Source: Byssovorax sp. (GTDB taxonomy: Bacteria; Myxococcota_A; Polyangia; Polyangiales; Polyangiaceae). Taken from it: a stretch of DNA of 34,095 nt. The stretch covers positions 1 through 34,095 of the forward strand of contig JANYGI010000235.1 in assembly GCA_025362495.1 (NCBI GenBank), in the 5' to 3' direction. The notes under the pieces were generated by a model. That model had not been told where the DNA came from. It worked only from the letters and a program-made list of their open reading frames with translations, and searched no databases. Shown one piece after another: positions 1 to 34,095 of this stretch. The first letter of the stretch is position 1. Each line of letters begins with the position of its first letter. Both the position numbers and the translations under genes were made by a program.

Positions 1-16
1 TTCCGGTCCCGGGGGC

Positions 17-73
17 AGGATGGAGATCGTGAAAGAGCGGCGAGCGCTCACGCTCCACCTGCGCCCGTCAAAT
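17..73. repeat. Dispersed repeat, copy A
   Basis: This 57-base stretch aligns without gaps to a second stretch near 2.55 kb. The first 17 bases (GATGGAGATCGTGAAAG) are identical, and the rest matches in blocks such as GCGAG, TCA and CCTGCGCC. Both copies lie just past the stop codon of a minus-strand gene. Read on the plus strand each begins ATG GAG ATC GTG AAA and stays open, so an old coding fragment is possible, but a dispersed intergenic repeat or 3' element fits the placement better. Function unknown. Confidence 0.5.
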
Positions 74-996
74 CAGGGGAGAACGGCGCGCGTCGGGCAC
101 TCGCCGTCGCCCTGGAAGTGGCCAATCGTCCGCATCTCGGCGAGCACGTAATCGTACGCAGAGTGGATGGGGCCGCCGAGAGCGCCGGAGAGGTTGTAGG
201 CCGGGATCGGGAAGGCGTCGGCGGCCTCGAAGGCCTTGAGCTCGGCTACCGTCGTCTCGCCGTCGCCGTCGGCGTCGGCGTCGGCGAGGTACTGCGCGCG
301 GCGCTCGGTGAGCTCGACGCCCGAGGTGAAGTTGCTGAAGAACCAGTGATCGCCGTGGATCGTTGGCTTGACCGGGATCGTGCCGCCCGCGGGGACGGCG
401 AAGCCCGCGATCCCGTCGACGCTGCTGCAGTCGTCGAACGACGTGCCCGCCGCGAAGCCCCAGCGGAACGTGATCACCTTGGCCTCGCGGCTCATCGCGG
501 CGCCCGGCGGGTACGAGCGGCCGGCCGGGTTCGTCATCGAGCCCTCGAAATAGATCGAGTAGCCGTGATCGATCATGAAGCTCGCGTCGGCGTCGGTCGT
601 CGGCGCGAGCGGGACGGCGCCCTTCGCGGCGTTCGGGAGATCGAACCCGAAGCGATCCCAGCGGGCCGCGCCGAGGCTCGCGAGCTCGGCGACGACGTAG
701 CCCGAGGCCGGCGCGCGCAGCACATCGAGCACGTGCACGCCGGTGTCGGTCACCTTCTCGAGCGTGTCGGATCGCGACGCTCGGACGTCCCCCACCACGA
801 CGAGGAAGCGCGTGTACGTGACGCTCCACCCGTCGTGGATGTTCTCGTTTCCGGCGCCGGCCGTGAGCCCGTGCGTTATCGTGTCCTCGGGCTCGACGAA
901 GATTTGCGCCGTGCCCGCGCCCTGGCCCGAGCAGCCTCCCAGCGCGAGCGCGACGAGAGAAACGGCGAGGACGAAGGGGGCGCGGGAGCTGAGCAC
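73..996 (-). CDS. Secreted lipoprotein of unknown function with an EF-hand-like loop
   Basis: The predicted product has 307 residues. The GTG start was chosen because it gives a standard lipoprotein signal: a short basic start, a hydrophobic core and the lipobox LALGGC with Cys22 as lipidation site. Upstream in-frame codons add only Arg/Pro-rich sequence typical of non-coding frames. The mature protein is acidic and aromatic and looks globular, with a conserved-looking centre (HGYSIYFEG, then FRWGF). Near residue 241 an acidic loop, DADGDGETTVAEL, has D at 1, 3 and 5, G at 6 and E at 12, the spacing of an EF-hand Ca2+ loop, although the usual hydrophobic residue at 8 is Thr. Ser at +2 of the lipobox suggests outer-membrane sorting by the E. 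coli rule. Family not recognised. Confidence 0.88.
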   Translation of the reverse strand: MLSSRAPFVLAVSLVALALGGCSGQGAGTAQIFVEPEDTITHGLTAGAGNENIHDGWSVTYTRFLVVVGDVRASRSDTLEKVTDTGVHVLDVLRAPASGYVVAELASLGAARWDRFGFDLPNAAKGAVPLAPTTDADASFMIDHGYSIYFEGSMTNPAGRSYPPGAAMSREAKVITFRWGFAAGTSFDDCSSVDGIAGFAVPAGGTIPVKPTIHGDHWFFSNFTSGVELTERRAQYLADADADGDGETTVAELKAFEAADAFPIPAYNLSGALGGPIHSAYDYVLAEMRTIGHFQGDGECPTRAVLP

Positions 997-1002
997 GCCG
1001 CG

Positions 1003-1031
1003 ATTGGTGCGCGATCTTCCGGGCCTGTCAA
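1003..1031 (-). promoter_or_regulatory. Possible promoter of the first lipoprotein gene
   Basis: On the minus strand a perfect TTGACA (1031-1026) is followed after 17 bases by ACCAAT (1008-1003), which matches only the last three bases of a sigma-70 -10 box. The GTG start at 996 lies six bases past it, so a transcript from here would be nearly leaderless. The -35 box is good and the -10 box poor; this is a weak call. Confidence 0.3.
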
Positions 1032-1049
1032 GCGCTGGCGGTTTCGTGC

Positions 1050-1448
1050 TCAGTAGCTGCGATAGCGTCCCCGCTCGGTCGGCCGCGAGGGCGTGTAGCG
1101 GCGCGCCGGGCCGGGCTCGTAGTAGCTCCGGTAGCGGCCGAGCTCGCGCGGCTCGTCGCGGAGGATGACCCATCCCTGCGACGAGGGCGCGTACCAGGCC
1201 CCGTTCACGAGGTACACCCAGCGATCCTCGTACCAGACGTGCGGGTACGCATAGATGTCGTACGGCGCCTCGACCGACGAGTACCCGCCGGTGTCCCACG
1301 TGGCCGTGAGCGGCCCCGGCGTGAACGTGGCCTCGCAGCCGGCCGTGGCCAGCGCGGTGAGCCCGGCGAGCGCCGTCATCGTGACGATCATCCCCGGGTT
1401 TCCTCGGGTGAACAGGCCAGAGCGTAGCGTGGTGGTCTTGGTCGACAC
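1050..1448 (-). CDS. Small aromatic-rich lipoprotein
   Basis: The product has 132 residues. A purine-rich Shine-Dalgarno (GGGAGGGAG) ends about four bases before the GTG start, which decides the start over a later ATG at residue 20. The N-terminus has basic residues, a hydrophobic stretch and the lipobox LATAGC with Cys38. The mature part is rich in Tyr and Trp (WYEDRWVYLVNGAWYAPS), a pattern common in small beta-rich envelope lipoproteins. The tail is basic and contains GRYRSY twice, once at the very C-terminus. It lies 53 bases upstream of the lipoprotein gene ending at 73, on the same strand, so they may be co-transcribed. No family recognised; role unknown. Confidence 0.88.
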   Translation of the reverse strand: MSTKTTTLRSGLFTRGNPGMIVTMTALAGLTALATAGCEATFTPGPLTATWDTGGYSSVEAPYDIYAYPHVWYEDRWVYLVNGAWYAPSSQGWVILRDEPRELGRYRSYYEPGPARRYTPSRPTERGRYRSY

Positions 1449-1642
1449 AGCTCCCTCCCCGGCCGCGCTTCGTCAGCAACGGAGGTGCCACGGTAAGCGA
1501 CGGGGCCTGCTGGAGCTTGGCCCTGGAAGCGAAGTGGGCGAACCCGCGTTGCAGCGCCGCGGCGACGAGCCGGCCACCTCTGCTCTTCCGCCCCGCGCGG
1601 CGTTGGACTAGGACCGCAGGCGCGCCGCAAAAAAGGATCGTC

Positions 1643-1891
1643 ATGAAGCTCCCCTTCGTTCGTGTGTTGCCCGTCGTCGTTGCGCTGCTGATGCCCACCA
1701 CCGCGCTCGCCGAGACCCCTGCGGACTCGGCGCCGATGGGGACCACGGCGTCGCACGCCGGCGCGAAGGCGAAGGGGCACGCCAAGCCCGCGAAGAAGTC
1801 GAAGCCGAAATCCAAGGCCAAGCGGGCGAAGACGCCGAGCAAATCGCCGAAGGCGAAATCGTCGGCGAAGAAGGCCGCGCCGAAGGCCTGA
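1643..1891 (+). CDS. Secreted Lys/Ala-rich small basic protein
   Basis: An AAAAAAGGA Shine-Dalgarno precedes this ATG, which opens a clean Sec signal peptide with an ALA cleavage site after residue 23. The mature 59 residues contain 16 Lys plus Ala, Ser and Pro in short KAK, KSK and KPK patterns, much like the tail of histone H1 or of bacterial histone-like proteins. Because the signal peptide would send it out of the cytoplasm, a chromosomal role is unlikely. Binding to anionic polymers such as LPS, teichoic-like polymers or extracellular DNA is an inference from charge. It is divergent from the small lipoprotein gene to its left and is followed by a hairpin. An earlier in-frame start would add an unlikely leader. 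Confidence 0.8.
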   Translation: MKLPFVRVLPVVVALLMPTTALAETPADSAPMGTTASHAGAKAKGHAKPAKKSKPKSKAKRAKTPSKSPKAKSSAKKAAPKA

Positions 1892-1921
1892 CGTGGCCTT
1901 GCCTGAGCTCGCGAGAGAATG

Positions 1922-1945
1922 CTTCGGCGGCCGGCCCCGTCGAAG
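1922..1945 (+). terminator. Hairpin after the Lys-rich peptide gene
   Basis: CTTCGGCGG and CCGTCGAAG form a 9-bp stem around a six-base loop (CCGGCC), 31 bases past the stop codon. One pair is G-U, which is allowed only in plus-strand RNA and so points to transcription from the left. There is no U-tract. It could also be part of the leader of the next gene, which starts 46 bases further on. Confidence 0.45.
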
Positions 1946-1990
1946 AAACCTGTCAACCAACTCCGTCAACGAACCGGGAAACTGAGCGCC

Positions 1991-2428
1991 ATGATTCAAC
2001 GAAATCGCTACGCAACGGTGGTCCTCGCCGCCCTGCTTCCGACCCTGGTCCTCGCCGCCGCGCAGGTCGGTTGTGGCAAGAAGGACAGCGAGGCGCCCGT
2101 GCCCTCGGTCACCGCGCCTCCCCCGCCGCCCCCGCCGCCGGCCACCGTCGCCCCGATGGTGCCCGAGGAAGACGCCGGCATCGACGCCCCCGTCGACGCG
2201 GCGCCAGACGTGAAGCCGGGCACCGGCGGCGGCTCGTTCGCGACGATCTCGAAGTGCTGCAACGCCCTCTCGGGCAACGCGGCCTCGGCGCCCCCCGAGC
2301 AGAAGGGCTCGTACCTCGCGGCCGCGGCGGCCTGTCAGGGCCTGAAGAACACGCCGGTCGCGCAGCAGGCCTTCTCGCAGATCCGATCGTTCCTGATCGG
2401 CGCGAAGATGCCCGGCGCCTGCCAGTAA
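1991..2428 (+). CDS. Lipoprotein with Pro-rich linker and Cys-containing C-terminal domain
   Basis: The product has 145 residues. The chosen ATG gives a typical signal sequence with basic N-terminus (MIQRNRY) and lipobox AQVGC (Cys28). Residues about 35-80 are a Pro/Ala/Asp-rich spacer with a run of eight prolines, likely to reach through the periplasm or away from the membrane. The C-terminal ~60 residues are helical in character and hold a CC pair and two further Cys, which could form disulfides in an oxidising compartment. The family is not recognised beyond resembling small lipoproteins seen in myxobacteria. A strong hairpin follows the gene. Confidence 0.88.
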   Translation: MIQRNRYATVVLAALLPTLVLAAAQVGCGKKDSEAPVPSVTAPPPPPPPPATVAPMVPEEDAGIDAPVDAAPDVKPGTGGGSFATISKCCNALSGNAASAPPEQKGSYLAAAAACQGLKNTPVAQQAFSQIRSFLIGAKMPGACQ

Positions 2429-2452
2429 CACCCACGCTTCGATTCGATCTTT

Positions 2453-2485
2453 CGACGCGGGCTTCGTTCGACGAGGTCCGCGTCG
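2453..2485 (+). terminator. 15-bp terminator hairpin
   Basis: Bases 2453-2467 pair with 2471-2485 over a three-base loop (TCG). The stem is continuous with two G-U pairs that are legal only in plus-strand RNA, so it is built for the gene on its left, 24 bases past that stop codon. It is followed by CTCGTTTGTG, a weak U-rich stretch. It lies between two converging genes. Confidence 0.7.
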
Positions 2486-2520
2486 CTCGTTTGTGCGCTG
2501 CCGTCATCGTGGCCTCGCGC

Positions 2521-2543
2521 CGACTCCGGCTCTCGCCCTGTCG
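2521..2543. repeat. Short imperfect inverted repeat next to repeat copy B
   Basis: CGAC and GTCG enclose GGC-TCTC-GCC, giving a two-part stem with small internal loops. It directly abuts the second copy of the dispersed repeat and may act as a 3' end structure for the converging transpeptidase gene. There is no U-tract. Confidence 0.3.
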
Positions 2544-2544
2544 A

Positions 2545-2601
2545 GATGGAGATCGTGAAAGCAAAGCGAGGAGTCAGGACCAGCCTGCGCCTGAAAATCC
2601 G
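2545..2601. repeat. Dispersed repeat, copy B
   Basis: Second copy of the element at the left edge of the window, aligned without gaps over about 57 bases with roughly two thirds identity and a fully identical 17-base start (GATGGAGATCGTGAAAG). Like copy A it sits immediately 3' of a minus-strand gene, here the L,D-transpeptidase. The plus-strand reading frame from its ATG runs on into the antisense of that gene, so the downstream part is not credible as coding. Confidence 0.5.
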
Positions 2602-2613
2602 GGTCGGGGTCCG

Positions 2614-4146
2614 TCAACCGTGGGTGAAGATCAGGGTGCTGCCCTCGGCGCTCACCGCACCATGCCACTCGGGCGGGACGATGGGATCGGTCCACTCGAA
2701 GAGCCAGGCGGCGTCGGCGGGCGCGAGGTTGATGCAGCCGTGGCTGCGGGGTTTGCCGAAGTCGTCGTGCCAGAAGGCGGCGTGGAGCGCGTAGCCCTCG
2801 AAGAAATACTGGATGTACGGGACGTCGCGGAGATCGTAGGCGTCGGTGGCCTCGTCACCATCCATGGTGGCGGAGACGTGCTTGGCGTGGATCAGGAAGG
2901 CGCCGCGCACCGTGGCGTGGGTCGTCGCGGGATCGCCCATGCCGCCGATACCGGAGGAGACGAGCGTGGCATACACGGCGCGGCGGCCCTCGTAGGCCAC
3001 GAGCATCTGCTTCTTGATCGAGACGTCGATCCACTTCTTCCCCGAGGCCGCGAAGCCCTGGGGATCGTCGCGGGGCTCGGCGACGACGAGATCGTCCCAG
3101 GCGAGCCAGGCGCCCTCGGTCGTCTCGACCATGCCGTGCTCGAAGCCATTGTTCTTGCCCGTGAGCACCCAGCCCGAGCGGAACGGGGCCTGGCCGTCGT
3201 CGTGGAGGTGGCCCGCGTCGTCCTCGCGCAGCTTGCCGGCGCCGCGGTGGATGACGATCGCCGGGGTGCCGGGCTGCTCGACGACGACGCCGTGAAACGT
3301 GCTCGCCTTGACCGCGCGGGTGCGATCGAGGGGGATCATGTCGAGCTCGGTGGTGAGGCCGAAGCGACGACCGGTCCAGTTGAAGGTGGTGATCAGGCCG
3401 AAGGCGGAGGCCTCCTTGGCGCGACCGGAGTGGACCGAATAATGGAGCTTCTCCTCGGCGCCATAGGGCTTGGGGAGATCGCGGCCCGCGGCGAGGAATT
3501 TCGGCACCTCGTCGATCGGCGCGGTGAACTCTGCGGCGTTGAACTCGGCGATGTGGATGCCGAGCGTGGGCCCCTCGACGTGGCTCTGTTCGGCCCGGCT
3601 CGCGAGGCGAAAATAGAGGTGCGGCGGCGGTGATTTCGAGGTGACGTACGAGTACGGGAGCGGCGAGTGGCGCATCGGCCCGCGCACCGCGGCCTCGACG
3701 ACCTGGTGGTTCAGCGCGAGCGAGGCGCCCTTGCCGACGCACACGTAGCCGCGCGGGTTGACGCGATACCAGCCGCCCGCGCAGCCCTCGGTGCCCGCCG
3801 AAGCCTCGGCGCGATCGACGACAGCGCCGGCGCGGAAGTAGCCGAGCTTGGTGGAGTGATCGTCGGGCGCGACGTAGATCCACGTGTGCATGGCGATGCT
3901 GGCGATCTTGGCGCCGTGCCCCGGGTTCTCGGCGTCCTTGCTCGCCTCGGGAAGGCCCGGGGCTTCGGCGGCGTCGCCCGGCCGCTTGAGGCTCACCGCG
4001 GGGCGCGCCGTGTACGCGGCGCGGCCCGGGGGATCAGCGACCGGCTCGCAGCTCGTGGAGAGCGCGGCGAGCGCGAGGAGCGGCGCCCCGAGCGCGAGGG
4101 CGCGGGATCGCGAGCGAGGACGGCGGGGCGAAGCGGAGGAGATCAC
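2614..4146 (-). CDS. Lipoprotein L,D-transpeptidase (YkuD domain)
   Basis: The product has 510 residues. A GTG start opens an Arg-rich signal with the lipobox ALSTSC (Cys33), so the enzyme is probably tethered to the outer membrane facing the peptidoglycan. Residues about 85-135 look like an SH3-type wall-binding module (WIYVAPDD, then GGWYRVNPRGYVCVGKG). The C-terminal ~120 residues are a YkuD domain with the catalytic signature SHGCINLAP, His469 and Cys471, and an upstream conserved His455 in HAAFWHDDFGKPR. Such enzymes make 3-3 cross-links or attach proteins to peptidoglycan. The GCIN form, with Asn where GCIR is more usual, resembles the actinobacterial-type L,D-transpeptidases. The middle section (about 140-380) is unusually long and unassigned. 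No clear Shine-Dalgarno is seen. Confidence 0.95.
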   Translation of the reverse strand: MISSASPRRPRSRSRALALGAPLLALAALSTSCEPVADPPGRAAYTARPAVSLKRPGDAAEAPGLPEASKDAENPGHGAKIASIAMHTWIYVAPDDHSTKLGYFRAGAVVDRAEASAGTEGCAGGWYRVNPRGYVCVGKGASLALNHQVVEAAVRGPMRHSPLPYSYVTSKSPPPHLYFRLASRAEQSHVEGPTLGIHIAEFNAAEFTAPIDEVPKFLAAGRDLPKPYGAEEKLHYSVHSGRAKEASAFGLITTFNWTGRRFGLTTELDMIPLDRTRAVKASTFHGVVVEQPGTPAIVIHRGAGKLREDDAGHLHDDGQAPFRSGWVLTGKNNGFEHGMVETTEGAWLAWDDLVVAEPRDDPQGFAASGKKWIDVSIKKQMLVAYEGRRAVYATLVSSGIGGMGDPATTHATVRGAFLIHAKHVSATMDGDEATDAYDLRDVPYIQYFFEGYALHAAFWHDDFGKPRSHGCINLAPADAAWLFEWTDPIVPPEWHGAVSAEGSTLIFTHG

Positions 4147-4238
4147 CGGGAGGACGAGCCGGCGATGTAGGCCGAAGCGAGCGGAAGAGCAACGTCTTGA
4201 GCGCGGCGGCGTCGATCGCGGCGACGTCGCCGCCAGCT

Positions 4239-4346
4239 CTACCGGGGATCGACGTGGGTGGCGGCGACCATCGCCGCCATGGCCCCGACGCTCAGCACTC
4301 GCTCGACGCGGTATTTCCCGTTGAGCATCTCGCCACTCTGCAGCGG
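4239..4346 (-). pseudogene. Remnant of a Ser/Thr protein kinase N-terminus
   Basis: The minus strand encodes GEMLNGKYRVERVLSVGAM followed by AAMVAATHVDPR and a stop. This matches the first ~30 residues of Hanks-type kinases of myxobacteria, normally of the form LxGKYRVERxLGxGGMGxVVAATH. Three glycines of the nucleotide-binding loop are replaced (G to S, G to A, G to A), and no catalytic Lys (VALK) or later kinase motif follows in any frame before the next gene. It is therefore a truncated, decayed fragment between two lipoprotein genes. Similarity is by eye to a well-known pattern; the left boundary is approximate. Confidence 0.6.
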
Positions 4347-4398
4347 GGACGAGGCGGCCCCGCCCCCGATCGAGATGCCCTTCGGCCCCCCGGCCCCG

Positions 4399-7389
4399 TC
4401 ACTGGCACTTGAGCGACGGGAGGCAATTGCCGCTCGCACACTGCGCGGCCGCCGCGCAAACGGTACCGCTCCGGAACAGGCACGCTCCCGTCGCGCTGCA
4501 GGTGTTGGTCAACGTGGGAAAGCACGAGTCGGCGTCGTCGGCGCCCATCACCGGGGAGCACGTCCCGACGGTGCCGACCTGGTTGCAGCTCATGCACTGA
4601 GCCGAGATACCGCACGCCACGTTGCAACAGACCCCGTCCGCGCAGAAGTTGCTGGAGCAAGTGCTGTTGCCGCCGGGGCAGAGCTCCCCGATCGCCAGCT
4701 TGCAGTTGCCCCCGCTGTCGCAGGCGTTGGGCGTCGTGCACGGGACAGTGGCGCTGGTGTCGGGCTGATTGACCAGGATATTGCTGCACGTCCCGTCGGC
4801 GCCGCCGGTCTTCGCCGCGGCGCAGGCCTGGCACGTCCCCGTGCACGCGGTGTTGCAACAGAAGCCGTCGGCGCACTGCCCGTTGGCGCAGCTGGCGTTG
4901 CCGCCGGGGCACGCCTGCCCGACTCCGGCCTTGCATGCGCCGGCTCCGTCGCACGCGTTCGTGCCGATGCACGGCGTCGTCGCGCTCGCGTCCTGCAGGC
5001 CGGCCGTGACGTTGCTGCACGTCCCGTCGGCGCCGCCGGTCTTCGCCGCAGCGCAGCCCTGGCACGTACCCGTGCATGCGGTGCCGCAACAGACGCCATC
5101 GACGCATTGCCCGTTGGCGCAGTTGCCGTTGCCACCCGGGCACGGCTGGCCGACACTCGCCTTGCACGCGCCGTTGCCGTCGCACACGCTGGTGCCGACA
5201 CACGGCGTCGTCGCGATCGTATCTTGCTGGTTCGCGGTGATGTTGCCGCAGGTGCCGTCGGCCCCGCCCGTCTTGGCCGCGGAGCACGCCTGGCACGTGC
5301 CGGAGCATGCCGAGCTGCAACAGACGCCGTCGACGCACTGGTTGTTCGCGCAGTTGCTGTTGCCGCTGCACGGCTGCCCGATCCCTCCCTTGCAGTTGCC
5401 CGCCCCGTCGCAGGCGCTCGGGCTCGCGCAGGTGTTGGCCGGCACGTTGTCCGTCATCCCGGCGGGGATGAAGCCACAGGTGCCACTGGCTCCGATCGCG
5501 CACGACTGGCATGCTCCACAGCTCGCCACGCCGCAGCAGATGCCGTCGACGCACTGGCCGTTGGCGCACGCCCCGTTGCCCGCGCAGGCCTGACCGATCT
5601 TGCTCTTGCAGGTGCCGGCGCCGTCGCAGGCGTTGTTACCGATGCACGGCGTCGTCCCCACCGTGTCTTGCACGTTGACAGGCACGTTGCCGCACACCCC
5701 GTCGACGCCGCCGCCCTTCTTCGCGGCCGAGCACGCCAGGCAGCTACCGTTGCAGGGCGAGTTGCAGCAGACGCCGTCGATGCAGTTGCCGTTCAGGCAC
5801 TGACCCGCCGAGCACGCCTGACCATCGAGCTTCTTGCAAACGTTGGTGCCGTCGCAGGCGTTGGCGCCGGTGCAGGTGGTGGTCGCGTTCGCGTCCTGCA
5901 GGCCGAAGGCGATGCTGCCGCACACCCCGTCCGCACCGCCGCCCTTCTTCGCGGCCGAGCAGGCCAGGCACGTGCCGGTGCAGGCGTTGTTGCAGCAGAC
6001 GCCGTCGGCGCAGTGGCCCGAGCCGCAATCGGTATCGACGCTGCACTGCTTGCCGCTCCCGCAGGTGTCACCGCACGTCCCGGCGGCGCCGCCGCCGCAA
6101 TCGATGTCGGTCTCCGTCCCTTGCTTGAAGCCGTCGTCGCAGTTCTTGGTCGAGTAGCAGCCGTCCGGGATCGTGCCGCACGTCTTGCCGAGCTGGGCGC
6201 ACGTCTTCGGGGTACAGCCGCAGATGAAGGGCGTGCTCGTGGGGCTACCGCCGCAGGTGTCCGGCGCGACGCAGCCCAGGTTGTTGGCGCAGCCGCAGTT
6301 GCCGTTCGCGTCGCAGGCGCCGTTGACGCCGCAATTCGTGCCCGCCATCGCGTCCGGGTGGCCCGGGACGCCGCCGGTGCAGGTGTCGAGCGTGCACAGG
6401 TTGCCGTCCACCGGGAGGTCCGCGTCATCGTTGTTGTCGGTCGTCGCCGTCTTGCCGGCGCCGTCGCACACCACGACCTTGCAGTCGCCCAGCTTCTGGA
6501 AGCTCGGGAGTCGCGGCGTCCCCGCCGGCAAATAGGTGATGCCGCAGACGTGGCCAGTGCACGAGCGCACCTGACAGTCATCGTCGGTGCCGGGGCACGC
6601 CGTGGGGCTGTTGCACTCGACGCAGTTGCCAGCGCCGTCGCAGATCCTGTCCTTGTTGGCACCGCACGTGACGGTGTCGGGGAGCGGCGGGTTGCTCGGG
6701 ACGCCGCCCATGCAGATCTCCTGATCGCACTCCGTCGGCGTCTTCGGGAGATCGCTGTCGTCGGGCGACTTCGTGCTCACGCCGTCGACGCAGACCTGAA
6801 CGTCGCAGTCGGCCGGGATCTGCGGGAAGCCGGGCGTCTCGACGCCGTTGAGCGGCGTGAACGAGCACAGGCCCTGGGTCACATCGCAGGTGTCCGCCGT
6901 GCAGGGGTTCTTGTCGTCGCACGCGCCGTCGTTCGTGCAGAGGATCTGGCACTTTCCGCCGACGCAGATGCCATCACCGCCCATCGTGCACGCGGTGTTG
7001 TCGGTCTTGGCGGTGTGGAATGCCTGGCCCGCGTTGCACTGATCGATGGTGCAATCCTCGGCATCAGCCTGGATGTCGGCGTCGTCGTTCTGCTGCTCGG
7101 GCGAGCCCTTGACGCACTGGATGACCTTGCAATCGAAGGCCGTCTGCGCCGCGCTCGGCGCCGGCCCGTCGGGCTGCGCCAGGTGGCTGCACGTGCCCTC
7201 CACGCACGAATCGAGCATGCACGGGTTCATGCTCTTGCACTGGCCATCTGCGTTGCACGGGCTCCCTGCGTCGGTATCGCTGGGCAGCCCCTGGAGGGGA
7301 AGGCCGCAGCCGGCGAATGGGAAGACCATGGCCAGCAGGAGCACGACAGCGGCCGTGACGGCGGGCAAGAGAGCGTGGCGGGAAGTCAT
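4399..7389 (-). CDS. Large Cys-rich repeat lipoprotein
   Basis: The product has 996 residues. I chose the second ATG because GGAG lies eight bases upstream and it gives a normal signal peptide with lipobox FAGC (Cys28). An ATG 24 bases earlier lacks a ribosome site. The N-terminal half holds irregular Cys clusters such as CNADGQC, CDDKNPCTADTCD and the motif GTETDIDCGG. The C-terminal half is built of seven tandem repeats of about 70-77 residues plus a short final piece, each following GxxC, CxxxxC, DGVCC, CxxCxxCxxxK, GxCG, DxxATTPC and NACDGxGxCK. So many paired Cys imply a disulfide-stapled rod in the envelope or at the surface. Comparable proteins are common in myxobacteria and are often misannotated; a role in adhesion or cell contact is only a guess. 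Confidence 0.93.
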   Translation of the reverse strand: MTSRHALLPAVTAAVVLLLAMVFPFAGCGLPLQGLPSDTDAGSPCNADGQCKSMNPCMLDSCVEGTCSHLAQPDGPAPSAAQTAFDCKVIQCVKGSPEQQNDDADIQADAEDCTIDQCNAGQAFHTAKTDNTACTMGGDGICVGGKCQILCTNDGACDDKNPCTADTCDVTQGLCSFTPLNGVETPGFPQIPADCDVQVCVDGVSTKSPDDSDLPKTPTECDQEICMGGVPSNPPLPDTVTCGANKDRICDGAGNCVECNSPTACPGTDDDCQVRSCTGHVCGITYLPAGTPRLPSFQKLGDCKVVVCDGAGKTATTDNNDDADLPVDGNLCTLDTCTGGVPGHPDAMAGTNCGVNGACDANGNCGCANNLGCVAPDTCGGSPTSTPFICGCTPKTCAQLGKTCGTIPDGCYSTKNCDDGFKQGTETDIDCGGGAAGTCGDTCGSGKQCSVDTDCGSGHCADGVCCNNACTGTCLACSAAKKGGGADGVCGSIAFGLQDANATTTCTGANACDGTNVCKKLDGQACSAGQCLNGNCIDGVCCNSPCNGSCLACSAAKKGGGVDGVCGNVPVNVQDTVGTTPCIGNNACDGAGTCKSKIGQACAGNGACANGQCVDGICCGVASCGACQSCAIGASGTCGFIPAGMTDNVPANTCASPSACDGAGNCKGGIGQPCSGNSNCANNQCVDGVCCSSACSGTCQACSAAKTGGADGTCGNITANQQDTIATTPCVGTSVCDGNGACKASVGQPCPGGNGNCANGQCVDGVCCGTACTGTCQGCAAAKTGGADGTCSNVTAGLQDASATTPCIGTNACDGAGACKAGVGQACPGGNASCANGQCADGFCCNTACTGTCQACAAAKTGGADGTCSNILVNQPDTSATVPCTTPNACDSGGNCKLAIGELCPGGNSTCSSNFCADGVCCNVACGISAQCMSCNQVGTVGTCSPVMGADDADSCFPTLTNTCSATGACLFRSGTVCAAAAQCASGNCLPSLKCQ
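4410..6062 (-). repeat. Seven tandem coding repeats of about 225 bp
   Basis: Within the Cys-rich lipoprotein gene, seven units of roughly 210-235 bp follow one another, each encoding the same pattern of about 12 cysteines, and a short partial unit ends the gene. The second and third units from the C-terminus (roughly 4.7-5.15 kb) are nearly identical in stretches such as the segment encoding AAAKTGGADGTCSN, suggesting recent duplication or gene conversion. Earlier units have diverged more, and one has lost the AKTGG segment. Confidence 0.85.
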
Positions 7390-7515
7390 GGGGCGTCTCC
7401 GTAGGTGCCCCATGCTCGCCGATCTGTACGGCGGCGTGCGTAAAAGTTTGCCCTTTTCGACCGCGCGCGGCTCGCCGTGTGGCGATGGGCAAGACCCGAT
7501 GACGGGCGGCGCGAG

Positions 7516-9009
7516 CTACGGCTGCGCGGTCGGCGCGGGCGTCACGGCCGGCTGAGCCTCGGTGAGGATCGATCGGTACACGTGCGCATAGCGGCGCGCG
7601 GGGCGATCCCACCCGAGGTCGAGGCGCATCACGCGGCGGCGCAGCGCGCCCCAGCGCGGGTGCGAGACCGCGGCGACCGCGCGCTGCACCGCGCCGACGA
7701 GCGCCGTCGCCGTCGGCTTGTCGAAGAGGAACCCCGAGCCGGTGTCGAGCCCCGCGTCGCAGTCGACGATGGTGTCGACGAGGCCGCCGGTGCGGCTCGC
7801 GACCGGGAGCGCGCCGTAGCGCTGCGCGTAGAGCTGCACGAGGCCGCAAGGCTCGTAGCGCGACGGGACGACGACGATGTCGGCCGCCGCGAGGAGGCGA
7901 TGCGAGACCGCCTCGCTCACGCCGCCGAGGTACTTCGCGCGCTCGCTCGACTTCGCCACGCCGGCCTCGAGCTTGGCCTCGAGCGCAGCGTCGCCCTTGC
8001 CGGCGATGACGACGCTGACATCGCCCTTCAGGATCTTCGGCAGCGCCGCGGCGAGCAGATCGCTGCCCTTCTGCGCGACGACGCGGCCGAGAGAGACGAT
8101 GAGCGGCCGCTCCGGGTTGATCTCGAGCCCGATCTCCTGGAGCAGCGCGCTCTTGCAGCGGCCCTTGTTGGCGGTGTCCTCGGCGTCGTAGCGCGCGGCG
8201 ATCGCCGGATCCGTCATCGGGTTCCACACGGCGTAGTCGATGCCGTTGATGATCCCGAGGACCTTGTCTTTGCGGCTGCGGAGCACGCCGTCGAGGCGCT
8301 CGCCGAGCTCTGGCGTGAGGATCTCGCGAGCGTAGGTGGTGGACACCGTCGTCACGGCCGAGGCCGCCAGGAGGCCGCCCTTGAGGAAGCTGATCTGCCC
8401 GTAGAACTCGAGGTGATCGGTGCTGAAGTGATCGAGCCCGAGGCCGAGCTGCGCGAGCGCCGCCACCGGGAAGCTGCCCTGGTGCGAGAGGTTGTGCAGG
8501 GTGAGCACAGTGCGAGTCCGGCCGAGCTCGCCGCCCTGCTCGCGGAGCAGATAAGGCACCATCGCCGTGGGCCAGTCGTGGGCGTGGACGATGTCGTACG
8601 GCGTCCCCGCGCGAGAACGCTGGCGGACGACCTCGACCACGGCGCGCGAGAAGAGGCCGAATCGACGGGCGTTGTCGGCGTAGTCACCGCTGTCGTCGCC
8701 GTAGACGCCGGGGCGGTCGAACAGGCCCGGGAAGTCGATCACGAGCAGCTCGACGCCGGAGCCGAGCTTGCCGTCGAGCACATGAAACGACTCCCCCGCG
8801 GGCGCGCCGGGCAGGCTCGGCAGCGCCATCGGCGTGAGCCGCCGCGCGAGGAGCAGGCCCGAGGCCTCGAGCGCGGGGAAGCGCGGGATGGCGATCGTCA
8901 CCTTGTGGCCGAGGAGGCGGAGGGCCTTGGAGAGCGCGGCGACGACGTCGGCGAGGCCGCCGACCTTGACCATCGGGGCGAGCTCGGACGCGGCGAAGAG
9001 GATATCCAT
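7516..9009 (-). CDS. glgA: Glycogen synthase, ADP-glucose type
   Basis: The 497-residue product has the length and layout of GT5 glycogen synthases, which add glucose from ADP-glucose to alpha-1,4-glucan in the cytoplasm. It begins MDILFAASELAPMVKVGGLA, carrying the KxGGL ADP-glucose-binding motif at Lys15. HDWPTAMVPYLL corresponds to the conserved HDW segment of the first Rossmann domain, and TVSTTYAREI to the inter-domain signature. The second domain carries SRYEPCGLVQLYAQRYG with the catalytic-site Glu at about 386, and then RTGGLVDTI. A short Pro/Ala tail ends the protein. No other glycogen gene is nearby. The gene lies 42 bases downstream of the SIMPL lipoprotein gene on the same strand and could be co-transcribed. 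No strong Shine-Dalgarno is seen. Confidence 0.97.
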   Translation of the reverse strand: MDILFAASELAPMVKVGGLADVVAALSKALRLLGHKVTIAIPRFPALEASGLLLARRLTPMALPSLPGAPAGESFHVLDGKLGSGVELLVIDFPGLFDRPGVYGDDSGDYADNARRFGLFSRAVVEVVRQRSRAGTPYDIVHAHDWPTAMVPYLLREQGGELGRTRTVLTLHNLSHQGSFPVAALAQLGLGLDHFSTDHLEFYGQISFLKGGLLAASAVTTVSTTYAREILTPELGERLDGVLRSRKDKVLGIINGIDYAVWNPMTDPAIAARYDAEDTANKGRCKSALLQEIGLEINPERPLIVSLGRVVAQKGSDLLAAALPKILKGDVSVVIAGKGDAALEAKLEAGVAKSSERAKYLGGVSEAVSHRLLAAADIVVVPSRYEPCGLVQLYAQRYGALPVASRTGGLVDTIVDCDAGLDTGSGFLFDKPTATALVGAVQRAVAAVSHPRWGALRRRVMRLDLGWDRPARRYAHVYRSILTEAQPAVTPAPTAQP

Positions 9010-9051
9010 GTCGGCGCCGCTCTAGCACAGTTCGGCCCCGGGGTGGGTCGC

Positions 9052-9825
9052 TCACGCGGCGGGCAGGAGCGCAAAGACGATCTGGATCCGATCGGTGATC
9101 GTCACCTCGCCGGTCTCGATCGGCGTCGGATCGGCCGCGCGGAGCCCGACCGATCCCTGGCCCATGGCGCGACCGAAGGGCTGGAGGCCGACCTCATCAA
9201 TCGAGATCACCTCGCCGAGCTCGACCCCGGCGGCGCGGGCCAGGCCCTCGGCGCGGGCGCGAGCGTCGGCGACGGCGAGCTCGCGCGCGCGGCGGCGGAG
9301 CGCGGCCTCGTCGCTGTGCGCGAACGAGACGCCCCAGACCTCGTTGGCGCCGGCGCTCACCGCGGCGTCGAGGATCGCTCCGGTGCGCTTCATGTCGCGG
9401 ATCGTGACCGCGACGGAGTTGCTCGCCACGTAGGTCAACGGCGTGGTGCCCGGGGCCGCGCCGGGCTTCGCGGGAGGCAGGTTGTAGCGCTCGGATCGGA
9501 TGGAAAACGCGCTGGTCTGGATGTCGACGTCGGCGACGCCGAGCCGCTTGACGGCGGCGATCACCGCGGCCATGCGCGCCGCGGCGTCCCGCGTCGCCGC
9601 GACGGCGCTCGGCGCGGTGGCCTCGACGCCGAGCGTGGTCCTCGCGAGATCGGGCGCCTCGCGGATCTGTCCCTCGCCGACAACGGTGATCGCGCGCGGC
9701 GGCGCGGCGGAGCTCGGCGTGGTCGGGCCCACGCCGTTCACGCAGCCTCCGAGAAAAAAGGCCAGCGCCGTCGGTACGAGCAGCCCCAGGATCTTGAGTC
9801 GGGCACGTGTGCGGAGAAGGCTCAT
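9052..9825 (-). CDS. SIMPL-domain (DUF541) lipoprotein
   Basis: The product has 257 residues. The ATG follows a clear GGAGG seven bases upstream, which rules out an earlier in-frame codon. The signal ends in lipobox FLGGC (Cys28). The mature protein matches the SIMPL/DUF541 family (YggE/BP26 type): it opens with ITVVGEGQIREAPDLA, then a helix, then the DIQTSAFSI segment, a central YVASNSVAVTIRD strand, and the helix ELAVADARARAEGLARAAG, ending in a beta-rich tail. Members are periplasmic or outer-membrane proteins that form oligomers; YggE has been linked to oxidative-stress tolerance, but the molecular function is unsettled. It shares a short intergenic region with the divergent PPC-like lipoprotein gene. 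Confidence 0.93.
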   Translation of the reverse strand: MSLLRTRARLKILGLLVPTALAFFLGGCVNGVGPTTPSSAAPPRAITVVGEGQIREAPDLARTTLGVEATAPSAVAATRDAAARMAAVIAAVKRLGVADVDIQTSAFSIRSERYNLPPAKPGAAPGTTPLTYVASNSVAVTIRDMKRTGAILDAAVSAGANEVWGVSFAHSDEAALRRRARELAVADARARAEGLARAAGVELGEVISIDEVGLQPFGRAMGQGSVGLRAADPTPIETGEVTITDRIQIVFALLPAA

Positions 9826-9958
9826 CGGTCGACCTCCAGATCGACGCCCCCCGGCGCCGTGCCCCGCCCGCAGCACGTTCCAAGCCGAACGCGAGCGCTG
9901 GAAAAGACGATCAACGCCACCGCGCCCGGGCTATATCCGTGAGAGGGACAACGGCAAC

Positions 9959-11404
9959 ATGCGGACGAGACTTCTTCCTGGTTTTTTCGTGACGTCGCTT
10001 CTCTTCGCCCCGGTCGTGGGGTGCGGAGACGGAGGCACGGGTGGAGCCGGCGGAGGCGCGACGACGACCGCGAGCGCGACGACGACGACCACCGTCGGCC
10101 CCTCGACGTCGGCCACGACCGGCGGCGACGGCGGGAGCGACGGCAACGACGACTTCGCCACGGCCGTGAAGCTCACTGTCGGCGCGCCCGTCGACGCGTA
10201 CCTCGAGCCGTCGACGGACCAGGATTTTTACGTGTTCCAGGGCCTGAAGGGGCAGGCGCTCTCGCTCACGATCAAGGCCGAGGAGACGCCGTTCGACGCG
10301 CACACGATCGACACCGTCCTCACCCTCTACGACGCCTCGAAGACGCGGATCGCCGAGAACGACAATCCGACGCCGCGCACCAGCGACGACGCGCAGATCT
10401 TCACCGTGCTGCCCGCCGACGGCGCGTACTACGTGCGCGTGACCGAGTGCTGGTCGTGGGCGGCGAACGCCATGGGCTGCGCCAAGCCGCAGCACAAGCT
10501 CAGCACCGCGTACACGCTCACGGTCGCGGATCTCGACGGCACCATAGCGGGCATCTGCGCCGACACCGAGAAGGGCAACGACAGCACCACGGCGACGCCG
10601 GTGACGTACGCCGCGGCTCTGCCTGCGGGTGGCCGGCCGGTGTCGATTGTCTACGGCCGCTTCGAGGCCGCTGACGACGTCGACGTGTTCAGCTTCGATT
10701 ACCCGGCCGACATCGTCGATGTGCCCGCGGGATCGCGGATGCTCGCGAGCGAGTGGAGCCTCCGCGAAGGCCCGGGCGGCGACGGCGCGAGCGGGCCCAC
10801 GGGGCGGATCTACATCACCACGCAGGCCGATCCGACCAAGCGCGTCGCGCAGCTCGACGAGGGTGATTTCGCGTCGCGTGGCGCCCGCCTGTGGCCGCCG
10901 CTCGACGTGGCCGAGAAATATTTTCTCTTCGTCGAGCACCCCCAGGCGCCCCTCGGCGCCAACGAATTCTACGTCGTCGTCCACGGCGTCGGCACGTCGC
11001 AGCCGCTCGAGCAGAGCGAGGCCACGAACGACGTCGTGACCACGCCCGAGCCGCTGATGCCCGCCGTCGATGGCAGCTACTACATCGAGGGCGACCTCGG
11101 GAACGCGGGCACCGACGTCGATCACTTCAGCTTCGACGTCACCGCGCAGGCGGGCAAGACGGTCGCCGTTTACTGCGTCGCAGGGCGCGCGGGCTCGGGC
11201 CTGGTGAGCTTCGAGGTCGATCTCCTCGATCCGGCGAAGATGACCAAGCTCTGGATCATCAAGGAGACCGCGCAGACCGACGCGACGACGCCGATGCTGC
11301 CCGTGCCCGCGGGCGCGAAGACGCTGATCCTCAAGCTCAGCGCCGCGGGGCAAGATCCGGTGATCACCGGCACGTACTATCGCTGCGGGGTTCATTTCCA
11401 GTAG
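9959..11404 (+). CDS. Lipoprotein with PPC-like beta domains
   Basis: The product has 481 residues. AGAGGGA lies about ten bases before the chosen ATG, and the protein starts with a signal ending in lipobox PVVGC (Cys22). A Gly/Thr-rich linker with runs of Thr follows the Cys, a typical flexible stalk. The next ~110 residues look like a bacterial pre-peptidase C-terminal (PPC) domain: AYLEPSTDQDFYVFQGLKG, then VLTLYDASKTRIAENDN, then ADGAYYVRVTE. Two further segments (about 220-370 and 370-481) repeat the DVDVFSFDY and DVDHFSFDV pattern and are probably related beta-sandwiches. PPC domains usually flank secreted peptidases; no catalytic domain is present here, so a binding or structural role is inferred. 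Confidence 0.92.
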   Translation: MRTRLLPGFFVTSLLFAPVVGCGDGGTGGAGGGATTTASATTTTTVGPSTSATTGGDGGSDGNDDFATAVKLTVGAPVDAYLEPSTDQDFYVFQGLKGQALSLTIKAEETPFDAHTIDTVLTLYDASKTRIAENDNPTPRTSDDAQIFTVLPADGAYYVRVTECWSWAANAMGCAKPQHKLSTAYTLTVADLDGTIAGICADTEKGNDSTTATPVTYAAALPAGGRPVSIVYGRFEAADDVDVFSFDYPADIVDVPAGSRMLASEWSLREGPGGDGASGPTGRIYITTQADPTKRVAQLDEGDFASRGARLWPPLDVAEKYFLFVEHPQAPLGANEFYVVVHGVGTSQPLEQSEATNDVVTTPEPLMPAVDGSYYIEGDLGNAGTDVDHFSFDVTAQAGKTVAVYCVAGRAGSGLVSFEVDLLDPAKMTKLWIIKETAQTDATTPMLPVPAGAKTLILKLSAAGQDPVITGTYYRCGVHFQ

Positions 11405-11455
11405 GCCCTCATCGGCCCTCCGGGGCGGCGATCGTCGTGTAATGTCGGGCGCGCC

Positions 11456-14400
11456 ATGCGCTCTCCGCAGGTCACCGCCGTCGCCCTCGTCGCCCTCGTC
11501 TCCGCCTGCAGCGGCGCGCCGCCCGCGTCGCCACCGAAGCTCGCGGCCCACGCGCTCTGCGAGGGCGCGCACCTCGACGCCTGCGAGCGCCGGCTCGTCG
11601 ACGCCGACGCCGACGATCTCCACGCCGTCGCCGTGGACTACGTCGCCGCGCGCGCCGAGCGCGACTCCGCCGATCCGTGGGCGACCGTGTTTCGCGAGCT
11701 CGATCGCGGTCCGCACCCGGCGGCGGCGATCGTCGGCGATCCGCACGCCGCCACCGCCGCCGCGAAGCTCGGCGAGGCCGCGCGCTTCGTCGCGGCGCCG
11801 ACGCTGCCGAGGCCCGCGCTGCTCGACGAAGACGCGCTGCTCGTCGCGCTCGCGGGCGCCGCCGGTTACCGCCACGTCATCCACGTGCGCGGGCCTTCCG
11901 CGGCGATCACGCAGCTCTTTCCGCGCGATCCGCTCGCGCCGTTCCTGGGCGGCCTGCCGCCGCGCGTGCGCGACGACGCGGCGCTCGCGCACCTCGGCGA
12001 CGACGTCGCGCTCGCGGCCGCGATCGACGAGGCCTTCGAGGCCGCCGGCGCGTTCCGCTACGTCGACGCGGCCCGCGCGGCGGATCGCCTCGAATCGCTG
12101 CTGCTGCCGCGCGATCCGCTCGCCGAGACGTCGCTCCGCGCGCGCTACGCGCGGCAGCTCCTCGGCAACGCCGGCCTCGTCCTCGACGCCGGAGATCAGC
12201 GCGACGATCACGCCGCGCCGCCGCCGATTGCCGAGGCGTCCGCGCCCGCGCCGACCGACACGCCGTACGGCGATCAGCTCCGCGTGCACCTCGCGACGAG
12301 CGCGCGCGCCGAGTGGGCTCGCCGCGGCTCGACGATCCTCGCGGCGATCGCCGACGATCGCCGCGACGACGTCGCCGCGCTCGAGGGCGCGCCGACGGAG
12401 TGCAGCGCCGAGCGCCGCCCGCCGCCGATGGAAGGCCTGCGCGATCTGGTGTTCGCGCACCGCCTCGCGGGCGCGCTCGTCCACGACGAGGCCACGTCGA
12501 AGCGCGGCGCCGCGGGCGGCTTCCTGCCGTTGCCGGCGTGGCTCACGCGCTACGAGGCGCTCGTCGATCTCGTCGAGAAGGCCCACGTCGGCTGGTCGTA
12601 CGTGCCGACGATCCTGCTCCAGCGCGGCGACGCGTTCGGCCTCGATCCCGCCGGCAGCACGACCTACCGCCGCGTCACGGCGCTCGGCAACGCGCACCTC
12701 GACGCGACCCGGGCCCTCGAGCAGAGCGCGCCGACGCGCTATCGCGCGCTCTCGCAGGTGGCGTTCGCGGTGAGCCCCGGCGTGATCTTCGACGATCGCC
12801 TGCGCGAGCCGCTGATCCGGCTCACCGAGGCCACCGTGAAAGACAAGCTCGCCGCGGCGAGCGATCCCGCGGGGATCTTCGCCGGCGTGCTCACCGGGGC
12901 GTTCGCGGGGCTCTCGTACCCGCCCGCGGTGCAGGAGGCGCATTTCGTCGCGCTGCAAGGGGCCTTCGCGGCGAAGCTGCAGGGCGATCTTCATCGCAGC
13001 ACCGGCTGGAGCACCGCGGGCCTCTACGCCCTCGACGCGGCTTACCGGCTCGTCGCCGATCAGCGACCAAAGCTCGACGTGTCGGCCGCGGAGATCGCCC
13101 GCGCGCTCCACGATCCCGCGCTGCCCTACCCGGCCCTCGGCGCGCTGGCGACCGCCGCCGCGCAGTACGCCGCGCTCGCCGCCGCGCACAAGCTCGATCC
13201 CGATCTCCACCCCGTGGCGCGCTTCCCGCCCGAGCGTCGCGCCGCGCGCGAGACGCTGCGCGCCGCGCTCGCGGGCCTCGGCGCCCCGGGCGAGGCGCCG
13301 AACAACGTGCTCGACGACGTGACCGATCTCGCCGACGGGCTCGTCGCGACGCTCACGGCGGCGATCGGCGAGAAGGCCGCCGAGCCATCGACGACCACGA
13401 AGCCAGTCAAAACGAAGGGCGGCGCGAAGGTCGCGGCCGCGACGACGTGCGCGACGAAGGCTGGCGTGGTGCTGACGCCGGCGACGCGGCGGGCGCTGGC
13501 GAGGCTCGGCGACGTGCGCCTGCGCATCCTCGGCCACCCGCGCTTCAAGCAGGGCGACGGGCTCTGGGTGCGGCGCGCGCGGCTGCTCGTCACGGTGCTC
13601 TCCGACGCGATGGACGTCGCGCTGAAAGACGACAAGCGCCTGGTGTTCACGTTGCCCGAAGGCGCCGCCGAGAAGAGCGCGACGGACGCCCTCCGCGAGT
13701 GGGACGATCGCCCCGCGGCCGACGTCGTCGCCGGCGTCTATGCGCTGGCGCGCGAGGTCGCCACGGCCGACACGAAGGAGCGGTTCCTCGCGCGCAGCGG
13801 CCGCCCGGTGCAGCGCGTGCTCACCGGCGTCGCGGCGCTCTTTCGCGGCGAGCCCGGCGGAGCCACGGGCGCCGGCGTGGCGCTGCTCGACGCGTTCGCG
13901 CGGCTCGGAGTCGGCCCCGACTCCGGCAAGACCCTCGACGCGATGCTGGTCTCGTACGCGTCGGCGTTCTACGCCGGCGGCCGCGCCGATCAGGGCGATC
14001 TCGCGCTCCTCGGCGCGATGGCCGTCGCGGCGCTCACGCAGGCTCCGCCGTCGCCCGAGGCCATCGCGCTCGCGGCACAGCACAAGAGCCGCATCACCTG
14101 GGCGCTGCGCTTCCTCGCCGAGCTCACCGCGACGTCGCGCAACGCCGCGCCCGATCCCGCCGCGTACGCCGGGGCCATGCGCGCCGCGACCGACGACGCG
14201 TGCCAGCTCCCCGCCGCCGAGGGCACGCTCGCCGTCGCGGGCGCCGTCCACGATTTCGCCGCGGGCCGTCGCAGCGAGGCGCGGGCCGCGCTCGATCACT
14301 TCCTCGACGCGGCCGAGTCGGGTGGCCTCCGCGTGCCGCGCATGGCGTACCGCTACGAAGAGAAGACGGCGACGAAGGTCTTCGCGCTGACGCTCGAGGT

Positions 14401-15793
14401 CTCCTACGGCGCGGGCATGCTCCAGGGCTCGAACACCTTCCAGCTCGGCCTCGGGATCCGATCGCGCGGGGAGCCCGAGGGCGCGCTCACGGCCGCGCTC
14501 GCGCCCGACGACGGCGCGAAATCCGACGAGGAGTCGGCGCGCTACTACGTCCACGCGGCGGCGCTCGCGGCCGTGTACCACCTGCTCGACGGCGACGAGG
14601 CGCGGGCCACCACGGCCGCGCGCCGCGCCCTCGCGGTGCTCACGGCGGGCGCGCGCCTCGGGCCACGCTCGGTGCGCACCGAGCACCCCGCAACGCTCGG
14701 CGTCGACGCCCGCGCGACCCTCGCCGTCGCGGCGCAGCTCGCCGCCGAAGCGGGGATGCCCTTCCTCGCGGGCGATCTCTGGACGGTGGTGCGCCAGGGC
14801 TTGCCCGAGGGCGCCGACGACGCCGTGATCGCCGGCATCCTCGATCCCGTCCCCTTCGGCCTCACCGGCGTGGCCGAGCTCGATCCCGTGCTGGCGCGCA
14901 CGCGAAAATCGCTTCGTTTCGTGGCTGATCCGCTCGCGTGCACCCGCGCGAAGATCGACGTCGGCGCCTACGAAGAGCCCGCCTGCGACGCCTACCCGCT
15001 CGCGCTCTCGCTCCGCATCGCCGACGTGCTGAAGAAGCTCCCCCGCCTCCGCCGCGGCGACACCGGCGCTCGCTGCGCGCCGCTGCGATCGCTCGACGCG
15101 TTCCTCGGCGGCGCCGATCGCGGCGCCTATGATCCCGACGCCTTCACGCGCGCCGTGGAGGATCTCCGCGCCGGCGGCCGCCTCTACGACGCGGCGACGC
15201 TGCTCACGCGCCAGCGCCACGACGGCCACTGCGGCCCGCTGATCCTCACCGCGAGCCGCGCGCTCGGCCGCTCGCTCACGCTGGGGCCGCTGGTGCGCGC
15301 CGATCTTCTCAGCGTCGCCGTCAACTGCACGGCCGCGGCCGGCGGCCCCGACGTCGCCGCCGATCTCGTCGCCCTCGACGCGGCGACGCGCGCGCTCGCC
15401 GATCCCGCGCGCAGCCTCAAGGTCCTGCTCTCCGTCGCCGATCTCGCGGCGCGCACCGATCAGTGGGCGCTGCTCGATCAGCTGGTCCAGCAGCCGGATT
15501 TCATCGATCGCTGGAGCACCGTGCACCCGACGGCGGCCGCCGCGGCGCTGCTCTTCGACCACGCCGTGGCCGTCGTCGCGGGCCGCCCCGTCGACCTCGA
15601 GAAGACCCGCGCCGCTCACGCCCTCGTCTGCGAGATCTTCCCCCCGGGCGATCGCGCCGAGGTCTGCGCCGATCTCGCCGCGCTCCGCGCCCCGCCCGCC
15701 GGCTCCCCCGCCGATCGACGCAGCGTCGCCAGGGAAGCCGTCCAGCGCCGCATCACGGCCTTCACCAACCCGCCTTCAAAGCATTCTCCCTAA
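11456..15793 (+). CDS. Very large orphan lipoprotein, mostly helical
   Basis: The product has 1445 residues and is the largest gene in the window. It starts with a short signal and lipobox LVSAC (Cys18). The mature protein is Ala/Arg/Asp/Leu-rich and reads as long helical arrays, in places like TPR or other solenoid repeats (for example AALAAVYHLLDGDEARATTAARRALAV). A Lys/Thr-rich spacer near residue 650 (TTTKPVKTK) may divide it into two lobes. I recognise no catalytic motif. Cys residues are sparse and fall mainly in the last third. It follows the PPC-like lipoprotein by 51 bases and may share its transcript. Function unknown; a scaffold-type role at the outer membrane is a guess. Third-position GC is extreme, so other frames also stay open, but only this one has a signal peptide and ordinary protein composition. 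Confidence 0.88.
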   Translation: MRSPQVTAVALVALVSACSGAPPASPPKLAAHALCEGAHLDACERRLVDADADDLHAVAVDYVAARAERDSADPWATVFRELDRGPHPAAAIVGDPHAATAAAKLGEAARFVAAPTLPRPALLDEDALLVALAGAAGYRHVIHVRGPSAAITQLFPRDPLAPFLGGLPPRVRDDAALAHLGDDVALAAAIDEAFEAAGAFRYVDAARAADRLESLLLPRDPLAETSLRARYARQLLGNAGLVLDAGDQRDDHAAPPPIAEASAPAPTDTPYGDQLRVHLATSARAEWARRGSTILAAIADDRRDDVAALEGAPTECSAERRPPPMEGLRDLVFAHRLAGALVHDEATSKRGAAGGFLPLPAWLTRYEALVDLVEKAHVGWSYVPTILLQRGDAFGLDPAGSTTYRRVTALGNAHLDATRALEQSAPTRYRALSQVAFAVSPGVIFDDRLREPLIRLTEATVKDKLAAASDPAGIFAGVLTGAFAGLSYPPAVQEAHFVALQGAFAAKLQGDLHRSTGWSTAGLYALDAAYRLVADQRPKLDVSAAEIARALHDPALPYPALGALATAAAQYAALAAAHKLDPDLHPVARFPPERRAARETLRAALAGLGAPGEAPNNVLDDVTDLADGLVATLTAAIGEKAAEPSTTTKPVKTKGGAKVAAATTCATKAGVVLTPATRRALARLGDVRLRILGHPRFKQGDGLWVRRARLLVTVLSDAMDVALKDDKRLVFTLPEGAAEKSATDALREWDDRPAADVVAGVYALAREVATADTKERFLARSGRPVQRVLTGVAALFRGEPGGATGAGVALLDAFARLGVGPDSGKTLDAMLVSYASAFYAGGRADQGDLALLGAMAVAALTQAPPSPEAIALAAQHKSRITWALRFLAELTATSRNAAPDPAAYAGAMRAATDDACQLPAAEGTLAVAGAVHDFAAGRRSEARAALDHFLDAAESGGLRVPRMAYRYEEKTATKVFALTLEVSYGAGMLQGSNTFQLGLGIRSRGEPEGALTAALAPDDGAKSDEESARYYVHAAALAAVYHLLDGDEARATTAARRALAVLTAGARLGPRSVRTEHPATLGVDARATLAVAAQLAAEAGMPFLAGDLWTVVRQGLPEGADDAVIAGILDPVPFGLTGVAELDPVLARTRKSLRFVADPLACTRAKIDVGAYEEPACDAYPLALSLRIADVLKKLPRLRRGDTGARCAPLRSLDAFLGGADRGAYDPDAFTRAVEDLRAGGRLYDAATLLTRQRHDGHCGPLILTASRALGRSLTLGPLVRADLLSVAVNCTAAAGGPDVAADLVALDAATRALADPARSLKVLLSVADLAARTDQWALLDQLVQQPDFIDRWSTVHPTAAAAALLFDHAVAVVAGRPVDLEKTRAAHALVCEIFPPGDRAEVCADLAALRAPPAGSPADRRSVAREAVQRRITAFTNPPSKHSP

Positions 15794-15940
15794 GGCCTCT
15801 CCCGAGTCGATGGCACGATTGCCGGAGTGTCCCTTCAGGAAGCCTGCCAATCGCCTTTGCCGACCTTGACGGTCCCCTCCCGCTTCCGTACGAGAGAGCG
15901 AGCACAGCGCGCCGCGATCAACGCAGCAGAGGGCTCGGGC

Positions 15941-16681
15941 ATGCACGATCTCGGTGAATTTTCTCTGCGGGACGTGGCCGAATGCACCGCGCGCGTACGC
16001 CGCCTCGGGCACGGCGCGGGCAGCATGGAAGAGGCGGCGAGCCGCATCGTGACGTACCTCTACGAGGACCTCTCCGATCATCGCAACGGCCGCCGAGCCT
16101 GCGCTCTCGTGCGCTTTTACAAGACGCACCCGTACGGCCTCCTCGACGCCGGCCGTCGTCGCTTCGCCGAGGCGCGGTTCACGGGCGAGCCGGCCGCGCC
16201 GGGCGCCCGCTGGCTCACGCTCTTGGCCACCACGGGCGACGAGCCGGCGTGGTGCTCCGTCGCCGGCTCGCGCGATCACCAGGCCATGCCCTTCGAGACC
16301 GCCGGCGACGCGGCTCGCGCTCCGAAGATGGTCCGCCTCGTCGACCAGCTGCGGCTCGCGCCCGGGCTCGACGGCGCGGCCCCGCCCTCGTCGCGATCCT
16401 CGGCCAGCGCCGCGGCGATCGACTTCCCGACCGGCGACGTCTTCCTCGGCTGCGCGCCCATGAATCCAGCCGGGCGACCGCTCGACGCCGCGTTCGCCAC
16501 GAGCCACCGGATCTGCTCGATGCTGGGCTTCGGTGGGCTCTTGCCCGGGGGCGATCTCTTCGTCGTCGTGCTCTTCACGCGCGTGGCGATCGGCGCCGCC
16601 GCGCGCGAGCTCTTCAAGACGCTCGCCCTCGCCGTGAAGGTCGGCGTCATGTCGTTCGAGCGCGGCCCGGTCTTCAGCTAG
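15941..16681 (+). CDS. Stand-alone sensory input-type domain protein
   Basis: The product has 246 residues. The ATG preceded by AGAGGG was chosen; an upstream GTG would add a 38-residue leader without conserved character. The whole protein resembles, from memory, the N-terminal input region of many bacterial PAS/hybrid histidine kinases: FSLRDVAECTARVRRLGHGA, then SMEEAASRIVTYLYEDL, CALVRFYKTHPYG, RWLTLLATTGDEPAW, and at the end MLGFGGLLPGGDLFVVVLF followed by a helix with LFKTLALAVKVG. No kinase or receiver domain follows, so the sensor is encoded alone. It has no signal peptide and is probably cytoplasmic. What it senses, and whether it partners a kinase elsewhere, cannot be told here. It converges with the membrane protein gene on its right. 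Confidence 0.85.
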   Translation: MHDLGEFSLRDVAECTARVRRLGHGAGSMEEAASRIVTYLYEDLSDHRNGRRACALVRFYKTHPYGLLDAGRRRFAEARFTGEPAAPGARWLTLLATTGDEPAWCSVAGSRDHQAMPFETAGDAARAPKMVRLVDQLRLAPGLDGAAPPSSRSSASAAAIDFPTGDVFLGCAPMNPAGRPLDAAFATSHRICSMLGFGGLLPGGDLFVVVLFTRVAIGAAARELFKTLALAVKVGVMSFERGPVFS

Positions 16682-16720
16682 CGCCTCGATCGCGACCGGC
16701 GCGCGCTCTCGCCGTGTGAA

Positions 16721-17215
16721 TCAGAAGCTGACCGCGAACGTCGCTCCGCCGGGGTTGACGACCAGCGCCGCAGCGGGCGCCCGCGCCAGGTCGGGCTCGG
16801 TCGAGGCCACCTTCTCGCCGCCGTACACCCAGAGCGGGACGCCGACTGCCGCGGCCACGGAGCCGACGAGGAGCATCGTCATCCCGACGCCCTTGGCGGT
16901 GCCGTTGTCGCAGTTGTTGCGGATCAGGTTGCCACCGACAGTGGTGGTGGAGCACCCGCCGACCGCTTGCACGTACACCGCTGTTCCCGACAGCATTCCG
17001 AGCGCGCCGAAGGACGCGAGGACGACGCCCAGGACCATCACGTCCGAGCTGCGCCGGCGTGTGCCAGCGAGCGGAGACGCCCATGCGGGCGCGACGACGG
17101 GCGCGGCGTGCGGCGTCAGGGGCAGCGGAGGATCCGCGTGCGCGGTGCGCGCGGGGAGCGCCGTCGCGGCAAGCAAGGTCGAAGCGAGCAGCAGACCGGA
17201 GAGCGGGCGGCGCAT
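16721..17215 (-). CDS. Exported two-helix protein, partner of the TPR/PEGA-like gene
   Basis: The product has 164 residues. The chosen ATG, with AGGA about ten bases upstream, gives a Sec signal peptide cleaved near AHA (residue 26). The mature part has a hydrophobic helix (VMVLGVVLASFGALGMLSG), a loop with two Cys about 20 residues apart, a second helix (VGMTMLLVGSVAAAVGVPL) and a tail ending in NPGGATFAVSF. The adjacent upstream gene ends in the same kind of module. Such proteins often sit next to PEGA/TPR genes in myxobacteria; the role is unknown. It lies 89 bases downstream of that gene on the same strand, which suggests an operon. Confidence 0.87.
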   Translation of the reverse strand: MRRPLSGLLLASTLLAATALPARTAHADPPLPLTPHAAPVVAPAWASPLAGTRRRSSDVMVLGVVLASFGALGMLSGTAVYVQAVGGCSTTTVGGNLIRNNCDNGTAKGVGMTMLLVGSVAAAVGVPLWVYGGEKVASTEPDLARAPAAALVVNPGGATFAVSF

Positions 17216-17304
17216 GACCGCAGTCCTAGCAGGAGCGGTGCCGCCCGGGATCACCGATGCTCGACGGGCCCCCGCCCCGCGCGCGCGATCGATCGCCCCG
17301 AGCT

Positions 17305-18384
17305 TCAAAACGAGCCTGCGAGGCCGCCGACGGTGCCATTGAACCACGGCGTCACGGTCGCGCCGGTGACGGTCGCTTTCGGCTTGCCGAGGACAATCAT
17401 CGTGACGCCGCCGACGAGCAGCGCGCCGCCCGCGATGAAGCCGACGGTGGCGATCGTCTTCTGGTGAGCGGCGTCGACGTCGAGCACGCGCACCTGATCG
17501 CGCAGCGCCTTGGTGCAGAGCTTCGTCACCGGCTCGCAGGCCGTCTGCATCGCGTCGGCGTCGCCCTGCGTCGACGTGCCCTTGCCGAGGAACACCGCGC
17601 CCACCGCGACGCCGCCGAGGCCGACGACGGCCGCGCCGAGGCCGGCGATGCGCAGCGGCGTGAGGAAGCCGCCGCCGCTCGACGCGACGTGATCGGGCCC
17701 GCCACCGGGCTTCGGCGTGGCGTCGGGGTTGTCGATGGCGCTGAGAGGCACCCCCCCGGGGACGACGTCGGGGATCGTCAGCTTGAGATCGTTCTTCTCG
17801 CCATTCTTGAGAACGATCGAGCCCTTCACCGGCCCTTGCCCGACGGGATACACCACGATCTCGTGCTTGCCGGGATCGACCGGCCGATAGACGCCGAGGA
17901 GCGCGGGGCTCACCGGTTGATCATCCATCTTGACCGTGAACTTCTGCTGTCCGCCGCCCTCGACCGCGATCCGCAGCGAGGCGATGTTCGCGTCGAGCGC
18001 GGCCATCTCGTCCTTGCCCTCCTGCTGCGCCCGCTTGAAGGCCGCCGGCGCGCCCGGGGCGAGCTCTTCCCGCGTCAGCTTCAGGTAGGTCTCTTTCGCG
18101 GCGACGAGGCGGCCGACGCCGGCCTGCGAGCGCGCGATCAGCAGGAGGTGCGTCGGCGCGTGGAACATCTGCTCGGCGCGCGAGACGAGGTCGAGCGCCT
18201 CGGTGTATTTGCCTGCGCCGAGCGCCTCGGCGCCCTGCGTCGCGAGGACGCGCGCGGCGGCCTTGTCTTCGTCGCTCTGCGCGGCTGCTCGGCCGGCCGG
18301 GAAGAGCAGCGCCAGCGCCAGCGCCGCCGCGACGAAGCGAGAACGCGGCCTGGAAACCTTGCAATCGAGAGGGTGAGTCAGCAC
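17305..18384 (-). CDS. Exported TPR/PEGA-like protein with C-terminal membrane hairpin
   Basis: The predicted product has 359 residues. The start is a GTG without a visible Shine-Dalgarno, chosen as the nearest codon that keeps the basic region and hydrophobic core of a signal peptide ending at AAA-QS. Residues about 35-145 form TPR-like helices (GAEALGAGKYTEALDLVSRAE). Residues about 155-225 look like a PEGA domain (VKMDDQPVSPALLGVYRPVD, then PGKHEIVVYPVG). A Pro/Gly spacer leads to two hydrophobic helices around 255 and 320, separated by a loop with two Cys, and to a Gly-rich end (GTVGGLAGSF). PEGA domains are thought to bind envelope surfaces. Tied by strand and spacing to the two-helix protein downstream, it probably forms an envelope unit. 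Confidence 0.88.
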   Translation of the reverse strand: MLTHPLDCKVSRPRSRFVAAALALALLFPAGRAAAQSDEDKAAARVLATQGAEALGAGKYTEALDLVSRAEQMFHAPTHLLLIARSQAGVGRLVAAKETYLKLTREELAPGAPAAFKRAQQEGKDEMAALDANIASLRIAVEGGGQQKFTVKMDDQPVSPALLGVYRPVDPGKHEIVVYPVGQGPVKGSIVLKNGEKNDLKLTIPDVVPGGVPLSAIDNPDATPKPGGGPDHVASSGGGFLTPLRIAGLGAAVVGLGGVAVGAVFLGKGTSTQGDADAMQTACEPVTKLCTKALRDQVRVLDVDAAHQKTIATVGFIAGGALLVGGVTMIVLGKPKATVTGATVTPWFNGTVGGLAGSF

Positions 18385-18690
18385 GGCCGCCACGCTATCA
18401 CACGCCGTCTTCGCGGGACCAATGTCGAGTAGCGCCGAGCCCCGTCGCCCGCATCGTCGCTGCACGCCCGCCCTTGTCGCCGAGTGGCGCCGTCCCGTTC
18501 CTGCACGCGTCATTGGCCTCATCGCGCCTCGCGGGCGACCGCGCCTGCGGCCGGCCTCACGCGCCGCCCGAGGCTCCACTGCGCACGTCGCGCTCTCGCG
18601 AGCAGGGCACGGCGCCTGCAGCACTCGTGATGACGCGGACGAGAGCGCTGTTTCTCAGCGGCCAATCCTCGCGAGCGAAGGAGCTCAGTC
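18385..18690. other. Gene-free spacer
   Basis: The 306 bases between the divergent TPR/PEGA-like gene and the small membrane protein gene hold no credible coding frame: the open frames are Arg/Pro-rich and lack ribosome sites. No convincing promoter or long hairpin was seen. The only clear signal is the AAGGAG ribosome site at its right end, seven bases before the ATG at 18691. Confidence 0.6.
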
Positions 18691-18951
18691 ATGTCAATCG
18701 TGCTCTGGATCGTGTTCGGTCTGGTCGTCGGGGTGATTGCCAAGCTCCTCACGCCGGGGCGGGAGCCGAGCGGGTTCATCATCACCACATTGCTCGGCAT
18801 CGCCGGGGCCCTGGTCGGCGGCTTCCTCGGTCGTGCCCTCGGGCTGTATCCGTCGTATCAGTCCACGGGAGGGTTCTTCATGTCGATCCTCGGCGCGGTG
18901 GTCCTCCTCGGCATCTACAACCTCACGCTCGGGCGCAGCCGCTCGATCTGA
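18691..18951 (+). CDS. GlsB/YeaQ/YmgE family membrane protein
   Basis: The 86-residue protein has the length and three-helix layout of the GlsB/YeaQ/YmgE (transglycosylase-associated) family of small inner-membrane proteins, often induced by stress. Helix 1 is IVLWIVFGLVVGVIAKLL, followed by the typical TPGREPSGFIITTLLGIAGA with the conserved Pro-Gly turn and a Gly-rich second helix, then SILGAVVLLGIYNL as the third. An AAGGAG ribosome site stands seven bases upstream of the ATG. The gene is monocistronic as far as can be seen; an imperfect hairpin follows at 18977-18995. Molecular function in the family is not established. Confidence 0.95.
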   Translation: MSIVLWIVFGLVVGVIAKLLTPGREPSGFIITTLLGIAGALVGGFLGRALGLYPSYQSTGGFFMSILGAVVLLGIYNLTLGRSRSI

Positions 18952-18976
18952 CCCGGCCTCGATGCCCGGCGGCTAC

Positions 18977-18995
18977 CGCTCGCGATCCACGAGCG
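18977..18995 (+). terminator. Weak hairpin after the small membrane protein gene
   Basis: CGCTCG and CGAGCG form a perfect 6-bp stem with a seven-base loop, 25 bases past the stop codon. There is no U-tract, and in DNA this GC-rich such stems can occur by chance. Confidence 0.3.
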
Positions 18996-19125
18996 CGCCG
19001 GTCGCCCCCTCACCGCGCCCCGCCTCTCGCGCCGCGCCCGATCGGCCCGGTCGAATTATCCCTAGAATCATCGCCATTTCAGGATCGGACGCGCTCCCGG
19101 CGCGCCCCGGGTTCTGATAAGGTCG

Positions 19126-19151
19126 CTCATTCGCGAATCTTCGTGAATGAG
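19126..19151. promoter_or_regulatory. 26-bp inverted repeat, candidate operator
   Basis: CTCATTCGCGAA and TTCGTGAATGAG are 12-base arms separated by two bases. They match at 11 of 12 positions, the exception being a G-T pair. It lies 114-139 bases upstream of the start of the chalcone-isomerase-like gene, next to TGATAAGG. Its symmetry and short centre suggest a binding site for a dimeric regulator; a transcript hairpin is the alternative. No T-tract follows. Confidence 0.5.
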
Positions 19152-19183
19152 GCGCTCGTCGCCTTCGTCTCTTGCCAGCCGGC

Positions 19184-19250
19184 GCGCAGCTCGCCGGTCT
19201 GCGCAGCCGCCCCGACCTCCGGGGCGCCGTTACCGGCCGGCGACGCCGGC
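19184..19250 (+). promoter_or_regulatory. Structured leader: three consecutive stem-loops
   Basis: Three stems follow one another: GCGCAG with CTGCGC (6 bp, nine-base loop), CCCCG with CGGGG (5 bp, five-base loop), and GCCGGC with GCCGGC (6 bp, three-base loop). The last touches the AGAGG Shine-Dalgarno at 19251-19255, so folding could affect ribosome access. In DNA this GC-rich some stems are expected by chance; the call rests on their number and placement. Confidence 0.35.
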
Positions 19251-19264
19251 AGAGGTCCCGCCCC

Positions 19265-19807
19265 ATGAACCTGGTTCGAAGCAAAACGCCCGTCCTCCTC
19301 GCGACCATCGTCGCCGTCCTCCTCGCCACGATGAGCGCCTGGGCCGACGGCGACTGGAAGCTCACGGGCAGCGGCATCCGGGTCAAGACGATCGCCATCG
19401 TCGACGTCAACGTCTACGCGATCAGCCACTACATGAAGGAGATCCCGGCGACGAAGTCGAAGCAGGCCGTCATCGACGCCGACACCGGCAAGAAGTTCGT
19501 CTGGACGATGAAGCGCGACGTCGACAACGAGAAGATCATCAAGGCCCTCACCGAGGCCTTCGCGATGAACGGCTACGGCGACGCGGGCAAGATCGCCTCG
19601 TTCATGGGCGCCTTCAAGGGCGAGCTCAAGGAGAAGGCCACCGTCACCATCGTCTACGACGCCGACAAGAAAGAGACGACGGTCAAGACCGACAGCGGCA
19701 GCGCGACCGTCGGCGGCGTCGACTTCATGAAGGCCGTGTGGAGCATCTGGTTCGCGAAGATCGACCAGCCCAAGCTCGGCGACGCGCTGATCAGCCAGAT
19801 GAAGTGA
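19265..19807 (+). CDS. Periplasmic chalcone-isomerase-like protein
   Basis: The product has 180 residues. The ATG with AGAGG about nine bases upstream gives a Sec signal peptide cleaved after SAWA (residue 26). The mature protein resembles the bacterial chalcone-isomerase-like fold: an opening strand (WKLTGSGIRVKTI), then VDVNVYAISHYMKE, a KFVWTMKRDVDNEKIIKALTE helix corresponding to the family's RDV segment, an ENGY-type turn (AMNGYGDAG), and a C-terminal helix (FMKAVWSIWF). Bacterial members are mostly not true chalcone isomerases; fatty-acid or small hydrophobic ligand binding is proposed for the fold. The gene is preceded by an inverted repeat and leader stem-loops and followed by a 7-bp hairpin. 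It converges with the Pro/Ala-rich gene. Confidence 0.88.
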   Translation: MNLVRSKTPVLLATIVAVLLATMSAWADGDWKLTGSGIRVKTIAIVDVNVYAISHYMKEIPATKSKQAVIDADTGKKFVWTMKRDVDNEKIIKALTEAFAMNGYGDAGKIASFMGAFKGELKEKATVTIVYDADKKETTVKTDSGSATVGGVDFMKAVWSIWFAKIDQPKLGDALISQMK

Positions 19808-19812
19808 GCCCG

Positions 19813-19830
19813 CGGGCCGCCATCGGCCCG
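19813..19830. terminator. 7-bp hairpin between converging genes
   Basis: CGGGCCG and CGGCCCG pair perfectly around a CCAT loop, starting five bases past the stop codon at 19807. There is no U-tract. A second short stem (GCCGCC/GGCGGC, 19894-19907) lies nearer the converging gene, so both transcripts may end in this 131-base gap. Confidence 0.45.
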
Positions 19831-19938
19831 TCCGCTCCCGACGCGCCCCCCGCGCTTCGGATCCTGCACCGCGACCGCCTCGGAGAGAGCGTCGCCGCCC
19901 CGGCGGCCCCCCTCCCGACCGGTCGCGGCGCTGTTTTG

Positions 19939-21051
19939 TCAGTCGTCCTTCGACTTCGGCGCGCCGCGGAACACGTCGAGAAGCCGGCTGAAAAAGCCTC
20001 GTTTCATCGGCAGCGCGGGCACGTCGTCCTCTTCCGACGGAGGCGGCTTGGAGGCGCTCCGCTTGGGCACGGCTCGCTTCGGCGTCGGCCTCGCGACCGC
20101 GGGGCGCGCCGCCGGGCCGGGCTTCGCAGCGGCTGATTTCGCCGCCGCGGGAGCCGGCGCTTCGTCGCTGGAGTGCTCCTCGATCTCGCGCGCTACGGGC
20201 GCGGGCTTCGCGGGCTTGCGCGCCGCTTGAGCCTGCGTCTTGGCCTTCATCGCCTCCTTGGCGGTGAGCGCGGGCTTCTTCTTGCGGCGCCGATCGACGC
20301 CCATCGGCGGGATCCACTCGGGCGCCTTCGCGACGGGCGGCGGCTCGACCGGAGGCGGCGTCACCGCGACGATCCGCGGCGTGGGCCGCTCGATCGGCGC
20401 CGGACGAGCCACGGGCGCGACGCGCGGCGACGAAGGCCGCGCAAACTGCTCGCGCGGCGGCGTGATCGCGGCCTCGGATCGCTCCTCGCGACGCGGCCGC
20501 TCCACGTCATCGCGACGCGGACGCTCCCGCTCGTCGCGACGCGGGCGATTCTCGAAGCTCGGCGGCGGGCGACGCGCGATCTCGGGCTCCGGCGGCGGCG
20601 CGCTGCGCGGCGCCCGCATGTCGATCACGCGGCGCGGCCGCTCGGGCTGCGGCGCGGCCGCGACCGGCGGAGCCACCACCACGGGCGCGACGGCGACCAC
20701 CGGCGCGGCCACCACGACCGGCTCTGGAGCGGCCACCACCTCCGCGACGGGCGCGACGACGGGCTCCGGCGGCGCCGCGACGACAGGCTCCGGGGCCGCG
20801 GGAACCGACACCGGGTAAGCCACAGGCACCGGGGAAATCGCCTCGATCGAGACCGCTGCGGCGGGCGCCGCGGGAGCTTCCGCCACGACCGCCGGGGCCG
20901 CCGCGCGTGCCGATTCGGCCGGCGCCCCCGGCTCGTCCCAGCCGGCCTCCACCGCGGAAGCCTCGCGGGCCTCGGTGTCCGTCGCGCCGTCGCTGTGGAG
21001 GCTCTGGCCCGGGGCCTCGCCGCTCGTCCCGCTGTCTTGATCGTTTTTCAT
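19939..21051 (-). CDS. Disordered Pro/Ala/Val- and Arg-rich protein
   Basis: The product has 370 residues if the ATG encoding MKNDQDSG is used; ATG codons 18 and 21 bases earlier and a TTG are also in frame, and no ribosome site decides. The sequence is low complexity: an acidic N-terminus, a long run of PVV/APV repeats (about 70-150), an Arg/Asp/Glu block (RPRRDERERPRRDDVE), a Lys-rich patch (DRRRKKKPALTAKEAMKAK), and an Ala/Pro/Lys tail. The last ~20 residues (MKRGFFSRLLDVFRG) could form an amphipathic helix, perhaps for membrane or partner binding. No signal peptide or family is recognised. It lies 105 bases downstream of the alpha-2-macroglobulin pair, beyond a strong hairpin, so it probably has its own promoter. 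Confidence 0.75.
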   Translation of the reverse strand: MKNDQDSGTSGEAPGQSLHSDGATDTEAREASAVEAGWDEPGAPAESARAAAPAVVAEAPAAPAAAVSIEAISPVPVAYPVSVPAAPEPVVAAPPEPVVAPVAEVVAAPEPVVVAAPVVAVAPVVVAPPVAAAPQPERPRRVIDMRAPRSAPPPEPEIARRPPPSFENRPRRDERERPRRDDVERPRREERSEAAITPPREQFARPSSPRVAPVARPAPIERPTPRIVAVTPPPVEPPPVAKAPEWIPPMGVDRRRKKKPALTAKEAMKAKTQAQAARKPAKPAPVAREIEEHSSDEAPAPAAAKSAAAKPGPAARPAVARPTPKRAVPKRSASKPPPSEEDDVPALPMKRGFFSRLLDVFRGAPKSKDD

Positions 21052-21105
21052 GGGCTGCGCGGCGCGCATCATAGCCAAGGCGAGCGCGCCGTCAGCCTCC
21101 GAGTG

Positions 21106-21152
21106 GGCGTCGCGCGATTCCGCCCGGCAGAATCGCGATCTGGAGCGACGCC
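21106..21152 (-). terminator. Two-part hairpin after the alpha-2-macroglobulin operon
   Basis: In minus-strand RNA the structure begins five bases past the stop codon. GGCGTCG pairs with CGACGCC as an outer 7-bp stem, an eight-base bulge follows, and an inner 11-bp stem (bases 21137-21127 with 21123-21113) closes over a three-base CGG loop. The single G-U pair is legal only on the minus strand. There is no U-tract. It probably ends the operon or protects its 3' end. Confidence 0.65.
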
Positions 21153-21156
21153 TTTT

Positions 21157-22803
21157 TCAGCGCGCGACCGCCGCCGCTCGCTTGACCCAGGCCCACTCGA
21201 AGCGTCGCCACCCCTGCGTCCCGAGCACGAGATCGAGCGCCTCGGGCGCCTTCGGATCCTTCGAGAAGTAAAAATTGGGCTCGATCACCTTCTGGCCGGG
21301 CATCTCGGGCTCGAGGTAGAGCTGCGCGAGGATGTTGCCGGTCTTGTCGTCGGCGAAGTTGAGCACCGTGTCGTCGACGACGGCGAGCGCCACGTCGGCT
21401 GCTACCGGGTGCCCGTCGGCGTCGGTGGTCTTCACCGTCAACGCCACCTTCTCGCGCGGCGAGTACGACGGGCGATCCGCCGTCACCGACACGTGGAGAT
21501 CCGCGCCCAGCCCGCGGTACACCAGGCGCTCGCAGAGCGGCGCTTCGGTCGTATCGAAGAGCGTCAGTCGCACCGCCCCGACAGTGCCTCTCGGGAGCGG
21601 CATCGCCACCTCGGCCTCCGCCCCCGGGCTCACCTGCGCTTCGACCTTCGCCATCAGCCGCTCGCGCAGCACCGCCGTCAGGAGCACCTTTTGCGACGTA
21701 CTGCAGCGGACGACCACCTTCATCGCCGCGTCGGTCGAGCGAAAGTCGTCGACCGATCGCAGCGTGCAGCCCGAGGGGCGCGCGGCCGGCAGCGCCAGCG
21801 GCGGAGTCGCCGCCAGGGCCTTGCCCGGCTTGAACGAGTAGCTCCTCCCTGCCTCCGGCGTCAGCGTGAAGCGCGCCATCCCGCCGTGAAACGATTTCAC
21901 GTGGGCGACCTCGGCGCCGCGCTCGTCGACGACGTCGCCCTCGAAATCAGCCGGCTTGCCCAGCGGATCGTGCGCCGCCAGGTAAACACGCGAGGGCAGG
22001 CCCGTGACCAGATCGCCGCCTTCGGGGAACGCCGCCAGCTCGGCCCGATCGAGCAGGATCGGTATCCGCCGCTGCAGCGACTCGGTCGCTCCGCCGGCGT
22101 CCACCAGGAGCGTCAACAGCCCATCTCCTCTGGCGATCGATCGCGGCAGCGTGAACCGGACGGTGCCTTTGCCGCTCCAGTCGATGATCACCGGGATCCG
22201 CGCGATCTCCGCGCCGTCGAGGGTGATCACCGCCGTCGCCTTGCCCCCGTGGACGGCCTCGCCGGTGGCGCTCTCCAGCTTGATCTTCGCCGTCACCTCC
22301 TCGGCCGGACTGTACGACTTGCGGCCAAAATCGAGCGTCTTCTTCACCCGTGGCAGCTCGTACGTGGACACAGTGATCGGCCGCTCCTCCGTCCCGCCGA
22401 GGTCGGAGATCATCCGCAGCACGTACGGACCGCCGACGAGGCCCGGCGAGAGCTCGAAGTCGTTCATGGCCGCTCCGCCCGAGCCGAGCACGCGCTTCTC
22501 GGCCACCTTGGATCCCCGCGGATCGAAGAGCTGGAACGTGACGCCGTGCTCACCCGCGACGCCGTCGAGCGTCTTCACGGCCAGCTCCCAGCCCCGGAAC
22601 CACACCGTCTCTCCGGGGTGATAGAGCGGCTTGTCGGTGGTCAGGTACATCGTGTGCGCGCTGGTGGCGGCGAGCTCGGCCTCGACCTTGCTTGCGATGG
22701 CCTTGAGGGGCGCGCCCTCGGCGGCGAGGACTCCAGTGCTCCCGAGCGACGCCACGAGGACGGCGAGCGCGACGGGGCGAGAGGTGCGGGCAATCTTCTT
22801 CAT
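21157..22803 (-). CDS. Alpha-2-macroglobulin, N-terminal half (MG domains) as a separate protein
   Basis: The product has 548 residues. The ATG overlaps the TGA of the upstream gene (ATGA), and a Sec signal peptide (MKKIARTSRPVALAVLVASL) ends near VLA (residue 27). Residues about 50-140 are a macroglobulin MG2-type domain (YLTTDKPLYHPGETVWFRG); further beta domains follow, including YSPAEEVTAKIKLES and, near 442, DRPSYSPREKVALTVKTTD. The protein ends at YFSKDPKAPEALDLVLGTQG followed by WRRFEW, a segment that in single-chain bacterial macroglobulins stands just before the domain that opens the partner gene. There is no thioester motif; that lies in the partner. Bacterial macroglobulins are periplasmic proteinase traps. 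The two chains presumably associate after export. No lipobox is seen. Confidence 0.92.
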   Translation of the reverse strand: MKKIARTSRPVALAVLVASLGSTGVLAAEGAPLKAIASKVEAELAATSAHTMYLTTDKPLYHPGETVWFRGWELAVKTLDGVAGEHGVTFQLFDPRGSKVAEKRVLGSGGAAMNDFELSPGLVGGPYVLRMISDLGGTEERPITVSTYELPRVKKTLDFGRKSYSPAEEVTAKIKLESATGEAVHGGKATAVITLDGAEIARIPVIIDWSGKGTVRFTLPRSIARGDGLLTLLVDAGGATESLQRRIPILLDRAELAAFPEGGDLVTGLPSRVYLAAHDPLGKPADFEGDVVDERGAEVAHVKSFHGGMARFTLTPEAGRSYSFKPGKALAATPPLALPAARPSGCTLRSVDDFRSTDAAMKVVVRCSTSQKVLLTAVLRERLMAKVEAQVSPGAEAEVAMPLPRGTVGAVRLTLFDTTEAPLCERLVYRGLGADLHVSVTADRPSYSPREKVALTVKTTDADGHPVAADVALAVVDDTVLNFADDKTGNILAQLYLEPEMPGQKVIEPNFYFSKDPKAPEALDLVLGTQGWRRFEWAWVKRAAAVAR

Positions 22804-25307
22804 GGCGTCACCGTGAACGGGAGGGGATCGGCGAAGGTGCGAAACTCGTCGGTGTAGTAGAGGTAAGCCTGCGAGGCGGGCCCCTGGAACGTGCCCGGCA
22901 CCTGCGCGAGCAGATCGAGATCGAAGGCCTTCTGCGCCTTCGGTCCCATGGCGCGGAAGTAGACGATCACCTCCCGCGGCCGCGTCTCGTAGAAGTCGAC
23001 GAGGCCCTTGCTCTTGAGCTCGTCGAGCTGCCACGTCTGGAAGGTGAGGCCGCCGGGGATGCCCACCCGCGCGATCACCATCGGTATCCCCTTGGCGCTC
23101 GAATTGGCCACCACCGCGTGGACCTTGACGCCCTCGCCCAGCCTGGCCTTCGCCGGCGCTGACACCGCCAGCGTCACCGGCGATTTCCCGCTCGAGGCCG
23201 GTCGCAGCGTGCGATACGAGAGCTTCATTCCATAAGCGATCTTCAGATCAGCAGAGCTCGCCGCGATCTCCACGGTGTTGTGCCCGGGGTGCAGCTCGCT
23301 CGCGAGCCCCGCCAGCGTCAACGTGTCCTTCATCGAGGGATCGATCTTGATCGCGTGGGGAGCGCCGCCGTTGATGGTGACGTTGATCGTCCCCTGCGGC
23401 GGCGTCGTCGACTGCGCGGCGGCCCGGGTCAGCGCCTTGAGCGCCAGCACCGTCGATTGCGTGGATCCGAAGCCGCCCGAGCCGCTCCGCTGCTTCACCA
23501 TCCAGTCGAGACCCTTCTGGATCTCGGCGGCGTGCTCCTCGGGCGCCTTCATCAGCGTCAGCGTCGCGAGCGCGGCAGTCTCGATCTCCAGGGCATTCCC
23601 GCCCGATCGCGTGATCGAGTGATCCGCCCCCGGATAATGGCCGTCGGCGGCCTGCATCTTCGCGAGGCGCCCCTCGGCCTTCACCGTCTCGGCGCCGCGC
23701 GGATCGACGTTGGCGAGCGCCCCGGCCGCCAGCGCGAGCACGTACGGATCCTTGGTGGTGCCGGAGAGCTTCTTCAGATAGGCAATCTCCTCGGGCAAGT
23801 CTTTCTCGCCGGACTCGGTGAGAGCGTACGTGACATACGAGTTGGTCACCTCGTCGCTGGCGCGCCCGAACGAGTCCAGGGCCCTCTCGTTCTTCTGATA
23901 CCCACCCTTGCCGTCGCGCCGCGAGCGCAGCCACGCCGCCGTCCGCGCGACCATCGATTTATCGACGTCCTTGTAGACCTTGGCCATGTCCGAGAACTCC
24001 ATCAGGCCATAGGCCGTGAGGGCCTCGTGGCCTGGATCTCCGCCGAACCACTCGTAGCCTTGGGTCTTGCTCTCGTAGCCGGTGAGCAGCTTGTAGCCGT
24101 GGTCGAGCGCCGTCTCGGCGCGGGCCACCAGCGCCGGCTCCGCGGCCCCGTGCTCCGTCAGATACCCCAGCACCATCACGTTGGGGTAATTGGCGCTCGA
24201 CGCCTGCTCGAAGCAGCCGCCCGGCTCCTGGATGATGGCGTCGGTCCCCGCCACCAGCGTCGCGGTCGGCGAGGGATACAGCGCGAGCGACGCCACCAGC
24301 GTTCCAGGCAGGGTATCGGGGAGCTCCACGTCTTGCTTCAGCGTCCCTGCCGTGGTCCCGGCGAGCGCCTGCTCGCGCGGGAACCCCGCCGGAACCACCT
24401 TGACGATGCGGCTCAACCCATCCTCGAAGCTGCCGCTCTTGGCCTTGAGAAGGATCGAGCCGTCCTCGGCCTTCATCCCCAGACCGACGACCTTGAGGCC
24501 TTGAAAGAACGATTTGCTCTCCTGCGGCTTGAGCTCCACGCTCGCGGGCGCGTCCTGATCGGCGCGCTCGAAGGCGGCTCCGAACTGGGCGGTGAGGGCG
24601 ATCCGCTGCGTCCGCCAGGTGGTGTTGCTGAGCGTCACCGGCAACCGGATCACGTCGCCGCTCGAGACCTCGAGGGGCAGCTTGGCGGCGAGCGAGACAG
24701 GCAGCTTCGAGGCCAGCACCGCGTCGCCGCGCCCCGCCGTCCCGCCGCGGCCCACGCCCTCCACCGTCGCTCGAAACGAGGTCACCGCGTCGGAGAGATA
24801 GAACTCCACCTTCGCCGTGCCCTGCTCACCGGTCTTGACGGAGGGTTGCCAGAACACCGTCTCTCGAAAATCGGTCCTCGGCCCGTCCTGGGCTCCCTGG
24901 TAATTCGGCGCCGGGAACTGCCGCACCGGGGCCCAGAGCGGCGGCGCGGGCGCGTCGGCCTCTGCTTTCCTGTCATTGTCGTCGGCCGCCATCGCGCGAA
25001 CCGCTGCAACCTCGGCCATCGCGACGGGGGCGGGGGCCGGCGCGGGCGCGGCCTCGACCGGCGGAGGCGCCATGGCGCCCATCATGTCGCCCTGGGCCGC
25101 GGGCGCCGGAGGGGCCATCGCGGCCGGCGCGCTGGCCATCTCGTGCTGCGCGCCGCAGGCCCCCGCGCCCACGACCGTGGCGAGCATGAAGAGCGGCGCG
25201 AGGGCCCCGCGGGCGCCGAGCGATCGGCGCGCGGGCGAAGGATCGATGAGCGCCGCCGGGCGGTCCGGCCCGACGTGACGATCGTCATTTCGAGATCGAG
25301 TGTTCAT
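22800..25307 (-). CDS. Alpha-2-macroglobulin, thioester-containing C-terminal half, lipoprotein
   Basis: The product has 835 residues. GGGAGA lies six bases before the ATG. A long basic N-terminus precedes a hydrophobic stretch and lipobox GAGAC (Cys51), followed by a Pro/Ala/Met-rich spacer to about residue 120. The A2M domain begins at WAPVRQFPAPNY and DGPRTDFRETVFWQPSV. The thioester motif GGCFEQ stands at Cys365-Gln368, the Cys and Gln that form the reactive bond to trap proteinases. An alpha-helical thioester domain (about 350-640) follows, then a receptor-binding-like beta domain to the end (YLYYTDEFRTFADPL). Single-chain bacterial homologues carry about five macroglobulin domains in front of this; here they are in the downstream gene, coupled by a four-base overlap. 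No pbpC-like gene, the usual neighbour of type-1 bacterial macroglobulins, is present. Confidence 0.95.
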   Translation of the reverse strand: MNTRSRNDDRHVGPDRPAALIDPSPARRSLGARGALAPLFMLATVVGAGACGAQHEMASAPAAMAPPAPAAQGDMMGAMAPPPVEAAPAPAPAPVAMAEVAAVRAMAADDNDRKAEADAPAPPLWAPVRQFPAPNYQGAQDGPRTDFRETVFWQPSVKTGEQGTAKVEFYLSDAVTSFRATVEGVGRGGTAGRGDAVLASKLPVSLAAKLPLEVSSGDVIRLPVTLSNTTWRTQRIALTAQFGAAFERADQDAPASVELKPQESKSFFQGLKVVGLGMKAEDGSILLKAKSGSFEDGLSRIVKVVPAGFPREQALAGTTAGTLKQDVELPDTLPGTLVASLALYPSPTATLVAGTDAIIQEPGGCFEQASSANYPNVMVLGYLTEHGAAEPALVARAETALDHGYKLLTGYESKTQGYEWFGGDPGHEALTAYGLMEFSDMAKVYKDVDKSMVARTAAWLRSRRDGKGGYQKNERALDSFGRASDEVTNSYVTYALTESGEKDLPEEIAYLKKLSGTTKDPYVLALAAGALANVDPRGAETVKAEGRLAKMQAADGHYPGADHSITRSGGNALEIETAALATLTLMKAPEEHAAEIQKGLDWMVKQRSGSGGFGSTQSTVLALKALTRAAAQSTTPPQGTINVTINGGAPHAIKIDPSMKDTLTLAGLASELHPGHNTVEIAASSADLKIAYGMKLSYRTLRPASSGKSPVTLAVSAPAKARLGEGVKVHAVVANSSAKGIPMVIARVGIPGGLTFQTWQLDELKSKGLVDFYETRPREVIVYFRAMGPKAQKAFDLDLLAQVPGTFQGPASQAYLYYTDEFRTFADPLPFTVTP

Positions 25308-25428
25308 GAGGTCTCCCGCTGGAATTCAGGGCGAAGGCGCACGAAACGGCGCCGCGCCCGGTAGCTTACAGATCGCGCATCGTTCCCATGACGGGTCGCG
25401 TCGAGTACGGTGCGCCGCGAGGTGGATG

Positions 25429-26058
25429 ATGAGCGACAGCGTGACCCTGGCGAGCTTCGAACCCGGTGTGCAGCAGCAGGCGACGGACGCGTTCCAGAGC
25501 TTCCTCGGGATCTATCAGCTGCCCGCGGGCACGGTGCGCCCCGAAGAGCTTGGCCTTGCCGTGCAGCGCGCGCTCGACGCGGCGGCCGGTGTCGTTGAGA
25601 GCCCCGCGTTCGCGTCGACCCTTTCGAGCGAGCTACTCCAGGTCGTCCACCGCCGGATGGCCGAGCGCTCGGCCCGCGGCGAAGACCTGCCCTGCGGCCT
25701 CGACGCGGCGGCCTACCAGAAGCTCCGTCGCAGCCTCGAGCAGCGCTTCGGCGCCCTCCCGAAGCGCGGTGAGGGCGACGACGCTCATCGCCTCTACGTC
25801 TATCGCGCGACCGAGACGCAGAGCGGCCGCACCTTCGAGATAGCGGTCCAGGGCCCCTGGATCGACGACACCACCGACGTGACGACGGGCCCGCTCGAAG
25901 GCGATCTCGTCGATGGTTTGCTGCACGCGCTCGCCTCCGGCCGCACGACGGCGATCGAGACCACGAACGGTCCCGTCCCTCACTCCGTCGGTGACACCGA
26001 GCGCATTCTCGCCTCCGGTGTCGCCATCGAGGTCGACGGGCCGATCGCCATCCGGTAG
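25429..26058 (+). CDS. Cytosolic protein of unknown function
   Basis: The product has 209 residues. Two ATG codons adjoin; the second is preferred because GAGG lies about six bases upstream. There is no signal peptide or membrane helix. The N-terminal ~110 residues look helical (VQQQATDAFQSFLGIYQL, then LGLAVQRALDAAAGV). The C-terminal half has beta-type segments (HRLYVYRATETQSG and FEIAVQGPWIDDTTD). No catalytic signature or known family is recognised. It is divergent from the macroglobulin operon across 121 bases and 36 bases ahead of the porin gene, with which it may be co-transcribed. Confidence 0.82.
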   Translation: MSDSVTLASFEPGVQQQATDAFQSFLGIYQLPAGTVRPEELGLAVQRALDAAAGVVESPAFASTLSSELLQVVHRRMAERSARGEDLPCGLDAAAYQKLRRSLEQRFGALPKRGEGDDAHRLYVYRATETQSGRTFEIAVQGPWIDDTTDVTTGPLEGDLVDGLLHALASGRTTAIETTNGPVPHSVGDTERILASGVAIEVDGPIAIR

Positions 26059-26094
26059 AAGGCTCGCGCCCTCGCCTCGGCGCCGGCTCCCCTC

Positions 26095-27450
26095 ATGAAG
26101 CCCAGCGCCCTCGCCCCCCTCGCCTCCACGCTCCTCCTCCTCGCCGGCAACGCCCTCGCGGACGAACCGACGACGCCGACGACGCTCGTCGATCATCCCC
26201 AGGACAGCGCGCTCTACGTCGGCGGTCAGGCCAACGCGATCTACCAGTATCACCCGGATTTCTCGGCGAAATACTCGGGCAAGAGCAGCCTCCAGCCCCG
26301 CCACGAGGGCATCGCCTCGTACGTGATCACCCTCTCCGTGGGCTACCAGCTCACGCCGACGACCGAGGTCTTCTTCGACGGCGAGATGGCCGCGGGCGGC
26401 GGCCTGAGCACCGCGCTCGGCCTCGGCGGGTTCACCAACCTCGACGTCGTCCGCAACCCGACGCTGGGCTCCGATCCGTACCCGGCGCGCTTCTTTTTGC
26501 GGCAAATCATCCCGCTCAGCCACCGCTACGTCGACGCGACCCGCGGCCACCTGGCGATGGCGACGCGCGTCCCCGAGACGCGGATCGAGCTCCGCGCCGG
26601 CAAGCTCTCCACGGTCGATCTCTTCGACGTCAACTCGGTCGGGAGCGACAGCCACAGCCAGTTCATGAACTGGACGGCCGACAACAACGGCGCCTACGAC
26701 TACGCCGCCGACACCCGCGGCTATACCTACGGCGCCGTCGCCTCGCTCGAGAGCACGAACGTCGCGCTCCGGCTCGGCATCATGCTCATGCCCACGGTCG
26801 CCAACGGCATCACGCTCGACTGGCACCTCGACAGGTCGCGCGGCGACAACCTCGAGCTCGAGCTCCGGCCTCACCTCCTCCCCGGCCGCCTCAGCACGAT
26901 TCGCCTCCTCGGCTTCGCCAACCACGCCGCGATGGGGAGCTACCGGGAGGCCATCACCGCCTTCGAGCGCGGGAGAGAGCCTCTCCCCGACATCGAGGCT
27001 CACTGCCAGCCGGGGCGGGTCAAATACGGGTTCGGCCTCAACCTCGAGCAGGAGATCGTGGGCCCGCTCCGGGGCTTCGCCCGCGCCGGCTGGAGCGAGG
27101 GAGCGTACGAGTCCTTCGCCTACACCGAGGTCAACGACACCGTGGCCATCGGCGCCGATCTCCGCGGCACCTGGTGGAAGCGCCCGAGTGACAAGGTCGG
27201 CCTGGCGCTGATCACCAACGGCCTCTCCGCCGATCACCGCCGCTACCTCGAGCTCGGCGGCCACGGCTTCCTGCTCGGCGACGGCGCGCTCACCTACGGT
27301 CGCGAGAACATCCTCGAGACGTACTACAACCTGACGATCTACCGCGGAGTCACCGCCGCCGCCGACGTTCAGGTCATCGAAAACCCCGGCTACAACCGCG
27401 ATCGCGGCCCGGTCGTCGTGCTCTCGGCGCGAGCCCACCTCGAGATCTGA
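26095..27450 (+). CDS. OprB-like carbohydrate porin
   Basis: The 451-residue protein has a Sec signal peptide cleaved after ALA (residue 22). The mature part is an outer-membrane beta-barrel: alternating polar/hydrophobic strands, many aromatic residues, and a C-terminal strand ending in Leu-Glu-Ile. Several segments match the OprB carbohydrate-selective porin family as I recall it: NGLSADHRRYLELGGHGFLL, the GRENILETYYNLTIYRGVT strand pair, and the closing VIENPGYNRDRGPVVVLSAR. Such porins let mono- or oligosaccharides through the outer membrane; the substrate cannot be told from sequence. It converges with the next gene, with 51 bases between stop codons. No Shine-Dalgarno is seen. Confidence 0.9.
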   Translation: MKPSALAPLASTLLLLAGNALADEPTTPTTLVDHPQDSALYVGGQANAIYQYHPDFSAKYSGKSSLQPRHEGIASYVITLSVGYQLTPTTEVFFDGEMAAGGGLSTALGLGGFTNLDVVRNPTLGSDPYPARFFLRQIIPLSHRYVDATRGHLAMATRVPETRIELRAGKLSTVDLFDVNSVGSDSHSQFMNWTADNNGAYDYAADTRGYTYGAVASLESTNVALRLGIMLMPTVANGITLDWHLDRSRGDNLELELRPHLLPGRLSTIRLLGFANHAAMGSYREAITAFERGREPLPDIEAHCQPGRVKYGFGLNLEQEIVGPLRGFARAGWSEGAYESFAYTEVNDTVAIGADLRGTWWKRPSDKVGLALITNGLSADHRRYLELGGHGFLLGDGALTYGRENILETYYNLTIYRGVTAAADVQVIENPGYNRDRGPVVVLSARAHLEI

Positions 27451-27501
27451 AGCGCCTCGGAGCTCGGCCGGACTCTTCCCGGTGCGCGCCAGCTCGTCGC
27501 C

Positions 27502-28545
27502 TCAGTTGGTGGTGATCGCCCCCGTGGTGATCGCCTCGAAATCGCCGCCGTGGACCTGCTTCAGCGTGTTGATCGCCGCGTCGTCCCAGCTCGGGCTCGG
27601 CGAGCCGCTCACGTACCAGGCGCTCCCGTTGTCGGCGAGGAACATCCCGTACTTCTTCAGCGCCGTGAGGATCACCTGCATCGATTTCGGGTAACCGCCG
27701 ATGTTGAAGCTGGCCTTGAGCCGGAAGCGCACCCCCATGGGCGGCCGCGTCGAATCGTAGCTCGACGACGCATGGTGGCTCGCGGGGGCGACATACCCGT
27801 GCTGCGTCTTCGGCGCCGTGAAGCGGAGAGCGTGGTTTATCACCCCGGCGGTCACCTCCTCGTAGCGCACGAGCCCGGGATAGATGGGCAGACCCGCGGC
27901 GTCGGCGCTCGTCCACCCCTTCGGGCGGGTCGAATTCTTGGTCAGGTCCCAGATCGCCCCGGATCCCGCGTACCACTGCGCTCCGCTCTTCGCCGCCGCG
28001 AAGAGCTCGTAGAGCCGGCACTCGCCGGTGTGGAACATCAGAATGTGGGCGTCCGACCCGTTCTCGATCGGCGGATTGGCCGGGATCGGGTACGGCCCCG
28101 GATCGCTCTCGGACGCGTAATCGAAGATGACAGTCGACTTCGCGACCGCGGCACCGACCTTGACCGAGGGGATCCCGTACTGCGTCCCGAAATCGGGGTG
28201 CAGCGACGTCGCCGCGCCGATCGTCGCCACGTACGTCGACGAGAGCGGATCGACCGCGGACCCGGAGATGTCCTGGTTCCACCAGTTGTCCGCGGGAAAC
28301 ACCGAGCACGCAGCGCCCGTGCCAGTCCCGGTGCCAGTCCCATGGCCCGGCCAGTGGCCTTTGTAGGCCGCGGATGCGGCTCCGTCCGCGGCCGTCGAGG
28401 CATCGTTGCTCCCGTCGGGCTCGGGGCTCGCGACAGGCTTCGAATCGAGCTCTTCCGCGCTGTCTTGCCCGCTCCCGAAGGCGCACCCCGGGAGGGACAG
28501 CGCCACCAGCATCGCGACGAGGACCGAACGTCGTTGGTTGTTCAT
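27502..28545 (-). CDS. Conserved lipoprotein of unknown function
   Basis: The product has 347 residues. The chosen ATG gives a basic N-terminus and lipobox SLPGC (Cys21); an upstream start would add 27 unlikely residues. A disordered stretch to about residue 80 ends with a Gly-Thr repeat (HGTGTGTGTGA) made from a six-base DNA repeat. The rest is one globular unit with segments I recall from an uncharacterised family in myxobacteria and other bacteria: FPADNWWNQDIS near the start, then FDYASESDPGPYPIP, GSGAIWDL, GWTSADAAGLPIYPGLVRY, NHALRFTAPKTQHGYVAPA and MFLADNGSAWYVSG. The number of conserved Trp, His and Asp residues suggests a carbohydrate-binding or hydrolytic role, but this is not established. 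Confidence 0.92.
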   Translation of the reverse strand: MNNQRRSVLVAMLVALSLPGCAFGSGQDSAEELDSKPVASPEPDGSNDASTAADGAASAAYKGHWPGHGTGTGTGTGAACSVFPADNWWNQDISGSAVDPLSSTYVATIGAATSLHPDFGTQYGIPSVKVGAAVAKSTVIFDYASESDPGPYPIPANPPIENGSDAHILMFHTGECRLYELFAAAKSGAQWYAGSGAIWDLTKNSTRPKGWTSADAAGLPIYPGLVRYEEVTAGVINHALRFTAPKTQHGYVAPASHHASSSYDSTRPPMGVRFRLKASFNIGGYPKSMQVILTALKKYGMFLADNGSAWYVSGSPSPSWDDAAINTLKQVHGGDFEAITTGAITTN

Positions 28546-28828
28546 GCGCCCGAGTCTGGACGACGGAGCACCGCAGTGGAACATCGAATCCCACCGGCAA
28601 GCTCGATTTGAGGTCAGGGCCGGCACGACGACTCGAGATCACATTGGATCCAGATGCGACAGATTCAATATCAGCTCAACTATGCCGCTCCGGGCGGATG
28701 GCCTGCTCATGCGATCTTCAGATAATGTTTCATCGAGAGCGGTAGTCGGTCCCGCGGATCACCATCCGTCGCTTTTCGGCCGAGCGAGGTGCCGTCGCGG
28801 CGAGATCGCCGTAGGATGGGCGCTTCTC
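28546..28828. promoter_or_regulatory. Divergent promoter region, less GC-rich
   Basis: These 283 bases separate two divergently transcribed lipoprotein genes and are visibly less GC-rich than the rest of the window, especially 28640-28740 (GATTCAATATCAGC and CTTCAGATAATGTTTC). GATAAT at 28721-28726 is a good -10 match on the plus strand, though no -35 box stands at the right distance. It probably holds promoters for both genes; no coding frame is supported. Confidence 0.5.
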
Positions 28829-30463
28829 ATGACGACCACCCCTCGAACGCGACGTCGATCCTTGTCCTCGATCCTCTTTCTCGGCCTCTCGGCTCCGCTG
28901 GGGCTCGGCGCCTGCAACGCGATCTTCGGTATCGAGGCGGGCCTGCCCGGCGGCACCTCGGGCACGACCACGACCACGACCACGACGAGCACCGGCAGCG
29001 GCCCGACCTGCGGCGTCGACGCCGGCGAGCCCGCCACGGGCACGGCGATCAAGCTCCGCGTCGGCGCCTCGAACGGCTCGGATCAGATCGACGCGCTCAC
29101 CAGCGATCCCGGCGGCAACCTCGTCGCGGCGGGGTTCTTCGACGGGACGGAGCTCACGCTCGGCTCGTCGCTCGCGCACACCGGCACGCCCGGCGCGCAG
29201 AACGGGTTCGTCCTGAAATACAGCGCGGCGGGCGCGTACACCTGGGGGCAGGCGTTCGGCGGCAGCAAATCGATCCGCCTCAACGCGGCCGGCACCGACG
29301 CCGCGGGCAACATCTACGCGACGGGCAACCTCGCCGGCACCGCCATGTTCGGCACGACGAGCCTGAGCGCGGAGGTCGCGAGCGATCCGACGTCGGACAA
29401 CCCCGACGCGCTCGTTGTCTCGCTCGATCCCGGAGGCGCGGTGCGCTGGGCCAGGCGCTTCGGCAACGAGGACGTCCAGCGCGGCCTGCGCATCGCGGTC
29501 GATCCCGGCGGCGCCACGTACCTCGCCGGGATCAGCTACGGCCAGATCGATTTCGGCGGCGGGCTCATCGGCGACAAGGCCTCGCCGTGGTCGTTCTTCG
29601 TCAAGCTCGACAGCGACGGCAAGCTGGTCTGGGCCCAGCCCATCAGCCACTGGGACGATCTCCTGACGCCGGACAAGATCGAGTACTTCGAGATCGCGAT
29701 CGCCCTCGACGGCAAGGGCCAGGCGATCATCGGGGGGAACTTCACCGATCAGGTTTACTTCGACACGCATGCCGTCACGCCCGTCGGCGGAGCCGACGCG
29801 TTCGTGGCCTCGCTCGACGCGAGCACCGGCGCCGTGAAGTGGCATCAAACGTTCCACCAGCCCTCCGGCGATCCGGCTCTCGATGGTGACCAGTGGATCA
29901 CGGCGTTGACGACGGATCCCTGCACGGGCGACGTCTACGCGGCGGGCGGCTTCACCCAGGGCATCGACTTCCCGTCGCGGGGCGGCGCGAAGATCACGAC
30001 CGGCGACGCGCTCGATCCCGACATGTTCCTCGTCAAGCTCGGGGCGAGCGACGGCGCGCCGCTGTGGTTTCACGCCTACGGCGACACGGGGCGACAGGAG
30101 GCCACGGCGGTGAAGGTCGGGCCGGACGGCTCGGTGGTGCTCGCGGGATTTCTGCTCGACGCCCCGAACGCCGTCGGCGTCGACGTCGGCGCGCCGGTCG
30201 GATTTCTCAAGGCGGCGGAGGTCAACCCCGGCCCCGACTACTACTCGGACGCGTTCGTGCTCAAGCTCGATCCCCTGGGCGATCTGCGGTGGGCCAAGCG
30301 CCTCGGCGATAAGTACGCGCAGGCGGCCTTCGACGTCGCGGTCGATTCGAGCGGGGAAATCGGCCTCGGCGGTATCGTCAATGGCACGCTCGCGATCGGC
30401 GGAGGACAGCCTCCGCTCATGGTCGACGGCTTTCATGCGTTCCTCGCCCGCTTTGATCCGTGA
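28829..30463 (+). CDS. Seven-repeat beta-propeller lipoprotein
   Basis: The product has 544 residues, with a signal ending in lipobox LGAC (Cys29) and the CNAIFGIE start seen in many myxobacterial lipoproteins. A linker of eight Thr follows, encoded by ACGACC repeats. The rest consists of seven similar units of about 65-75 residues, each with a strand such as GGNLVAAGFFDG or AGNIYATGNLAG, then a strand such as FVLKYSAAG and an aromatic W (for example LVVSLDPGGAVRWARRFGN). The last unit ends in FLARFDP, which could close the ring with the first blade. This is the layout of a seven-bladed propeller of the SBBP/quinoprotein type, used for ligand or protein binding. It stands 22 bases before the caspase-like gene and probably shares its transcript. 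Confidence 0.92.
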   Translation: MTTTPRTRRRSLSSILFLGLSAPLGLGACNAIFGIEAGLPGGTSGTTTTTTTTSTGSGPTCGVDAGEPATGTAIKLRVGASNGSDQIDALTSDPGGNLVAAGFFDGTELTLGSSLAHTGTPGAQNGFVLKYSAAGAYTWGQAFGGSKSIRLNAAGTDAAGNIYATGNLAGTAMFGTTSLSAEVASDPTSDNPDALVVSLDPGGAVRWARRFGNEDVQRGLRIAVDPGGATYLAGISYGQIDFGGGLIGDKASPWSFFVKLDSDGKLVWAQPISHWDDLLTPDKIEYFEIAIALDGKGQAIIGGNFTDQVYFDTHAVTPVGGADAFVASLDASTGAVKWHQTFHQPSGDPALDGDQWITALTTDPCTGDVYAAGGFTQGIDFPSRGGAKITTGDALDPDMFLVKLGASDGAPLWFHAYGDTGRQEATAVKVGPDGSVVLAGFLLDAPNAVGVDVGAPVGFLKAAEVNPGPDYYSDAFVLKLDPLGDLRWAKRLGDKYAQAAFDVAVDSSGEIGLGGIVNGTLAIGGGQPPLMVDGFHAFLARFDP

Positions 30464-30485
30464 GCAAGCAAGCTATGGTTCGGCG

Positions 30486-32873
30486 ATGATGGATCGATCC
30501 CGAAGGATGCTCCCGGCGCTGCTCACCGGGGCGCTCCTCGGCTGCGGTGCGCCCTCGTCAGCGATCCCCCGCGCGACCGAGACGGCGGCGGCCGTCCCCG
30601 CGGCGCCCGCGGCGATCGAGGCCTCGCGCTACCACGTGCTCATGGTCAGCGGCGGCGGCGCGCCGTCGATCAACTACGGCTCGCACCTGGTGCACCTCGA
30701 GCGGCTGCGCGCGCTGCTCGTCGCGAGCGGGATCCAGACCGATCACATCGACGTGCTCAGCAGCGACGGCGCCGATCCCGCGCCGGATCTCGTGCAGCGC
30801 GAGGCCCCGCCCGAGGCCGATTTCTGGATGCTCGAGAGCACCCGCGTCGGGCAGCGACTCGACACGCCGATCGAGCTCGTGAGCTCGGCGATCCCCGGCG
30901 TGGCGCTCGCGCCGGCGACGAAGACCAGCGTCGGAAAATGGTTCGACGCCGAGGGGCGCCGCCTCCGCGCCGGCGACGTGCTCCTGCTCTACGTGACCGA
31001 TCACGGCACGCGGCAGAGCGACGATCCGCTCGACAACCGGATCACCCTCTGGGGCAAGGACAAGGAGGCGAGCCTCTCGGTGCGCGAGCTGTCGACGTCC
31101 CTCGGCGCGCTCGATCCCGGCGTCCGCGTCGTGACGCTGATGTCGCAGTGCTTCTCGGGCGGCTTCGGCAAGCTCGCGTGGAGCGCGACCCGCGACGGCG
31201 AGCCCGCGGGCAACGTGTGCGGCTATTTCTCGTCCACGGCCGACCGCCCCGCGTATGGCTGCTTCGCCGAGAACCGCGGCAAAGACGCGGTGGGACACTC
31301 GTTCCATTTCACCCAGGCCCTCGCCGAGAGCGGGCGGATGCTCGACGCGCACGACGCCGTGCTCACCACCGATCGCAGCCCCGACGTCCCGCTGCGCACG
31401 TCGGATCTGTACCTCGAAGATCTGCTCGGAAAGGCGGCCGTCGCCGAGGGTATGAAGCTCCCCACCTTCGCCGATGGCCTGCTGAAGACGGCGCTGCGCG
31501 ATCCCGCGGCGTGGGAGCCGGAGATCCGCTTGATCGATCGCGTGGCGCACGCCTTCGGCTGCTACGGGCCGCGATCGCTGGCCGATCTCGCCGAGCAATC
31601 GTCGAAGCTGCCCCAGCTCGGCGACCAGCTCCAGACGTTCCAGAAGGCCTGGGATACGGCCCTCGCCGACGCCGAGGCGGCCAACCTCGATCGCTTCGTC
31701 GACGCGCGGCCGGCCTGGCTCCCGCGGCTCGGCGACGCGGTGCTGATGGGGCTCGATCAGCCGTCGAAGGACCACGTGCGGGGCGAGCTGCTGGCCGATC
31801 TCGGCCCGTTCACGCGCGCCGATCCGGCCGTGAGCTCGCGGCTCGACTCGCTCCACAGCCGCAGCGCCTCCACCGAAGAGCTCGCGTATCGCATGGAAGT
31901 GCGCCTCGGCGCTCTCTTGCGGATGCGCTCGGTGCTGGTCGACATCGCCGCCAGGAGCTGGCTCGCGACGCGCGGCACCCCGGCGCAGCAGCGGGCCTAT
32001 GCGTCGCTCCTCGCGTGCGAGGATCTCGCGCTGCCGAAGCCGCTCCGGCCCGCGGGAGAGCGCGTCACCGAGGCCGCGCCGTATCCCTCGCTCGATCTGG
32101 ATCTCGAGCTCGCGCACCGCATCCTCCCCGGCTGGATGGGCGTGACGTTCCAGGGCCTGACGCCGGAGCAGCGGCAGAAGAAGCACCTCGCCGAGGGCGC
32201 CTCGATGGTGACCGCGGTGTTCCCCGACTCGCCCGCGAAGACCGCGGGGTTCACCGTCGGCGATATCGTGGTGGGCCCGCCCGGCCTGCCCTTCACGGCG
32301 AAGAACCAGCTCCGCGCCTTCACCATGCTCTCGGCCATCGACACGCCGGCGCCGCTCGACGTGATCCGCGGCGAGGCGCACGTCACGTTGAGCCTCGTTC
32401 CCAAGCCTTTTCCGATGAAGTGGCCCGAGCTGCCCGGGCCCGCGACGGTCGGCACCGCGGCCCCCGACGTCGACGTCACGCCCTATCGAGGCCCGGTGAA
32501 GGCCGACCTCGCGAAGGGCTCGGCGCACCTGCTCTACTTCTGGGCGACGTGGTGCGGCCCCTGCAAAGCCGCCCTGCCCGAGGTCCTCGCCTTCGAGAAA
32601 GAGCGCAAGATCCCGGTCGTGGCGATCACCGACGAGCCGTTCGATCAGCTCGACATCTTCTTCAAGGCGCACCCCATCCCCTTCCCCAAGGCCATCGCCG
32701 TCGACGAGCTGCGGAAGTCGTTCGCGTCCCACGGCGTGAGCGGGACTCCGACGTTCGTCCTCGTCGACGACAAGGGCGTCGTGCGCGGGTACCAGACTGG
32801 CTATCTCGCCAGCAAAGGCCTGGATTTGCCGAGCTGGACCTGGTCGGGGCGAGCCGCGGTGGGCAAGCGATAG
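30486..32873 (+). CDS. Lipoprotein with caspase/legumain-like, PDZ and thioredoxin domains
   Basis: The 795-residue protein has a short signal with lipobox LLGC (Cys20). Residues about 48-280 read as a clan CD cysteine-peptidase fold: RYHVLMVSGGG, the probable catalytic His173 in LLYVTDHGT, and Cys222 in LMSQCFSGG, the His-Gly and Cys spacing seen in legumain- and caspase-type enzymes. A helical region runs to about 540. A PDZ-like domain follows (GWMGVTFQGLTPEQ, FPDSPAKTAGFTVGDIV, 548-640). Residues about 655-785 are a TlpA-type thioredoxin domain with the active site WCGPC (Cys690, Cys693) after LYFWAT and cis-Pro755 in GTPTF. I know of no described protein with this order. The thioredoxin part may reduce a disulfide in a partner, in the peptidase itself, or in the Cys-rich envelope proteins nearby; none of these is shown. 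No clear ribosome site is seen. Confidence 0.93.
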   Translation: MMDRSRRMLPALLTGALLGCGAPSSAIPRATETAAAVPAAPAAIEASRYHVLMVSGGGAPSINYGSHLVHLERLRALLVASGIQTDHIDVLSSDGADPAPDLVQREAPPEADFWMLESTRVGQRLDTPIELVSSAIPGVALAPATKTSVGKWFDAEGRRLRAGDVLLLYVTDHGTRQSDDPLDNRITLWGKDKEASLSVRELSTSLGALDPGVRVVTLMSQCFSGGFGKLAWSATRDGEPAGNVCGYFSSTADRPAYGCFAENRGKDAVGHSFHFTQALAESGRMLDAHDAVLTTDRSPDVPLRTSDLYLEDLLGKAAVAEGMKLPTFADGLLKTALRDPAAWEPEIRLIDRVAHAFGCYGPRSLADLAEQSSKLPQLGDQLQTFQKAWDTALADAEAANLDRFVDARPAWLPRLGDAVLMGLDQPSKDHVRGELLADLGPFTRADPAVSSRLDSLHSRSASTEELAYRMEVRLGALLRMRSVLVDIAARSWLATRGTPAQQRAYASLLACEDLALPKPLRPAGERVTEAAPYPSLDLDLELAHRILPGWMGVTFQGLTPEQRQKKHLAEGASMVTAVFPDSPAKTAGFTVGDIVVGPPGLPFTAKNQLRAFTMLSAIDTPAPLDVIRGEAHVTLSLVPKPFPMKWPELPGPATVGTAAPDVDVTPYRGPVKADLAKGSAHLLYFWATWCGPCKAALPEVLAFEKERKIPVVAITDEPFDQLDIFFKAHPIPFPKAIAVDELRKSFASHGVSGTPTFVLVDDKGVVRGYQTGYLASKGLDLPSWTWSGRAAVGKR

Positions 32874-32879
32874 AGCCTC

Positions 32880-33743
32880 TCAGCCACACCCGATCTCGAG
32901 CCGCAGCGCCCGGGTTTCGCCGGGCGCGAGCTCGATCAGGCCAGCGCCGGTGTTGAGCGCGTCGCCGGGGCAAGTCCATGGTTCGAGGCAGATGAAATCG
33001 CGGCCGCGCAGCGACCAGATCACCCAGCGCGACAGCTCCGGGGAGCCGCGGAGCTTCACGGACAGGCCCCCTTCGACGCGCAGCGAGGCCTCGGAGCTAC
33101 CGTGATCGATCAGGTGGAGATCGACCTCGGGGAGGCTGAAATCGAAGCCTTGAAAGGCGATCTCGCGCTTGACCGTGTTGTCGAAGGCGCGCGTGGCCGC
33201 CGTGGGGATCCGCGCCCGGACGCGGTCGCCGTCGGGCACGGCGAAGTACGGATGAAACCCTGCGCCAAAGGGCATCGGCGTCGCAGAGTGGTTGGTGAAA
33301 AGCATCTCGACGCCGAGCGCGCGGTCGCGGAGCGAGTAGGTGTAATCGGCGGTGAAATCCCAGGGATACTGGGCGCGGGTGGCGTCGTTCGAGGCCAGGC
33401 GGAGGGTGGCCGAGGCGGCGCCGACGGCGCTGGTGCTGACGACGTCCCAGGGCAGCGTGCGGGCGAAGCCATGCTGCTTCATCGCGCCGTGGACGTCGCC
33501 GCGCGCGAACACATCGCCGGTGAGCTTGCCGGGCGAGGGAAAGAGCACCGGGCAGCCGCCGCGCACGTTGGCGGCGCGATCCTCGAAGGTGGCCTGATCG
33601 AGATAGAGCACCTCGCGGCCCCCGATACGGAGGCGGGCGAGGATGCCGCCGCGCGAAGGGGCGAGCACGGCGAGCGAGCCCGATGCCTCGTCGGCGAGCT
33701 CGAGGGTGGGAATGACACCGGAGGCGGCGCGGGTGCTGAACAT
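32880..33743 (-). CDS. Aldose-1-epimerase-like (galactose mutarotase superfamily) enzyme
   Basis: The 287-residue cytosolic protein has the size of the YeaD/LacX-like branch of aldose 1-epimerases, which interconvert sugar anomers. Signs are RGGCPVLFPSPGKL near residue 61, the conserved KQHGFARTLPWDV with His91 and Arg95, FHPYFAVP with the second active-site His at 164, and the closing CLEPWTCPG with the probable catalytic Glu254. The D-hexose-6-phosphate mutarotase subfamily is a possibility, given the short form and EPW motif, but sugar and phosphate specificity cannot be fixed by eye. The stop codon is six bases from that of the caspase-like gene, so the two converge almost end to end. No Shine-Dalgarno is seen. 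Confidence 0.93.
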   Translation of the reverse strand: MFSTRAASGVIPTLELADEASGSLAVLAPSRGGILARLRIGGREVLYLDQATFEDRAANVRGGCPVLFPSPGKLTGDVFARGDVHGAMKQHGFARTLPWDVVSTSAVGAASATLRLASNDATRAQYPWDFTADYTYSLRDRALGVEMLFTNHSATPMPFGAGFHPYFAVPDGDRVRARIPTAATRAFDNTVKREIAFQGFDFSLPEVDLHLIDHGSSEASLRVEGGLSVKLRGSPELSRWVIWSLRGRDFICLEPWTCPGDALNTGAGLIELAPGETRALRLEIGCG

Positions 33744-33823
33744 GGCGCGAGGGTAGCGCGCGGCGCGGCGGCCCCGCTCGTCGAAACGAGCCCGAGCGCG
33801 CGACGCCGCCGATCACCCGCGAG

Positions 33824-34095
33824 TTACTTACCGAAGAGCTTCTGGATGCCGCGAACGTTGGCGTACACGAGGGCGATGATCGGCACGTACATCAGCGAGA
33901 GGTTCATGAGCCCCGCGCAGAAACGGCTGGAAAACGCCTCGTTCACGCGCCAGCGATCGCGGAACGTGAGGTAGGCGCCGCCGACGCCGACGAGGACGCC
34001 GATCGCCAGGCCGAGGATCCCGGCCGCGTCCGCGCGGAGCCCCGCGACGTTCGCGAGCGCGCCGAGCAGGCTCCCCGGGATCGAGCCGAGGATCA
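33824..34095 (-). CDS. Membrane protein, C-terminal part (cut by window edge)
   Basis: The last 90 codons of a minus-strand gene are visible; the start lies beyond the right edge. The fragment contains Gly/Ala/Leu-rich membrane segments (ILGLAIGVLVGVGGAYL and LMNLSLMYVPIIALVYA) joined by a basic loop (TFRDRWRVNEAF) and ends VRGIQKLFGK. It is an integral membrane protein of unknown family. It lies 80 bases upstream of the mutarotase gene on the same strand. Confidence 0.75.
   Translation of the reverse strand, partial: ILGSIPGSLLGALANVAGLRADAAGILGLAIGVLVGVGGAYLTFRDRWRVNEAFSSRFCAGLMNLSLMYVPIIALVYANVRGIQKLFGK

Follow-up and report, generated by a model that had tools for sequence, protein, structure and literature searches.

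A single open reading frame in the window (the whole stretch of 34,095 nucleotides analysed here, from Byssovorax sp., contig JANYGI010000235.1) joins in one protein a legumain-like peptidase domain, a helical region, a PDZ domain and a thioredoxin domain (Table 1). This fusion is a real and conserved family that extends beyond this genome, and further members were found in genomes of related bacteria. The reading frame runs from an ATG at 30486 to a TAG at 32871-32873 without internal stops. The initial annotation had described a clan CD-type pair (His173 in TDHGT and Cys222 in SQCFSGG), a PDZ domain and a complete thioredoxin domain (WCGPC at 689-693, T754-P755), and both the motifs and the order of the domains were confirmed, with the His and Cys conserved. 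It had also held that no system with this order was described; no Pfam or NCBIfam model matches across the four domains, and the open-licence PMC literature yielded no description of them. The family is apparently undescribed so far, and the window protein, which is related to legumain and caspases, is probably an enzyme that cleaves proteins in the cell envelope.

Table 1. Features of the four-domain gene and its upstream neighbour (positions in the window).
Feature	Position	Strand	Basis
SBBP/propeller-like lipoprotein gene	28862..30463	+	ends 22 bases before the ATG
Whole ORF, C13-like peptidase - helical - PDZ - thioredoxin protein	30486..32873	+	795 aa
Signal peptide, lipobox-like LLGC, Cys20 (codon 30543-30545)	30486..30545	+	judged by eye
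Clan CD, C13 (legumain)-like peptidase domain, residues ~47-310	30624..31415	+	profile and legumain alignment; low-confidence fold match
Asn63, aligned to Asn of legumain NYRH	30672..30674	+	invariant, alignment A1 (26 rows)
His173, candidate catalytic His (TDHG)	31002..31004	+	40/41 rows
Cys222, candidate catalytic nucleophile (MSQCFSG)	31149..31151	+	41/41 rows
Cys245, candidate half of interdomain disulfide	31218..31220	+	41/41 rows
Cys259, aligned with Cys of human legumain	31260..31262	+	41/41 rows; 59/59 sister members
Helical region (by sequence character), residues ~311-540	31416..32105	+	alignment A3
Cys511 in LxxLxxCE, candidate partner of Cys245	32016..32018	+	40/40 covering rows
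PDZ domain (DegP/DegQ-like), residues ~545-645	32118..32420	+	profile matches
TlpA/ResA-type thioredoxin domain, residues ~652-785	32439..32840	+	profile matches
CGPC redox motif, Cys690 and Cys693	32553..32564	+	CXXC in 29/30 family thioredoxin domains
Pro755, cis-Pro position (TP motif)	32748..32750	+	sequence and alignment

Taken alone, the window protein matched Peptidase_C13 (PF01650) weakly, at 162-273 (E 0.051 at 13.5 bits, and up to 16.3 bits in other searches, below the cut-off of 22.8), and the caspase model NF047832 weakly as well (E 0.016; 14.7 bits, cut-off 140). Among the relatives, Peptidase_C13 matched 25 of the 26 aligned peptidase domains at E<=1 (best 1.1e-10) and 19 of 22 full-length rows at E<=0.1, and L217 scored 25.9 bits, above the gathering cut-off, so that the weak C13 match of the window protein, like its PDZ match below, becomes firmer through the relatives. 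Judged by these profiles, the peptidase is nearest to family C13. The best single match was GSU0716 (3bij; E 4.8e-7, profile positions 93-188), which we take to belong to C14, and metacaspase-4 was also matched (E 0.013). Metacaspases and orthocaspases belong to clan CD, as the window domain probably does, but Peptidase_C14 is not among the 10 Pfam families matched by the 26 peptidase domains at E<=1. In a survey of prokaryotic caspase homologues the terms thioredoxin, PDZ, C13 and legumain are absent from the main text (term search of PMC3501461). A single-sequence model of the peptidase domain had pLDDT 44 and pTM 0.49, and its top eight Foldseek matches were legumains, ligases or metacaspases, none at E<=0.001; we have therefore given the predicted structure very little weight.

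Legumain matches the peptidase profile (261 positions) from 4 to 226. The shared features include the peptidase core, an N..H motif near its start, TDHG and CxSG, and His173 and Cys222 (HG ... C-SG) pair with the catalytic residues of legumain; Cys259 aligns with a legumain Cys (C219 by hand count). Both proteins have a further domain after the peptidase. However, the control domain of legumain shows no detected link to the helical region, and legumain is without the PDZ and thioredoxin domains. The Asn-binding S1 pocket of legumain is described in a part of PMC4357240 as Arg44, His45, Ser216 and Asp231. His45 is matched here by His67, whereas Arg44, Ser216 and Asp231 have no counterpart in the alignment (positions counted by hand). 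Since only one residue of the pocket is matched, the domain is C13-like but its assignment as an asparaginyl endopeptidase is unsupported.

The helical region was matched by no Pfam family, and the search of solved structures gave no convincing relative; hits to three chains of chemotaxis receptors (E 0.08 and worse) were treated as chance. The cysteine pattern of the peptidase and helical parts is shared with a sister family of stand-alone C13-like and helical proteins (e.g., L139 and L121), which have the same four cysteines and an LxxLLxCE end. The sister profile (480 positions) aligns with G299 (22-474) and G460 (25-475) over nearly the whole length, and in the other members of the four-domain family the alignment covers the peptidase part or extends a little past it. 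L142, in which the His and Cys columns alone are kept, was excluded from the sister family, as was L144, which is absent from the sister alignment rows. Unlike the four-domain proteins, none of the 71 sister loci contained a PDZ or thioredoxin domain by the family profiles, and a motif resembling a calcium loop (DxDxDG) was found in 46 of 59 sister members versus 0 of 41 rows of the four-domain family. Of the sister rows, 50 carry both Cys245 and Cys511 and six carry neither; a branch with SH-aLRT 100 sets these six apart, so that the joint loss counts as a single event. As Cys222 and Cys259 persist in this clade, the pattern suggests an interdomain disulfide that joins Cys245 in the peptidase to Cys511, where the helical region ends. 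The alternative pair Cys245-Cys259 is weakened, as Cys259 is retained in the six proteins without Cys245.

Like the peptidase, the PDZ domain of the window protein falls below the cut-off when taken alone (PDZ_2 at 550-636, E 4.7e-4, 20.8 bits against 27). In the full-length rows PDZ_6 matched 20 of 22 (best 7.1e-8) and PDZ_2 16 of 22 (best 3.8e-11), both at E<=0.1, and L222 (29.1 bits) and L189 (29.6 bits) exceeded the cut-off. The C-terminal domain is assigned to the TlpA/ResA-type thioredoxins by a Redoxin match above the cut-off (655-773, E 4.1e-10, 40.1 bits against 26.6), the CXXC and the cis-Pro; L171 is the one relative that has lost the CXXC. Its best matches were ResA, TlpA and DsbE, which share these motifs but stand alone, while here the thioredoxin is fused to a peptidase and a PDZ domain. 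HtrA proteases such as DegP are likewise envelope proteases with a similar PDZ domain, but they are serine proteases, whereas the window protein is a probable clan CD cysteine peptidase with the PDZ placed after a helical region and a thioredoxin added. NF041199 (trx7_PDZ_seleno) is a described family that combines thioredoxin and PDZ, but its matches were all weak, with 9 of 22 family members at E<=0.1 and the window protein at E 0.0075 (15.2 bits; cut-off 300), and its name includes no peptidase.

The 41 aligned rows (the window protein and 40 relatives, all with the common peptidase core) comprise 25 with four domains, 12 without the thioredoxin and four without the PDZ. The deepest split of the tree, which was midpoint-rooted for drawing only, has four-domain rows on either side, and the four-domain architecture therefore probably goes back to the ancestor of the family. 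On this tree the distribution of the thioredoxin requires at least four changes, or three if the starred branches alone are trusted. In family f20, six of the 11 genomes searched gave only a thioredoxin-less copy (these six are 76-93% complete), three had two paralogues, one with PDZ only and the other with thioredoxin only, one had the full form alone and one the full form plus a PDZ-less form. Strictly complementary paralogue pairs are thus restricted to 3/11 genomes. The absence of the thioredoxin from 12 of 41 rows, its repeated loss and the f20 genomes with a thioredoxin-less copy only indicate that it is not obligatory. Beyond the family, a scan of genome contigs gave 187 relatives, of which the best 80 were thioredoxin or PDZ-thioredoxin relatives with the peptidase domain in none of their loci. 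We found no relatives in viral contigs, nor in phages, which were searched with the peptidase and helical part only; 18 plasmid records matched, and the 15 matches listed fell in the thioredoxin part.

The initial annotation had called the protein a lipoprotein. This fits the window protein by eye (LLGC at residues 17-20), but of 27 relatives, among them two that lack the N-terminus, just three showed a lipobox pattern, although the pattern used would miss the LLGC of the window protein itself. In L178, L179, L180, L181 and L189 the N-terminus seems by eye to be a very short hydrophobic stretch with no clear signal peptide apparent, so that some relatives may not be located in the envelope.

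What is seen directly is the domain content and how well it is conserved, the pattern of cysteines and, in the same genome, one DsbD_TM homologue. To the reading that we favour we give not quite an even chance: an active C13-like cysteine peptidase of the envelope, with a PDZ domain for its substrates and a tethered thioredoxin that would reduce Cys222 and/or Cys245-Cys511. Its activity, substrates and disulfide are inferred here, as is the direction in which the redox step runs. The peptidase domain would cut by the His173-Cys222 dyad, probably with help from Asn63, and the helical domain would take the place of the C-terminal helical domain that controls legumain (part of PMC4357240), probably tied to the peptidase domain by the disulfide. 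The PDZ would capture or present substrates, by analogy with HtrA proteases. The thioredoxin would be recharged by a membrane reductase of the DsbD type; it would then maintain the free thiol of Cys222 despite the oxidising surroundings and/or open the disulfide. Redox control of the peptidase through the candidate Cys245-Cys511 disulfide is plausible. Two precedents come from sections of published papers: DsbG, held reduced by DsbD, protects periplasmic proteins with a single Cys (PMC7089426), and the S3 pocket of a plant legumain contains a redox-sensitive disulfide (PMC5995516).

A somewhat unlikely but serious alternative is quality control, in which the PDZ would capture misfolded envelope proteins, the thioredoxin would break their disulfides and the C13-like domain would cut them; the redox part would then act on substrates and not on the enzyme itself. 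The resemblance of the PDZ to those of DegP and DegQ fits this, as do stand-alone PDZ-thioredoxin proteins, one of them in the same genome, whose existence argues that the PDZ-thioredoxin pair has work of its own. It is also favoured by the division of PDZ and thioredoxin between paralogues in f20 and by the independence of the peptidase cysteines from the thioredoxin: sister proteins without thioredoxin carry the four-cysteine pattern, which is therefore not tied to it, and since the thioredoxin-less members share it too we discarded the idea of a redox switch acquired together with the thioredoxin. On the other side, the pattern in the peptidase part offers a possible internal redox target, and the thioredoxin-less form is the only one found in six f20 genomes.

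A stricter version of redox control, unlikely in our estimation, would make Cys245, by the substrate pocket, and Cys511 a latch that keeps the helical domain closed over the active site, in the manner of the control domain of legumain. DsbD would charge the thioredoxin of the same protein, which would open the latch and reduce Cys222, so that reducing power drawn from the cytoplasm would govern proteolysis beyond it. In the sister family a calcium-type loop would serve instead, and in the three f20 genomes with split paralogues the PDZ and thioredoxin copies would have to cooperate.

Plant asparaginyl ligases and the GPI transamidase are relatives of C13, and peptide asparaginyl ligases are among the weakly matched solved relatives of this C13-type domain, which could in principle join a peptide to an envelope acceptor rather than only cut. 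We consider this improbable, because Arg44, Ser216 and Asp231 of legumain are unmatched, which leaves no ground for transferring either specificity or ligation to this domain. A peptidase-inactive caspase-fold scaffold that recruits a reductase, the second possibility raised by the initial annotation, is less probable still: L189, the sole exception among the 41 rows, does have Gln at the His position, but the catalytic residues are otherwise almost invariant (His in 40/41, Cys in 41/41), over rows that go down to 30% identity with the window domain in the 26-row alignment. Finally, the propeller-like gene on the same strand, which ends at 30463 as had been annotated and is perhaps co-transcribed across the gap of 22 bases, is a most improbable functional partner of the peptidase, contrary to what had been proposed, as it has no homologue at E<=10 among the ORFs of the 60 other fetched loci, in a search that recovered four own-genome paralogues as positive controls at about 1e-24 or better, and with 44 matching stretches in the genome, counting the gene itself, it is one of a large family.

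Cysteine peptidases of the caspase and legumain fold require a free thiol, and the bacterial envelope is an oxidising environment. A conserved thioredoxin fusion would be a direct answer to how an envelope cysteine peptidase stays or turns active, and the cysteine pattern makes the redox model testable with few point mutants. The clan CD peptidases of bacteria gain with it an apparently undescribed family, together with a sister family in which most members have a motif resembling a calcium loop.

The reading frame of 795 residues and its motifs sit where the initial annotation had placed them, and the thioredoxin domain is certain from this protein alone (Pfam Redoxin, E 4.1e-10). Against Pfam the same single chain gave 4.7e-4 for PDZ and 0.051 for C13, both under the Pfam cut-offs, and a phmmer search of solved structures matched ResA/DsbE-type thioredoxins and DegP/DegQ-type PDZ domains. 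The host genome has 10.84 Mb and a G+C content of about 70%, values that would suit a myxobacterium. The domain order (C13-like peptidase, helical region, PDZ, thioredoxin) is, as first supposed, apparently undescribed: neither Pfam nor NCBIfam gave a model matching across it, and searches of the open-licence PMC literature for the architecture or its parts, including a term search of PMC4933709 and PMC3501461, yielded no description.

Coordinates of the genes and loci discussed
Feature	Location	Strand	Remarks
Four-domain protein	window 30486-32873	+	795 residues
SBBP/propeller-like lipoprotein	window 28862-30463		upstream neighbour
Secreted or lipoprotein-like ORF	window 27505-28545	-	347 aa; NCBIfam, no match at E<=0.001
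Longer reading of the same ORF	window 27502-28626	-	Pfam, no match at E<=1
Stand-alone PDZ-thioredoxin, own genome	C19:6388-7086		E 5.3e-37
Stand-alone PDZ-thioredoxin, own genome (C19)	L228:4915-6117		

The protein is no isolated case; it belongs to a conserved family. With residues 42-531 as query, 29 of the 183 genomes of the same order matched at E<=0.001, five of them (G000, G040, G049, G144 and G085) with close members (E 2e-60 or better) and most of the others with a sister family of stand-alone C13 plus helical proteins. At least 43 of the 377 genomes of the phylum matched, at least 25 of these at E<=1e-30, figures that are lower bounds as four candidates were scored per genome, and the phylum matches span 13 families including the window's own. 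From these counts, which cover the order and the phylum, the occurrence of the family is therefore patchy but wide.

We aligned 41 rows, i.e., the window protein, 27 relatives and 13 proteins from genomes of family f20. All four domains were recognised by profile in 25 rows, two of which (L183 and L184) start at the edge of a contig; the thioredoxin was absent by profile from 12, with helical region and PDZ also undetected in one of them (L188), and the PDZ from four. Another of the 25, locus L176 (G237:C317), has one in-frame stop in the helical region, with PDZ and thioredoxin in a second ORF, which may reflect an error, readthrough or a protein made as two chains. His173 was kept in 40 of 41 rows, Cys222, Cys245 and Cys259 each in all 41, and Cys511 in the 40 rows covering that site. 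The CXXC motif, aligned over 33 rows of which three are stand-alone PDZ-thioredoxin proteins, was kept in 29 of the 30 family domains (the second ORF of L176 and L234 included), the exception being L171. The only row without His173, L189 (G375:C60), has Gln at this catalytic position, retains Cys, PDZ and CXXC, and is possibly a pseudo-peptidase. In a quick IQ-TREE tree of the 41 rows, midpoint-rooted for drawing only, the deepest split has four-domain rows on either side, and thioredoxin presence needs at least four changes, PDZ presence one. Among the 11 f20 assemblies, which are 76-97% complete, three (G497, G511 and G554) have one PDZ-less and one thioredoxin-less paralogue each, G410 has a full copy beside a PDZ-less one, and G507 a full copy; in the other six (G514, G523, G532, G543, G548 and G551) the only copy detected lacks the thioredoxin.

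A profile of 26 peptidase domains matched GSU0716 (3bij) over positions 93-188 with E 4.8e-7, and human legumain (4aw9) over positions 4-226 of 261 with E 3.2e-4. Peptidase_C13 of Pfam matched 25 of the 26 at E<=1 (best 1.1e-10), with no C14 model among the Pfam matches listed for them at that threshold, and a caspase-type NCBIfam model matched the window protein weakly (E 0.016). Asn63 and His67 align with the Asn and His of legumain NYRH, His173 and Cys222 with its catalytic His and Cys, and Cys259 with the Cys counted as 219. However, of the legumain S1 residues given in PMC4357240 (Arg44, His45, Ser216 and Asp231) all but His45 are without an equivalent here, and for this reason the peptidase is, judged by sequence, C13-like with a specificity not predictable as asparaginyl. 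The conserved stretch D296...D300-x-P302...S306-D307, with D296, D300, P302 and S306 invariant across all 41 rows, may shape the substrate pocket.

Residues 311-540, labelled helical from the character of their sequence, matched no family in a Pfam search of the family rows and no convincing relative among solved structures. They terminate in LxxLxxCE, which contains Cys511, and the sister family terminates in the same LLxCE; a family profile search found neither PDZ nor thioredoxin in any of 71 sister loci. The sister profile aligns near full length to the proteins of G299 (positions 22-474 of 480) and G460 (25-475), whereas with other members of the four-domain family it aligns mainly across the peptidase part. 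Of 60 sister rows gathered (59 members and L142, not a true member), 50 have Cys222, 245, 259 and 511, and three stop short of the last site. Six rows (L122-L127, from genera g19 and g32) carry Val at position 245 and Ala at 511, with the tail LRAAE, but retain Cys222 and Cys259; in a quick tree built for the 59 members, a branch with an SH-aLRT value of 100 separates these six from the others. As exactly these two of the four cysteines were lost jointly, the pattern suggests that Cys245 pairs with Cys511, with only moderate confidence because the joint loss is one event. A calcium-loop-like DxDxDG[ILV] motif (search pattern DxDxDGx[ILV], run over the whole ORF) was present in 46 of 59 sister members vs. 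none of the 41 four-domain-family rows. The columns D308, D310, D312 and G313 of the sister protein L139 keep their residue in 18-19 of 19 aligned rows (L142 among them), and this EF-hand/dockerin-like motif suggests calcium control of the sister proteins. L139 itself matched no NCBIfam model at E<=0.001 and Pfam only at chance level.

The upstream propeller gene, initially proposed as a partner, can be set aside: a search of the ORFs in 60 further fetched loci gave no homologue at E<=10, although own-genome paralogue controls were found, and the genome holds 44 stretches matching it, itself included. Its match to Lepto_SBBP_lipo was 70.9 bits (cut-off 400). Just one neighbouring gene recurs across several loci, a radical SAM gene of the KamA family (tested on L178: TIGR00238, 233 bits, cut-off 199), which is absent from the window. 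Of the 40 loci in the first set, eight have it beside the C13-like gene, six of them with members of the four-domain family and two with members of the sister family, as counted from script-called genes (none were called in L186 and L187). These loci (L176, L178, L181, L183, L184, L185, L197 and L202) come from genome families f38, f49 and f10, and the gene is described as lysine 2,3-aminomutase-like.

As to how the protein may work, the domain architecture, its conservation and the cysteine pattern are observed; beyond these, the family would reside in the envelope (several rows have no clear signal peptide), the C13-like domain would act as a peptidase, a Cys245-Cys511 disulfide would serve as a latch, and the protein's own thioredoxin would reduce the enzyme, the single DsbD_TM homologue of the genome being a possible electron source. 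One plant legumain is described with a redox-sensitive disulfide at the S3 pocket (PMC5995516), and DsbG, held reduced by DsbD, as a guard of single-Cys periplasmic proteins (PMC7089426). Two points count against the model: the thioredoxin has been lost repeatedly, and proteins lacking it have the same cysteines. The rival reading, quality control in which the thioredoxin reduces substrates, we regard as rather unlikely.

The full-length family profile also picked up numerous PDZ-thioredoxin proteins that stand alone (best E 1.8e-41). They are present in many genomes of the class, the window's own included, and match the PDZ-thioredoxin half of the window protein. At least G031, G063 and G061 carry a C13-type gene and a PDZ-thioredoxin gene as separate genes. 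Since both parts exist on their own, we infer that the four-domain family may be a fusion of two pre-existing modules.
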